64,000 nucleotides of DNA from Gammaproteobacteria bacterium (GTDB lineage: Bacteria > Pseudomonadota > Gammaproteobacteria > SZUA-229). The DNA is taken from contig JALWPK010000209.1 in the NCBI GenBank assembly GCA_026995045.1, positions 1 to 64,000 on the forward strand, written 5' to 3'. The stretch's first letter is position 1, and each line of letters opens with the position of its first letter. Shown in pieces: positions 1-64,000 of this stretch. Below the pieces are notes generated by a model. It was not told the origin of the DNA and made no database searches. It worked only from the letters and a program-made list of their open reading frames with translations. The position numbers were made by a program, and so were the translations under genes.

Positions 1-137
1 TTCGGGGTAAACAGAGAATGGCATGGCGACCCTGGCTCCGCGACGGGTTGTTGCCCTGGGCGCAATCGGCCTACCATGCCAAAACTATATGAAATAACAT
101 GTGGGGGTAACATACAAGGCGCAGAGATTATTTTTTA

Positions 138-298
138 TGGTGGGAGCGGTTTCAGCGCGAGCACACGATTTCAACAACCTGCATTTGTGGTCATCTTCGT
201 TCGCGGCTGAAGCCACTCCTACAGGAAAAACCTCCGCGTCTCTGTGCCTCTGTGGTGAATATTAAAATCACCTCCGTGCGCTCTGTGAGCTCTGCGGC
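138..298. repeat. Composite repeat downstream of nadA: inverted REP-like pair plus CTCTGTG units
   Basis: The gene-free stretch 1-307 holds small repeats and no coding signal I can support. A degenerate REP-like unit (139-161, GGGAGCGGTTTCAGCGCGAG) faces an inverted, better conserved unit (200-222, reading GTAGGAGTGGCTTCAGCCGC on the minus strand). They are followed by CTCTGTG-type runs at about 236-255 and 278-298. The same two families recur at 1504-1741 on the other side of nadA. Each REP-like unit is itself a small hairpin (GGCTTCAGCC core). Bases 1-137 show nothing recognisable. Confidence 0.6.
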
Positions 299-307
299 TA
301 AAACAAA

Positions 308-1402
308 CTACGGGGAAACTTCCAGCATTCGGTCCAGCGCCAGACGGGCCTTGTCGGCGACGTTTTGCGGCACGCTGATCTGGTTGACGATGTGGCCTTC
401 GACCAGGTTTTCCAGCACCCAGGCGAGGTGTTGCGGGTCGATGCGGAACATGGTGGAGCACATGCACACGGTGGGTGACATGAAATGCACGTTTTTGCCT
501 TCGTGTTTGAACTGCTCGTGCAGGCGGTTGACCAGGTTGAGTTCGGTGGCGACCAGCCATCGTGTATTCGGCTCGGCCTCGGCGATGGTTTTGATGATGG
601 TTTCGGTGGAGCCGACATAATCTGACTTCTGGCACACCTCGAAAGGACTTTCCGGATGCGCGATGACTTTGGTGTCCGGGTATTCGGCCTTGAACTGGTC
701 GATCTGCTCCGGCTGGAACATCTGGTGCACCGAACAGAAGCCTTTCCACAGAATGATTCTGGCGTCGCGAATCTGCTGTTCGGTGAGGCCGCCCATCGGC
801 TGGTCGAAGTCCCATACCACCATCTGCTCCAGCGGAATGCCCATGGTGTAGCCGGTGTTGCGGCCCAGATGCTGGTCCGGGAAGAACAGCACTTTTTCAC
901 GCTGCTCGAAGCACCAGTCGAGCACATGACGGGCGTTGGTCGAGGTGCAGACGATGCCGCCGTGCTCGCCGCAAAAGGCTTTCAGGTCGGCGGCGGAATT
1001 GATGTAGGTGACCGGGGTGATGGTTTCATCCGGATTGAGCACGCTGGCCAGCTCCCGCCAGGCGCGCTCCACGTTTTGCAGATTGGCCATGTCGGCCATC
1101 GAGCAACCGGCGGCCATGTCGGGCAGAATCGAAACCTGATCGGGACGCGACAGGATGTCGGCCACTTCGGCCATGAAATGCACGCCGCAGAACACGATGT
1201 ATTCGGCTTTGGAGCTGGCCGCCTGCCGCGACAGCTTCAGCGAGTCACCGGAAAAATCGGCATGCGCGAACACTTCGTCGCGCTGGTAATGATGCCCCAG
1301 AATCACCAGCCGCTCGCCCAGCTGCTCGCGCGCACGGCGAATGCGCTCATCACATTCGATGTCGTCCAGCAGGGTGTAGGCTTGTACAGCAACAGCGCTC
1401 AT
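308..1402 (-). CDS. nadA: Quinolinate synthase NadA
   Basis: NadA condenses iminoaspartate with dihydroxyacetone phosphate to quinolinate, the precursor of NAD, using an oxygen-sensitive [4Fe-4S] cluster in the cytoplasm. The 364-residue protein has the family's usual length and its three cluster cysteines: in GCSMADMAN (about residue 98), GGIVCTSTNA (about 150) and TVCMCSTMF (about 310). The N-terminal GHHYQRDEV segment is also typical. The ATG at 1402 is preceded by AAGG about nine bases upstream. The gene stands alone between two repeat-rich gaps, so it is probably a single transcription unit. nadE, a later step of the same pathway, is also in this window but far away. Confidence 0.97.
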   Translation of the reverse strand: MSAVAVQAYTLLDDIECDERIRRAREQLGERLVILGHHYQRDEVFAHADFSGDSLKLSRQAASSKAEYIVFCGVHFMAEVADILSRPDQVSILPDMAAGCSMADMANLQNVERAWRELASVLNPDETITPVTYINSAADLKAFCGEHGGIVCTSTNARHVLDWCFEQREKVLFFPDQHLGRNTGYTMGIPLEQMVVWDFDQPMGGLTEQQIRDARIILWKGFCSVHQMFQPEQIDQFKAEYPDTKVIAHPESPFEVCQKSDYVGSTETIIKTIAEAEPNTRWLVATELNLVNRLHEQFKHEGKNVHFMSPTVCMCSTMFRIDPQHLAWVLENLVEGHIVNQISVPQNVADKARLALDRMLEVSP

Positions 1403-1503
1403 CGGGGCTTACCTTATCATTTCATGACCGGGGGGTTTTCAACAATAATGGCATTGATAAAAATCACAATGACTCGTTGGGGATAGATGCCGTGGATTGT
1501 TTG

Positions 1504-1741
1504 CCACAGAGTTCACAGAGTCCACGAAGAGTTGTTTTCACCACAGAGGCGCGGAGACACGGAGGTTTTATCCTGTAGGAGCGGCTTCAGCCGCGAACGG
1601 TGATATCCACAAACACTGACTTTGCTGAAATCGCGAATTCGTGGCTAAAGCCACTCCTACTACATCAAACCACTGCGTTCCTTGCGTCCTTGCGCCTTTG
1701 CGTTGGCCGTAAAATCTCTGTGGCTCTGTGTGCTCTGTGGC
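1504..1741. repeat. Nested composite repeat between nadA and aspS
   Basis: This fills most of the 346-base gap 1403-1748, which has no gene. Outer arms are CACAGAG-type runs on the left (1504-1520 and 1541-1565) and CTCTGTG-type runs on the right (1716-1740), in inverted orientation. Inside them sits an inverted pair of REP-like units: GTAGGAGCGGCTTCAGCCGC at 1575-1594 and its diverged complement at 1638-1660. The whole could fold as a nested hairpin. Similar short repeats are common between genes in environmental proteobacteria; I see no transposase. Confidence 0.7.
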
Positions 1742-1748
1742 AAAAAAA

Positions 1749-3527
1749 TCACCCCCCCTTTTCTTCCACCTTGCGCAGGCGCAGGTTGAGTTCGCGCAGT
1801 TGCGCATTCGATACCGGCGCCGGCGCTGAGGTCAGCGGGCAGGCGGCGGTCTGGGTTTTGGGGAAAGCCATCACGTCGCGAATCGATTTGGCGCCGCTCA
1901 TCAGCATCACCAGGCGATCCAGGCCAAAGGCGATGCCGGCGTGTGGCGGGCAGCCGTATTTGAGCGCGGTGAGCAGGAAGCCGAACTTGTCCTCGGCTTC
2001 TTCCTCGCCGATGCCCAGCAGTTCGAACACCGCCTGCTGCATATCGGTTTTGTGGATACGCACCGAGCCGCCGCCCACTTCGGTGCCGTTCAGCACCATG
2101 TCGTAGGCGCGCGACAGCACTGCGCCGGGGTCGGCCTTGAGCGCATCCGGTGAATCAACCGAGGGCGCGGTGAAGGGGTGATGCAGCGAGGTCCAGGCGC
2201 CATCGCGGTCTTTTTCGAACATGGGGAAATCCACCACCCACAGCGGGCGCCATTCATCGGCCACCATGCCGCGGTCTTCGCCCAGCTTGACGCGCAGCGC
2301 GCCGATGGATTCGTTGACGATGTGGGTTGCGCCTGCGCCGAAGAACAGGATGTCGCCGGACTCGCAGCCGGTTTTTTCCAGAATCGCGCCGAGCGCCTCG
2401 TCCGGCAGGAATTTTACAATCGGAGACTGCAGGCCATCGCGACCGCCAGCGACATCATTGACCTTGATCCAGGCCAGCCCCTTGGCGCCATAACGGCCTA
2501 CATAGTCGGTATAGTCGTCGATTTCCTTGCGCGACAGCCCGGCGCCACCGGGCAGGCGCAGCACCACCACGCGGCCCTCGGGGTCGTTGGCGGGGCCGGA
2601 GAACACCTTGAATTCAACGTCCTGCATCACTTCGGCCAGATCCACCAGCTCCAGCGGGATGCGCAAATCGGGTTTGTCGGAACCGTAGCGCGACATCGCC
2701 TCGGCGTAGCTCATGCGCGGGAACGGCGTTGGCAGCTCCACATCCAGTACCTGCTTGAACATGCCGCGAATCATGTTTTCCATCAGCTCCATCACGCCTT
2801 CCTCGTCGAGGAAGGAGGTTTCGATATCGAGCTGGGTGAATTCGGGCTGGCGGTCGGCGCGCAGGTCTTCGTCGCGGAAGCAGCGCACAATCTGGTAATA
2901 GCGATCCATGCCGGACATCATCAGCAACTGCTTGAACAGCTGCGGCGACTGCGGCAGGGCGAAAAAACTGCCGGCATGGGTGCGGCTGGGCACCAGATAG
3001 TCGCGCGCGCCTTCGGGGGTGGCCTTGGTCAGCATCGGGGTTTCGATGTCCCAGAAGCCTTCGCCGTCGAGGAATTCGCGCATGAAATGGGTGACGCGAT
3101 TGCGCAGGCGCATGCGTTGCTGCATGGCGTCGCGGCGCAGGTCGACATAGCGAAATTTCAACCGCAGGTCTTCGTGCACATCCTTGTCATCCAGCTGGAA
3201 CGGCGGCGTGTCGGCGCGGTTGAGAATTTCCAGCTCTTGCGCCAGCACCTCGATTTTGCCGGTGGCCAGCTTCGGGTTGATCGCGGCCTCGTCGCGCAAC
3301 CGCACCTTGCCCTTCACCCGCAGCACAAACTCGTTGCGCACCTGCTCGGCCAGCGCAAACATGTCAGGGCGATCCGGGTCGAACACAATTTGCACCAGCC
3401 CTTCGCGGTCGCGCAGATCGACAAAAATCACGCCGCCGTGGTCGCGCCGGCGGTTCGCCCAACCGCACAGGGTCACCTCCTGTCCGTCCAGTGTTTCGGT
3501 GACCTGTCCGCAATAATGACTGCGCAT
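1749..3527 (-). CDS. aspS: Aspartate--tRNA ligase AspS
   Basis: Class II aminoacyl-tRNA synthetase that charges tRNA-Asp in the cytoplasm. The sequence has the N-terminal anticodon-binding OB fold ([20 protein letters not shown]), class II motif 2 ([16 protein letters not shown], about residues 215-230), the bacterial insertion domain, and motif 3 (GIAFGLDRL, about 526-534). The start is placed at MRSHYCGQ (592 aa, the usual bacterial length); an upstream in-frame ATG would add 19 unconserved residues. It lies 84 bases downstream of the fmdB-type gene, a common pairing, and the two are probably cotranscribed. The sequence alone does not settle whether the enzyme is discriminating; that depends on whether the organism also makes Asn-tRNA through GatCAB. 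Confidence 0.97.
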
Positions 3528-3611
3528 GATGTTTAACCCTTGAATATGTGTATGAAAAAAGTGTGGCGATGTTACGGGCTGCACCCGCCCTTTGCAATCA
3601 ACTGGCGCAAC

Positions 3612-3932
3612 CTAGCTGTCACCTTTCTTGCTGGCCGTGGTGGATTTGGCGGCGGATTTGTCCCTGGCGGCGCTGCCTGACTTGCCGCCGGCGTCACCGC
3701 CCTTACTGCTCTCAGCCCCCTTGCCGCCATCGGCCAGGTTTTTCTTGTTGCCGGATTTGAAATCGGTTTCGTACCAGCCGCCGCCCTTGAGACGGAACGC
3801 GGCGGCGGACACCATTTTTTTCAGCTCCGGCTTGCCGCATTCGGGGCAATCTTTAAGCGGTTCGTCACTGATTTTCTGGATGGCCTCCTTGCGGTGACCA
3901 CAGGCTGCGCATTCGTATTCGTAAATTGGCAT
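3612..3932 (-). CDS. FmdB-family zinc ribbon protein
   Basis: Small putative regulatory or metal-binding protein of the FmdB/CxxC_CxxC_SSSS family, biochemical role unknown. The 106-residue product starts MPIYEYEC, the family signature, and carries two CxxC pairs (CAACG and CPECG) forming a zinc ribbon in the first 45 residues. The remainder is a low-complexity tail rich in Lys, Ser, Ala and Gly. The start was chosen at this conserved methionine rather than an upstream ATG that would add 59 residues of unrelated sequence. Genes of this family often precede aspS, as here. Confidence 0.9.
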   Translation of the reverse strand: MPIYEYECAACGHRKEAIQKISDEPLKDCPECGKPELKKMVSAAAFRLKGGGWYETDFKSGNKKNLADGGKGAESSKGGDAGGKSGSAARDKSAAKSTTASKKGDS

Positions 3933-4056
3933 AGGCTCGGAAAAAAGTTCTGTTAATTCAATCAGGTGGCTCGGCAGACGCGAGCCGTAAATTGGCTGCG
4001 GATTATACCCGCGCGCAGCCCTCGGCACCATAACCCTCATGATATGCTTGCGCCTC

Positions 4057-4911
4057 ATGAACCCAACAGAAAAACGAAGCATTTTGATTACCGGTTGCTC
4101 CAGCGGCATCGGCCGCTGTGTGGCCGAAGGCCTGCAGGCGCGCGGCTACCGGGTGTTCGCCACCGCGCGCAAGGCGGAAGATGTCGAGGCGCTGGCGCAG
4201 GCCGGCTTCGAGAGCCTGCAGCTGGATCTGACCGACTCCGCCTCTATCCGGCGCTGCGTTGACGAGGCGCTGACGCGCTGCGGCGGCAGGCTGTACGCCC
4301 TGTTCAACAACGGCGCCTACGGCCAGCCCGGCGCTGTGGAAGACCTCAGCCGCGAGGCGCTGCGCACCCAGTTTGAAACCAATTTTTTCGGCTGGGCCGA
4401 GCTCACCAACCTGCTGATTCCGCAGATGCGCGAACATAACGAAGGCCGCATCATCCAGAACAGCTCAGTGCTGGGCTTTGTCGCCATGCCGTTTCGCGGC
4501 GCCTACAACGCCAGCAAGTTTGCCATCGAAGGCCTCAGCGACACCCTGCGGCTGGAGCTGCGCGGCACAGACATTCATGTCTGCCTGATTGAACCGGGAC
4601 CGATTGAAAGCCGTTTCAGGCAAAACGCGCTGCTGGCGCTGCAGCAACACATCGACATCGAGCACAGCATTCACCGCGACAAATATCTGGGCGTGCTTGA
4701 ACGCCTGCAAAAAGAAGGCCCGGCCGCGCCCTTCACTCTGCCGCCCGAAGCGGTGCTGAAAAAAGTGATTCACGCGCTGGAAAGCCCGCGTCCCAAACCA
4801 CGCTATGCGGTCACTTTCCCCACTCACCTGTTTGCCTGGCTGAAACGGATTTTGAGCACCCGCGCGCTCGACAGCCTGCTGGTAAAAGCGGGCAGCGACA
4901 GTAAAAAATAA
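4057..4911 (+). CDS. Short-chain dehydrogenase/reductase (SDR family)
   Basis: NAD(P)-dependent oxidoreductase of the classical SDR type; substrate unknown. The 284-residue protein shows the cofactor-binding motif TGCSSGIG (residues 12-19), an NNGAYG variant of the NNAG motif, and the catalytic pair in YNASK (Tyr150, Lys154). The start at MNPTEK is preferred over an ATG six codons upstream because the Rossmann fold begins immediately after it. It is transcribed divergently from the fmdB-type gene and ends 75 bases before the first GGDEF-EAL gene. Nothing in the neighbourhood identifies its substrate. Confidence 0.88.
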   Translation: MNPTEKRSILITGCSSGIGRCVAEGLQARGYRVFATARKAEDVEALAQAGFESLQLDLTDSASIRRCVDEALTRCGGRLYALFNNGAYGQPGAVEDLSREALRTQFETNFFGWAELTNLLIPQMREHNEGRIIQNSSVLGFVAMPFRGAYNASKFAIEGLSDTLRLELRGTDIHVCLIEPGPIESRFRQNALLALQQHIDIEHSIHRDKYLGVLERLQKEGPAAPFTLPPEAVLKKVIHALESPRPKPRYAVTFPTHLFAWLKRILSTRALDSLLVKAGSDSKK

Positions 4912-4986
4912 CCGTCTGAAAAGCGGGCAAAACCGGCGGATTTAACAAATTTTGCCTATGCTTTAGAGAAGTATTGCACAGGCGAA

Positions 4987-6975
4987 ATGTTACCCGGAAT
5001 GCTCTCTCACGACCCCATCAAGGTGCTGATAACCTTCGGCTTCGGCAGTCTGCTGGTGCTGATGGGCGTGCTCGCCTACCTGTCGCTGTCGCAGATGGAC
5101 AACACCATCGACCGCATGGCGACACTGGTGGATGAAACCAACGCCAAGTCCGCCGCCGCCAACCTGATGCGCGACTCGGCGCGTCTGCGGGGAAATGTGC
5201 TCACCAAAATGTATATCACCGATGACGCCTTCGAGCGCGAATCACTGCGTCTGAAAATGTCGGAATACGGCCTGCGTTATCGCCAGGCTTTCGATGAGTT
5301 TCAACAATACAAACTGAATTCGCGCGAACTCAAACTGGTTAGCCAGATTCGTGACGTTACCCGCCGGTCGCGCGAAGCCAATTATCAGGCCATGCAAACC
5401 CTGCTCACCAAAAACAACATGGAGCTGGCGCTGCAAAATTTTGACGCCGCCAACACCTTGCGCGAACGCGTACTCAACAAACTGGATGAACTCATCGAAG
5501 TGCAGACCAGCAGCGCGCGCACAGCGCTCAAGGACAGTGTTGCTTACCACAAGCAGTCACAAAGCCTGATTATTATTATCGCCGCATTCGCCTTTTTTGT
5601 TGGTGTGCTGATTTCCATGCTGGTGATTCGCGAAACCAGCAAGAAAAATTCCGCGATTCGTTTTCAGGCCAGTCACGATGCGCTCACCAAGCTGGTCAAC
5701 CGCAACGAATTTGAACTGCGGCTGAAGCAGGCGCTTGACAATGCACGCGAGCAAAACCAGTCGCATGCATTATGTTATCTTGATCTCGACCAGTTCAAAA
5801 TTATCAATGACACCTGTGGCCACAAGGCTGGCGATGAATTACTGATACAAATCAGCCAGGTGATTCTCACTCATGTGCGCGATCGCGATACGCTTGGCAG
5901 GCTGGGTGGTGATGAATTTGGCCTGCTGCTGGAAAACTGCAGTCTCGACAAGGCGCTGGAAATCTGTGAAGGCATTGTCACTGTGGTGAAAAAGCACGAG
6001 TTTTTATGGAACGAGCGCTGCTACCACGTTGGCGTCAGTATTGGCGTGATATCCATCAACGGCGAGACCGAAAGCATCGCCAAATCCATGTCGGAAGCCG
6101 ACATGGCATGCTATGCCGCCAAGGACATGGGCAGAAACCAGGTACACGTTCACCAGAAAGAAGGCAAACATGTGCGCCGCATGCACAAGGAACTAAGCTG
6201 GGTGGCGGATATTGAAAACAGCATTGACGCCAACCGCTTTCTTTTGTATGCGCAACCCATCGTCCCCACCCAGGGCAAGCAGGCTGTGCACATGCACGAA
6301 GTATTGCTGCGCATCAAGGATGACAGGGGCAATATTGTTTCACCGGGGCAGTACCTGCCTGCCGCCGAGCGCTTCAGTCTGATGCGCGAAGTCGACATGT
6401 GGGTGACCACCCACGCCATACGCTTCCTGTCTGAAAGACATCAGCAGGACAGTGAATGCAAGCTGCGCCTGTTTATTAACCTGTCCGCCAATTCCATCAG
6501 TGATGACCGCTTTGGCGAGCATATTCGTGAATTGCTGCAAACCTGGCCGACGCCAAAAAATTCACTGTGTTTCGAAATCACCGAAACAGCCGCCATCAAA
6601 AATATTGAGCAGGCCGTTACGATTATTAACACGCTCAAGCAACATGACTGCCTGTTTGCGCTGGATGACTTTGGCAGCGGCATGTCATCACTCACTTATC
6701 TCAAGAACCTGCCGGTCGATTACCTGAAAATTGATGGCAGCATCGTACAAAATATTGACGAAGACCGCGTGAATCGCGCCATGGTCGCTGCGATAAACGA
6801 AATCGGACGCGTGATGAATATCGAAACCATTGCCGAGTACATTGAAAACGGCAAGGTATTCGATCATATTAAACGTCTTGGCGTCACCTATGCACAGGGT
6901 TACTATATCAGCAAACCCTGTCCGCTGGCGCAAATCAAAACCACCTGGCCCGACAGCGTCCTGCACCGAATCTAG
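4987..6975 (+). CDS. Membrane GGDEF-EAL protein (diguanylate cyclase/phosphodiesterase), copy 1
   Basis: Predicted bifunctional enzyme that makes and/or degrades cyclic-di-GMP at the inner membrane. Layout of the 662 residues: TM helix about 12-34, a helical periplasmic region resembling four-helix-bundle sensors, a second TM about 193-214, GGDEF, then EAL. The cyclase motif GGDEF is intact (307-311) with a product-inhibition I-site RDRD (298-301). The phosphodiesterase motif reads EVLLR (Glu438), keeping the ExLxR pattern; NLSAN, EITET, DDFG (560-563) and a QGYYISKP ending are present. Both activities therefore look possible. The next gene is a full-length paralogue. The fifth codon (4999) is an alternative start that aligns exactly with the paralogue's first residue. 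Confidence 0.93.
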   Translation: MLPGMLSHDPIKVLITFGFGSLLVLMGVLAYLSLSQMDNTIDRMATLVDETNAKSAAANLMRDSARLRGNVLTKMYITDDAFERESLRLKMSEYGLRYRQAFDEFQQYKLNSRELKLVSQIRDVTRRSREANYQAMQTLLTKNNMELALQNFDAANTLRERVLNKLDELIEVQTSSARTALKDSVAYHKQSQSLIIIIAAFAFFVGVLISMLVIRETSKKNSAIRFQASHDALTKLVNRNEFELRLKQALDNAREQNQSHALCYLDLDQFKIINDTCGHKAGDELLIQISQVILTHVRDRDTLGRLGGDEFGLLLENCSLDKALEICEGIVTVVKKHEFLWNERCYHVGVSIGVISINGETESIAKSMSEADMACYAAKDMGRNQVHVHQKEGKHVRRMHKELSWVADIENSIDANRFLLYAQPIVPTQGKQAVHMHEVLLRIKDDRGNIVSPGQYLPAAERFSLMREVDMWVTTHAIRFLSERHQQDSECKLRLFINLSANSISDDRFGEHIRELLQTWPTPKNSLCFEITETAAIKNIEQAVTIINTLKQHDCLFALDDFGSGMSSLTYLKNLPVDYLKIDGSIVQNIDEDRVNRAMVAAINEIGRVMNIETIAEYIENGKVFDHIKRLGVTYAQGYYISKPCPLAQIKTTWPDSVLHRI

Positions 6976-7070
6976 TTCGTCAACCCCGCCCGTGAAATGG
7001 GAAAAAGCCGGCAAGGGCGGCTTTTGTCGCCTACAATCCTGTCAATAAATGTTTACAAAACCGACATGTC

Positions 7071-9044
7071 ATGATTATCAAAGACCCTGTCAAATGGACG
7101 ATTACGCTCGGGTTCAGCAGCATCCTGCTGATCATGGGTATCGTGACCTGGATTTCGCTGGCGCAGATAGAATCCAACATCAACCGTATCGCTGATCTGG
7201 TTCAAGTCAGCAACAGCAAAACATCAGCCGCACACACCATGCGCGACATCATCCGCATGCGCGGCGATGTGCTCGACGCCATGGCATTGGAGCCGGATGT
7301 ATTCAAACGGGAAGCCATGCGACTGCAACTGCACAAACTTTCGCTGGAATACAAACAGGCGCGTGATGCGCTGGGCGACTTAATCAGCAGCGCGCGCGAA
7401 TATAAACTCTTCAGTCAACTGCAACCTGCGGCGCTGACTGCGCGGGCTTACAACGACGCCGCTGCAGACGCCATGCTTGGCGATGAGAGCGAAGCTTCAA
7501 TCAATCAAAAACTGCAGCAGGCCAAGAATGCCAGAAATGCGCTGCTGCAAATCCGCGACAAGCTGGTGGTGATGCAGGAACAATCCTCCGCATCAGCGCT
7601 GGCCGGCAGCCTGCAACACCAGAATGACACCAGCATGATTATCGTTTACCTGTCATTACTGACATTTTGCGTTGGCGTGCTGATCACTATCCAGGTTATT
7701 CGTCACACCAGCGCCAAAAACCGCGCGATACAATACCAAGCCAGTCATGACCCCCTCACCCGTCTGGTCAACCGCATGGAATTCAAAAACCGGCTGACCA
7801 ACTCGCAACGAAATTGTAGCGGAACCACCCAACATGCGCTCTGTTATCTTGATCTTGACCAGTTCAAAATCATCAACGACACCTGTGGACACAAGGCCGG
7901 GGATGAGCTGCTGAAAACGGTCAGCCGCATGATCAAGGCCAATATACGGCATCGCGATATTCTTGGCCGCATGGGGGGAGACGAGTTTGCCCTGTTGCTG
8001 GAAAACTGCTCGCTCGACAAGGCGCTGGAAATTTGCGAGGGCATTGTCGCCAGTATTCGGCGGTTCACCTTTCAGTGGAACCAGCGCCAGTATCACATTG
8101 GCGTCAGCGTCGGCATTGTGGCGGTCACCCGTGACACGGATAATATCGAAACCCTGATGACCCAGGCTGACCTCGCCTGTTATGCCGCCAAGGACATGGG
8201 ACGAAATCGCGTGCATGTCCACAAAACCAAAGGCCAGAAAGTGCGCCGCATGCAGCAGGAGTTGAACTGGGTGGCCGATATTCGCAACACCATTGAATGC
8301 AACCGTTTTGAACTGCATGCGCAACCCATCATCCCCTGTCAGGGGCGCGATGACATCGCCATGTATGAAGTACTGCTGCGCCTGCGCAATGACCAGAACC
8401 AGATTATCTCACCGGGCAACTACATCCCTGCGGCGGAACGGTTCAACCTGATGCGTGAAGTCGACAGCTGGGTGACGGCGGAAGCCATCATGTTTCTGCA
8501 TTACAAATACCAGAGCAACAGTCACTGCAACCTGCGTCTGTTCGTTAACCTGTCCGCCAACTCCATTGTCGACAAGGACTTTCTAGAACACATGCACAAA
8601 TTGTTGACGCAGTATCCTGTGCCCGACAAATCTCTGTGTCTGGAAATAACCGAAACCTCCGCGATTCAGAATATCGAAATGGCGCAGGAATTTATTCACG
8701 ATCTGCGCACCTATGGCTGTCTGTTTGCGCTGGATGATTTCGGCAGCGGCATGTCATCGTTTTCCTATCTGAAAAACCTGGCGGTGGACTTCATCAAGAT
8801 TGATGGCGGCATGGTGAAAAACATCAACAACAGCACCATCGACAGGGCAATGGTGGCGGCCATCAATGAAATTGGCAAGATCATGCAGATTGAAACCATC
8901 GCCGAGTTCGTCGAAAACCGGGACGTACACCGGCTGGTCAAGCAGCTGGGCGTGAATTACGCACAGGGTTTTCACATCTGTAAACCCACACCACTGAAAA
9001 GCATCAATGCACACTGGCCGGCGCACAATGTTTACCACCTGTAA
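7071..9044 (+). CDS. Membrane GGDEF-EAL protein, copy 2 (tandem paralogue)
   Basis: Second predicted cyclic-di-GMP turnover enzyme, 657 residues, with the same architecture as the gene 95 bases upstream: TM, periplasmic helical sensor, TM, GGDEF, EAL. Motifs: I-site RHRD, GGDEF at 302-306, EVLLR with Glu433, NLSAN, EITET, DDFG at 555-558, and QGFHICKP near the end. The catalytic halves are nearly identical in wording to copy 1 (for example YLDLDQFKIINDTCGHKAGDE in both), whereas the periplasmic sensor parts have diverged. This points to gene duplication followed by change of input specificity. No convincing ribosome-binding site precedes the ATG. Confidence 0.93.
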   Translation: MIIKDPVKWTITLGFSSILLIMGIVTWISLAQIESNINRIADLVQVSNSKTSAAHTMRDIIRMRGDVLDAMALEPDVFKREAMRLQLHKLSLEYKQARDALGDLISSAREYKLFSQLQPAALTARAYNDAAADAMLGDESEASINQKLQQAKNARNALLQIRDKLVVMQEQSSASALAGSLQHQNDTSMIIVYLSLLTFCVGVLITIQVIRHTSAKNRAIQYQASHDPLTRLVNRMEFKNRLTNSQRNCSGTTQHALCYLDLDQFKIINDTCGHKAGDELLKTVSRMIKANIRHRDILGRMGGDEFALLLENCSLDKALEICEGIVASIRRFTFQWNQRQYHIGVSVGIVAVTRDTDNIETLMTQADLACYAAKDMGRNRVHVHKTKGQKVRRMQQELNWVADIRNTIECNRFELHAQPIIPCQGRDDIAMYEVLLRLRNDQNQIISPGNYIPAAERFNLMREVDSWVTAEAIMFLHYKYQSNSHCNLRLFVNLSANSIVDKDFLEHMHKLLTQYPVPDKSLCLEITETSAIQNIEMAQEFIHDLRTYGCLFALDDFGSGMSSFSYLKNLAVDFIKIDGGMVKNINNSTIDRAMVAAINEIGKIMQIETIAEFVENRDVHRLVKQLGVNYAQGFHICKPTPLKSINAHWPAHNVYHL

Positions 9045-9287
9045 ATCTGTCAGTGAATTTTGTCTGCCGGCTAACCCGTTCTGGCTAGACGTCTATCTCC
9101 TATAACTTCTGCATACTCCTTTTTCTGTTGATGCAGGTCATTGACTGCTTATCACACGCCATCATTACTATTCCCGGCGACGGTTTCTTGATGCTCGTCA
9201 ATTCATCACGTTTACGGTTTCGCTAGCCTGCGCGCCATGACAGCCAAGGCTGTTAAATATTCGTATGATTTATTACAGGGGATTGAC

Positions 9288-9977
9288 ATGAAATTAAACG
9301 CGTTAACAACTGGCCTGATGCTTGCCGGACTGATGGCAAGCCAGACTGCGCTGGCTACCCAGACGGGGGATATCCTGGTAAGGGCGAGACTCATCAATAT
9401 ATCACCCAATGTCGACAGTGACGTCATCACAGCTATTGGCGGTGGCGCGCCACTGGGCGCAAACGCTACCATTGATGTCGACGCTACAGCAACGCTGGAT
9501 GTCGATTTTACCTGGTTTGTCAGCGACCATTTCGGTATTGAATTATTGCTTGACCTGTCTTCCGTGCACGAAGTCAATGGCGCGGGCGATCTGGCCGCCG
9601 CAGGCAAACTGGGTGAAACCCGCGTCTTGCCGCCGGCCTTGATCGCGCAATATCATTTTTCTCCGGGCGGCAATATCCGTCCTTATGCTGGCGCGGGTGT
9701 GAACTACACATTTTTCCTCAACGAAAAAACCACGCCCACCACCACAAGCGCGCTGGGCGCAACCAGCAGCGGGCTGGAAGTGGATGATACCTTTTCATTT
9801 GTATTTCAGGCTGGCGTCGATATCGACATTGACAAGGACTGGTACTTCAACCTCGACGCCAAGTACATGCTGATGAACACCACCGCCACCATCAGCGCCA
9901 ATGGCGCGCCGGCGGCAACCGTGGAGTTTGATCTAGATCCACTGGTCATCGGCGCAGGCATTGGCATGCGGTTTTGA
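9288..9977 (+). CDS. ompW: OmpW-family outer membrane protein
   Basis: Eight-stranded beta-barrel outer membrane protein of the OmpW family, thought to pass small hydrophobic compounds. The 229-residue precursor has a signal peptide (MKLNALTTGLMLAG...ALA, cleavage about residue 22), the family phrase GDILVRARLINISPN after it, a PYAGAGVNYT segment and a C-terminal phenylalanine (GAGIGMRF) as expected for barrel assembly. The start is set by the signal peptide and by ACAGGGGA eight bases upstream; an upstream ATG would mask the signal. The 243 bases before it contain nothing I recognise. A strong hairpin terminator follows. Confidence 0.85.
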   Translation: MKLNALTTGLMLAGLMASQTALATQTGDILVRARLINISPNVDSDVITAIGGGAPLGANATIDVDATATLDVDFTWFVSDHFGIELLLDLSSVHEVNGAGDLAAAGKLGETRVLPPALIAQYHFSPGGNIRPYAGAGVNYTFFLNEKTTPTTTSALGATSSGLEVDDTFSFVFQAGVDIDIDKDWYFNLDAKYMLMNTTATISANGAPAATVEFDLDPLVIGAGIGMRF

Positions 9978-10007
9978 TTGACTGGCTGTCACTCTACCCC
10001 ATGCAAT

Positions 10008-10037
10008 AAAAAAGGCGGGCATGATGCCCGCCTTTTT
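10008..10037. terminator. Bidirectional intrinsic terminator between ompW and clpB
   Basis: A perfect seven-base-pair stem GGCGGGC (10014-10020) / GCCCGCC (10026-10032) with a five-base loop is flanked by an A-run on the left and a T-run on the right. It can therefore end transcription from ompW on the plus strand and from clpB on the minus strand, whose stop codon is at 10076. Confidence 0.9.
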
Positions 10038-10075
10038 GCTCCAGTGTGATTGGAGGTTAGAAACAAGCTTGCTGA

Positions 10076-12697
<2,622 letters not shown>

Positions 12698-12730
12698 AGA
12701 ATTCACCTCAAAATCAGATATGAATCCAAT

Positions 12731-12756
12731 GTATGGACTATGACGGAAATATCAAG
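12731..12756 (-). promoter_or_regulatory. Possible sigma-32 (heat shock) promoter of clpB
   Basis: On the minus strand CTTGAT (12756-12751) is followed by 12 bases and GTCCATAC (12738-12731), resembling the sigma-32 pattern CTTGAA-N(13-15)-CCCCATnT with four of the core -10 positions matching. It lies about 35 bases upstream of the clpB start. clpB is a heat-shock gene in related bacteria, which supports the reading, but the -10 match is partial. Confidence 0.4.
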
Positions 12757-12843
12757 ACAGATTCTTGAGACAGGTCAGATTATTTATGCCTGCACCGGTA
12801 GCGGGCATGGGCCCATTGCCTTGCCCGCCTCGGCTGACGGCAG

Positions 12844-13245
12844 TTACTCTTGCGGCAGCAGCGACTGTATTTTGCTGTCGATGGCTGACAACTCGGTGGC
12901 GTCGTGTTGCTTGTAGAACTGGTATACCTGTTCTTTCTGATCGCGGCTCAGCTCGGAGTAGTTGGCATACGTTTCAAAAAACTCATTGAAAAAATACAGC
13001 TTGAGTTGCTGCTGCGACAGACCTGCCGGAACAAACTGGCGCTTCGCCATAAACTGCTCATAACGGTCACTGTGAAAACTGGCGAGGGCGCGAGGTGAAT
13101 CGTCAACCGTTGCCTCATCGACATCCACCTCGGCGGCCTCTTGCTCCAGCGTCTGCACCAGGTCTGCCGAACACGCATTTCCCGACAGCATGGCCAGCAC
13201 GGGTATTGATAAAACGGCGCAATATTTACGAATGGAAAACATCAT
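12844..13245 (-). CDS. Small secreted protein, paralogue of the gene at 14200-14613
   Basis: Unrecognised 133-residue protein with a signal peptide (hydrophobic stretch about residues 9-22, cleavage near NACSA). The mature part is acidic near its N-terminus (LEQEAAEVDVDE) and ends in a helical block containing FFETYANYSELSRDQKEQ. That block matches NFYGTFLFYNKLSSTDKR in the protein at 14200-14613, and both start their mature part with an LExEAxxxxxD pattern, so the two are homologous. GAGGAG lies nine bases upstream of the ATG. It is separated from the rhodanese gene by a terminator, so it probably has its own promoter. Function unknown; a periplasmic or secreted location is inferred. An Ala-Cys in the signal region is not a convincing lipobox. 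Confidence 0.72.
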   Translation of the reverse strand: MMFSIRKYCAVLSIPVLAMLSGNACSADLVQTLEQEAAEVDVDEATVDDSPRALASFHSDRYEQFMAKRQFVPAGLSQQQLKLYFFNEFFETYANYSELSRDQKEQVYQFYKQHDATELSAIDSKIQSLLPQE

Positions 13246-13391
13246 GTCATTACACTCCTCAAGGGTTTATACCTACCACCGTAATTATAGAGTTGGCGCA
13301 ATATATATATGTGATGAAATGTTATTAACTGAAAAGTATTTGTTAACTATTGTTATCGGCGCACAGGGGGCTTCTTTATAAAGTACGTGAC

Positions 13392-13424
13392 AAAAAAAGC
13401 CGCAACCGGTTGCCCGGTTGCGGC
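13392..13424 (-). terminator. Intrinsic terminator of the rhodanese operon
   Basis: A ten-base-pair perfect stem (13399-13408 with 13415-13424, GCCGCAACCG/CGGTTGCGGC) with a six-base loop is followed on the minus strand by seven T residues (plus-strand A-run 13392-13398). It lies just after the rhodanese stop codon and so ends the two-gene unit 14613-13450. Confidence 0.92.
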
Positions 13425-13449
13425 CTGGTGTATACGTTTTCAGAAACGC

Positions 13450-14184
13450 CTAGCGCGCAGCCACTGTCGACTGACTGGGCTTGATGGTGGTCAAACCCAA
13501 AGACTGCCACATCTGCATACCACCACGGTACCAGTAGATCTTTTCCGCCGGATAGCCCAGCGCCAGCAGAGCCTTGATCGCGCGTGGCGACTGCCCGCAC
13601 CAGGGGCCGTTGCACCATAACAGCAAATCCTTGGCCTGTGAAAAATCCCATTTATCGGTTTTCATGTCACCATCGAGAAAACCCAGGGTTTCAATCACAC
13701 GCACCACCGGATTGACCTCATCACGTTCCTTGGCGCCGAACGACTCCAGCACTTCAGCCAGCTCGATGTCATCAGACGGCTTTTCAAAAATGGTAAAGGG
13801 AATATTGGTTGAACCCGGAATCGTGCCACGCTTGTGCCAGCTGGGCGTACGCGCATCAATAATGACGCCACGCCCACGATAGTATGGCCCTTCCATGAAT
13901 TTGATGACTTCAAGCTCACCAACTGTTTTCACGCCTTCGTGCAAGGCGATCGGGTTGATACAAAATGGCGGACACGGACGTGAGGTTTTGGCAAATGAGC
14001 CATCGATTTTATGATCGGTGTCCTGGATACGCTGTATCTTGACCAGCTCATTATCGTGCATCACTGTACTGTAAGCCATGTCCTTGGTAATTTTTACTTC
14101 CAGCTCTCTCGCCTGAACACTAACAGCCAGCGTGCTGGCGACAAGTGTCGTGGCGGCAACGGCTAATATGGATGAGAATTTCAT
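13450..14184 (-). CDS. Periplasmic rhodanese-domain protein
   Basis: Predicted periplasmic sulfur-transfer (rhodanese-fold) protein of 244 residues. A signal peptide covers about residues 1-25 (ending SVQA). A CPPFC motif lies at 71-75 in SRPCPPFCINP. The single rhodanese domain has DARTPSWHKRGTIPGSTNIP (about 110-129) and the active-site loop CNGPWCGQS (Cys191 and Cys196), followed by the typical ALLALGY and WYRGGMQMW. Four cysteines in two pairs suggest disulfide or persulfide chemistry. GAGG stands seven bases before the ATG. It follows the small secreted gene by 15 bases and is cotranscribed with it. Donor and acceptor of sulfur are unknown. Confidence 0.88.
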   Translation of the reverse strand: MKFSSILAVAATTLVASTLAVSVQARELEVKITKDMAYSTVMHDNELVKIQRIQDTDHKIDGSFAKTSRPCPPFCINPIALHEGVKTVGELEVIKFMEGPYYRGRGVIIDARTPSWHKRGTIPGSTNIPFTIFEKPSDDIELAEVLESFGAKERDEVNPVVRVIETLGFLDGDMKTDKWDFSQAKDLLLWCNGPWCGQSPRAIKALLALGYPAEKIYWYRGGMQMWQSLGLTTIKPSQSTVAAR

Positions 14185-14199
14185 TATCGTACCTCGAAT

Positions 14200-14613
14200 T
14201 TATCGCTTTATCAGATCCAGAATGTTTTTTCGCACATTTTCAAGGCTTGTTGAGGCCGCCTTTTTATATCGATAATAAACTGTCCGCTTGTCTGTCGAAC
14301 TCAGCTTGTTGTAAAACAGAAAGGTGCCGTAAAAATTCTCCTGAAGAATGGATTCGAACTCCTCATACTGCAACCCCGATGGCAACGTTTCACCATCCAG
14401 CGAACCTTTCCAGCCAAATCCCTCTCTGCCAGACAAGTGCTTGTTATTTCTAACCTTTGCTGCTGTGTCATGTTGTAACTGCCCGGACTGATCCAGTTCC
14501 AGCTTTTCAGCCTCTCCTTCCAGCATTTGCATATACGCATCGTCGGCAGCCAATGCATTCAAGCCAGAAAACAGCAGACACACGGTCAAACCGCAGAAAT
14601 AAACATTCTTCAT
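14200..14613 (-). CDS. Small secreted protein, first gene of the rhodanese operon
   Basis: Unrecognised 137-residue protein. The first 22 residues form a signal peptide (cleavage after NALA). The mature protein begins with an acidic helix (YMQMLEGEAEKLELDQ), has a glycine-containing middle, and ends in a helical, lysine-rich block with NFYGTFLFYNKLSSTDKR. It is a diverged paralogue of the protein encoded at 12844-13245. It is followed after 15 bases by the rhodanese gene and shares its terminator, so the product probably works with the rhodanese in the periplasm. The function itself cannot be deduced. The 200 bases upstream hold no feature I can support. Confidence 0.72.
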   Translation of the reverse strand: MKNVYFCGLTVCLLFSGLNALAADDAYMQMLEGEAEKLELDQSGQLQHDTAAKVRNNKHLSGREGFGWKGSLDGETLPSGLQYEEFESILQENFYGTFLFYNKLSSTDKRTVYYRYKKAASTSLENVRKNILDLIKR

Positions 14614-14816
14614 TATCGATTAGTCATCATTATCAGCAGTACAACAGAGCAGCCTCCGGCCCTGTTATACGACTGGCAGTTGTCAAATTCACCCAGAATG
14701 AATCCAGCTGTCCATAAAAAATTAACATTCTGCAAACAGTGGTATAGCACACCGTCAGGTTTTTGGCGGTTATGAGAGATTTTTACTTGAATTTAAAATA
14801 CCAATATGGCAGGAAA

Positions 14817-15575
14817 TCAACGCCAGATCAGGCTTGCCATGCGACCGGTTTCACCATCACGCCGGTAAGAATAGAATGTATCCAACTCGCTGCAGGTACA
14901 CCGTCCGCCGCCATATATTGCGTGGACAGACAGCGCCTGCAATTCCAGACGCGCCAGCTGGTAAAGATCGCCATACCAGCGCTGCGCGCCGGTTGACTCG
15001 AATGCCGCCCGATTAGCCGGGCTTTTGGCGGCAAAGGCGCGATAGACATCCTCGCCCACTTCAAACACCCGTGGCCCGATGGCCGGGCCCAGCCATACCA
15101 GCAGGTCTTGCGGGTTACACTGAAAGGCTTTCACTGTATTGGCGATAATGCCGGCATGCAGTCCGCGCCAGCCGGCGTGCGCCGCCGCTACCTGTTCGCC
15201 GTTACGGTCACACATCAGCAACGGCAGGCAATCGGCGGTCAGCACCGCGCATACCACGCCATGTTGCCGGCTGACAGCAGCATCGGCCTGCGGGTCAGGA
15301 TCACCCGTACTGTGATTTGCATCAAGTTCAATCACGCGATTACCGTGACATTGCGACAGCCACACCGGCTCGCCGGGCAGTCCGGCGAGCTGCCGCAAAC
15401 GCCGGCGATTTTGCGCCACATGTTGCGGCTGGTCGCCAACGTGCATGGCCAGATTCAGGCTGGAATACCGCCCCTGACTGACGCCGCCTGTGCGCGTGGT
15501 TGTGAACGCACGCACATTGTCAGGCGCAGGCCAGTCAGGCTGTATCAGCTCAATACCATGATTACCGGCTGTCAT
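14817..15575 (-). CDS. pgeF: Peptidoglycan editing factor PgeF (YfiH, laccase-domain protein)
   Basis: Cytoplasmic enzyme of the former multicopper polyphenol oxidase family, shown in relatives to clear peptidoglycan precursors carrying L-Ser in place of L-Ala. The 252-residue protein shows the family's metal/active-site motifs SQCHGNRV, TADCLPLLM and AHAGWRGL. It overlaps the 3' end of rluD by 14 bases, so the two are translationally coupled; this rluD-pgeF order is standard. The AT-rich stretch after its stop (towards 14614) contains no gene. Confidence 0.93.
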   Translation of the reverse strand: MTAGNHGIELIQPDWPAPDNVRAFTTTRTGGVSQGRYSSLNLAMHVGDQPQHVAQNRRRLRQLAGLPGEPVWLSQCHGNRVIELDANHSTGDPDPQADAAVSRQHGVVCAVLTADCLPLLMCDRNGEQVAAAHAGWRGLHAGIIANTVKAFQCNPQDLLVWLGPAIGPRVFEVGEDVYRAFAAKSPANRAAFESTGAQRWYGDLYQLARLELQALSVHAIYGGGRCTCSELDTFYSYRRDGETGRMASLIWR

Positions 15576-16527
15576 GCTGTTCGCTGTCCTGCTGCAAGGC
15601 CTCTAGCAGACGCTGCATATCGTCCGGCAGCGGGGCCTGCCATTGCAAGGCGCCGCCGTTGGCCGGGTGGCTCAGGCTCAACCGCCAGGCATGCAGCGCC
15701 TGGCGGCGGAATGCGCCCAGTTGCGCTACCAGTTGCTCACTGGCTGCCGGCGGCAGCTTGCTGCGCCCGCCGTACACCGGGTCGCCAACAATCGGATAGC
15801 GCAGATACTGCATGTGCACACGAATCTGGTGGGTGCGCCCGGTTTCCAGCTGCACATGAATATGGCTGTGCGCGCGATAGCGATGCAGCACTCTATAGTG
15901 GGTCACTGCGGGCTTGCCCTGTTCGCGCACCGCCATTTTTTTGCGGTCATGCGGGTTGCGGCCAATGGGCTGCTCCACCATGCCGCCACCGGTCATTACT
16001 CCCTGCACCACAGCCTGGTATTCGCGGTGAATATCACGCGCCTGCAACTGCGCCACCAGCGCATGATGCGCTTCCAGGGTTTTCGCCACCACCATCAGAC
16101 CGGTGGTGTTCTTGTCGAGCCGGTGAACAATGCCGGCGCGCGGCACATTCTGGCAGGCCGGGGCGTGGTGAAGCAGGGCATTCTGCAAGGTGCCGTCGGC
16201 ATGCCCCGCCGCCGGATGCACCACCAGCCCGGCGGGCTTGTTCACCACCAGCAGGTGCTCGTCTTCGAATATGACATCCAGTGGAATGGCCTCCGCCACG
16301 CATGCCGGGTTCGCATCTTCAAACACCACGTCCAGCTGCAAACTCTGTTCCGCTATCACCCGGGTTTTGGGTTTTACCTGCTGACCGTCAAGCAATACTT
16401 GCCCCTGCTCTATCCAGTGTTTGAGCCGGCTGCGGGAAAAGTCCGGATACAGCTCGGCCAGGGCGACATCGAGCCGCTGGCCGGACAGGTGATCGGGAAT
16501 CTGAATGCTGTCGTTTATCTGTGACAT
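15562..16527 (-). CDS. rluD: 23S rRNA pseudouridine synthase RluD
   Basis: Pseudouridine synthase of the RluA family; RluD modifies U1911, U1915 and U1917 in helix 69 of 23S rRNA. The 321-residue protein has an N-terminal S4 RNA-binding domain (QRLDVALAELYPDFSRSRL) and the catalytic HRLDKNTTGL motif with its aspartate near residue 137. The start is set at MSQINDS; an upstream in-frame ATG would add 84 residues encoded by the repeat-bearing promoter region, with no similarity to the family. It is divergent from bamD and overlaps pgeF, the conserved arrangement that supports RluD over RluA or RluC. Confidence 0.93.
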   Translation of the reverse strand: MSQINDSIQIPDHLSGQRLDVALAELYPDFSRSRLKHWIEQGQVLLDGQQVKPKTRVIAEQSLQLDVVFEDANPACVAEAIPLDVIFEDEHLLVVNKPAGLVVHPAAGHADGTLQNALLHHAPACQNVPRAGIVHRLDKNTTGLMVVAKTLEAHHALVAQLQARDIHREYQAVVQGVMTGGGMVEQPIGRNPHDRKKMAVREQGKPAVTHYRVLHRYRAHSHIHVQLETGRTHQIRVHMQYLRYPIVGDPVYGGRSKLPPAASEQLVAQLGAFRRQALHAWRLSLSHPANGGALQWQAPLPDDMQRLLEALQQDSEQHDSR

Positions 16528-16542
16528 CTGTTTCAGGGCCGG

Positions 16543-16604
16543 TGGCAAGGGGCAAGTGGCTAGGTGTGCTTCTCCTTGCCACTTACCCCTCGCACCTTGC
16601 CCCC
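16543..16604. repeat. Inverted repeat in the rluD-bamD gap
   Basis: GGTGGCAAGGGGCAAGTGGC near 16540-16559 faces a related complementary stretch (GCCACTTACCCCTCGCACC and TTGCCCC, about 16577-16604). The two arms could form a long imperfect hairpin between the two divergent promoters. It resembles small intergenic repeats rather than a terminator, as there is no T-run. Confidence 0.5.
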
Positions 16605-16622
16605 GCCATAAAGGAACTCGGG

Positions 16623-16628
16623 TATAAT
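16623..16628 (+). promoter_or_regulatory. Probable -10 element of the bamD promoter
   Basis: A perfect TATAAT lies 41 bases before the bamD ATG and just downstream of the inverted repeat. A -35 at the ideal distance is poor (TTGCCC is about 20 bases upstream), so the call rests mainly on the -10 hexamer and its position. Confidence 0.5.
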
Positions 16629-16669
16629 CGCGCATTCTAACCAAATGTTTCCACACCCGTGCTGTAAAT

Positions 16670-17476
16670 ATGCCCAATATCCCATTTCCGCCGCGTTGCG
16701 CCGCGCTTCTGTTGTTTTTTCTCAGTCTGACCGCCTGCAGCACCATGGACAAGGATCCCACCGCTGACTGGACGGCCAAGGACTTTTACGACGAGGCCCG
16801 CGCCGCGCTGAACGCCGGCGAGTTCCAGACCGCGATCAAAAATCTGGAAACCCTGGAAGCGCGTTTTCCGTTCGACCGTTACGCCAAGCAGGCGCAGCTC
16901 GACGTCGCCTATTCCTATTACAAGTTCGACGAACCGGAAACCGCCATCAGCGCGATTCAGCGCTTTATCCGCCTGCACCCGCGCGACCCGCATATCGACT
17001 ACGCGCTGTATCTGAAAGGCCTGGTCAATTTCAATCGCGGCAGGGGACTGCTGGATGAGTGGTTCCCGCACGACCCATCCAAGCACGACATGCAGGTGCT
17101 GCAAAGCGCCTATAACGATTTCGCGCAGCTGATAAAACGTTTCCCCAACAGTCAGTATGCCGGCGACGCCTACCAGCGCATGATTTATCTGCGCAACAAA
17201 ATGGCTGAAAACGAAATTGACAACGCCGGGTATTACATCAAACGCAAAACCTGGCTGGCGGCGGCCAATCGCGCCAAAAACGTGATTGAAAAATACCCCA
17301 ATTCCATCTGGCGCAACCGCGCGCTGGAAATCCTGATTCAGGCTTATAGCGAAATGGGGCTGAACGACCTGGCGCAGGACGCCAAACGCGTACTGGAAAT
17401 GAATAGTAAAACGGCCAGACAGGAATCCACCGACATCAGTGACACTGAAATGGAACAGCGGCCGGGGCTGATTTGA
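16670..17476 (+). CDS. bamD: Outer membrane assembly lipoprotein BamD
   Basis: Essential lipoprotein of the BAM complex that inserts beta-barrels into the outer membrane. The 268-residue precursor has a lipoprotein signal with lipobox LTAC (Cys23), then five TPR-like helical repeats, beginning with the family phrase DFYDEARAALNAGEFQTAI and including LDVAYSYYKFDEPETAI. Residue +2 of the mature protein is Ser, consistent with outer-membrane sorting. It is divergent from rluD, as in many gammaproteobacteria, and followed by a CACAGAG-type inverted repeat. Confidence 0.96.
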   Translation: MPNIPFPPRCAALLLFFLSLTACSTMDKDPTADWTAKDFYDEARAALNAGEFQTAIKNLETLEARFPFDRYAKQAQLDVAYSYYKFDEPETAISAIQRFIRLHPRDPHIDYALYLKGLVNFNRGRGLLDEWFPHDPSKHDMQVLQSAYNDFAQLIKRFPNSQYAGDAYQRMIYLRNKMAENEIDNAGYYIKRKTWLAAANRAKNVIEKYPNSIWRNRALEILIQAYSEMGLNDLAQDAKRVLEMNSKTARQESTDISDTEMEQRPGLI

Positions 17477-17498
17477 GTGTCGTTATTTTTTTAATTTA

Positions 17499-17588
17499 CC
17501 ACAGAGACACAGAGACGCAGAGGAATATAATGTTTTGACTGGAACCGACTGGTGAAACCTTTCTCTGTGCGCTCTGTGTCCTCTGTGG
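17499..17588. repeat. CACAGAG-type inverted repeat between bamD and nadE
   Basis: The left arm CCACAGAGACACAGAGACGC (17499-17518, continuing AGAG) is mirrored by the right arm (17563-17588, CTCTGTGCGCTCTGTGTCCT then CTGTGG). The two are separated by about 40 bases. The arms can pair over more than 20 positions. It is the same repeat family as the outer arms near nadA, here without the inner REP-like units. It sits in the convergent gap and might act as a transcription barrier. Confidence 0.8.
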
Positions 17589-17597
17589 CAAATTCAT

Positions 17598-19223
17598 TCA
17601 AAACTCCCGATACGCCGAGGTAATCGGATAACGCCGGTCACGACCGAAGGCGCGTTTGGTGATACGCACGCCCGGCGCCGCCTGGCGGCGTTTGTATTCA
17701 TTGCGCCGAACCAGCGCCACCACATGCTCTACGGTTTCGCGGTCGATGCCGGAGGCGACAATCTCGTCCACGCTTTTATCCTGCTCGACTGACAGCTCCA
17801 GTATTTTGTCGAGCACGGCGTAATCCGGCAGGGAATCCTGATCGGTCTGGTCGGGACGCAGCTCGGCGCTGGGGGGACGGGTCAGCACGCGTTCCGGAAT
17901 AACCGGTGTGATGCTGTTGCGATAACGGCACAGTTCATACACCAGCATTTTCGATACATCTTTCAGCGGTGCGAAGCCGCCGGACATATCACCATACAGG
18001 GTGGCGTAACCCACCGCCATTTCGCTTTTGTTGCCGGTGGTCAGCACCATGCGCCCGGTTTTGTTGGATATCGCCATCAGCAGCACGCCGCGGCAGCGCG
18101 CCTGAATGTTTTCTTCCGTGGTGTCGGCCTCACAGCCGGCAAATACATCGCATAATGCGTCCATGAATGCATGGTAGGGTTTTTCGATGGAAATCACATC
18201 ATAGCGCACGCCCAGCGCATCGGCCTCGGCCTTGGCGTCGCTCTGGCTGATGTCTGCGGTGTACATGGACGGCATCATCACCGCCTGCACATTGTCAGCG
18301 CCCAGCGCATCAACAGCTATCGCCAGCGTCAGCGCCGAGTCGACGCCGCCCGAGAGGCCAATCACCACGCCTTCGAAGCCGTTCTTGCGCACAAAGTCCT
18401 TCACCCCCAGCACCAGCGCGCGGTATACCGCTTCGGTTTGCGACAACGGCTGCGCAGGCGGGCTGTCTGTTACAGCAAGCTCACACCTGCCTATGTCGAC
18501 GCACATAATAGCGGGTTCGAATGCAACTGTGCGGTGGCGGATCTTGCCTGTGTGATCACACACCAGCGATTCGCCATCGAACACCAGCTCATCCTGTCCG
18601 CCTACCATGTTCAGGTACAACACCGGACAATCGTATTCGCGCGCGCGTTGCTGAATCACCTCGACCCGCTCCTCGTATTTGCCAATATGCCAGGGTGAGG
18701 CGTTGAGCACCAGCAAGCAGTCCGCTTCGTCCGCCTGTAACTGCTGCGAGCACCAGATATCCTCACAAATCGCCAACGCAAAGCGCACGCCATTCAGTGT
18801 CACGGTCACCGCTTCGCTGCCGGCTCTGAAATAGCGTACTTCATCAAACACCGAATAATTAGGCAGACACTGTTTGTGGTAAATTGCATATTGCTCACCA
18901 TCGCGCAACCACATTGCACTGTTATACAACCCCTGTCCAGATTGCCAAGGCATGCCAAATACGATATCCACCTGCTTCGACGCCTCGTACAATACCGGCA
19001 AGGCTTCCACCGCATCACGGATGAAACCTGGACGCAGTAGCAAATCTTCCGGTGGATAACCGGTCAACGCCAGTTCGGGAAACACCACCAGTTGCACTCC
19101 CTGTTGCGCCTGCTGCAATGCATGCCGCGCCATTTTCTGCGCGTTGGCGGCAATGTCGCCGACAGCGAAATTATCCTGTACCATGGCGACGGCGATTTTT
19201 TGATTTGTCCGGGTCTGTGACAT
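17598..19223 (-). CDS. nadE: Glutamine-dependent NAD+ synthetase NadE
   Basis: Last step of NAD synthesis: amidates nicotinate adenine dinucleotide, using ammonia released from glutamine. The 541-residue protein has an N-terminal nitrilase-type glutaminase domain with the Glu50/Lys117/Cys153 triad (FPELALTGY, HKQCLPNY, AICEDIW) and a C-terminal ATP-pyrophosphatase domain with the P-loop SGGVDS (291-296). This two-domain form is the glutamine-using type. It is convergent with bamD and divergent from the PP0621-type gene. With nadA it gives two steps of NAD synthesis in one window, although they are not linked as an operon. Confidence 0.96.
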   Translation of the reverse strand: MSQTRTNQKIAVAMVQDNFAVGDIAANAQKMARHALQQAQQGVQLVVFPELALTGYPPEDLLLRPGFIRDAVEALPVLYEASKQVDIVFGMPWQSGQGLYNSAMWLRDGEQYAIYHKQCLPNYSVFDEVRYFRAGSEAVTVTLNGVRFALAICEDIWCSQQLQADEADCLLVLNASPWHIGKYEERVEVIQQRAREYDCPVLYLNMVGGQDELVFDGESLVCDHTGKIRHRTVAFEPAIMCVDIGRCELAVTDSPPAQPLSQTEAVYRALVLGVKDFVRKNGFEGVVIGLSGGVDSALTLAIAVDALGADNVQAVMMPSMYTADISQSDAKAEADALGVRYDVISIEKPYHAFMDALCDVFAGCEADTTEENIQARCRGVLLMAISNKTGRMVLTTGNKSEMAVGYATLYGDMSGGFAPLKDVSKMLVYELCRYRNSITPVIPERVLTRPPSAELRPDQTDQDSLPDYAVLDKILELSVEQDKSVDEIVASGIDRETVEHVVALVRRNEYKRRQAAPGVRITKRAFGRDRRYPITSAYREF

Positions 19224-19323
19224 ATAACCAACCGTGTTGCGGAAAACGCGTCGGCGCAGCCGACGGCAATGGGCAAGTATATCAACTGCTCGCCCTGTTA
19301 TTAACTATACTCATCGATGACCT

Positions 19324-19554
19324 ATGTTCAGAAACCTCATCATTCTCGCCGCCATCGTGCTTATCGTGATGATTGTGCGCAATCGGCTGCGGACGCAGAT
19401 TCCCCCCATCAAAACCGGCGACAAACAGGTCGAATCGGTGCGCTGCGCGCAATGCAAACAGTTTTTGCCCAAAACCAGTGCTGTCAGCCAGGGTGAACGC
19501 TATTTTTGCAGCGCTGATCATCTCAAAACCTGGCAGGACAGCCAGTCCGGATAA
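19324..19554 (+). CDS. PP0621-family small membrane protein
   Basis: Protein of 76 residues with one N-terminal membrane helix (about 3-19) followed by a basic segment and a CxxC...C...H-type cluster (CAQCKQF, then FCSADH) that may bind metal. This family is found directly upstream of pilS in many gammaproteobacteria and betaproteobacteria. Its function is unknown. It ends nine bases before the pilS start, so they are likely cotranscribed. Confidence 0.82.
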   Translation: MFRNLIILAAIVLIVMIVRNRLRTQIPPIKTGDKQVESVRCAQCKQFLPKTSAVSQGERYFCSADHLKTWQDSQSG

Positions 19555-19563
19555 ACAGCGATC

Positions 19564-21201
19564 ATGCGGCCTGACAACACCCTGCCATTAACCAGCGATG
19601 CAGCCTGGACCCGTCTGCGGCTGTTCAATTATTTTCGTATTTCACTGGCGCTGTTTTTTGTGGTGCTGTATTTCAACGGCTGGGTGGAATTGCTGATTCG
19701 CGAGCAATACTTCAACCGGGAGCTGTTTTATTTTTCCAGTATTGCCTACCTGATCATCAGTCTCAGTTTCATGCTCACTATCCGGCAGCGCCAGCCGGCG
19801 CTGATATCACAGGTGGTAATTCAAACCTGTGTCGACATTGTATTGATACTGTTGCTGATGCACGCTGTTGGCGGCGTGCGCTCCGGGCTGGGCATGTTGC
19901 TGATCATCAACATCGCCATGACCAGTCTGTTTTTACCGTTGCGCACCACCCTGTTATTCGCAGCACTGGCCACTGTTTGCCTGCTGCTGATTCAGATATA
20001 CACCCAGCTAACGCTGTCGCTCGACCAGACACATTATGTGCAAACCGGTTTTCTCGGTCTGCTGCTGTTTACCGTCGCCTATCTCAGCTCCAGCCTGTCC
20101 ACCCGCTTGCGGCAAACCGAAGCGCTGGCTGCCGAACAAAGCCAGGAACTGGAAAGTGCGGTGCAAATGAGCGAACAGGTGATTCGCAACATGCGCACCG
20201 GCATACTGGTCGTCCGCCAGGATGGCGTCATTGAAATGGCAAACCGGGCGGCGCGCAATTTGCTCAGTAATGCCTACATCAGCGGGAATACATCGCTGGA
20301 CAAGGTATCGCCCAAACTGTTCGAGCGCTTCATCGAATGGCAATTCAATGCGGACATGCAGGCGCAAAAACCGATACAGCAGAGTCATGGCCTGCCGGAT
20401 ATCCAGCCCGGCTTCAGCAATATCGAACCCGGCAAGGGCAAGCATGGCCGCACCCTGGTGTTTCTGGAAGACGCCACCCAGCTCAACCAGCGCTTTCAAC
20501 AGATGAAGCTGGCCTCACTGGGCAGGCTCACCGCCAGTATCGCACATGAAATCCGTAACCCACTGGCCGCCATTCATCACGCTTCTCAGTTACTGGCCGA
20601 GTCGGAGCTGGATGCCGCCGACGCCAAGCTTACCGGCATCATCCACACCCAGGTGAAGCGCCTCAACACCATTGTGGAAAATGTCCTGCAGCTCTCCCGC
20701 CAGCAGCGCGGCGCCCCTGAAGACCTTGAGCTGCTGCCCTGGCTGCAAAACTTTCAGGCGGAATTCTGCAATTCCAAAGGCATTGCTACGGAGCAATTTC
20801 GCCTCAACATCGAACCGGCTGATACCCGCATCCATTTCGACCCCAGCCAGCTTCACCAGGTTATCTGGAATTTGTGCAACAACAGCCTGTATCATGGCGG
20901 CCGCAACCATGACGCCATTGTTATCGACATCCAGGGCGGCTTTTCCTACGATGCTGAGCAACCTTATATCGACATCATCGACAACGGCAATGGCATTGAC
21001 GCCGATACCGCACAACAGATTTTCGAGCCTTTCTACACCACCAGCGCTGAAGGCACCGGGTTGGGGCTGTACATCACCAAGGAAGTCGTGGAAAGCAACC
21101 GTGCTAAAATTACCCATATCGCGCTGCCCAACGGCGGCGCCTGTTTCCGCATATACTTTTTACAACAAGGCGGCGCAGGACAACCAGCGGAAAACACATA
21201 A
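19564..21201 (+). CDS. pilS: Type IV pilus sensor histidine kinase PilS
   Basis: Membrane histidine kinase that controls pilin transcription through PilR. The 545 residues carry about six membrane helices in the first 190, a PAS-like region (about 205-310), the HisKA H-box ASIAHEIRNPL with His328, and an HATPase domain with N-box NLCNNSLYHGG, DNGNGID and GTGLGLYI. In Pseudomonas, PilS senses membrane pilin and represses its synthesis. The pilS-pilR order and the downstream pilin gene with a sigma-54 promoter strongly support the assignment. Confidence 0.94.
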   Translation: MRPDNTLPLTSDAAWTRLRLFNYFRISLALFFVVLYFNGWVELLIREQYFNRELFYFSSIAYLIISLSFMLTIRQRQPALISQVVIQTCVDIVLILLLMHAVGGVRSGLGMLLIINIAMTSLFLPLRTTLLFAALATVCLLLIQIYTQLTLSLDQTHYVQTGFLGLLLFTVAYLSSSLSTRLRQTEALAAEQSQELESAVQMSEQVIRNMRTGILVVRQDGVIEMANRAARNLLSNAYISGNTSLDKVSPKLFERFIEWQFNADMQAQKPIQQSHGLPDIQPGFSNIEPGKGKHGRTLVFLEDATQLNQRFQQMKLASLGRLTASIAHEIRNPLAAIHHASQLLAESELDAADAKLTGIIHTQVKRLNTIVENVLQLSRQQRGAPEDLELLPWLQNFQAEFCNSKGIATEQFRLNIEPADTRIHFDPSQLHQVIWNLCNNSLYHGGRNHDAIVIDIQGGFSYDAEQPYIDIIDNGNGIDADTAQQIFEPFYTTSAEGTGLGLYITKEVVESNRAKITHIALPNGGACFRIYFLQQGGAGQPAENT

Positions 21202-21246
21202 GCCTGTTTCAACAGACAAGCCACAACACAGGAAACCACACCCGGC

Positions 21247-22572
21247 ATGAGCGCAAAAAAGGTCCTCATTGTTGACGATGAACCCGACATCTGCGAGTTG
21301 ATTGAAATTACCCTGATGCGCATGGGGCTGGATTCACAATCAGCACAAACCCTGACAGACGCCCGCCTGCTGCTCAAAACCGAACCTTTCAATCTGTGCA
21401 TCACCGACATGCGACTGCCTGATGGCAATGGCATTGAGCTGGTGGAGCATATCGCCAACCATTACCCCGATATTCCGGTCGCCATGATAACCGCGCACGG
21501 CAATATGGAGGCGGCAGTGCGCGCGCTCAAGGCCGGCGCGTTTGATTTTGTTTCCAAACCGGTCGACATTCAGGTGCTGCGACGACTGGTTTCCTCCGCT
21601 ACCAGCCTGCCAAAAGACATTCCACAACAAAAACAGAAAACCACCATCACCGGCTCCTCGCTGGCAGTCGCCAGCTTGCTGGAAAATATCGCCAAAATGG
21701 CGCGCAGCCAGGCGCCGGTGTTTATTCACGGCGAATCCGGTTCAGGCAAGGAGCGCGTTGCGCGCATGATTCATGAACAGGGCTCGCGCGCCGAGGCGCC
21801 TTTCATTCCGGTCAACTGCGGCGCCATTCCCTCGGAATTAATGGAAAGCGAATTTTTCGGCCATCTCAAAGGCAGTTTCAGCGGCGCAACCACCGACAAG
21901 AAAGGCCTGTTTCAGGCCGCGCACGGCGGCGCCCTGTTTCTCGATGAAGTCGCCGAGTTACCATTGCACATGCAGGTCAAACTGTTGCGCGTGATTCAGG
22001 AAAAAGCCGCCCGCCGGGTGGGCGCATCACAGGAAGAACCGGTCGATGTGCGCATCCTCAGCGCCAGTCATAAGAACCTGGTCGAGCTGGTCAATGCCGG
22101 AAAATTTCGTGAAGACCTGTATTACCGCATCAACGTACTGGAGCTGAAAGTCCCCAGCCTGCGCGACCGGTTGGAAGATATTCCACTACTGGCCAGACAG
22201 ATCGTCGGATCCCTGGCCGAGCGTAGCGGCCTGACAACGCCTCCCAAACTCGACAGCACTGCAATGAAAGCGCTGCTCGATTACCACTACCCCGGCAATG
22301 TGCGCGAACTGGAAAACATCCTCGAACGCGCCATTGCGCTTGCAGAAAACAACACCATCACCGCAGCGGATCTCCAGCTGGAGAATCGCCTGACGCATTC
22401 CGTCACGCAAGACGAACCTCAAAATGATTCACTCGAACTGCAAAGCCGGGAAAAACAGGCCATTATGAAAGCGCTGGAAAAAACCCGCTGGAACAAAACC
22501 GCCGCCGCCAAATTGCTGGGATTAAGTTTGCGTCAGCTCCGCTATCGGCTTGAAAAATACGATATTGAGTAA
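21247..22572 (+). CDS. pilR: Sigma-54-dependent response regulator PilR
   Basis: NtrC-family activator of the pilin gene. The 441 residues hold a receiver domain with phospho-acceptor Asp54 (CITDMRLPDG), an AAA+ domain with Walker A GESGSGKE, the sigma-54 contact loop GSFSGA (209-214) in place of the common GAFTGA, Walker B ALFLDEV, and a C-terminal Fis-type helix-turn-helix (NKTAAAKLLGLSLRQLRYRL). The gene follows pilS by 45 bases. A sigma-54 promoter at 23683-23698 in front of the pilin gene is its probable target. It is convergent with the TfpX/TfpZ-like gene, with a four-base gap. Confidence 0.94.
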   Translation: MSAKKVLIVDDEPDICELIEITLMRMGLDSQSAQTLTDARLLLKTEPFNLCITDMRLPDGNGIELVEHIANHYPDIPVAMITAHGNMEAAVRALKAGAFDFVSKPVDIQVLRRLVSSATSLPKDIPQQKQKTTITGSSLAVASLLENIAKMARSQAPVFIHGESGSGKERVARMIHEQGSRAEAPFIPVNCGAIPSELMESEFFGHLKGSFSGATTDKKGLFQAAHGGALFLDEVAELPLHMQVKLLRVIQEKAARRVGASQEEPVDVRILSASHKNLVELVNAGKFREDLYYRINVLELKVPSLRDRLEDIPLLARQIVGSLAERSGLTTPPKLDSTAMKALLDYHYPGNVRELENILERAIALAENNTITAADLQLENRLTHSVTQDEPQNDSLELQSREKQAIMKALEKTRWNKTAAAKLLGLSLRQLRYRLEKYDIE

Positions 22573-22576
22573 GCTG

Positions 22577-23431
22577 CTACTCGCTCACTCTCTCAAGCTC
22601 ACGCTTCATTGATTCGTACACTTGCGACTGCTCCAACTGCTGTCTCAGTGGCAACGGCTCATCCAGCGCACGGGTCAATAAATAGCCAGGGCTATCAAAC
22701 CAATCCACGATGCGCATTTGTTCGACATCAAGCACCGCCAGTGGTTTTTCATAACGGCACTGTAATGGCGTCAGTTTGTGCCTGCCTGCATCAAATTTGT
22801 CGGAGCGCATATAGTGTTCGACAGTCATAGCGAAATCCGGCCAGTTCTGACGCAACAAATCCATATCCAGCTCATATTTATCCAGCCGATGACGGACAGA
22901 CTTGTCGAGTGGAACCAGTTTTTCCCCGTAGTAATACACTGCTGAACTTTTATGCGCAAACGCTTCCTTGGTGAAATCCAGCACATCATCAACCGTATCC
23001 GGTCGCTGCAAAAATGATAGATGCTGCTTGCCAGACAAACCCTCAATGATCGGTTGCATATTAATATTGCCCGCATCAGGATACGAAATGCAGGTGAACT
23101 TACCCTGGTAATACACACTGGTTGCTGGCCTTTCGGTATACACCTTGTAGATTCCCCATGATAAAGCCATAAATTGCACAACCAGTATCACTGTCATATC
23201 AAACTTGAGTGATTTCTTGCCCGGCTTGAAAACCAGCAACGTCAGCCCGGGGCCCAGTACAACATCAACAAAAAACACTGTCGCGATTGCCCTGATTCCA
23301 CCATCCAGCCAGAAATAAAAATCAGGATACCAGTGAAAAATAATCAGATATGACAGCACAATAAATATACTGCTACTGAAGGCCAAATGCGTAAAGAACG
23401 CCTGCTTGCGGGTAAAATCAGATAAAACCAT
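22577..23431 (-). CDS. TfpX/TfpZ-family type IV pilin accessory protein
   Basis: Inner membrane protein of 284 residues with four predicted membrane helices in the first 110 and a soluble C-terminal domain. The start MVLSDFTRKQAFFTHLAFS and the phrase FVDVVLGPGLTLLVF are typical of TfpX/TfpZ proteins, which help assembly of particular pilin types in Pseudomonas and relatives. In Pseudomonas they lie downstream of pilA; here the gene is upstream of the pilin gene and divergent from it. An ATG seven codons further upstream is possible but unlike the family. Its separate strand suggests its own promoter within the pilin regulatory region. Confidence 0.83.
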   Translation of the reverse strand: MVLSDFTRKQAFFTHLAFSSSIFIVLSYLIIFHWYPDFYFWLDGGIRAIATVFFVDVVLGPGLTLLVFKPGKKSLKFDMTVILVVQFMALSWGIYKVYTERPATSVYYQGKFTCISYPDAGNINMQPIIEGLSGKQHLSFLQRPDTVDDVLDFTKEAFAHKSSAVYYYGEKLVPLDKSVRHRLDKYELDMDLLRQNWPDFAMTVEHYMRSDKFDAGRHKLTPLQCRYEKPLAVLDVEQMRIVDWFDSPGYLLTRALDEPLPLRQQLEQSQVYESMKRELERVSE

Positions 23432-23577
23432 TTTTTCTAACCTGCCGGCCAAAAATTATCAGCACCAATATAGGATGAAATCTGTCTTCTTCAAGCCGGC
23501 AAGATGAATAACAATGCAACAGCTGTTTTAGAATAACTCCAGATATGACGGCACTACGTATTCTTTGACGAACAATT

Positions 23578-23620
23578 TTGTCACTTTGTGACAATAATCG
23601 TCTGCCAGCGGCCTTGTCAC
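23578..23620 (+). promoter_or_regulatory. Probable PilR binding sites upstream of the pilin gene
   Basis: A 17-base inverted repeat, TTGTCAC-TTT-GTGACAA (23578-23594), is followed by a third TTGTCAC at 23614-23620. The cluster lies about 65-105 bases upstream of the -24 element, the usual place for enhancer sites of sigma-54 activators. TGTC-containing sites bind PilR in Pseudomonas. Assignment to PilR is inferred. Confidence 0.55.
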
Positions 23621-23682
23621 CCAACACCCGTGATGCAAGCAACTTACTGTTTTAATTATATTTATTAAAATTCTGTGCAAAC

Positions 23683-23698
23683 TGGCACAAGCCCTGCT
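23683..23698 (+). promoter_or_regulatory. Sigma-54 promoter of the major pilin gene
   Basis: TGGCACAAGCCCTGCT matches the sigma-54 consensus TGGCACGNNNNTTGCW at all but two fixed positions, with the invariant GG and GC at the correct spacing. It lies about 70 bases before the pilin ATG, giving a start near 23709. A PilS/PilR pair is encoded immediately upstream. Confidence 0.88.
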
Positions 23699-23768
23699 AT
23701 ATGAATACCAGTCTTGTGAAAGACCAATTTACAACGAACCAGAAATTATCATTTTTCAGGAGAAAACA

Positions 23769-24230
23769 ATGAAAAAACTGCAACAGGGTTTCACCCTTAT
23801 TGAATTAATGATCGTCGTCGCCATCATCGGTATTCTGGCGGCTATCGCAATTCCTTCTTACAACAGCTACATTAACTCAGCCAACATGTCGAAAGTGACC
23901 AGCAACGTTGATGAAGCCCGTCGCATCATCAAGAACGAGGCGTCAAAAGAGAAATCGCAGGCTGCTCTGGGCATGGCGACGACCAACGTCAACTACGCCA
24001 AGGTTAACGGCCAGGTGCCCTCTGCTGCCGTTACTGCCGACTGGGTTGCTCACCTGAACAATACCACCAACGCCAAGGCGCCGGGTGGTGGCGCAGCTTA
24101 CGCTACAGCGGCGAATAACACCACTGGCGTAGTTGGTATTACTGGCGACCTGAAAGGTAACAACAGCATCACCATCACACAGCCGGATTACCTGGATCTG
24201 CCGGCTGGCGTCACTGTAACAGTTAAATAA
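23769..24230 (+). CDS. pilA: Type IV major pilin (PilA-like), cysteine-free
   Basis: Structural subunit of the type IV pilus. The 153-residue prepilin has a short leader (MKKLQQG), the PilD cleavage site G/FTLIE and the canonical hydrophobic helix ending AIPSYNSYI. The mature head is small, rich in Ala, Asn, Thr and Gly, and contains no cysteine, so the disulfide-bonded D-loop of most type IVa pilins is absent. AGGAG lies seven bases before the ATG, and the sigma-54 promoter marks the gene as the main pilin. A hairpin terminator follows. Codon use and the strong Shine-Dalgarno fit high expression. Confidence 0.92.
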
Positions 24231-24256
24231 GACGTATTACTGTTGAACCAGCATAT

Positions 24257-24284
24257 GAAGGGGGGCGCATGTCCCCCTTCGTGT
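24257..24284 (+). terminator. Probable terminator of the major pilin gene
   Basis: GAAGGGGG (24257-24264) pairs with CCCCCTTC (24273-24280) around an eight-base loop and is followed by GTGTTGTTGTTT, a T-rich but interrupted tail. It lies 26 bases after the pilin stop codon and separates the pilin gene from the second pilin gene. Confidence 0.75.
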
Positions 24285-24380
24285 TGTTGTTTCAAACGGT
24301 TTCATCGTATACGCTTGTCGGTAAATCAACGCCACCGGGTCAAAATCAGGCGACACACTGGTTAATTCACCAATATCCCA

Positions 24381-24386
24381 TATACT
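24381..24386 (+). promoter_or_regulatory. Possible -10 element for the second pilin gene
   Basis: TATACT lies 38 bases before the second pilin ATG, with a weak CTGGTT about 17 bases upstream. No sigma-54 pattern is visible here, so the two pilin genes are probably controlled differently. Confidence 0.35.
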
Positions 24387-24423
24387 GTAATACATTGAGC
24401 GGACTCAAGCAGAGATAAATGAC

Positions 24424-24816
24424 ATGAGCTTTATCACCTACAATCAGAAAGGCTATACCTTGGTCGAACTAGTGGTAGCTGTTGGTATAATCGGGGTACT
24501 GACCTCCATTGCCTTGCCCCTGTACAACGGATATATTGCAACATCAGCTGCTGCGACAGCTCAAGCCAATGCAGAGACACTGGCCGGTTTCGAAGATGCC
24601 TATTTCTACGAGAATGATACCTACCTCGCCGGTGGCTATGACCCGGCAGGCGCGGACACTCTGACCGCTTCGCTAGGCTGGAAACCTTCCGGCGACAAGG
24701 CTCAGTTCACCTACAAGGTCGAGGCCGGCGACAGCGGCGCCATTACCAGCAGCTGCAAGATTACAGTCACTTACAAAGCGGATACCAGTATTCAGGCAAT
24801 CATCAAAAAACCCTGA
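24424..24816 (+). CDS. Second type IV pilin-like protein
   Basis: Prepilin of 130 residues with a ten-residue leader ending in Gly, cleavage site G/YTLVE (Tyr rather than Phe at +1) and the usual hydrophobic helix (VAVGIIGVLTSIALP). The head domain has a single cysteine (SSCKITV), so it cannot form the standard intramolecular disulfide loop. It may be a minor pilin or an alternative subunit. It sits between the major pilin gene and pilB, with the pilin terminator before it and a hairpin after it, so it is likely monocistronic. Confidence 0.85.
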   Translation: MSFITYNQKGYTLVELVVAVGIIGVLTSIALPLYNGYIATSAAATAQANAETLAGFEDAYFYENDTYLAGGYDPAGADTLTASLGWKPSGDKAQFTYKVEAGDSGAITSSCKITVTYKADTSIQAIIKKP

Positions 24817-25033
24817 GGCCCGGCTCACGCAATTAAACATGCGCTTGCACACTGCATATTCATGCGCGCTCCCGGCATAAGTTTTTCAAAAATTGATTTA
24901 TACAAAATTTCTGCGGCACAGAAGCGCACCGCCATTGCCAGCGGATGGTAAGCTGTTGAAAACCAAGAAAATGATAAACACTTCCCATGATGGCATTGTC
25001 TGAGGCTTTTTCCATGTTCTGATAATTCCATTC

Positions 25034-25078
25034 TTGATCCGCGCCCGGCGCATCCATGCGCCATCACTCCGGGATCAA
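25034..25078. other. Large two-part hairpin in the gap before pilB
   Basis: The 379-base gap 24817-25195 has no gene I can support. It does contain an outer inverted repeat TTGATCC (25034-25040) / GGATCAA (25072-25078) enclosing a tight inner hairpin GGCGCAT-CC-ATGCGCC (25047-25062). No T-run follows, so a simple intrinsic terminator is unlikely. It could be a leader structure of pilB mRNA or a processing site. Confidence 0.5.
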
Positions 25079-25195
25079 TTAATCAGAGCTTCTATCACAT
25101 TTCACAAATTTTCAGCTATCCTTACCAGTTGTAGCCAGTCAACATAATCAATCACATAACGGTGGCTGGCGCGCCAGAAAATTCGGGAAAATATC

Positions 25196-26911
25196 ATGTC
25201 AGCAAAACCCAAACTCAGCGGGCTATCACGCAAACTGGTCAACGATGGCCTGCTGGAAGAATCCAAGGCCGTTGAGGCGCTGAAAGGGGCGCAACAAGAC
25301 AAGATTACCTTCACCCAATACCTGGTCAAAAACAATATTCTTGCCGCCAAACGCATCGCTCTGGAAGCCTCCGGCGAATTCGGCCTGCCGGTTTTCGACC
25401 TGGACGCGCTTGACACTGATGTAATTCCGCGCGATCTGGTTGATGACAAGCTGATACAAAAACACCATGCCCTGCCTCTGTTCAACCGCGGCAACCGGCT
25501 GTATGTGGGTATCTCCGACCCCACCAATCTGGCCGCCATTGACGATATCAAATTCCAGACCGGCCTCAATACCGAGGCGATACTGGTCGAAGCCGACAAA
25601 CTGCACGCCATCATCGACAAACTGCTGGAAGAAGATGACGCAGATATGGGCGGCATACTGGATGAAGGTCTCGAAGACCTCGATTTCGAAGATACAGAAG
25701 AAGGCGCCGCCAATGCCGCCGCTGACGACGCCGCCTCGGCAGCGGATGACACCCCGGTTGTCAAATTCGTCAACAAGGTGCTGCTGGATGCAATCAAGAA
25801 AGGCGCATCCGATATTCACTTCGAGCCCTACGAAAAACGCTATCGTGTACGGTTGCGCATCGATGGCGTACTGCGTGAAATCGCTTCACCACCGGTGGTC
25901 ATGGGCCTGAAACTGGCGGCGCGAATCAAGGTGATGTCCAAAATGGACACCGCCGAACGCCGCGTACCGCAGGATGGCCGCATCAAACTGAAAATCTCCA
26001 AGAACAAGGCGATTGATTTTCGTGTCAACACCTGCCCCACGCTGTTTGGCGAAAAAATTGTACTGCGTATTCTCGACCCCTCCAGCGCCTCACTGGGTAT
26101 TGATGCACTGGGCTATGAGCCTGACCAGAAACAGCTGTACCTGGATGCGCTCGCCAATCCCTACGGCATGATTCTGGTAACCGGCCCGACCGGTTCCGGT
26201 AAAACGGTTTCGTTGTATACCGGCCTGAATATCCTCAATACCGAAGACCGCAACATTTCCACTGCGGAAGACCCGGCGGAAATCAATCTGGAAGGCATCA
26301 ACCAGGTCAACGTCAACGAAAAAGTCGGGCTGACATTCGAAGCTGCATTGCGCGCCTTTCTGCGGCAGGATCCGGACATCATCATGGTGGGTGAGATTCG
26401 CGATCTAGCCACAGCAGAAATTGCCATCAAGGCGGCGCAAACCGGTCACATGGTGATGTCCACCCTGCATACCAATGATGCGCCACAAACACTGGCGCGC
26501 CTGGTCAATATGGGTGTGCCGCCCTTCAATATCGCCTCTGCGGTATCGTTGATTATTGCGCAACGTCTGGCGCGGCGATTGTGCGAACATTGCAAGGAAA
26601 AATATGAAATACCCGAAGCGGCGTTGCGTGAGGAAGGCTTCACCGATGAACAGATTGCTGGTGGCGTCACTCTGTACAAGGCGGTCGGCTGCGACCAGTG
26701 TGATGGCGGTTACAAGGGCCGGGTCGGTATCTATCAGGTGATGCCGGTTTCTGAAGAAATCGGCCGTATTATTATGGAAGGCGGTAACGCTATGGATATT
26801 GCAGACCAGGCGAAGAGAGAGGGCATTGCCGATCTGCGTGAGTCTGCGCTGAAAAAAGTAATTGCAGGCGTTACCAGCCTGGAAGAAATCAACCGAGTTA
26901 CCAAAGATTAA
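25196..26911 (+). CDS. pilB: Type IV pilus assembly ATPase PilB
   Basis: Hexameric ATPase that powers pilus extension. The 571 residues include the N-terminal MshEN/T2SSE-N domain, Walker A GPTGSGKT (330-337), Asp box and Walker B (DPDIIMVGEIRD), the His box (TLHTNDA), and a tetracysteine zinc motif (CEHCKEK and CDQCDGGYKGR). Features and length are standard for PilB rather than PilT. pilC follows after 19 bases, then pilD, forming the conserved pilBCD operon, with coaE attached. Confidence 0.97.
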   Translation: MSAKPKLSGLSRKLVNDGLLEESKAVEALKGAQQDKITFTQYLVKNNILAAKRIALEASGEFGLPVFDLDALDTDVIPRDLVDDKLIQKHHALPLFNRGNRLYVGISDPTNLAAIDDIKFQTGLNTEAILVEADKLHAIIDKLLEEDDADMGGILDEGLEDLDFEDTEEGAANAAADDAASAADDTPVVKFVNKVLLDAIKKGASDIHFEPYEKRYRVRLRIDGVLREIASPPVVMGLKLAARIKVMSKMDTAERRVPQDGRIKLKISKNKAIDFRVNTCPTLFGEKIVLRILDPSSASLGIDALGYEPDQKQLYLDALANPYGMILVTGPTGSGKTVSLYTGLNILNTEDRNISTAEDPAEINLEGINQVNVNEKVGLTFEAALRAFLRQDPDIIMVGEIRDLATAEIAIKAAQTGHMVMSTLHTNDAPQTLARLVNMGVPPFNIASAVSLIIAQRLARRLCEHCKEKYEIPEAALREEGFTDEQIAGGVTLYKAVGCDQCDGGYKGRVGIYQVMPVSEEIGRIIMEGGNAMDIADQAKREGIADLRESALKKVIAGVTSLEEINRVTKD

Positions 26912-26930
26912 AACATAACAGGACACGACC

Positions 26931-28148
26931 ATGGCAAGCGCAACATTCCGCTGGGAAGGCAAAAACAGTAAAGGCGCCATCGTCAGGGGGGAAATGTCAG
27001 CCCCAAATGCCGATGCCGTCAAACTCGAGCTACGCAAGCAAGGCATCACCCCCAAGCCCGGAAAAATCAAGAAGAAAGGCGGATTTGGAAAATCCGGCAA
27101 AAAAATCACACCGGGCGACATCGCCGTGTTCAGCCGCCAGCTCGCCACCATGATGAAAGCCGGGGTGCCGATGGTGCAGGCCTTTGATATTGTCGGTCAG
27201 GGACATAAAAACCCGAATATGGGCAAACTGATTATGGCTATCAAGGCTGATGTCGAGGCAGGCGGTACACTTGCCAATGCGCTCCGAAAACATCCCCTGT
27301 ATTTTGACGACCTGTTTGTCAGCCTGGTAGATGCAGGTGAGCAATCTGGCGCGCTTGAAACCTTGCTGGATAAAATTGCAACCTATAAAGAAAAAACCGA
27401 AGCACTGAAAACCAAGATCAAAAAGGCGCTTACCTACCCTATTTCAGTGCTGGTGGTAGCCGTAATTGTCAGCGCCATCCTGCTGATATTTGTGGTGCCA
27501 ACATTTGCCGATCTGTTCAGCGGTTTCGGCGCCGATCTTCCCGCCTTTACCCTGTGGGTAGTTGGACTGTCGGATTTCATGATTGCCTGGTGGTGGGCCT
27601 TGCTACTGGGTATAGTCGGACTGGTTACAGCGTTCTTTCAGGCAAAAAAACGCTCAAGAAAGTTTGCAGAATTTCTGGACAGACTGGTGCTGAAATTGCC
27701 AATGTTTGGCCCACTACAACACAGTTCTGCAATTGCGCGTTTCGCCCGCACGCTTTCCACCATGTTTTCCGCTGGTGTGCCCCTGGTTGAAGCAATGGTG
27801 TCCGTAGCGGGCGCATCAGGCAACAGTGTATTCAAAAAAGAAATTCTGCGTGTGCGTGACGATATCGCATCCGGCACCACGCTGGCCGCCAGCCTCAGTC
27901 AGAACCAGGAGCTTTTCCCCAACATGCTGATACAAATGGTGGGCATTGGTGAAGAATCCGGCGCACTGGATGAAATGCTGGCCAAGGTCGCTGACTATTA
28001 TGAAGATCAGGTGGATAATGCAGTTGACAATCTCACGGCCATGATGGAGCCGCTGATCATGTCATTTCTGGCAGTCGTTATCGGCGGACTGGTCATTGCC
28101 ATGTACCTGCCTGTATTCAAGATGGGCGAAGTGGTTGGTGGAGGCTAA
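26931..28148 (+). CDS. pilC: Type IV pilus inner membrane platform protein PilC
   Basis: Polytopic inner membrane protein that links PilB and PilT to the growing pilus. The 405-residue protein has two GspF-type cytoplasmic domains (about 75-200 and 275-395), each containing a similar phrase (FSRQLATMMKAGVPMVQAF and FARTLSTMFSAGVPLVEAM), and three membrane helices. Its last codons hold the GGAGG that serves as the ribosome-binding site of pilD, directly after its stop codon and in the same frame. Confidence 0.96.
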   Translation: MASATFRWEGKNSKGAIVRGEMSAPNADAVKLELRKQGITPKPGKIKKKGGFGKSGKKITPGDIAVFSRQLATMMKAGVPMVQAFDIVGQGHKNPNMGKLIMAIKADVEAGGTLANALRKHPLYFDDLFVSLVDAGEQSGALETLLDKIATYKEKTEALKTKIKKALTYPISVLVVAVIVSAILLIFVVPTFADLFSGFGADLPAFTLWVVGLSDFMIAWWWALLLGIVGLVTAFFQAKKRSRKFAEFLDRLVLKLPMFGPLQHSSAIARFARTLSTMFSAGVPLVEAMVSVAGASGNSVFKKEILRVRDDIASGTTLAASLSQNQELFPNMLIQMVGIGEESGALDEMLAKVADYYEDQVDNAVDNLTAMMEPLIMSFLAVVIGGLVIAMYLPVFKMGEVVGGG

Positions 28149-28151
28149 TCA

Positions 28152-29036
28152 ATTCTGCAAAACCTCATCACAATACTGCAAACCGAACTATGGCTGTTTT
28201 ACGCAGCCATAGTATTTTTTGGCCTGAGTGTTGGCAGCTTTCTTAACGTGGTTGTATATCGCCTGCCGCTGATGATGGAACGTGACTGGAAAGCACAGTG
28301 CCAGGAATTTCTGGAAATGGAAGGTGATCCCCAACAATACGGCCGTACAGAAAGCCTAACCCTGTCAACACCGCGTTCCGCATGCCCGTCATGTGGTCAC
28401 AAAATTACGGCAACCGAAAATATCCCTGTATTGAGCTTCCTGCTGCTTGGCGGCAAATGTTCCGCCTGTAAAAAGCCGATTTCGATTCAGTATCCACTGG
28501 TCGAGCTGACAACAGCTTGTCTGTCGGTTATTGTCGCCATGCGTTTTGGCGTCAGCCATGCCTCACTGGCCGCACTGGTTTTTACCTGGTGCCTGATTGC
28601 TTTGACCCTGATTGATTTTCACAAGCAACTGTTGCCTGACTCCATCACCTACCCTTTGATGTGGCTGGGCATTCTGTACAGTTTTACCGGAAACTTTACT
28701 GATCTGCAGTCAAGCGTCATCGGCGCCAGCGCCGGTTACATGTCGTTGTGGCTGGTATTCCAGCTATTCAAACTGGTCACCGGAAAAGAAGGCATGGGCT
28801 ACGGCGATTTCAAATTACTGGCGGCGTTGGGCGCATGGTGCGGCTGGCAATTATTGCCGCTGATTATCTTGCTGTCATCTGTTGTCGGCGCTGTGGTTGG
28901 TATTGCGATGCTGGTGAGCGGTTATACCAAACGCGCGCAACCGATTCCTTTTGGCCCCTATCTGGCGACTGCCGGCTGGATTGCGCTGATGTGGGGCGAA
29001 CAACTCAACAATACCTATCTGGGTCTTCTTCGATAA
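28152..29036 (+). CDS. pilD: Prepilin peptidase PilD, with non-canonical start codon
   Basis: Inner membrane aspartic protease that cleaves and N-methylates prepilins. It shows a tetracysteine zinc motif (CPSCGHK and CSACKK) and catalytic aspartates in LTLIDFHKQLLPD and GMGYGDFK, with multiple membrane helices. The conserved start of the family, FFGLSVGSFLNVVVYRLP, is encoded from about 28218, but no ATG, GTG or TTG occurs in frame between the pilC stop (28146-28148) and that segment. A GTG at 28248 would remove the first helix. GGAGG at 28140-28144 is seven bases from ATT at 28152 and ten from CTG at 28155, so one of these rare codons is the likely start. The stop overlaps the coaE start by one base. 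Confidence 0.88.
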   Translation: MLQNLITILQTELWLFYAAIVFFGLSVGSFLNVVVYRLPLMMERDWKAQCQEFLEMEGDPQQYGRTESLTLSTPRSACPSCGHKITATENIPVLSFLLLGGKCSACKKPISIQYPLVELTTACLSVIVAMRFGVSHASLAALVFTWCLIALTLIDFHKQLLPDSITYPLMWLGILYSFTGNFTDLQSSVIGASAGYMSLWLVFQLFKLVTGKEGMGYGDFKLLAALGAWCGWQLLPLIILLSSVVGAVVGIAMLVSGYTKRAQPIPFGPYLATAGWIALMWGEQLNNTYLGLLR

Positions 29037-29620
29037 TGCTCAGGATTGGCCTGACCGGTGGCATCGGCTCTGGCAAAAGCACCGTCGCCTCGTTGTTCAA
29101 AGAACTGGGAACCGCCGTAATCGATGCCGATGATATTTCGCATCAACTCAGTAACGAGCCACAAATCATAGCAAGCATCCGCTCTCTGTTTGGTGATTCG
29201 GTTGTACAACCAGATGGTGGGCTCGACCGCAAGCAACTGGCAGGCATTGTCTTTTCCGACAGTCACGCCAGACAACAACTGGAAGCCTTGCTGCATCCCC
29301 TTGTCAGACAGCGCATGATGCAAGCCATCGAAAGCATTGATGCGCCCTATGTGATTCTGGTCGCGCCGCTGCTGCTGGAGACCGATTTTCACCATCTGGT
29401 CGACCGCATTCTGGTTGTCAATTTGCCGGTTGAGGAGCAGGTGCGGCGGGTGAAGCTGCGTGATGACCGTCCGGAAAGCCAGATCAGGGCGATTATCGAC
29501 CAACAAATCAGCCGCGATCAAAGACTGCGCATGGCTGACGATATCATCGACAACAGCCTGCCTGAAACACACCTCAAAGCCGTAGTCGAGTCGCTTCACC
29601 ACCGCTATCTGCGCTTGTAA
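29036..29620 (+). CDS. coaE: Dephospho-CoA kinase CoaE
   Basis: Last enzyme of coenzyme A synthesis; phosphorylates the ribose 3'-hydroxyl of dephospho-CoA in the cytoplasm. The 194-residue protein has the P-loop GGIGSGKST (residues 8-16), followed by the DADDISHQL segment and LDRKQLAGIVFSD typical of CoaE. The ATG overlaps the pilD stop in TAATG, giving translational coupling. The pilD-coaE pairing is widespread in gammaproteobacteria. Confidence 0.95.
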   Translation: MLRIGLTGGIGSGKSTVASLFKELGTAVIDADDISHQLSNEPQIIASIRSLFGDSVVQPDGGLDRKQLAGIVFSDSHARQQLEALLHPLVRQRMMQAIESIDAPYVILVAPLLLETDFHHLVDRILVVNLPVEEQVRRVKLRDDRPESQIRAIIDQQISRDQRLRMADDIIDNSLPETHLKAVVESLHHRYLRL

Positions 29621-29700
29621 GCTTTCTGCCGCTCACAAGCCGTATTCACGCGCCAGACAAAGTATGCGACAATGCGCGCTTTAGGCCAGACCCGCATACC

Positions 29701-30471
29701 GTGTCCCAAACCATTGTCTACGAACAACCGCTGAATGAACGCATCCGTGCTTTTTTGCGCCTGGAAAAGCTGTTCAGCCAGTTTGCCTGGCACAGCAAGC
29801 ACGGATCGGAGTGGAACAACCCCATCGCCATCGACGCCATTATCGAGCTGATGGCCATCACCAGGCGCAGCGATGTCAAGCTGGAAGTGCACAAGGAGCT
29901 GGAGCGCCAGCACAGCCGACTGGAAAGTCTGGCGCGCCGGCCACAGGTTGACCGCTCACAACTGGACTCCATTCTCGCCAACCTGAAACAGCGCATCACC
30001 GAAATCCAGCAGACAGGCGGCCAGATGGGAAAAGAGTTGCAATCGGTCGAACTGCTCAACGCCGTGCGCCAGAAAAATTTCCTGCCCGGTTGCATTTGCG
30101 ACTTTGACCTGCCGGCATTCAAATTCTGGCTGACGCGCGACCCACAAACCCAGCGCAAGCACATGGAGCAGTGGTATGACTCATTCAGCCAGCTGGACAG
30201 AGCAGTGCAGCTGATTCTTGATGTTATCCGGCACAGCGCTGACGCCACTCATGAAACCGCCATCAACGGTTTTTACCAACAAAGCCTGGACACTAATATC
30301 ACTATACAAATGCTCAGAATCAGACTGAACAAAAATGCCAACTGTTATCCTGAAATCAGCGCAGGGAAACATCGTTTCACAGTGCGATTCATGCATAACG
30401 GCAACCCGGCCACGAGACCCGAGCAATGTAACGAAGACGTCACATTCAAACTGCAAATGTGCTCAATCTAG
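29701..30471 (+). CDS. zapD: Cell division protein ZapD (YacF)
   Basis: Cytoplasmic FtsZ-ring bundling protein. The 256-residue product begins with the family signature YEQPLNERIRAFLRLEKL and contains GCICDFDLPAFKFWLT. The start codon is GTG at 29701. It follows coaE by 80 bases, the usual order coaE-zapD. In many relatives yacG and a mutT gene come next; here yacG is absent and an AT-richer two-gene segment on the other strand lies before the Nudix gene. Confidence 0.94.
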   Translation: MSQTIVYEQPLNERIRAFLRLEKLFSQFAWHSKHGSEWNNPIAIDAIIELMAITRRSDVKLEVHKELERQHSRLESLARRPQVDRSQLDSILANLKQRITEIQQTGGQMGKELQSVELLNAVRQKNFLPGCICDFDLPAFKFWLTRDPQTQRKHMEQWYDSFSQLDRAVQLILDVIRHSADATHETAINGFYQQSLDTNITIQMLRIRLNKNANCYPEISAGKHRFTVRFMHNGNPATRPEQCNEDVTFKLQMCSI

Positions 30472-30514
30472 CAAAGTAAACAAGAGAACTCACCACACTC
30501 GTCAAGCCACCGTC

Positions 30515-32257
30515 TCACACTCCGAGCAACCTGCGAATACCAGATCGCGAAGCTACACCGGCTTTTTCACAATATCGTCTATCTTCTTCACTTATAAATT
30601 TGTCAAGCTTATGAACAAGTGGTGCAATATGATGCACATAATTCTTCCAGCGATTGATTGATGTAGCATAAACTGATTTGCGTACTTGCGTATAACTCGC
30701 GGTAACTACAGACCTGGCGTCATCTTTCTGCTCAAGCACGCTATCCGCCCACTCAAGCCCCATTGCGTTGACAATATCTTGCAAACATCGTTCGGTATCA
30801 CCGATGACATCTTCATAGTTAACTGTTATCAACCTCCCTGCCGGCAGAACGGATTGCCAATGTGAAAGCACATCACGATAAAACTGGTAGTAATTCGCAA
30901 TCCAGTCCAGATCAAAAGACATTTCTACACCAGAGAATGACTGAAAATAGCACGACAGGCAAGTATCCAGTGGATGCCTGTGTATATTGATGATAGTGGC
31001 TTTCGGAAACAACAAATGAATCAAGCCCAGGTTCAGAAAGTTTCCGGGCATTTTATCTACCACCCTTTCTTCATCACCGCCCATTTCTCTCAAGTTGGCA
31101 AGATACATGCTGCTCATCTTGTGCAACTGAGCAGACAGCGCCGACTGCTCCATAGCGGCTTTTCCACCACGTTCGGCTTCATCCATATGTGACTGACTAA
31201 GTCGTGTTATCGCCATCAGCTCTCCGGCGGCTCGGACTGACGGATGCCGAGACAACATTGTTTCCAGCAGCGTTGTTCCAGATCGCGGCATGCCAACTAT
31301 AAATACCGGCTGCCTGGAATGACAGCCCAGTTCATCGCCGCGAGAAACCAGTTTTTTATTAAAATGCTTTTTACATTTCCTGAAATAGTCCTTCTGCGCA
31401 TTGGGTTCTGATGGCGACTTAACCAGCAAATTGGCGTTTTTGTAATAACCGAATGCTTCATCATACTGCCTGCAATCATCCATGGCCTTGCCAAGCGCGA
31501 AATAGATGAGTGCCTTGTTCTGTGCTGACAGATTCTTTTTTAAAGCTTTTTTCATTTTAGCAATCAAGCTATCATTCACGTCCTTGAATGACTTGATGTT
31601 AGCCAGATTATAATAAGCCAGCCCATAGCCGGAATTTTTCTGTATTGACTTCAGCAGCTGTTTTTCCGCCTCCGGGAATCGCCCCATTTCAACAAGTGTG
31701 CCTGCCAGCACCACATAGTGATCCTCATTCGGCTTGAGCCGAACTAGCTTCTCCGCATACTTGAGAGCTTCTTCATGTTGTTGCAAAAGCCTTAGCGCCA
31801 GAACCAAATCGCGGTAGGGAGAATGATTACTTGGTTTTAATGACACCGCGTGCTTCAGTAGTTCGATGGCTTCATGGTAACTACCAATCGAATACAGATA
31901 CCCGCCAAGATTTGCATACACATCAGGCCTGCTGGTATTTTGCTCTATCAGCCGCCGAAGCACAGCCTCCCCTGTTTCACCATTGCCTGACGCCAGCTCA
32001 ACCTGTGCTCGAAGTAGCATTACAGATTCATTGTCCGGCGAGTTTTTCGACAATGCATCGAGATAGCGCCGCGCCTGCCCGTACCAGCCTAGCCGGTAAT
32101 ATAATGTTGCCAATTCCTTCACCAAAGCTGGACTGCCCGGATCAACACCTTCAATCAATCTGGCAGTTTCTGATGCTTCGGTTATATCCCCAGCATCAAG
32201 GTGACGTAATGCTTTACGAAGCAAAACGGCTATTTCATTATCATCCAGCTGGCTCAT
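30515..32257 (-). CDS. TPR-repeat sulfotransferase-family protein
   Basis: Protein of 580 residues. The first 300 or so are tetratricopeptide repeats (for example YANLGGYLYSIGSYHEAIEL). The C-terminal part is a sulfotransferase domain, with the PAPS 5'-phosphosulfate loop in GMPRSGTTLLE (about 325-335) and the family 3'-phosphate region around RHPLDTCLSCYFQSF. Proteins of this type transfer sulfate from PAPS to a cell-surface, lipid or protein acceptor, here unknown. No signal peptide is seen. The gene is noticeably richer in A+T than its neighbours, so it may have been acquired. A small gene of unknown function ends 30 bases upstream and is probably cotranscribed. Confidence 0.87.
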   Translation of the reverse strand: MSQLDDNEIAVLLRKALRHLDAGDITEASETARLIEGVDPGSPALVKELATLYYRLGWYGQARRYLDALSKNSPDNESVMLLRAQVELASGNGETGEAVLRRLIEQNTSRPDVYANLGGYLYSIGSYHEAIELLKHAVSLKPSNHSPYRDLVLALRLLQQHEEALKYAEKLVRLKPNEDHYVVLAGTLVEMGRFPEAEKQLLKSIQKNSGYGLAYYNLANIKSFKDVNDSLIAKMKKALKKNLSAQNKALIYFALGKAMDDCRQYDEAFGYYKNANLLVKSPSEPNAQKDYFRKCKKHFNKKLVSRGDELGCHSRQPVFIVGMPRSGTTLLETMLSRHPSVRAAGELMAITRLSQSHMDEAERGGKAAMEQSALSAQLHKMSSMYLANLREMGGDEERVVDKMPGNFLNLGLIHLLFPKATIINIHRHPLDTCLSCYFQSFSGVEMSFDLDWIANYYQFYRDVLSHWQSVLPAGRLITVNYEDVIGDTERCLQDIVNAMGLEWADSVLEQKDDARSVVTASYTQVRKSVYATSINRWKNYVHHIAPLVHKLDKFISEEDRRYCEKAGVASRSGIRRLLGV

Positions 32258-32287
32258 AATGTAACTACTCGGATTACGTTTTTGATT

Positions 32288-32599
32288 CTATGGTGTTTTC
32301 AATAACAATGAATGGTTTATGTCCTTGACAAACTTTTCCTCATATCCCATCTCCAGCAATCGTTCCTTAAATTTAAGATGCAGCCTCGCCTTGCCATAAA
32401 TACCAAGTCTATGCATACTTTTAAAATCATTAATCCGGATGGACGCTGTATGAACCAGATTATTCAGGGTCTTATGTATCTTTTTCTGCTGCTTGCTCAG
32501 CTTTGTTGACTCTTGCTTGAGATCGATGTCAACAAGCTTTTCCGGATTCACGCACCGGTATACCTCTTGCGCCAGTTCATCAGCAAACCTGTCTATCAT
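32288..32599 (-). CDS. Small protein of unknown function upstream of the sulfotransferase gene
   Basis: A 103-residue, charged, helical protein (start MIDRFADELAQEVY) with no signal peptide and no motif I recognise; HRLGIYGKARLHLKFKERLLEMGY looks like an ordered C-terminal domain. An ATG 11 codons upstream would place a hydrophobic-basic tail in front and is less likely. It lies 30 bases before the sulfotransferase gene in the same direction, and both are A+T-rich. A short run of eight C residues lies just upstream (about 32633-32640). Confidence 0.6.
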   Translation of the reverse strand: MIDRFADELAQEVYRCVNPEKLVDIDLKQESTKLSKQQKKIHKTLNNLVHTASIRINDFKSMHRLGIYGKARLHLKFKERLLEMGYEEKFVKDINHSLLLKTP

Positions 32600-32734
32600 T
32601 GTGTTTTTTTTCCAGAATAATAAGCTCACCATCCCCCCCCGTTTTTTCCGGTCTTGATCTTATTTACTTCAACTAAAAGTGAGTTACGATTAACAACAGT
32701 AGTATAGTGTTAAAATTTCCTTTCTGTATACATC

Positions 32735-33679
32735 TCACCAATAGGCGCTGATAGCCGCCACGCCCTGACCGCCATATTTCCATGCTGTAGCCAACTGATT
32801 ATCCCCAACACCGCCCAGCGAATAGATGGGAAAAGTCGCCTGCTCAACCATACTGCCGAACTGGCGCCACCCCAGAGGTTTTGCGCCAGGATGACTGGCA
32901 GTGGCCAGAACAGGTGACAGGACAGCAAAGTCGGCTCCCAGTAACGCAGCGGTTTGCATATCCTGAACAGTATGACAGGATACTGAAAACCATTCGCATT
33001 CAGGCCGTTGCTGCATTGTCTGCAACTTCCGGCTGTCTGCATGCACCCCATCGTAGTTGCAACTAATAGTAATTTTATCCGGAACATTAATCATCAGAAT
33101 AGCACGATGGCGCTGACACAGGTCTGATGCAAGCTGCATAATGTCACCAACCAGAGTTAGATTTTTATTCAGCCAGTCTGGTTTTAATCGTAGTTGCACC
33201 AGTTGAATGCCTTTTTCCAGCGCACGCTGTAGTCTTGCTTCAAAATCACCTAGGGAATCAAACACACCGGTTATCATATATCTGTCGGGCAATTTCAGTG
33301 CATTGATAATTGGCCTGTCAGCTGCAGGAAATTCTTCTTCTTTGAGAGCGCCAACAGCTTGCCATTTCATTGGCTGTCCTTCCATAGCTGATGGTTCTCC
33401 CGTATATTGGTCTACCTTAAATACATGAAGCTGGACAGATATATCGGGGTAATGATATTTAACATTGATAAGTGGACGGAAGTCTGTCACACTGATATTC
33501 AGTTCTTCATGCAGCTCGCGTAGTAATGCCTGCTCAGCTGACTCACCGGGCTCCAGTTTACCTCCGGGAAATTCCCACAAAGCCCCCTGATGTGCGTTGG
33601 CATGACGCCGGGTGACTAATACTTCATTGTTAGCGTTGACAATCGCTGCTACTGAAACAGAAATAGTGTCATCGCGCAT
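32735..33679 (-). CDS. Nudix hydrolase (MutT-like) fused to a ThiE-like domain
   Basis: Two-domain protein of 314 residues. The N-terminal MutT-type Nudix domain has a full Nudix box, G-x5-E-x7-REL-x-EE-x-N (residues 40-61, beginning GKLEPGES and containing RELHEEL), as in the 8-oxo-dGTP-cleaning enzymes. The C-terminal part (about 130-314) is a thiamine phosphate synthase-like barrel (RLQRALEKGIQLVQLRLK, YSLGGV) whose active-site residues look diverged. This fusion is known from other gammaproteobacteria, near argJ and secA as here. It starts 11 bases after the argJ stop. A role in nucleotide-pool sanitation is likely for the first domain; the second is unassigned. Confidence 0.9.
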   Translation of the reverse strand: MRDDTISVSVAAIVNANNEVLVTRRHANAHQGALWEFPGGKLEPGESAEQALLRELHEELNISVTDFRPLINVKYHYPDISVQLHVFKVDQYTGEPSAMEGQPMKWQAVGALKEEEFPAADRPIINALKLPDRYMITGVFDSLGDFEARLQRALEKGIQLVQLRLKPDWLNKNLTLVGDIMQLASDLCQRHRAILMINVPDKITISCNYDGVHADSRKLQTMQQRPECEWFSVSCHTVQDMQTAALLGADFAVLSPVLATASHPGAKPLGWRQFGSMVEQATFPIYSLGGVGDNQLATAWKYGGQGVAAISAYW

Positions 33680-33690
33680 AATATACAGTG

Positions 33691-34896
33691 TCAGGTGCGA
33701 TACTCTGAGTTGATGGTCACATAGTCGTGTGACAGGTCAGTGGTCCAGATGGTGGCCGAGCTTGCACCCAACCCCAGCTCGACGAGAATGGTAATTTCCG
33801 GCTGGTTCATGATACTTTGCCCCTGTTCTTCGGTATAGTTTGCCGCCCTGCCACCTTGCTCGACAATGCAGACATCATCCAGAAACAGTCTGACTTTTTC
33901 GATGTCGAGCTGTTTGACGCCTGCGCGACCTACCGCCGCCAGGATACGCCCCCAGTTTGGGTCGCTGGCAAACAACGCCGTTTTTACCAGCGGTGAATGC
34001 GCAATGGTATAAGCCACTTGGCGGGCCTCTTCCATGCTGCGCGCTGCATTGACTTGCACGGTGACAAATTTGCTGGCGCCTTCGCCGTCACGAATGATAG
34101 CTTGCGCCAGTTGTGTGAACACGTCCTGCAGCGCCTGCATGAACCCCTCATGTGCACCATTCACGCTAACGCCAGACTTGCCGGTGGCTATCAGCACGCA
34201 GGCATCATTGGTGGATGTGTCGCCATCGACTGTGATGGCATTGAAAGACGGCTCGATCACCTGCTGCAGGCAGGTTTGCAAACTATCCCGGGGAATGCTT
34301 GCATCGGTAGCGACAAACGCCAGCATGGTCGCCATGTTCGGGTGAATCATGCCGGAGCCTTTGGCGATGCCGGTGATGGTCAGGGTGTTGCCATCAATAT
34401 CCACCTGCCTTGAAATCGCCTTGGCGATGGTGTCCGTAGTCATAATGCCCTGCGCGGCGACAAGCCAGTTGTCCGGCTGCAAGTTTGCGGCAAGATCAGG
34501 AAGTGATTGCTGGATTTTTTCAACCGGAAGCGGTTCGCCGATCACGCCGGTGGAAAACGGCAACACCTGGCTTGCCCCACATTGCAGTTGTTCCGCTGTG
34601 GATTCACAGCTTTGCTCGGCCGCCTGCATACCAGCCTGACCGGTTCCGGCGTTGGCGTTACCCGAGTTGATTATCAATGCGCGCGGGCTGGCGCTGGCAA
34701 GATGTTGTCTGGAGATCACCACCGGTGCGGCGCAAAACGCGTTCTGCGTAAAGACCGCCGCCGTGCTCGCGCCTTCGCCGATCTCAATCAGTACGGTGTC
34801 AAGTTCGCCGTTTTTCTTGATGCCGCTGGCGCAGGCCGCCAGCCGAACGCCATCCACGGGCAACAGCTTGGCGGGTGCAGATAATCCAACCGGCAT
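33691..34896 (-). CDS. argJ: Bifunctional ornithine acetyltransferase / N-acetylglutamate synthase ArgJ
   Basis: Arginine biosynthesis enzyme that recycles the acetyl group from N-acetylornithine to glutamate. The 401-residue precursor cuts itself at the conserved threonine in HPNMATMLAF, whose Thr becomes the nucleophile of the beta chain; flanking motifs KGSGMI and DGDTSTND are intact. It follows secA by three bases and precedes the Nudix fusion by 11, so the three genes form a tight unit. No other arg gene is in the window. Whether it has both activities or only the transferase cannot be told from the sequence. Confidence 0.96.
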   Translation of the reverse strand: MPVGLSAPAKLLPVDGVRLAACASGIKKNGELDTVLIEIGEGASTAAVFTQNAFCAAPVVISRQHLASASPRALIINSGNANAGTGQAGMQAAEQSCESTAEQLQCGASQVLPFSTGVIGEPLPVEKIQQSLPDLAANLQPDNWLVAAQGIMTTDTIAKAISRQVDIDGNTLTITGIAKGSGMIHPNMATMLAFVATDASIPRDSLQTCLQQVIEPSFNAITVDGDTSTNDACVLIATGKSGVSVNGAHEGFMQALQDVFTQLAQAIIRDGEGASKFVTVQVNAARSMEEARQVAYTIAHSPLVKTALFASDPNWGRILAAVGRAGVKQLDIEKVRLFLDDVCIVEQGGRAANYTEEQGQSIMNQPEITILVELGLGASSATIWTTDLSHDYVTINSEYRT

Positions 34897-34899
34897 GGC

Positions 34900-37620
34900 T
34901 CAGCTTAACTTGCCGTGGCAATGTTTGTATTTTTTGCCGGAGCCACAGAAGCAGGGATCATTGCGCCCCAGCTTGGGCTGGTTGCGCACATAAGGCTGCG
35001 CCTGCTCGTCACCCTCAGCTGGCTGCTGCGCTTCTTCATCCGCGATGCCACTGACTTCATCATGCTGGTAGCTGACATTCTGCGGCGCGTGTTGCGGCTC
35101 CAGTTGCTCCACTTCCTCGCGCTCCTGGATCTGCACTTTGGACAGGATGCTGACCGCTTCATGCTTGATGGTTTCCAGCATTTCGCTGAACATGGCGAAG
35201 GACTCGCGCTTGTATTCCTGTTTCGGGTCTTTCTGCGCATAGCCACGCAGGCCGATGCTCTGGCGCAGGTAATCCATCGCCGCCAGATGCTCTTTCCAGT
35301 TTTTGTCGAGTACATTCAGCAACACATATTTTTCATAGTTGCGCATGCCTTCGCTGCCAACCATTTCTTCCTTGCGCTTGTAGTCTTCCACCAGGGTGTT
35401 GATAATCTTGCGACGCAAACTGTGTTCGTTTAGCTCGTCGTCTTCATCCAGCCACTGCTGCACCGGCATACGCAGGCCGAATTCATTGTGCAGGGCTTCT
35501 TCCAGCCCGGGGATATCCCATTGCTCATCCAGGCTGCCAGCCGGGATGTATTCGGAAACGATATTGTTCACCACATCTTCGCGGATGTTTTCCACCACGC
35601 CAGACAGGTCAGCCTCGCCCATCATTTCATTGCGCTGCGCGTACACCACCTTGCGCTGGTCATTGGCGACATCGTCGTATTCCAACAGTTGCTTGCGTAT
35701 ATCAAAGTTGTGGCCTTCCACCTTGCGCTGCGCATTTTCAATGGCGCGGTTCACCCAGGGGTGTTCGATGGCTTCACCGCGCTCCATGCCCAGTTTTTTC
35801 ATCAGCGCGCCTACCTTGTCGGAAGCGAAGATGCGCATCAGGTCATCTTCCAGCGACAGATAAAAACGGCTGGATCCCGGATCGCCCTGACGACCGGAGC
35901 GGCCGCGCAACTGGTTGTCGATGCGACGCGATTCATGGCGTTCGCTGCCAATCACATGCAGGCCGCCGGCATCCAGCACCGCCTGATGGTCTTTTTCCCA
36001 CTGCTGCATCAGCTTCTGTTTTTCTTCCTCGCTGATATCGGGCATGGACGCCAGTTTGGCTTCGATGTTGCCACCGAGCACAATATCGGTGCCGCGACCG
36101 GCCATGTTGGTGGCGATGGTCACCGCGCCGGGCGCGCCGGCCTGCTCGACAATGTGCGCCTCGTTTTCATGCTGTTTGGCGTTGAGCACATTGTGCTTGA
36201 TGCCAGCCTTTTTCAGCAGGCGAGACAGCACTTCGGACACTTCAATCGAGGCCGTGCCCACCAGCACCGGTTGCTTGCGCTGCACACAGTCCTTGACATC
36301 TTCGATGATGGCTTCGTATTTTTCTTCCTTGGTGAGGTATACCAGGTCGGTGTTGTCGACGCGTATCATCGGCTTGTTGGTCGGAATCACCACCACTTCC
36401 AGGCCATAAATCTGCATCAACTCAGGCGCCTCGGTATCGGCGGTGCCAGTCATGCCGGAAATCTTGTCGTACAACCGGAAATAGTTCTGGAAGGTAATTG
36501 ACGCCAGCGTCTGGTTTTCCTGTTGAATCGGCACGCCTTCCTTTGCCTCCACCGCCTGATGCAAGCCTTCAGACCAGCGACGACCCGGCATGGTGCGGCC
36601 GGTGAATTCATCAACAATCACAATCTGGTTGTTCTGCACGATATAGTGCACGTCTTTCTGGAAAATGGCGTTGGCGCGAATCGCGGCGTTGAGATAATGC
36701 AACAGGCTGATGTTGTTGGCGCTGTACAGGTTTTCGTTTTCCGGCAGAATGCCTTCCTTGACCAGCAGCTCCTCAACTTTCTGATGGCCCTGCTCGGTGA
36801 TGTGAACTGTCTTGTTCTTTTCGTCGATGGTGTAATCGCCTTCTTCCTCGGCGTCCTTGTCGTCCTTGTGTTCGCCGCGTTCAAGGTGTTTGAATATTTC
36901 CTTGAACTTCAAGTGCATTTCACTGTTGTCGTCCACCGCGCCGGAAATAATCAACGGCGTTCTGGCTTCGTCAATCAGAATCGAGTCAACTTCGTCGATG
37001 ATGGCGAAATTGAGTTCGCGCTGTACGCGTTCTTCTTTGGTGAACGCCATGTTGTCGCGCAAATAATCGAAACCGAATTCGTTATTGGTGCCGTAGGTAA
37101 TGTCGGCGGCGTAAGCCTGTTTCTTGGCGGCCGCATCCATGCCGCCGATGCTGACGCCGGTGGTCATGCCGAGAAAGTTGTACAGCTTGGACATCCACGC
37201 CGCATCGCGTTGCGCCAGATAATCGTTCACCGTCACCACATGCACGCCCTTGCCGGACAGCGCGTTGAGATAGGCCGCCAGCGTCGCCACCAGGGTCTTG
37301 CCTTCACCGGTGCGCATCTCGGCAATCTTGCCGCTGTGCAGCACCATGCCGCCGATCAGCTGTACGTCGAAGTGACGCATGCCCAGCACGCGCCTGCCGG
37401 CTTCACGCACGGTGGCGAAAGCTTCCGGCAACAGCGCGTCCAGTGATTCCCCGTCCTGATAGCGCAGGCGAAATTCCACCGTTTTGGCGGCCAGCTGTTC
37501 ATCGCTCAGCGCCTCGAATTCCGGCTCCAGCGCATTGATTTTTTGCACGGTTTTGCGGTGTTGTTTGATGATGCGGTCGTTGCGACTGCCGACTATCTTG
37601 CGTACAAGCGAGGAAATCAT
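34900..37620 (-). CDS. secA: Protein translocase ATPase SecA
   Basis: Motor of the Sec pathway that drives preproteins through SecYEG. The 906-residue protein begins with the usual basic helix ([12 protein letters not shown]) and has Walker A MRTGEGKT (about 102-109), [11 protein letters not shown], the GRGTDI helicase motif, and a C-terminal zinc tail ([17 protein letters not shown]) that binds SecB and phospholipid. The gene is followed at once by argJ. The 205 bases between secA and the M23 gene hold a remnant of a GGGGTCAGGTC-type sequence and no recognisable secM. Confidence 0.98.
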
Positions 37621-37759
37621 TGCTGGAAAAATCCCGGGAATTTAGGTTGTCAAAACGTTAGGGTTAGTATGAATCATGCAGCTTAACGCCCTGTTAATCG
37701 TGCGGTGCAGGCGCGGCTTTTCGACCCCGAAAAAACAACGCATATTATGCACCAGAAGC

Positions 37760-37829
37760 GGGGTCAGGTCATAAATATGAGGGGAAAATTCACTATTGGC
37801 GGGTTTTTGTAAAGCAGTCCTGGGGTCAG
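37760..37829. repeat. GGGGTCAG-bearing intergenic fragment
   Basis: GGGGTCAGGTC at 37760-37770 and GGGGTCAG at 37822-37829 occur in the short secA-M23 gap. GGGGTCAGGTC strings often mark REP-like DNA near IS200-type (Y1) transposases. No transposase is present, so this would be a remnant. The second copy overlaps the stop codon of the M23 gene. Confidence 0.35.
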
Positions 37830-38737
37830 CCGCTGCGCGACTGTACAAACCGGAGCGGATCAACCTGACGATCGCGCAGCAACACCTCGAAATGCACATG
37901 CGGGCCGGTTGAGCGACCGGTTGATCCCATCAGCGATATCGGGTCGCCTTTTTTGACGCTGTCGCCGACTTTGACCAGAATTTTTTCATTGTGTCCGTAG
38001 CGGGTGGTGTAACCGTTGCCGTGGTTGATTTCGACCAGATTGCCATAACCGTAGCGTTTACCCGCCCAGGTCACCACGCCACTGGCCACCGCCTTAATCG
38101 GGGTGCCCGCCTTGGAGGCGAAATCCAGCCCCTTGTGCATTTCCAGCTTGCCGGTGAACGGGTCAGTGCGCTTGCCAAAGTAGGAGGAAATCCAGCCCTT
38201 GTCGATGGGGCGACCGGCCGGTTTGGACTCGTATTGCAGCAACTTGCTCAACAAAACATCCTGTAAAACCGTCAGTTGCTCGGTGCGGCTCCGCAACTGC
38301 TTGTCCAGATCCTGCAACACCTCGTCAAACTGCATGGCCATGCCGGTTTCGGGTGATTTCGGGCCGCCATAAGCCGGTTCGTTGTCAAAATCGAATTCCT
38401 TGGCGTCGAGTTTGGAGATTTTAATCAGGCGTTTGCCCAGCGCATTGATGCGGGTAACATTGGCCTGCATCATGCCGATTCGACTCGCCAGCGCATCCAG
38501 ATCAGACCGGGCGGCGATGCGCGCTTCCTCAATCAGCTTTTTCTGCTGAACAATATCCTGTTGTAATTCAGTAAGTTGCGTAATTTTCCCCTGCGTGGTT
38601 CCGAACCAGTAACCAATGCCGCCAATCGCCAGCGCCAGAGCAAGTACACCGCTGAAACAGGCCAGCATGGGACCGCGGCCGCCAATCTGATAACGCACGG
38701 GCTTGCCTTTTACTTTTCCAACCAGGATGATGTTCAT
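37826..38737 (-). CDS. M23-family (LytM) peptidoglycan endopeptidase, membrane anchored
   Basis: Predicted zinc murein endopeptidase of 303 residues. A short cytoplasmic start (MNIILVGKVKGKPVRYQIG) precedes a membrane helix at about 27-46, a coiled-coil region (about 55-110), and a C-terminal LytM domain with all zinc ligands: HKGLDF, YGH and HVHFE. The periplasmic enzyme probably cleaves peptide cross-links during growth or division. It lies between lpxC and secA next to the division cluster, a common location. The chosen start removes 15 residues of doubtful upstream sequence. No terminator was found after it. Confidence 0.9.
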   Translation of the reverse strand: MNIILVGKVKGKPVRYQIGGRGPMLACFSGVLALALAIGGIGYWFGTTQGKITQLTELQQDIVQQKKLIEEARIAARSDLDALASRIGMMQANVTRINALGKRLIKISKLDAKEFDFDNEPAYGGPKSPETGMAMQFDEVLQDLDKQLRSRTEQLTVLQDVLLSKLLQYESKPAGRPIDKGWISSYFGKRTDPFTGKLEMHKGLDFASKAGTPIKAVASGVVTWAGKRYGYGNLVEINHGNGYTTRYGHNEKILVKVGDSVKKGDPISLMGSTGRSTGPHVHFEVLLRDRQVDPLRFVQSRSG

Positions 38738-38823
38738 GTTATTGTGTTTCCACTGTATTGGCCCCGTTTTGCCGGGGCGCATTACTCAAAAGTATAGTCA
38801 ATCCACCAGTTTTTTTATTTTTC

Positions 38824-39243
38824 ATGCAAGCATTCAGTGACAGACTCGACCAGCGCCTGTTATCCCGGGCCAGACGGCTGCATCAGCTTACCCACTTGCT
38901 GCAGCGCGATCTGCCGCCCGACACGCTGGGTCGCTACCATGTGGCCAATATTCGCAACGGCAGCCTGCATATCATCACCGACTCGCCGGTATGGACCACA
39001 CGCATGCGCCAGCTGGCATCCACTATTATCGACATCCTGGCGCAAAACTGTATTTCGCAGATTCAGCATGTGAACATCAGCAGCCGGATTCATTACCAGC
39101 CAGCCAAACCACCGGCCAAACCGGTTATCAAACGTCAGATGAGTCAAAAAACCAGCGAACAGCTGCTGCAGTCCGCATCCTGCATTGAGGATGAGGGCCT
39201 GAAAAATGCGCTGGCCAAACTTGCGCGCCGTGGTCAGCCGTAA
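38824..39243 (+). CDS. dciA: DciA-type DNA replication helicase loader (DUF721)
   Basis: Protein of 139 residues of the DUF721/DciA family, which recruits the replicative helicase DnaB in bacteria without DnaC. The N-terminal globular part contains LLQRDLPPDTLGRYHVANIRN and LHIITDSPVWTTRMRQL, a KH-like fold typical of DciA; the C-terminal part is basic and probably flexible. It is divergent from the M23 gene and convergent with lpxC, the common secA-M23-dciA-lpxC neighbourhood. The start at MQAFSDRL follows the family; an upstream ATG would add 22 residues. Confidence 0.85.
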   Translation: MQAFSDRLDQRLLSRARRLHQLTHLLQRDLPPDTLGRYHVANIRNGSLHIITDSPVWTTRMRQLASTIIDILAQNCISQIQHVNISSRIHYQPAKPPAKPVIKRQMSQKTSEQLLQSASCIEDEGLKNALAKLARRGQP

Positions 39244-39283
39244 ATAAACGCCGCCACAGTCTTGTTGTTATAGTGTGTAACGA

Positions 39284-39309
39284 AACATCCGGCGCATGCG
39301 CCGGATGTT
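39284..39309. terminator. Palindromic terminator between dciA and lpxC
   Basis: A perfect 26-base palindrome with the core CATCCGGCGCATGCGCCGGATG lies between the convergent dciA and lpxC stop codons. It is flanked by A-rich and T-rich bases. It can act in both directions, although the T-run is short. Confidence 0.7.
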
Positions 39310-39317
39310 AATTGTTC

Positions 39318-40232
39318 CTATACCGCCTGCAATGGCTGGGTGTACGAAATCGGCGAGCTGGCGCCGTCACCTTCGTAAGTCACTTCTTCCCATGCCGATT
39401 CGTCGGCGATCAGGGCTTTGAGCAACTTGTTGTTGAGCGCGTGACCGGAACGGTAACCGGAAAACGCGCCCACCAGGCTGTGGCCCAGCAAATACAAATC
39501 GCCAATCGCATCGAGTATCTTGTGTTTGACGAATTCGTCTTCGTAACGCAGACCGTCTTCATTGAGCACGCGATATTCATCCACCACAATGGCGTTATCG
39601 ATACTGCCGCCCAGCGCCAGATTCTGCTTGCGCAGTTTTTCGATGTCGCTCATAAAACCAAAGGTGCGCGCGCGGCTGACTTCCTTTACAAACGAGGTGG
39701 TGGAAAAATCGATTTCCGCCTTGCAGGGCGAATCCTGGAATGCCGGATGATCGAAGTCAATGGAGAAACTGACCTTGAATCCTTCGAACGGGTCAAAGCG
39801 CGCCCATTTGTCCTGTTCCTCAACAATAATGGGCTTTTTGATGCGGATGAATTTCTTGGGCGCGTTCTGCTCGACAATGCCTGCGGACTGAATCAGGAAA
39901 ACGAAGGGGCCGGAGCTGCCGTCCATAATCGGCACTTCGGCCGCGCTGACATCAACATAGGCGTTATCAATGCCGAGACCCGCCATGGCAGAAAGCAGAT
40001 GCTCGACAGTCGATACCCGCACACCATCCTGTTCCAGCGTGGTCGACAGCGTGGTCGGGCCAACATTTTCGGCGGTGGCCTTGATGTCGACCGGATCGTT
40101 GAGGTCAACCCGGCGGAAAACCACGCCGGTGTCGGGTTGCGCCGGGCGCAGTGTGAGGTAGACCTTTTCCCCGGTGTGCAGACCGACGCCGGTCGCACGA
40201 ATCACATTTTTTAAGGTTCTTTGCTTGATCAA
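39318..40232 (-). CDS. lpxC: UDP-3-O-acyl-N-acetylglucosamine deacetylase LpxC
   Basis: Committed, zinc-dependent step of lipid A synthesis. The 304 residues include the zinc ligands His78 (STVEHLL), His237 and Asp241 (HKILDAIGD), and the catalytic His264 (RSGHALNN), matching the family's standard numbering. The start codon is TTG at 40232, giving the usual [20 protein letters not shown] sequence; no better start exists upstream. It is the last gene of the dcw cluster, 263 bases after ftsZ, a gap that probably contains its own promoter. It marks the organism as lipopolysaccharide-producing. Confidence 0.97.
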
Positions 40233-40495
40233 AGCCTGATATTCCTTCGCTGTAGGAGGCGCACTGCGGGTTGCCCCGGCATAAAACCCTGATATTGTGG
40301 CATATTTAACAATAATTTTTCAAAGTTTTTTGCCGCAAACCGCCTGGTATCGGCGTGTTTCAGGCAGATATGGCCTCATTTGCTGCGATAAGTTCCCCTT
40401 TTTCACGGCGCGGTGAACTTAACAGACCGCGACAGCGATATCAATCAGCAAGCTTTTTCACACTTTCCTGGTATTCCAGCCCCTGTTTCATGCGC

Positions 40496-41632
40496 CTAGT
40501 CCGCCTGGCGGCGCAGAAACGCGGGAATATCCAGCAATTCCTCGTCAAATTCGCCCGCTATCGCTGCCGGCTCGCGGTTTTTGCGAATCACGGCGGGCTT
40601 GTCCAGCTCGCCATAATTGACTTCACCTTCGGCAGTACGCGGTGGCACCGGTTTCAGATCGGGCTTGGACGGTACGGCCGCCTGTCCCAAACCGGTGGCG
40701 ACGACGGTAACCCGCAGTTCCTCTTCCATGCCTTCATCAATTGCCGTGCCCATCACCACGATGGCGTCTTCAGAAGCAAAGTCGTTCACAACCGCGCCGA
40801 TATCCTGGAATTCACCCAGCGTCATATTGGCGCCGGTGACATTCACCAGAATTCCACGCGCGCCAGACAGGTTGACGTCTTCCAGCAGTGGACTGGCGAC
40901 GGCGGCCTGCGCGGCTTCCTGTGCGCGGTTTTCGCCGCTGGCGCGACCGGAGCCCATCATGCCCATGCCCATCTGTGACATCACAGTGCGCACATCGGCA
41001 AAGTCGACATTGATGACACCCGGATTGGTAATCAGTTCGGTGATGCCCTGCACGGCGCTGCACAACACATCGTTGGCGCCGTTGAAGGCGTTCATCAAAT
41101 CAAAGTCGCGGCCGTAAACCTCCAGCAACTTGTCATTGGGAATGGTGATTAATGAATCGACATGCTGGGTCAGCTCCTTGATGCCCTGCAGCGCAATTTT
41201 CATGCGCGTTTTGCCTTCGAAAGCAAACGGCTTGGTGACCACACCAACAACAAGGATGCCCATTTCGCGCGCAATCTGCGCCACCACCGGCGCGGCGCCG
41301 GTGCCGGTGCCGCCACCCATGCCCGCGGTCACGAACAGCATGTCTGCATGCATGATGGCTTCCTGAATCAGTTCACGATCCTCCAGCGCGGCCTGCTGCC
41401 CCACTTCCGGGGTCGCGCCTGCGCCCAGCCCTTTGGTAATGTTGCAACCGATTTGCAACGTCTTGGCGCCTTCGAGTTTTGACAAAGCCTGCGCATCGGT
41501 GTTGGCGCAAATAAAATCCACACCGTCGATGCCGCTGCTCACCATATGGCGCACTGCATTGCCACCGCCGCCACCGACACCGATGACCTTGATGACCGCC
41601 TCTTGCGCTACGGAATCCATAAGTTCAAACAT
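40496..41632 (-). CDS. ftsZ: Cell division GTPase FtsZ
   Basis: Tubulin homologue that forms the division ring. The 378-residue protein has the GTP-binding signature GGGTGTG (106-112), the T7 synergy loop NVDFADVRTVM, and the C-terminal peptide LDIPAFLRRQAD that binds FtsA and ZipA; ZapD, encoded in this window, binds the same tail in Escherichia coli. It follows ftsA by 129 bases, and the 263-base gap after it separates it from lpxC. That gap contains no gene. Confidence 0.98.
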   Translation of the reverse strand: MFELMDSVAQEAVIKVIGVGGGGGNAVRHMVSSGIDGVDFICANTDAQALSKLEGAKTLQIGCNITKGLGAGATPEVGQQAALEDRELIQEAIMHADMLFVTAGMGGGTGTGAAPVVAQIAREMGILVVGVVTKPFAFEGKTRMKIALQGIKELTQHVDSLITIPNDKLLEVYGRDFDLMNAFNGANDVLCSAVQGITELITNPGVINVDFADVRTVMSQMGMGMMGSGRASGENRAQEAAQAAVASPLLEDVNLSGARGILVNVTGANMTLGEFQDIGAVVNDFASEDAIVVMGTAIDEGMEEELRVTVVATGLGQAAVPSKPDLKPVPPRTAEGEVNYGELDKPAVIRKNREPAAIAGEFDEELLDIPAFLRRQAD

Positions 41633-41761
41633 AATTATTTACCTCTGCCATTTTTAATTGTTATGTACTGTTGAATGATTGCGCCGACAATCATTCGCCT
41701 GTTTTCCGGACTCACCGGCCCTGTGCCTTTTGCTTCACTCAATTCCTGTGCTGGGCTCCTG

Positions 41762-42997
41762 CTAAAAATTTCCCTGGAACCAGCTTTTCAGTCTTTCAAA
41801 TACACCTTTCACGCCGCCTTCCATCAACATGTGGCTGGCGCCGGAGTTGCGATGCTGTTCGCCGAACAGCAGCAGGCCGACACCGGTGGCGTGAATCGGG
41901 TTGCTGACCACGTCAGACAAACCGGATACATACTGCGGCACGCCCAGGCGCACCGGCATGTGGAAAATTTCTTCCGCCAGATCGACCACGCCTTCCATCT
42001 TGGAGCTGCCGCCGGTGAGCACCACGCCGGCGGCAATAATTTCTTCAAAGCCACTGCGCCGCAGCTCCGCCTGCACCAGCGCCAGCAGCTCTTCGTAGCG
42101 CGGCTCCACCACTTCGGCCAGCGTCTGGCGCGACAGCTTGCGCGGCGGCCGGTCGCCGACACTGGGCACTTCGATGGTTTCATCGGCATTGGCCAGTTGC
42201 CGCAAGGCGCAGGCGTATTTGATTTTGATGTCGTTGGCGTATTGCGTTGGCGTGCGCAGCGCCACGGCGATGTCATTGGTGACCTGGTCACCGGCAATCG
42301 GTATCACCGCGGTGTGCCGAATCGCGCCTTCGGAGAACACGGCAATGTCGGTGGTGCCGCCGCCAATATCCACCAGGCATACGCCCAGTTCTTTTTCATC
42401 TTCGGTCAACACCGAGTAACTGGACGCCAGTTGTTCCAGAATAATGTCATCCACTTCCAGTCCGCAGCGGCGCACACATTTAATAATGTTCTGCGCAGCG
42501 CCCACTGCCCCGGTCACCAGATGCACCTTGGCTTCGAGTCGCACGCCGGACATGCCGATTGGCTCACGAATCCCTTCCTGATCATCAATGATGAATTCCT
42601 GCGGCAGAATATGCAGCACGCGCTGGTCGGCGGGAATCGCCACCGCGCGCGCTGCATCAATCACCCGGTCAAGGTCACCCGCTGTGACTTCGCGCTCACG
42701 AATCGCGACAATGCCGTGTGAGTTCAGGCTTTTAATGTGACTGCCCGCAATGCCGGCGTAAACTGAATTGATCTGGCAACCGGCCATCAGTTCGGCTTCC
42801 TCAACGGCGCGCTGAATCGACTGCACGGTGGATTCGATATTCACCACCACGCCTTTTTTCAAACCGTGGGACGGGTGCGAACCCAGGCCGACGATTTCAA
42901 TTTCACCGTCATCGGTAATTTCACCGACTATCGCCACCACTTTGGAAGTACCGATATCCAGTCCGACAATCATGTTCTGGTCTGACTTCTTTGTCAT
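41762..42997 (-). CDS. ftsA: Cell division protein FtsA
   Basis: Actin-like ATPase that tethers FtsZ to the membrane and recruits later division proteins. The 411 residues carry the phosphate-1 motif VGLDIGTSKV, phosphate-2 VDIGGGTTDIAVF, the adenosine motif VVLTGGSSKMEGV, and a C-terminal amphipathic helix (VFERLKSWFQGNF) for membrane binding. It begins three bases after the ftsQ stop codon. Confidence 0.97.
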   Translation of the reverse strand: MTKKSDQNMIVGLDIGTSKVVAIVGEITDDGEIEIVGLGSHPSHGLKKGVVVNIESTVQSIQRAVEEAELMAGCQINSVYAGIAGSHIKSLNSHGIVAIREREVTAGDLDRVIDAARAVAIPADQRVLHILPQEFIIDDQEGIREPIGMSGVRLEAKVHLVTGAVGAAQNIIKCVRRCGLEVDDIILEQLASSYSVLTEDEKELGVCLVDIGGGTTDIAVFSEGAIRHTAVIPIAGDQVTNDIAVALRTPTQYANDIKIKYACALRQLANADETIEVPSVGDRPPRKLSRQTLAEVVEPRYEELLALVQAELRRSGFEEIIAAGVVLTGGSSKMEGVVDLAEEIFHMPVRLGVPQYVSGLSDVVSNPIHATGVGLLLFGEQHRNSGASHMLMEGGVKGVFERLKSWFQGNF

Positions 42998-43000
42998 GGT

Positions 43001-45703
<2,703 letters not shown>

Positions 45704-45704
45704 T

Positions 45705-47129
45705 TCATACCGCCGCCTGCAGTTGTTGCGCCAGTTGCGAAGCGACGCGCCCGATGCTGCCCGCGCCCAGCGTCAGCACAATGTCGCCAGGCTCAATCAC
45801 CGCCTGCAAGCTTTCATGCAGTTTTTCCACGTCTTCCACGAACACCGGATTGACCTTGCCGCGCGCACGCACCGCAGCACAAAGCGAACGGCCATCGGCG
45901 CCGGCGATCACTTCTTCGCCCGCGGCATAAATTTCGGTAACGAGCAACACATCGGCTTCAGCCAGCACACTGGTGAAATCTTCAAACAAATCGCGGGTGC
46001 GGGTGTAACGATGCGGCTGGAAGGCGACGACCAGCCGTTTGTCGGGCCAGCCTTCGCGCACGGCGTTGAGCGTGGCGGCCACTTCGGTGGGATGATGCCC
46101 GTAATCATCCACCAGCGTAATACTGCCTTTGGGAGTATTGATTTCGCCGTACAGGTGCATGCGGCGACCCACGCCCTGAAAGTTTTGCAAGGCGGTTTGA
46201 ATCGCCTGCTTGTCGACGCCCAGCTCGTGCGCAATGGTAATCGCCGCCAGCGCGTTCAGAATATTGTGACGGCCAGGCATGTTAAGCGTGACGGCAAGCG
46301 GCGCATCACTGTCAGGCAGCATCACATCAAAATGCGACTGCAAGCCTTCACTGCGAATATTGGACGCGCAGACATCGGCGTCCTGTTCGATACCATAACG
46401 CAACACCGGGCGGGTGATTTGCGGCAGCAACTCGCGCACTTCGCGGTCATCCACGCACACCACCGCCAGACCGTAAAACGGCAGGTGATGCAGAAACTCA
46501 ACAAACGCCTGTTTCAGCTTGGCAAAGTCACCGTCATAAGTCGGCAGATGATCAGCGTCGATGTTGGTGACTACGGCAATCATCGGTTGCAAATACAAAA
46601 AGGAGGCATCGCTTTCATCGGCTTCCGCCACCAGATAACGGCCGCTGCCCAATCGCGCATGCTTGGCCGAACTGTTGAGGCGGCCACCGATAACATAGGT
46701 CGGATCCAGCCCGCCTTCAGCCAGCACACTGGCAATCAGCGATGTTGTTGTGGTTTTGCCGTGGGTGCCGGCTACCGCAATCCCCTGTGAAAACCGCATC
46801 AGCTCGGCCAGCATTTCGGCGCGCGGTACAATCGGGATGCGTTGTGCGCGCGCCGCCATCACTTCGACATTGTTCTCTGCGATGGCGGTAGAGGTAACAA
46901 CCACATCAACGTCAGCCACATTGCCCGCATTATGTCCCACATGTACAACCACACCGGCTTTTTGCAACGCTTGTGTCACTGCGCTATCGGCCATGTCGGA
47001 ACCAGACACCTGATATCCCAGCGTGTTCATGACATCGGCAATGCCGCTCATGCCGGCGCCGCCAATGCCGACAAAGTGCACCTTGCGGATGCGCCGCATG
47101 AAATTGTCATGACTGCGCGGCATCTCCAT
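45705..47129 (-). CDS. murC: UDP-N-acetylmuramate--L-alanine ligase MurC
   Basis: Mur ligase adding L-Ala, the first residue of the stem peptide. The product of 474 residues shows the N-terminal [11 protein letters not shown] motif, the ATP loop [10 protein letters not shown], and [11 protein letters not shown]. The start at 47129 ([11 protein letters not shown]) overlaps the murG stop as TGATG, consistent with coupling; nine extra upstream codons or a start 30 bases later are possible. Confidence 0.95.
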
Positions 47130-48211
47130 CAGTGAATGCCCCCCGCCGTCATGCACAACTGCGCCACATCGTTTGCAGCGTTTGGCATGGCGCGTTCACG
47201 CGCGCGTTTGGCCATGCGCAATAACTTGTCGCGCTGGCCGTTAAAGTACGCCAGCGTTTCGCTCAGCCATTCAGCAGTCAGATCCTCTTGCTGTTTGATT
47301 ATGGCGGCGCCGGCATCCTGTAAATATTCAGCATTTGCAGTCTGATGATCATCAACAGCAAACGGATACGGCGCCAGTATCGAACCGACGCCGGCCGCCG
47401 CCAGTTCAAAAACCGTCATCGCGCCGGCGCGGCACAAGACGATATCCGCCCAGGCATAGGCCGCATCCATATCATCAATAAAGTCTTTCACTTCTGCTTT
47501 CACATTATTATCTGCGTAACACTGTTGCGCCTGTTGCAGGTTCTTTTTACCGGTCTGGTGAAGGACCTGTGGACGAATATCCTCATCGATCAGCGCCAGC
47601 GCCTGTGGCGTCACTTCATTCAGCTTGACTGCGCCCAGACTGCCGCCCAATACCAGCAGGCGCAATGCGCCCTGATGGGTATTGAAACGGTGTTCCGGCG
47701 CAGGCAGTTGCGTGATTGAACGCCGCACCGGATTGCCAACATGAATCGCGCCCCGCTTTAAGGCGCCGGGGAACGCCTCCAGCAAATGCGTTGCTATCCG
47801 GGACAGCAACCTGTTGGTCAAACCGGGAATTGCATTCTGCTCATGAATCAGCAACGGCTTGCGCAACAGCCACGCCACCAGGCCGCCGGGGCCGGCGGTA
47901 AAGCCACCCATGCCGAGCACCGCGCAAGGTTGGGTGCGCCGCATGATTTTCATTGCCTGTATGCAGGCGCTGACAATCTTGAACGGCGCCTGCATGCGGC
48001 TGAGTAGACTCTTGCCACGCACGCCACTGATATTAATCCATTCAACAGGATACCCGGCCGCCGGCGCCAGTCTGGCTTCGATACCGGCGCGTGTGCCCAG
48101 CCACACCACCGGTACACCGTGTTCGCGCAGTACATCAGCCACCGCCAATGCCGGAAACACATGGCCGCCGGTGCCGCCCGCCATAATCATCACCGGTCGC
48201 ATCTGCATCAT
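47129..48211 (-). CDS. murG: Lipid II-forming GlcNAc transferase MurG
   Basis: Membrane-associated glycosyltransferase (GT28) that adds GlcNAc to lipid I, giving lipid II. The 360 residues include the glycine-rich loop [26 protein letters not shown], and the UDP-GlcNAc-binding region [16 protein letters not shown]. It overlaps ftsW by four bases and murC by one. Confidence 0.97.
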
Positions 48212-49461
48212 GCCGCCCGCTCCCCCTGCAACACACGCGACTTGCGTTGCTGCTGACGTTTGCGCGCACGCGCAGCGCGACTGACCGCCTGCTTGTTAAT
48301 CACACCGCATTCGTGGTGAATGCGCAACAACACACCGACAGCCATGCAGTTGACAATCAGGCTGCTGCCGCCGTAACTCATCAATGGCAGGGTGAGTCCC
48401 TTGGTGGGCAGCAAGCCCATGTTGACGCCGATGTTGATTACCGCCTGCAAACCCAGCCAGATGCCAATGCCATAAGCCAGATAGGCGGCGAAGCGGTTAC
48501 CGCAGGTTTCCGCCTGCAGGCCAATTCGAAACGCGCGCACAAAAAACACAACATATAACGCCAGCACAATGCTGACGCCGACAAAACCGAGCTCTTCCGC
48601 TATCACGGCAAACAGAAAGTCGGTGTGCGCTTCCGGCAGATAAAACAGTTTTTGCACGCTGCCGCCCAGCCCGGCGCCAAACCAGCCGCCGGTGCCAATG
48701 GCTATCAGCGACTGGGTGAGCTGAAAGCCGGAATCAAACGGGTCCGCCCACGGATTCATAAACGAGGTCAGGCGCTCCATGCGATAGGGCGATGACACCA
48801 CCAGCAACATGGCGGCGCAACCAAACATAAACAGGAAAGAAGCAAACTGCACAAAGCGCACACCGCCAAGAAAGGTCATGCCCAGCACCGTGCCCATGAT
48901 AACAACCGTTGCGCCAAAGTCCGGCTCCATCAGCAACAGCAGACCGGCCAGCCCGACCAGCAGCATGGGCTTGATAAAGCCCCACAAGGATGTGCGCACC
49001 GCTTCGCCGTGACGCACCAGATAACCTGCAACATAAACCAGCAGCAACAGCTTGATCAGCTCGGACACCTGCAGATTGAACACGCCCAGCGGAATCCAGC
49101 GCGTGCTGCCATTCACCGTCTTGCCGACGCCGGGAATCAGCACCGCCACCAGCAATACCAGCGCAACGCCCAGCAACAGCATGCCGCTTTTTTCCCACAC
49201 GGCCAGCCGCATGCGGAACACGGCATAGGCAGCGGCAATACCCACCACACTGAAAAACAACTGGCGTTGCAAATAGTAGAACGGGTTGCCAAGTTCACGA
49301 TCAGCCACGCTGACAGACGCTGAAGCCACCATCACCACACCCAGGCTGAGCAATGTCAGCGCCACCAGCGTCAACACCGGGTCAAGATGTTCCAGTTGCA
49401 AACGCAACGATGCTGAAACGGATCGTGGTAAAGAAAACGGCAGCACGACTCGCAAGCTCAT
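48208..49461 (-). CDS. ftsW: Septal peptidoglycan glycosyltransferase FtsW
   Basis: SEDS-family polytopic membrane protein that polymerises septal glycan with FtsI. The 417-residue protein has ten predicted membrane helices and the SEDS motifs GSTRWIPLGVFNLQVSELIK, LLMEPDFG (catalytic Asp region), and SYGGSSLIVN near the end. Its cytoplasmic C-terminal tail is basic. It overlaps murD and murG by four bases each. Confidence 0.97.
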   Translation of the reverse strand: MSLRVVLPFSLPRSVSASLRLQLEHLDPVLTLVALTLLSLGVVMVASASVSVADRELGNPFYYLQRQLFFSVVGIAAAYAVFRMRLAVWEKSGMLLLGVALVLLVAVLIPGVGKTVNGSTRWIPLGVFNLQVSELIKLLLLVYVAGYLVRHGEAVRTSLWGFIKPMLLVGLAGLLLLMEPDFGATVVIMGTVLGMTFLGGVRFVQFASFLFMFGCAAMLLVVSSPYRMERLTSFMNPWADPFDSGFQLTQSLIAIGTGGWFGAGLGGSVQKLFYLPEAHTDFLFAVIAEELGFVGVSIVLALYVVFFVRAFRIGLQAETCGNRFAAYLAYGIGIWLGLQAVINIGVNMGLLPTKGLTLPLMSYGGSSLIVNCMAVGVLLRIHHECGVINKQAVSRAARARKRQQQRKSRVLQGERAA

Positions 49462-50813
49462 GACTGCAACTCCTTCACCGCTTGCATGAAAACATCGCCA
49501 CGGTGTTCGAAGTTATCAAACATGTCAAAACTGGCGCAGGCGGGCGACAGCAACACGTTGTCGCCCGCCTGCGCCAGTTGTTGCGCCTGCTGTACGGCAT
49601 CGCGCATATCGGTGGCAAACGCCACCGGCGCAGCGCCCGCCAATGCATCAGCAATCTGCTGCGCATCGCGCCCGATTACCACCACTGCGCGAACATGCTG
49701 TTTGACCGGCTCGGCAAGTTCGGCAAAATCCGCGCCCTTGCCTTCACCACCCGCAATCAGCACATGTTTGCCCGGCAAACCCTTGATTGCCGCCGCCGCC
49801 GCGCCGACATTGGTCGCCTTGGAATCGTTGTACCAGTTCACGCCGTTGATTTGCGCTATCCACTGAGTGCGATGCGGCAAACCGGCGAAAGCTTGCAATG
49901 CCGCCAGCATGTCCGTCATGGGCAAGCTCATCTGTTTGCCCAGCGCCAGCGCCGCCAGCGCATTGGCGATATTGTGCTCGCCTTTTATTTTCAGTTCAGC
50001 GACCGGCATCAGCGGCTCGCCTTCAAAAGCCAGATAGCGTTCGCCGTTAACCTCATCCACCCCGAAAACATTGTCGGTGGAACGTCCGAGCGTGAAACCC
50101 ATCACCTTGTCGCTCGGCAATGACTGTGCCGCCAGCACAGCGTCATCGAGATTGACCACCGCCTGCTCGGCCTGCTGGTAGATTGCCAGCTTGCTGGCGA
50201 TGTAGGCGCCCATATCAGCATAACGATCCATATGGTCGGCGCTGATGTTCAGCACCACGGCGGTTTTCATCGGCAGGCGATGCAGGGTTTCCAGCTGAAA
50301 ACTGGACAGTTCGAGCACTGCGGCGTCCGCCGGCTGTTGCAGCAAATCCAGCGCGGGCGTGCCGATATTGCCGCCGGTGGCGACACGCTTGCCGCTTTGT
50401 TGCAACATCAGACTGATTAATGCTGTGACAGTGCTTTTACCGTTGGAGCCGGTCACGCCGATCACCGGCGCCTGTACTTCATTTGCGAACAAATCGATAT
50501 CACCGACGATTTCCACGCCTGCCTGCTGCGCCGCCTGCAAGGCCTGCTCCGTCATCGGCACGCCGGGGCTGACAACGATGCGGCGCGCGGCAGTGAACAA
50601 CTTGTTATCGAATGCGCCGGTATGTACGGGCACATGCGGATATTCCTGCTGCAATATTTGCAGATTGGGCGGAATATCCCGGCTGTCGGCGACCACCAGG
50701 CTTTCACCCAGCGCCGACAGATAACGCACCACTGACAGCCCGGTCACTCCCAGACCGGCCACCAGTGTGTAGCCCTGCGTATGTGCGTGTTTGCCTGTCA
50801 TCAGCCCTTGCAT
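49458..50813 (-). CDS. murD: UDP-N-acetylmuramoylalanine--D-glutamate ligase MurD
   Basis: Mur ligase adding D-Glu, the second stem peptide residue. The 451-residue protein has GLGVTGLSVVRYL, the P-loop GVTGSNGKSTVTALI, a Mur ligase central domain (FQLETLHRLP) and NDSKATNVGAA in the C-terminal domain. It begins three bases after the mraY stop and overlaps ftsW by four bases. Confidence 0.97.
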   Translation of the reverse strand: MQGLMTGKHAHTQGYTLVAGLGVTGLSVVRYLSALGESLVVADSRDIPPNLQILQQEYPHVPVHTGAFDNKLFTAARRIVVSPGVPMTEQALQAAQQAGVEIVGDIDLFANEVQAPVIGVTGSNGKSTVTALISLMLQQSGKRVATGGNIGTPALDLLQQPADAAVLELSSFQLETLHRLPMKTAVVLNISADHMDRYADMGAYIASKLAIYQQAEQAVVNLDDAVLAAQSLPSDKVMGFTLGRSTDNVFGVDEVNGERYLAFEGEPLMPVAELKIKGEHNIANALAALALGKQMSLPMTDMLAALQAFAGLPHRTQWIAQINGVNWYNDSKATNVGAAAAAIKGLPGKHVLIAGGEGKGADFAELAEPVKQHVRAVVVIGRDAQQIADALAGAAPVAFATDMRDAVQQAQQLAQAGDNVLLSPACASFDMFDNFEHRGDVFMQAVKELQS

Positions 50814-50816
50814 AAA

Positions 50817-51899
50817 TCAACGAATCTTCAGCGACGCCAGCCCGATCAGCACCAGCACCACGGTGATAATCCAGAAACGCACAATCACGCGCGGTTCCGG
50901 CCAGCCTTTCAGTTCAAAATGATGATGCAGCGGCGCCATGTGAAAAATGCGCTTGCCAGTAAGCTTGAACGAACCCACCTGCAAAATCACCGACACGGTT
51001 TCCATCACGAATACACCGCCCATAATCAACAACACAATTTCCTGGCGCACAAAAATGGCGATCACGCCCAGTACTGCGCCCAGCGACAGTGCGCCAACGT
51101 CGCCCATAAACACCTGCGCCGGGTAGGTGTTGAACCAGAGAAAGCCCAGCCCCGCGCCAACAATCGCGCCGCAGAAAATGGTGAGTTCGCCCACGCCCGC
51201 TATATAAGGTATGCCCAGATAACCGGAAAACGCGGCGTGACCACTGGCATAGGCAAATACGCCCAGCGCCGCCGCCACCATCACTGTTGGCATAATCGCC
51301 AGTCCGTCCAGGCCGTCGGTAAGATTGACCGCATTGCTGCTGCCAACTATCACGAAATACGCCAGCAGCATGTACCACGCGCCCATCGGCACAACGACAT
51401 CTTTGATGAAAGGCACAATCAAGGCGGTTTCCTGCGGCGTATCCGCCATGCTGTACATAATGTATGCGGCGCTGGCGGCGAACACGGTTTGCCAGAAATA
51501 CTTGGCTTTCGCAGACAGGCCTTTGGAATTGCCATAGACCAGCTTTTTGTAATCATCGATGCCGCCAATCAAACCGAACGCCAGCATCACCGCCAGGGTA
51601 ATCCACACCTGATGATTATCCAGGTCACTCCACAGCAACGCGCTGACGGCAATCGCAATCAGAATCAGCGCGCCGCCCATGGTCGGCGTGCCCGCCTTGC
51701 TCAAGTGTGACTGCGGGCCGTCGTCGCGCACCTGCTGGCCGATTTTGTAACTGGTCAGCTTGCGTATCATCATCGGCCCGATCATCAACGACAGCATCAA
51801 TGCGGTGATGGTGCCGAGAATGGCGCGCAGGGTCAGGTACTGGAATACATTGAAACCGCTGTAGTACTGCTGCAAATATTCGGCAAGCGCCAGTAGCAT
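50817..51899 (-). CDS. mraY: Phospho-N-acetylmuramoyl-pentapeptide transferase MraY
   Basis: Polytopic inner membrane enzyme that makes lipid I from UDP-MurNAc-pentapeptide and undecaprenyl phosphate. The 360-residue protein has about ten membrane helices, the PTMGG motif ([13 protein letters not shown]), the catalytic DDYKK ([11 protein letters not shown]), [10 protein letters not shown], and the HHHFEL motif ([14 protein letters not shown]). It overlaps murF by one base. Confidence 0.98.
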
Positions 51900-53254
51900 C
51901 AGTTCACCTCCGGGGTAGCGGCGTTATCCCTGAGCGATTCAATCAGCGTTTCCATCTGCATGGCGCGGGAGCCTTTCACCAGCACCACAGTGTCGGCGCG
52001 CAGACACTGCGTCAGCGCAGCAGCCAGTTGCGGCTTGTCAGCAAACCATTGCGCGCCTGCGCCGAAGGCATCCGCCGCAGCACGCGACAGTTCACCAACA
52101 GCAAACAGTTGTTGCACGCCGGCGTCTTTGGCGTAACGTCCGACTTCGGCATGCAGGCTTTGCGCATCAGCGCCCAGCTCACCCATATCGCCCAGCACCA
52201 GCATGCTGTCGCCGCCTTTGGCGGTCAGCACATCAATGCCGGCTTTCACCGACATCGGGTTGGCGTTATAGGTGTCGTCCAGCAGTGTCGCGCCATTTGG
52301 CAACGTCATCACCCGCAGGCGGCCAGCGATGTTTTCAAACCGGTTCAGTGCGGATGCAATATCCGCCAGCCTGACGCCCGCCGACAGACAGGCCGCAGCC
52401 GCCGCCAGCGCATTCATCACATTATGCTTACCGGGCACAGTCAGTTTGAGCGCATGCGCTTCGCTCGCCGTGCAAATCTGCATGGCGCCACCCTGTTCAC
52501 GCACAAATACATCAGCCTGTTCATTACCGTATGAAAACGTCACCACGTTTTTGCCGCTGCATTGTTGCAGCCACATTGTTGCAAAGTGCTCATCCAGATT
52601 GATGATGGCGGCGCCGCCTTTTCGTAGTCCGTGAAAAATTTCAGCCTTGGCTGCAGCGACGTTTTCCACGCTGCCAAAGCCCTGCAAGTGCGCCGGCCCG
52701 GCATTGTTGAGAATGGCAATATCGGGCTGCGCAATATGCGTCAGATAATCGATTTCACCCATGTGATTGGCGCCCATCTCGATTACGGCATAGCGATGAT
52801 GCGGACGCAGTTTCAACAGCGTTAACGGCATGCCGATGTCGTTGTTAAGATTGCCCTCTGTCGCCAGTACAGCCTGTTCATTTGCGTGTTGCTGCAGGAT
52901 ATGACGGCACATTTCCTTGACCGTGGTTTTGCCATTGCTGCCGGTGAGACCGATCAGCACGCCATCAAAACGCTGACGCCAGCTTGCCGCCAGCTTGCCC
53001 AGCGCGGCCAGGGTGTCCGGCACATCAATCTGTGGCAGCGCGACATTCTGCTGTTGCTGCACCAGCGCGCCGGCCGCGCCCGCCTGCTGCGCCTGCTCAA
53101 CAAAAGCATGGCCGTCAAAACGCTCACCCTTGATGGCGATATATAAATCGCCCCGCCTGATGCTCCGCGTATCCTTGGATACATCGTTGAATACGGCGTC
53201 CTCGCCATGCAGGGCGCCGTTGACGATTTCCGCCGCCTGTGACAAGCGCATCAT
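51899..53254 (-). CDS. murF: UDP-N-acetylmuramoyl-tripeptide--D-Ala-D-Ala ligase MurF
   Basis: Mur ligase adding the D-Ala-D-Ala dipeptide, the last cytoplasmic step of the nucleotide precursor. The 451 residues include the N-terminal substrate domain ([22 protein letters not shown]), the P-loop [24 protein letters not shown], and the C-terminal [10 protein letters not shown] motif. It overlaps murE by four bases (ATGA) and mraY by one. Confidence 0.97.
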
Positions 53255-54798
53255 GGCATCGCCTCAATCAGTTCCTGGGCGACGCGGTAATCGTTGAACG
53301 CAATATGCACATCGCCAACAATCTGGCTGGACTCGTGTCCCTTGCCGGCAATCAGAATCACATCATCGGGTCCGGCCTGTTGCAGGGCATAGGCAATCGC
53401 CGCCTTGCGATCCGGTTCGGTGTAGTGTTTTTCGGGCTGCTTAAAACCGGCGACAATCTGTTTGATAATGGTTTGCGGATTTTCATGGCGCGGATTATCG
53501 CTGGTGACAATCACATGATCGGCATACTGCTCCGCCGCCTGCGCCATCAACGGGCGCTTGCTTTTGTCGCGATCGCCGCCGCAGCCGAACACGCACCAGA
53601 ATGCGCCATCAAAATGTTCACGCACCGAACGGCAGGCCGCCGCCAGCGCCTGCGGCGTGTGCGCGTAATCAATAATCACCGATGCGACATCGTCACGATT
53701 GGTGAGTACGCGCTGCATGCGCCCGAACACCGGCTGGATGTGATGCAGCCTTTCCACCGCGGTTTCAAATTCCATGCCACTGACCAGCAGGGCGGACAGC
53801 GCCGCCAGGATGTTGGACACATTGAACTGACCCAGCAGCCCGACGCGAATATGGCCAACGCCCTTGGGTGACTGCACCGCGATATCCAGCCCCTCCGCGC
53901 TGGCGCTGACCGATTTAGCGCGCACCAGAAAATCCACGTGTGATGACAAGTCCGCTGCGTCCGGGTTGGCGCTGTAACCCCACACCGCCATGCGCCCGCG
54001 ACAGTCGGCCGCCAGCTCACGGCCAAACGCATCATCCAGATTGATCACAGCCGCCTTCAATCCCGGCATGGTAAACAGTTTACGCTTGGCGTCGGCATAG
54101 TCGTCACGCGTTGCGTGATAGTCCATATGATCCTGCGCCAGATTGCTGAACACCGCCGTGTCAAACGCCACCGCATTGACGCGCCCCTGATCCAGCCCGT
54201 GTGACGACACTTCCATCACCACATGATGCGAACCGGCCTGCGCGATTTCAGCCAGGGTTCTCTGCACTTCCAGCGCATCGGCGGTGGTCAGCCCGGTGGG
54301 GTGCAAATCGTTGATAAAACCGTTGCCAAGCGTACCGAGCACGCCGCAGTGCACATCATGACTGTCCAACGCCTGCGCAATGGTGTGCGCAATCGAGGTT
54401 TTGCCGTCGGTGCCGGTGATGCCAATCACATGCAGCCGCCTTGAAGGCTCACCGTAAAAACGCGAGGCGATTTCTCCGATGTTATCTTTCAGGTTTTCAA
54501 CCTGAATGCACAACACCTTGTTGGAAACCTGATCCAGTATTTCATCGCGACGATCGCAGTCGCCATCCCACACAATCGCCGCTGCGCCTTTGGCGACCGC
54601 ATCAACGGCATAAATCAGGCCATGCGTGTTGAAACCCTGCGCCGCGATAAACAGGCCACCGTCGTGCACCTGGCGGTTGTCCTGCGCAAGGGACGACACC
54701 TGCACGCCGCGACAGGCCGCCAACTGCTCGCTGTCTACCAGGCCTTGCAACAATTCCGTCAACGCCACACCGGTTTGCAGATTCTGCGCCGTCATCAT
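53251..54798 (-). CDS. murE: UDP-MurNAc-tripeptide synthetase MurE (meso-diaminopimelate-adding)
   Basis: Mur ligase adding the third residue of the stem peptide. The 515-residue protein has the P-loop GITGTDGKTSIAHTI and the specificity motif DNPR (in TSDNPRHENP), which marks use of meso-diaminopimelate rather than lysine. The C-terminal GKGHE motif is present. It overlaps ftsI by four bases. Confidence 0.97.
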   Translation of the reverse strand: MMTAQNLQTGVALTELLQGLVDSEQLAACRGVQVSSLAQDNRQVHDGGLFIAAQGFNTHGLIYAVDAVAKGAAAIVWDGDCDRRDEILDQVSNKVLCIQVENLKDNIGEIASRFYGEPSRRLHVIGITGTDGKTSIAHTIAQALDSHDVHCGVLGTLGNGFINDLHPTGLTTADALEVQRTLAEIAQAGSHHVVMEVSSHGLDQGRVNAVAFDTAVFSNLAQDHMDYHATRDDYADAKRKLFTMPGLKAAVINLDDAFGRELAADCRGRMAVWGYSANPDAADLSSHVDFLVRAKSVSASAEGLDIAVQSPKGVGHIRVGLLGQFNVSNILAALSALLVSGMEFETAVERLHHIQPVFGRMQRVLTNRDDVASVIIDYAHTPQALAAACRSVREHFDGAFWCVFGCGGDRDKSKRPLMAQAAEQYADHVIVTSDNPRHENPQTIIKQIVAGFKQPEKHYTEPDRKAAIAYALQQAGPDDVILIAGKGHESSQIVGDVHIAFNDYRVAQELIEAMP

Positions 54799-56537
54799 GC
54801 CGGGTCTCCTTTTGCAGATGTGCGATTGATGACCAGTTTTTGTCTGGCGATGCGGTCAGGCGGCACATCAAATAATCGCATCGCGCCGGTCATCACGGTG
54901 CTGAATACCGGCGCCGCCACGTCGCCGCCAAAATGCATGCCGTTGCGCGGCTCGTCGATCAGCACCACCATCGCCAGCTCGGGTTTTTCCGCCGGCGCGA
55001 TGCCGGCGAACACGGAAAGATAACGGTCTTCGGCATAACCGCCGGCAACAAACTTGTGCACGGTGCCGGTCTTGCCGGCGATGCTGTAATTGGCGACGCG
55101 CGCTTTTTTGCCGGTGCCTTCCGGGCTGACCACTTTTTGCATCATCTTGCGAATGGCCTGCGCGGTTTCCGCTTTCATGATGCGCTCACCCTGCACCGGT
55201 TTGTCGTCATCATCCAGTTTCAGAAAACTGACCGGACGCAACACGCCGTCAGCCGCCAGCGCCGCATAGGCGCGCGCCAGTTGCAGCGGCGTTACCGAAA
55301 TGCCGTAACCAAACGCCATCGAGGCGCGTTCGAAATCATTTTGCAGCGCGCTTAATGAAGTGCGGCCGGACGCCTCGCCGGGAAAGCCGCTGCCGGTGTC
55401 ATACCCAAAACCGAACTTCTGGTACATTTCCCATTGCAGCTCCGGGTCTATCGCCAGCATGATTTTGCTGATGCCGACATTGCTGGACTTGGCGATAACG
55501 CCGCTGACATCCAGCGTGCCGTGATTGCGCGTGTCGCGAATCATGTTGCCCTGCACCTTCATGTAACCCGGCGCGGTTTCCACCTTGTAATACGGTTTCC
55601 AGCGCGAGGTTTCCAGCGCCGCCGCCAGTGAAATCGGCTTCATGGTAGAGCCGGGCTCGAACACATCGGTCACCGCGCGGTTGCGCGTCGCCTCGGCGCG
55701 CAGCTGGCTGCGGTCGTTGGCGTTGAATGAAGGCAGGTTGACCATCGCCAGAATTTCACCCGTGTGAATATCCATCACCACGGCGGAACCGGCGACCGCA
55801 TTGTGTTTCAGCACCGCCGCCTTCAACGCGCGATAGGTAAGGTATTGCAAACGCTTGTCCAGACTGAGCGTCACTGGCTTGCCTGGCTCGGCGGCGCGGA
55901 TGCGTTCGACATCATCAAACGCGCGGCCCAGGCGGTCGCGAATCACTTTCTTTTTACCTGGCAGCCCTTTCAGCCAGTCATCGAAGGCCAGCTCGATGCC
56001 TTCCTGACCATTGTCATCAATATCGGAAAAACCAATCACATTGGCGGCCACTTCGCCGCTGGGGTAATAACGCTTGTATTCATTTTGCAGGGCGACGCCG
56101 GCGACATTGAGTTGCCTGACCTTTTCCGCCAGCTCCGGCGACACATGCCGTTTCAGATACAGAAACTCGCGCTTGCTGTGCTTTTGAATACGCGCCAACA
56201 GCGCCGAGCTGTTCACGCCAAGCAGTTTCGCCAGCTGCGGTAGTTTGCTGGTATTCTGCAAAGCCTGTTGCGGGTTAATCCAGATGCTGTTCACCGGCGT
56301 ACTCACCGCAAACGGTTCGCCGTTGCGGTCCAGAATTTCACCACGGTGCGCCGGAATCGACACCACGCGCAACTGCCGCGCATCGCCCTGGTGCTTGTAA
56401 AAATCGCTGTCCACAATCTGCATATCAAACGCGCGCGTGGACAGAGCCATCACGCACAGACTGAACACGCACAGCACGGCAACCCGGCGCCAGGGCGCCA
56501 GCGGCTTGTCCGCGAGTTTGAAAGATTGCAGTTTCAT
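54795..56537 (-). CDS. ftsI: Septal peptidoglycan transpeptidase FtsI (PBP3)
   Basis: Class B penicillin-binding protein that cross-links septal peptidoglycan together with FtsW. The 580-residue protein has an N-terminal membrane helix (about 17-37), the dimerisation domain (PAHRGEILDRNGEPFAVS), and the transpeptidase motifs STMK (Ser297), SSN (AKSSNVGISK) and KTGT (GKTGTVHKF). It overlaps ftsL and murE by four bases each. Confidence 0.97.
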   Translation of the reverse strand: MKLQSFKLADKPLAPWRRVAVLCVFSLCVMALSTRAFDMQIVDSDFYKHQGDARQLRVVSIPAHRGEILDRNGEPFAVSTPVNSIWINPQQALQNTSKLPQLAKLLGVNSSALLARIQKHSKREFLYLKRHVSPELAEKVRQLNVAGVALQNEYKRYYPSGEVAANVIGFSDIDDNGQEGIELAFDDWLKGLPGKKKVIRDRLGRAFDDVERIRAAEPGKPVTLSLDKRLQYLTYRALKAAVLKHNAVAGSAVVMDIHTGEILAMVNLPSFNANDRSQLRAEATRNRAVTDVFEPGSTMKPISLAAALETSRWKPYYKVETAPGYMKVQGNMIRDTRNHGTLDVSGVIAKSSNVGISKIMLAIDPELQWEMYQKFGFGYDTGSGFPGEASGRTSLSALQNDFERASMAFGYGISVTPLQLARAYAALAADGVLRPVSFLKLDDDDKPVQGERIMKAETAQAIRKMMQKVVSPEGTGKKARVANYSIAGKTGTVHKFVAGGYAEDRYLSVFAGIAPAEKPELAMVVLIDEPRNGMHFGGDVAAPVFSTVMTGAMRLFDVPPDRIARQKLVINRTSAKGDPA

Positions 56538-56812
56538 GGTTTGATAAAAATCACCTCGTCAGATGGCGGCATCACCATCGACAGTTTGGTTCGCGCAATG
56601 CGTTCGATGCGTCCGTGATCAGAAAAGGCGCTCTGCTCCAGTTGCAGACGGCCCCATTCGGTATTGAGTTCGTCTATCTGGTAGTTCAGTTGCTGCAACT
56701 CGACAAACAGTTTGCGGCTTTGATGCTTGCTGACAATCAGCATCAACGCCGACACCAGCACCAGCACAAACAACAGGGTCACCACCACCAGCACGCGTTG
56801 TCGTTCGTTCAC
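56534..56812 (-). CDS. ftsL: Cell division protein FtsL
   Basis: Small bitopic divisome protein that acts with FtsB and FtsQ to control FtsWI. The 92 residues include one membrane helix (about 7-26) and a periplasmic coiled coil (ELQQLNYQIDELNTEWGRLQLEQ), ending with the family-typical IERIARTKLSMVMP. It overlaps rsmH by four bases and ftsI by four. Identity rests on position as much as on sequence, since FtsL is poorly conserved. Confidence 0.92.
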   Translation of the reverse strand: MNERQRVLVVVTLLFVLVLVSALMLIVSKHQSRKLFVELQQLNYQIDELNTEWGRLQLEQSAFSDHGRIERIARTKLSMVMPPSDEVIFIKP

Positions 56813-57744
56813 CGGATTCGCTCCAGCACGCGCAGGCGCGCGCTTCTTGAACGGGGATTGTTTTCCAGCTCCTGCGCCGATGCGGTGCGCGGTTTGCCCA
56901 CCAGGCGATAAGGCGGATCCTCGTCGGTATCGAACACCGGCAGGTTTTTCGGCAGAACCGGTCGTGTGACCTTCGCTTTCATGAAACGTTTCACCAGCCT
57001 GTCTTCGATGGAATGAAAGCTGATCACCGCCAGCCGGCCGCCCGGTTTGAGCGCGCCCAGCATCGCTTCCAGCCCGGTTTCAATCGACTGCAATTCCTGA
57101 TTGATATGCATGCGTATCGCCTGAAAGCTGCGCGTTGCCGGGTGCTTGTGTTTTTCTTTTACCGGCATGGCCTGTTCGATAATGTTTACCAGTTGCGCGG
57201 TTTCGGTTATCGGCTGCTGCTGGCGCGCTTCGATAACGCCGTGCGCGATGCGGCGCGCAAACTTTTCCTCGCCATATCGTTTCAGCACGGTAACCAGCTC
57301 TTCCAGCTCGACCCGCGCAAGCCACTCGCTGGCGGATTCGCCTCGGGTGGTGTCCATGCGCATGTCCAGCGGGCCGTTATGCATAAAGCTGAAACCACGC
57401 CCGGCATCGTCCAGTTGCGGCGAGGATACGCCCAGATCCATCAGCACGCCGTTTATGTTCGACTCAAGTTGTCGTTGCGCCAGCACGTCGGCCACCTGAT
57501 TAAAATTAATGTGTTCAAATTCGATTCGTGGCTCATCAGCAAAATGTTCGCGGCCATACGCAATAGCCCGCGGATCACGATCCAGCGCGAGTAGCCTGCC
57601 CTGCTCATTTAACTGCTCAAGTATTGCCGCACTGTGACCACCCCTGCCGAACGTGGCGTCGATGTAATAGCCTTCGGGCTGAACCTTGAGCGCATCCATC
57701 ACCTCATCCAGTAACACCGGCTGGTGACTGTGCGCCCCGGTCAT
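56809..57744 (-). CDS. rsmH: 16S rRNA (cytosine(1402)-N4)-methyltransferase RsmH
   Basis: S-adenosylmethionine-dependent enzyme (formerly MraW) that methylates N4 of C1402 in 16S rRNA. The 311 residues begin with HQPVLLDEVMDAL, have the SAM-binding YIDATFGRGGHSAAIL and the active-site region VLMDLGVSSPQLDDAGRGFSF, and end in PRSRSARLRVLER. It is the second gene of the cluster, 22 bases after mraZ. Confidence 0.97.
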   Translation of the reverse strand: MTGAHSHQPVLLDEVMDALKVQPEGYYIDATFGRGGHSAAILEQLNEQGRLLALDRDPRAIAYGREHFADEPRIEFEHINFNQVADVLAQRQLESNINGVLMDLGVSSPQLDDAGRGFSFMHNGPLDMRMDTTRGESASEWLARVELEELVTVLKRYGEEKFARRIAHGVIEARQQQPITETAQLVNIIEQAMPVKEKHKHPATRSFQAIRMHINQELQSIETGLEAMLGALKPGGRLAVISFHSIEDRLVKRFMKAKVTRPVLPKNLPVFDTDEDPPYRLVGKPRTASAQELENNPRSRSARLRVLERIR

Positions 57745-57766
57745 TGCCTGCTCACCGCTGTCTTCA

Positions 57767-58222
57767 CTACAGCGACAGGTCTTCTAGTGCAGCGGGCAAC
57801 TCGTCACTGCCCTGCACGGTGTCCAGCCACTGCTGCTGGTTTTCGTTCCAGCTGGCCTCATCCCAGATTTCAAATTTTTTGCCCTGGCCGATGAGTACGA
57901 TTTTTTTGTCCAGCGCGGCGAATTCGCGCAGCATGCCCGGCAGCAGGATGCGGCCCTGGCTGTCGAGCTCGCATTCGGTGGCGTAGCCAATCAGCAGGCG
58001 CTGCAACACGCGGGTCTGCTCGTTGAGACTGGGCAACGCGGTGAGCTTGCTTTCGATGATGTCCCATTCAGGCAGGGGGTAAACCAGCAGGCAGTGGTCG
58101 CGATCGACGGTAATCACCAGCTTGCCGCCACAGGCCTCCAACAGGCGGTCGCGGTAACGTGAAGGCATCGCCATGCGGCCTTTGGCGTCCAGCGTCAGAT
58201 TATTGATTCCACGAAATCGCAT
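57767..58222 (-). CDS. mraZ: Transcriptional regulator MraZ
   Basis: DNA-binding regulator that represses the dcw cluster in Escherichia coli. The 151-residue protein has two SpoVT-AbrB-type halves, each containing the D-x-K/Q-GR motif (LDAKGRMAMPSRYRDRL and LDSQGRILLPGMLREFA). It forms ring-shaped oligomers in relatives. A series of GTGG repeats in its leader (58239-58284) is the probable self-regulatory site. Confidence 0.97.
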   Translation of the reverse strand: MRFRGINNLTLDAKGRMAMPSRYRDRLLEACGGKLVITVDRDHCLLVYPLPEWDIIESKLTALPSLNEQTRVLQRLLIGYATECELDSQGRILLPGMLREFAALDKKIVLIGQGKKFEIWDEASWNENQQQWLDTVQGSDELPAALEDLSL

Positions 58223-58238
58223 TATTGTTATTGTTTAT

Positions 58239-58284
58239 CCACTTTTGGCCCACTCAGGAACCACAAAAAACCACTTTCCCCCAC
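58239..58284 (-). promoter_or_regulatory. MraZ boxes: five phased GTGG repeats in the mraZ leader
   Basis: On the minus strand GTGG occurs at plus positions 58239-58242, 58250-58253, 58261-58264, 58271-58274 and 58281-58284, spaced 11, 11, 10 and 10 bases, so all lie on one face of the helix. A sixth copy at 58311-58314, 30 bases further, falls within the promoter spacer. MraZ is known to bind TGGG-type direct repeats at about ten-base spacing. The cluster lies between the predicted transcription start and the mraZ ATG. Confidence 0.82.
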
Positions 58285-58292
58285 ATATTGAC

Positions 58293-58322
58293 ACTATAGG
58301 TATTCTCTCCCCACCCTGTCAA
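58293..58322 (-). promoter_or_regulatory. Sigma-70 promoter of the dcw cluster
   Basis: On the minus strand a perfect TTGACA (58322-58317) is separated by 18 bases from TATAGT (58298-58293). Transcription would start near 58286, giving a leader of about 63 bases before the mraZ ATG that contains the MraZ boxes. The gene-free stretch 58323-58660 beyond it shows no other clear element. Confidence 0.82.
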
Positions 58323-58660
58323 GCATATTTTGCGTTGGAAACAGGCCAAAATTTCTTTATGGCACAGCGACTTAGCGAATTTTCAGAGGTGAGCTGCAAA
58401 GCACAAAAACAAGGCGGTTTAGAATCATTATGTTGGCCGAAGAAGCTAATAATTCACTTTAAGTTCGGCGGATATTTAGACTCTTTTCAAAAAATGCAAA
58501 ATTTTTAAGTCGCCTAAGTGTGCGGAATCACCCCATGGCGCCGCTCGAAACCCAAACCGGTTACACATCCTGCCTGGACAGAATTCTTCATCATGACAAT
58601 TCGGGTAGAATCCGCTCCAGCACCCGGGCGACGCCGGGCTCCGTAATCAACACAACATCC

Positions 58661-60751
58661 ATGACCACCAAAACGCTTTTCCAAAACCCGGCAAATGACA
58701 ACACTCCGCTTTCACCCGTTCAACTGGAGCGTCTGATTGAACTGCAAAGCACATTACTCAGCGCCGCCGTCAGTAATGAAAACTTCAACAACTTGCTGGA
58801 ACAACTTTGTCTGTTCGCCGAGAACCTGACCGAACATGCCGTCGCTTCAGTCATGCTGCTTGTTGACAATCGGGAGGGACTCTATGTTGCTGCAGCCCCC
58901 AGTATTTCCCTTGAAGCCATCAAGGAGCTGAACGGGCTACAGCCCGGTGAAGGCAGTTGTGGCAACGCCGTATTCCATAACGAGGACATGTATGTATGCG
59001 ACACCATGAGTGACAGCCGCTGGCGCAGCCTGCATGCCTTTGCAACAAAACACAAAATCCATGCCTGCTGGTCGAGTCCGATTCGTGACAGCCATAACAA
59101 GGCTATCGGCAGTTTTGCCCTGTCAAGTTTCAGCACACGCAAACCGGACAATTTTCAACGGCGGCTGCTTAACAGTTGCGCCTCGATAGCCAGTATTATC
59201 CTGCAACGTAAGGCGACATCCGAATTACATCAACAACATCAGTATGAGTTATTACGCAGCAAACAACGCTACATCTCCATTCTGGAAAACAGCGCAGACA
59301 GCATCTGCCTGGTCGACAGGCACGGTAACTTTATTGACGCTAACCATGTCGCCTACGAAAGGCTGGGTTATACCCGGGAAGAATACCTGTCGATGAATGT
59401 CGCGGATATTGAAACCGAACCCGGCCCCGGCAGCTTTGAAGAATTTTTTGACAATCTTGAACTGAACAAGCGCATTTGCCTTGAAGGAAAACTAAAACGC
59501 AAGGATGGCACACTGATCCCGGTAGATATACGCCTGCGCAAGTTTGAAAGCGAACAGGAACAAATGCTGGTGGTTTCCACCACCGATATCAGTGAACGTA
59601 AACTGGCTGAAGAAGAAAGATTACGCGCCAGCAAACTGGAATCAATCGGTATGCTGGCGGGCGGCATTGCCCATGACTTCAATAATCTGCTTGGCATTAT
59701 TCTTGGCCACATCGACCTTGCCGCACACCGGCTGGATGCAAACAATCCAGTGAGAACGTCACTGCAAAAAGCGCGCATAGCGCTAACACGGGCCACTGAT
59801 CTGACACAACAACTACTCACATTCTCCAAGGGCGGCGAACCAGTGCGCAAGGTGTACGATATCCGCGCCATTATTCAGGAGGCTATCGATTTCAGCACTC
59901 ACGGCGCCAATATCACCACGCAACTGAACTGCTGCTGTGACAATACACTGGCTCTTGTCGACAAAGGTCAGATAAGCCAGGTTGCTCAAAACCTTGTCAT
60001 TAACGCCAGACAAGCCATGCCGGATGGCGGCACACTCAACATTTCAGGCGCCAACATAATGGTCACCAATGAGCAGCCAGTTGCCGATTTGGCGCCTGGT
60101 CGTTACATAAAAATCCGGTTTACTGATACCGGCAGCGGCATACCGGAAGCGATAAAGACATCGATATTCGACCCCTACTTCACGACCAAGCAGGGCGGCA
60201 GCGGGCTGGGACTGGCGATAACCTACTCCATCCTCAAAAAGCACGGCGGTTATATCACCGCAGAAAACAATCCTGAAGGAGGCTCCTGCTTCACAATCTA
60301 TCTGCCCGAAGCAACTCACCCGTCTGTCGAATACACCGAAACCTCACTTGACAACCATGACCAGCAAATGCGGGCTCGTATATTAATCATGGATGATGAC
60401 ACAATGATTCGGGAAGTCGCGCGCGCCATGCTCGTCGATGCCGGCTGTGAAGTTACCGAAGCGGAAGAAGGTGAAATGGCCGTACAGCTGTATCGTGAAG
60501 CTGCTGAAAATGGCAACAAGTTTGATCTGGTAATCATGGACTTAACCGTCATCAATGGCATGGGCGGCAAACAGGCCATGCAGCTCATCAGGCAATTTGA
60601 TCCGAGCGCAAAAGCGCTGGTATCCAGTGGCTATTCCAACGACCCGGTGATGGCAAACTATAGCGAAAACGGTTTCTGTGGCGCTGTCAGCAAACCCTAT
60701 ACCCAACAAGAGCTGGAAACAGCCGTTCGCGAGGCGCTGGCGGGCTGTTAA
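58661..60751 (+). CDS. Hybrid sensor histidine kinase (GAF-PAS-HisKA-HATPase-REC)
   Basis: Cytoplasmic hybrid kinase of about 696 residues with no membrane helix. Order: GAF domain (about 30-180, with LNGLQPGEGSCGNAVF), PAS domain (about 200-320, ILENSADSICLVDRHGNFID), HisKA with H-box GGIAHDFNNLLG (His338), HATPase (NLVINARQAMPDGG, DTGSGIPE, GGSGLGLAI), and a C-terminal receiver with Asp627 (LVIMDLTVINGMGG). The HDFNN box groups it with NtrB-like hybrid kinases. Signal and partner are unknown; no response regulator gene adjoins it. The start is uncertain: MTTKTLF is used, but an ATG 47 codons upstream is open. It is divergent from mraZ. Confidence 0.87.
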   Translation: MTTKTLFQNPANDNTPLSPVQLERLIELQSTLLSAAVSNENFNNLLEQLCLFAENLTEHAVASVMLLVDNREGLYVAAAPSISLEAIKELNGLQPGEGSCGNAVFHNEDMYVCDTMSDSRWRSLHAFATKHKIHACWSSPIRDSHNKAIGSFALSSFSTRKPDNFQRRLLNSCASIASIILQRKATSELHQQHQYELLRSKQRYISILENSADSICLVDRHGNFIDANHVAYERLGYTREEYLSMNVADIETEPGPGSFEEFFDNLELNKRICLEGKLKRKDGTLIPVDIRLRKFESEQEQMLVVSTTDISERKLAEEERLRASKLESIGMLAGGIAHDFNNLLGIILGHIDLAAHRLDANNPVRTSLQKARIALTRATDLTQQLLTFSKGGEPVRKVYDIRAIIQEAIDFSTHGANITTQLNCCCDNTLALVDKGQISQVAQNLVINARQAMPDGGTLNISGANIMVTNEQPVADLAPGRYIKIRFTDTGSGIPEAIKTSIFDPYFTTKQGGSGLGLAITYSILKKHGGYITAENNPEGGSCFTIYLPEATHPSVEYTETSLDNHDQQMRARILIMDDDTMIREVARAMLVDAGCEVTEAEEGEMAVQLYREAAENGNKFDLVIMDLTVINGMGGKQAMQLIRQFDPSAKALVSSGYSNDPVMANYSENGFCGAVSKPYTQQELETAVREALAGC

Positions 60752-60836
60752 CGACATCAACCCTGCATGGGTTCTTGAACAACGGCTTAGACATATTGCT
60801 ACGCGTTAACCACAGCAACATGTTGGCGATAAAACA

Positions 60837-61189
60837 GGAGTCGGCCGATAAGCCGGGTTCTGTCGTGGGCAATCATTCATCTGGGACATGCGTCGCCGCA
60901 TGCCTCAAGCGACCTACCCGGGAACGGTGCGGACCACACCTGTCGTTCCCCTATTTGGTCTTGCTCCGGGCGGGGTTTACCCTGCCGTGAACTGTTGCCA
61001 GTCACGCGGTGCGCTCTTACCGCACCATTTCACCCTTACCACCGCTCTACAAATAGAACGGGGCGGTATATTTTCTGTTGCACTGGCCGTAGGCTTGCGC
61101 CCCCCAGGCGTTACCTGGCGCCCTGTCCTGTGGAGCCCGGACTTTCCTCCCTGCGCCAAGCGACGCAGAGCGATTGCCTGGCCGACTCC
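60837..61189 (-). ncRNA. rnpB: RNase P RNA (rnpB), bacterial type A
   Basis: Catalytic RNA of RNase P, which trims the 5' leader from tRNA precursors. Read on the minus strand, it contains the conserved 5' block AGGAAAGTCCGGGCTCCACA (about 61149-61130), the GGTAAACCCCGCCCGG region, and the 3' block CAGAACCCGGCTTATCGGCC. The ends pair as helix P1 (GGAGTCGGCC with GGCCGACTCC), which fixes the limits at about 61189 and 60837. The length of about 353 bases fits type A. No strong T-run terminator was seen after it. Confidence 0.95.
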
Positions 61190-61228
61190 GCCGTTCAGTT
61201 TGCCATATTCACGCCTTGATAGCGAGTA

Positions 61229-61711
61229 TCAGCTGTTGCTGTCAAACAGCAGGTGGTCGATGGACAGGTCATCGTGATTACGGCGGAACAGCCGCCCCAG
61301 CGTGCGATTGAGAAAATGATTACGCGGCAGAAAATTCAGCACCGATTTCCTGCGCTTGTCGATCAGCCCCCTGGCTTCTTTCAATTTGGCGTGGGAGGAG
61401 TCGATTTTGCAGCCGCGATGCAGGCAGTCCACCGCACGCTTGCGGTTGCCGCTATGCCATTCGGCAATGGCCAGGTTGAGAAACACGCGGCCATCCAGCA
61501 CTTCCGAGCTGCCGGCGTCGCGACACAGCAGCAGCCCGCCCGGATTGCCGGTGAGCACCTGACACAAGCCGTAATAGGAAGTGACCCGATTGTAAAGCTC
61601 GTGCGCCTCGTCGATGCTTTTCAGGCATTCGCCAAACTCGCGTTCGGCGGCGCGATAATCGCCAGACTTGAGCGCGCTGATTCCGTTGTCGTAGGCTTGC
61701 TGATTCATCAT
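61229..61711 (-). CDS. TPR-like small protein of unknown function
   Basis: A 160-residue cytoplasmic protein. It begins MMNQQAYDNGISALKSGDYRAAEREFGECL, a clear TPR helix pair, and has a second one around LNLAIAEWHSGNRKRAVDCL. The C-terminal third is basic (RRKSVLNFLPRNHFLNRTLG). The start is one of two adjacent ATGs; a further upstream ATG would add 15 residues. It is divergent from prmA, and rnpB follows downstream on the same strand after about 40 bases. The function is not recognisable. Confidence 0.75.
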   Translation of the reverse strand: MMNQQAYDNGISALKSGDYRAAEREFGECLKSIDEAHELYNRVTSYYGLCQVLTGNPGGLLLCRDAGSSEVLDGRVFLNLAIAEWHSGNRKRAVDCLHRGCKIDSSHAKLKEARGLIDKRRKSVLNFLPRNHFLNRTLGRLFRRNHDDLSIDHLLFDSNS

Positions 61712-61819
61712 CGCAGATACTACTGCGGTTAGGCTGGGCGGTCTAGCCCAAAACAAGGAATGTTTTCGCCATTCATGGCGGGGCTGTTATCATGGCGTTT
61801 TGTCACCCGAAGCACCGAC

Positions 61820-62701
61820 ATGCCCTGGCTACAGCTTTCAATTACAACCAGCAAACAGCACACGGAGCAGGCGGAAGCCGCGCTGCTGGAGCACGGCGCA
61901 TGCTCGATTACCTATCGCGACGCTGACGATGTCCCCATTCTGGAGCCCGCGCCCGGCGAAACCCCGTTGTGGGAAAACAGCATCGTCACCGGCCTGTTTG
62001 AAAGCGGCGGTAACACCGACGCCCTGATCAGCCGGCTGCATGTCGCCATGGCCGATGCGGAACACACCATCAGCAGCGAACAGCTTGAAGACCAGAACTG
62101 GGAGCGCGCCTGGATGGCGCATTTCAAACCGATGCAGTTTGGCAAACATTTCTGGGTCGTGCCCAGCCATCACGATGTGGTGGACGCCAGCGCCGTCAAT
62201 CTGCAACTCGACCCCGGCCTCGCCTTTGGCACCGGCGCCCATCCAACCACCGCGATGTGCCTGCAATGGCTGGGCGAACACCCGCTCGCCGGCAACAGCG
62301 TACTGGATTATGGCTGCGGCTCGGGCATACTAGCCATCGCCGCGCTGCTGCTGGGCGCAAACCGCGCCACCGGAACCGACATCGACCCGCAAGCGATTGA
62401 GGCCAGCCGCAGCAATGCCGAACTCAACCGGGTATCAGACAAACTGCAACTGGCGCTGGTGAAGGATTACCGGCCAACACAATACGATATTGTGCTGGCC
62501 AACATTCTCAGCGGCCCGCTGGCGCAGCTGGCGCCAACGCTGGCGCAAAATACGCGCAGTGGCGGCGATATTGTGCTGTCCGGCATTTTGCAGGAACAGG
62601 CTGACAGCGTGCGCGAAGCCTATGCGCCGTGGTTCGACATGGACGCCACCCGCACGCAGGAAGACTGGGTGATGCTGCACGGTTGCAGGAAACCCGATTA
62701 G
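61820..62701 (+). CDS. prmA: Ribosomal protein L11 methyltransferase PrmA
   Basis: Trimethylates lysines and the N-terminus of ribosomal protein L11. The 293-residue enzyme has the N-terminal L11-binding domain (MPWLQLSITTSKQHTEQAEA), the linker phrase LDPGLAFGTGAHPTTAMCL, and SAM motif I VLDYGCGSGILAI. The start is set at MPWLQL, typical of the family; an ATG 20 codons earlier is unlikely. It is followed by the zinc-ribbon membrane protein gene after 40 bases, a common pair. Confidence 0.96.
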   Translation: MPWLQLSITTSKQHTEQAEAALLEHGACSITYRDADDVPILEPAPGETPLWENSIVTGLFESGGNTDALISRLHVAMADAEHTISSEQLEDQNWERAWMAHFKPMQFGKHFWVVPSHHDVVDASAVNLQLDPGLAFGTGAHPTTAMCLQWLGEHPLAGNSVLDYGCGSGILAIAALLLGANRATGTDIDPQAIEASRSNAELNRVSDKLQLALVKDYRPTQYDIVLANILSGPLAQLAPTLAQNTRSGGDIVLSGILQEQADSVREAYAPWFDMDATRTQEDWVMLHGCRKPD

Positions 62702-62741
62702 CTTGCAAACTCGCCACGATGAAAACCCGATCGGAGTCTGA

Positions 62742-63563
62742 ATGAAAACCGAGTGCCCGCACTGTCACACCATTTTTAACGTCAGCCAGCAACAACTGGA
62801 GTTGGCCGATGGCATGGTGCGCTGCGGTGTATGCCAGCAAATATTCAATGCGCTGGTGCAACCGGATTTGTTTCATGAAAACGAAAACCCGCCTGCCGAC
62901 GATGCTGCTGATCTGAATGCTGATATAGCAACTGAAGCAACGCATGTCGAGAGTGAAGCAGACAGCTCTGAACTGACAGCACACAATACTGATACCGCTG
63001 ACAAACAGCAAGACAACAACATTCTGTTTGATGGCAGCGAAGCGGCTTCTGTCGTGCCGGACGAGTTACGCGTTGAGGGTCATCGCCCCGGCGTGCTGTC
63101 CACCCTGATGTGGACGCTGGCTTCGTTGTTACTGGCCGTCACCCTGCTGTTGCAATTTGCCTGGCATCAACGTGAATACCTGGTTCGGCAACCGTGGTTG
63201 CAAACCTACATTACACAAGCCTGCCAGCATGTTGACTGCAGCCTGCTGCATCTGCGCGACCCTGGAAAAATTGAACTCAGCAGCCGCAATGTTTACACCC
63301 ATCCAACCGAAAACAATGCATTGATGGTGTCGCTCACCCTGGTCAACAAGGCGCCCTACGCCCAGGCCTTCCCCGATATCCAGCTTGAATTTTCCGACGT
63401 GGTCGGCACGGTTATCGCCGCCCGCCGGCTGCGCCCGCAGGAATATCTCAACGCCGGCGCCGACAAGCCGCAACTGCTGTTGCCCAATAAACCTGTCACG
63501 CTGGCGCTGGAAATTGTCGACCCCGGCAAACAGGCGCTGACTTACGAATTCCGGTTTTTATAA
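62742..63563 (+). CDS. Zinc-ribbon and DUF3426 membrane protein
   Basis: The 273-residue protein begins with an MJ0042-type zinc ribbon (ECPHCHTIF...RCGVCQQIF) in the cytoplasm, followed by an acidic low-complexity linker, one membrane helix (about 120-142) and a periplasmic DUF3426 domain (LSSRNVYTHPTENNALMVSL, ending YEFRFL). This family commonly follows prmA in proteobacteria. Its function is unknown; a role in membrane or envelope homeostasis is only a guess. Confidence 0.85.
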   Translation: MKTECPHCHTIFNVSQQQLELADGMVRCGVCQQIFNALVQPDLFHENENPPADDAADLNADIATEATHVESEADSSELTAHNTDTADKQQDNNILFDGSEAASVVPDELRVEGHRPGVLSTLMWTLASLLLAVTLLLQFAWHQREYLVRQPWLQTYITQACQHVDCSLLHLRDPGKIELSSRNVYTHPTENNALMVSLTLVNKAPYAQAFPDIQLEFSDVVGTVIAARRLRPQEYLNAGADKPQLLLPNKPVTLALEIVDPGKQALTYEFRFL

Positions 63564-63584
63564 GCAACCGCCAGAACCAACCGC

Positions 63585-63968
63585 TTATTGCTGACGTTTG
63601 AAACGCACTATGTGGCGACGCTGTTTTTTGTTGGGTCGACGCTCGCCATGATGCACCGCCTGATTCGCCAGTTTCTGCATTTCACGCAAGCGTTCACGTT
63701 CGGCGATACTGGCTTCGGTTTCCTCGTATAACTGCTGCGCTTCACTCACCGGCCGGCGTTTGTCGTGAATGCCGCGCACAATGACATCGAAATGCACATT
63801 ACCGCGCTGGATGCCCAGCGCATCGCCCACCCGCACAGCGCGCGCAGGCTTGACGCGCTGACCATTGAGATGCACCTTGCCGCCGCTGACCGCTTCACTC
63901 GCCAGCGCGCGGGTTTTGAAAAACCGCGCCGCCCACAGCCACTTGTCGAGCCGGATAGAATCACTCAT
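63585..63968 (-). CDS. hslR: Heat-shock ribosome-associated protein HslR (Hsp15, S4 domain)
   Basis: RNA-binding protein of 127 residues that binds stalled 50S subunits carrying nascent chains in Escherichia coli. The S4 domain is clear: SIRLDKWLWAARFFKTRALA and GGKVHLNGQRVKPAR; the C-terminal tail is basic (RPNKKQRRHIVRFKRQQ). The ATG at 63968 is chosen; a TTG directly before it is in frame. It is convergent with the DUF3426 gene. Confidence 0.93.
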   Translation of the reverse strand: MSDSIRLDKWLWAARFFKTRALASEAVSGGKVHLNGQRVKPARAVRVGDALGIQRGNVHFDVIVRGIHDKRRPVSEAQQLYEETEASIAERERLREMQKLANQAVHHGERRPNKKQRRHIVRFKRQQ

Positions 63969-64000
63969 CAACTGATCTTATGTGTTGGCAACCGTCTAGA

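Follow-up and report, generated by a model that had tools for sequence, protein, structure and literature searches.

The window, as we call the whole stretch of 64,000 nucleotides that was analysed, carries on its minus strand a rhodanese gene enclosed by two genes for small secreted proteins (SPs). In minus-strand order, these are SP1 (137 aa, 14200..14613; ORF call, BLASTP and profile search), a secreted rhodanese that we assign to the SoxL family (244 aa, 13450..14184), a strong intrinsic terminator with 13 pairs and a T run (13397..13426; stem-loop search, fold z = -4.7) and SP2, a divergent SP1 paralog (133 aa, 12844..13245). Only 15 bases (14185-14199) separate SP1 from the rhodanese gene. 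The three open reading frames, this gap and the stem-loop at 13426-13397 are as described in the first-pass annotation. SP2 lies past the terminator and upstream of clpB (10076..12706, minus strand), and a pgeF/yfiH-like gene (14817..15575, minus strand) forms the upstream flank. Based on sequence and neighbour clusters, both flanking genes are outside the module. The names pgeF/yfiH-like, clpB, rluD and rplM-rpsI at module loci were given by recognition. The N-termini of SP1, the rhodanese and SP2 resemble signal peptides when judged by eye, which agrees with the export predicted earlier for all three proteins. No RNA element was found in the module region. The locus reads rluD-pgeF-module-clpB and the rhodanese gene is thus outside a sox cluster, with soxB and soxA of this genome located on separate contigs (C15 and C30).

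The rhodanese matches PF00581 with 38.8 bits (curated cut-off 22.2; E 1.3e-9), and a PDB search with its structure model (pLDDT 81) retrieved rhodanese folds. The protein encodes the motifs CPPFC and CNGPWCGQSPRA, and the two cysteine pairs noticed at first sight (CPPFC and CNGPWC) are both there. SoxL from the truncated Sox system, such as Alvin_2171 of Allochromatium vinosum, is likewise a secreted rhodanese and has the motifs CPPFC and CNGxWC. The window protein and the SoxL of Thiocapsa KS1 (L194) have 42% identity (E=6e-60), and the latter is encoded in a soxX-soxA-soxK-SoxL cluster. A further family member (L192, genome G038) is found directly before soxB in the order soxA-soxK-rhodanese-soxB. 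The soxK genes of L194 and L192 match the SAXB model with E values of 1e-19 and 1e-23, both below its cut-off. Given the identity to L194 and the presence of family members in sox clusters, the window rhodanese is, by sequence, a SoxL-family protein of a divergent clade. The first-pass annotation proposed a periplasmic sulfur module around a CPPFC rhodanese. Periplasmic sulfur handling is indeed probable, but the rhodanese belongs to a divergent SoxL clade rather than to an orphan system.

In a tree of 96 rows, all SP-linked rhodaneses including the window copy fall into one clade (support 99/100), with the canonical SoxL proteins L194 and L192 outside. SP linkage is confined to this clade, which also holds a few SP-free members; the tree labels eight as SP-free, but one of these, L172 (G120), has an SP according to the genome search. 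The window genome encodes two more rhodanese copies, both SP-free, on C145 and C29, and the C29 copy falls inside the SP clade. The SP-linked clade carries IPFT and SPRA signatures, compared with IPW and SPTN or SPNN in canonical SoxL, and usually has a longer insert before the loop. The genomic setting differs as well, with SoxL following soxK and the window rhodanese being paired with an SP outside the sox cluster. Annotation lumps these two SoxL-like groups together. Two SoxL-family genes in a single genome have precedent in Thiocapsa bogorovii, which has a second SoxL, LT988_09460 (PMC10892978). The Thiocapsa copies covered here (L048-L050, L052) have no adjoining SP and fall into an SP-free tree group. 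Both cysteine pairs are kept in 46/46 SP-linked rhodaneses. The rhodaneses without loop cysteines are all without an SP (4/4). These are L135 and L136 (G374, G279), L032 (G042) and L016 (G014), and three of the genomes (G374, G279 and G042) are missing from the soxB matches.

SP1 and SP2 are 27% identical over 130 residues (BLASTP, E=1e-10). Both are among the 20 rows of the SP profile, and a single profile recovers both from the genome, which upholds the paralogy suggested initially. SP1 and SP2 have no family match in Pfam or NCBIfam, and scanning 54 SP members singly against the same collections produced isolated chance matches only, none of them consistent. The small protein family is thus undescribed in Pfam and NCBIfam, as had been surmised. 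The literature covered, which was mostly open-access and did not include Welte 2009, mentions neither the SP partner family nor its pathway association. Mature SP1 begins with the motif DDAYMQMLEGEA, followed by a linker and a C-terminal helical domain (about residues 75-137). The N-terminal motif across the family is D-x-Y-L-x2-L-E-x-E-A, and the linker after it is variable. A structure model built from the 20-sequence alignment predicts four helices in the C-terminal domain, with 57 residues above pLDDT 90. The fold had no structural match in the PDB (best E 4.9), nor was a match found there by sequence. The N-terminal motif is duplicated within a single SP in G160 and in G335:C1, and this repetition suggests that the motif might be a binding unit. 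Like SoxK/SAXB (SoxAX-binding protein, NF052674), SP is small and secreted, and its gene comes just before that of a SoxL-family rhodanese. However, SoxK is found behind soxA and is unlike SP in sequence and profile. Homology to SoxK was rejected, with NF052674 matching 0/54 SPs and hhalign giving a probability of 0.2% against SoxK of L192 and L194. A draw of 398 genomes from the phylum, extending the search beyond the class, returned the window genome alone, hence the SP family is rare.

Single-protein searches of relatives placed SP matches next to rhodanese matches. The 20-member SP profile was run on a sample of 369 genomes of the class, alongside a rhodanese profile, and matched in 40/369 genomes. 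Of 45 SP genes counted at E<=1e-4, 38 are directly 5' of a rhodanese gene. Two are located just 3' (the window SP2 and the G167 SP2), one is at a contig end (G334), with a probable rhodanese at another contig end, and four are orphans. G231 has a further weak SP upstream of its rhodanese. SP genes are therefore not found mostly without the rhodanese, and the proposed association withstood this search. The arrangement with a rhodanese between two SPs is real in the window, but it is rare (two genomes, the window genome and G167); the general unit has one SP on the 5' side. What is conserved is a module of two genes, with SP first and the rhodanese second. A survey of neighbour clusters found nothing beyond this pair to be kept across loci. 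Several relatives of the window genome have the module flanked by rluD-pgeF and clpB, four genomes have it behind rplM-rpsI, and others have it in further contexts. Because contexts vary, the pair is the sole conserved unit, and membership in a wider conserved operon was rejected.

The adjacency of SP and rhodanese could also stem from chance or from shared ancestry of one locus, as the recurring rluD-pgeF-module-clpB locus in several relatives might indicate. This explanation is refuted by the context survey and has next to no probability, since many unrelated contexts, in 20 GTDB-type families, contain the pair and family f10 encodes two paralogous SP-rhodanese pairs. Distances among SPs and among rhodaneses are correlated (Mantel r=0.62, permutation maximum 0.17), a correlation that shared inheritance alone predicts. 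Alternatively, SP might chaperone or stabilise the rhodanese in the periplasm, by assisting its folding or protecting its reactive cysteines, rather than serve as a docking adaptor. A small, helical, mostly cysteine-free protein encoded just upstream would suit such a role, as would the lack of SP beside degenerate rhodaneses. We consider this unlikely, given that an intact clade rhodanese occurs without SP in three close relatives (G013, G027 and G036) and that some SPs stand alone or next to a LolA-like protein.

The orphan SP variants at L139:5200-6592 (G051:C32) and L142:4607-6033 (G383:C25) immediately precede the gene for a secreted LolA_like protein (PF17131), which might be a second type of SP-domain partner. 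Two genomes of one genus, G234 (L137:6667-7038) and G104 (L138:6023-6472), encode an SP and have no SoxL-family rhodanese, soxB or dsrA. The L137 SP adjoins apparent yggS and proC genes. A different secreted acidic protein of ~80 residues with a PECD/PDCE end is encoded upstream of SP-free rhodanese copies at L025, L028 and L031, with a lysA-like gene further upstream at L028.

The module follows truncated Sox (without SoxCD) plus reverse Dsr in Gammaproteobacteria. soxB was detected in 35/36 module genomes compared with 117/333 others (Fisher p=6e-14). Relative to 42 soxB-positive, SP-free control genomes, dsrA is enriched (35/36 versus 26/42; p=2e-4) and soxC is depleted (1/36 versus 16/42; p=2e-4). 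All three counts are without phylogenetic correction and, because the genomes are related, the Fisher tests overstate independence. The sole module genome without soxB (G243) and the sole one without dsrA (G352) are incomplete (87% and 79%, respectively). One soxB match, at G284:C1:4401304-4403007, has two in-frame TGA codons. The hosts of SoxL likewise have Sox, mostly without SoxCD. The sulfur- or thiol-handling role envisaged at first can thus be sharpened, with sulfur handling being probable in the setting of truncated Sox plus reverse Dsr.

The same association bears on two further explanations. SP could help to build or nucleate sulfur deposits, with the rhodanese delivering sulfur to it. 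The near restriction of the module to SoxCD-lacking, Dsr-containing genomes matches a globule-making physiology, and SP is small and secreted. Sgp proteins have a Gly/Tyr-rich make-up, which SP lacks by inspection, and 22/42 controls are dsrA-positive and soxC-negative yet SP-free, making such a role improbable. The rhodanese might instead be an envelope thiol-disulfide oxidoreductase using CPPFC and CNGPWC as redox pairs, and not a Sox sulfur acceptor. Its two cysteine pairs are invariant, and the loop region has a faint similarity to TIGR03865, the PQQ-dependent catabolism-associated CXXCW protein (8e-5). The score of 22.6 bits falls short of the TIGR03865 cut-off (128), and membership in this family was rejected. 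The rhodanese fold, a family member within a sox cluster, the strong association with soxB and dsrA and the near exclusion of soxC make an oxidoreductase improbable.

SoxL was proposed as a probable replacement for SoxCD, moving sulfane sulfur from SoxYZ to stored sulfur (PMC3368242; PMC4136832). A role in SoxYZ turnover was graded as possible elsewhere, citing Welte 2009 (PMC5573963). Based on this published role, we lean slightly towards the module being a second SoxL-type sulfurtransferase that would relieve SoxYZ of its sulfur in bacteria without SoxCD, SP serving as an adaptor that takes no part in catalysis. What we computed is the linkage of the genes, homology, clade membership, the association with the pathway and the conservation of the cysteines; to these we add, by inference, all biochemical steps and the tethering by SP. 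One CNGPWC-loop cysteine would accept the sulfane sulfur that remains bound to the cysteine of SoxY, and the sulfur might be relayed via the conserved CPPFC pair. The rhodanese would then pass the sulfur to periplasmic zero-valent sulfur or to an importer towards Dsr, and SoxYZ would be regenerated by the removal of sulfur. SP, with a loose linker between its N-terminal motif and C-terminal helical domain, would carry no sulfur. The small proteins are unlikely to relay persulfide because cysteines are absent beyond residue 30 in 46/54 SPs, and SP as a sulfur carrier was rejected on the same count. SP would rather tether the rhodanese to SoxYZ, the sulfur store or another partner. The location of the window module outside a sox cluster and the separation of the clade from canonical SoxL leave room for a different substrate, and the SP-clade rhodanese may not share that of canonical SoxL. 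The adaptor reading is further weakened by the intact clade rhodaneses that lack an SP in G013, G027 and G036 and by the SPs of G104 and G234, genomes in which this rhodanese family, soxB and dsrA are all missing.

More tentatively, SP might be a dedicated docking factor through which a second SoxL-type rhodanese takes sulfane sulfur from SoxYZ to storage or import, and this may be the step still missing from truncated Sox to reverse Dsr. The almost constant pairing with the rhodanese makes SP a candidate for the missing part that moves sulfur off the thiosulfate-oxidising machinery. The module tracks Sox without SoxCD plus Dsr over about 20 families, and its SP belongs to a family that neither Pfam nor NCBIfam contains. 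It provides a concrete and testable candidate for how sulfane sulfur leaves SoxYZ without SoxCD and proceeds to globules or to cytoplasmic Dsr.
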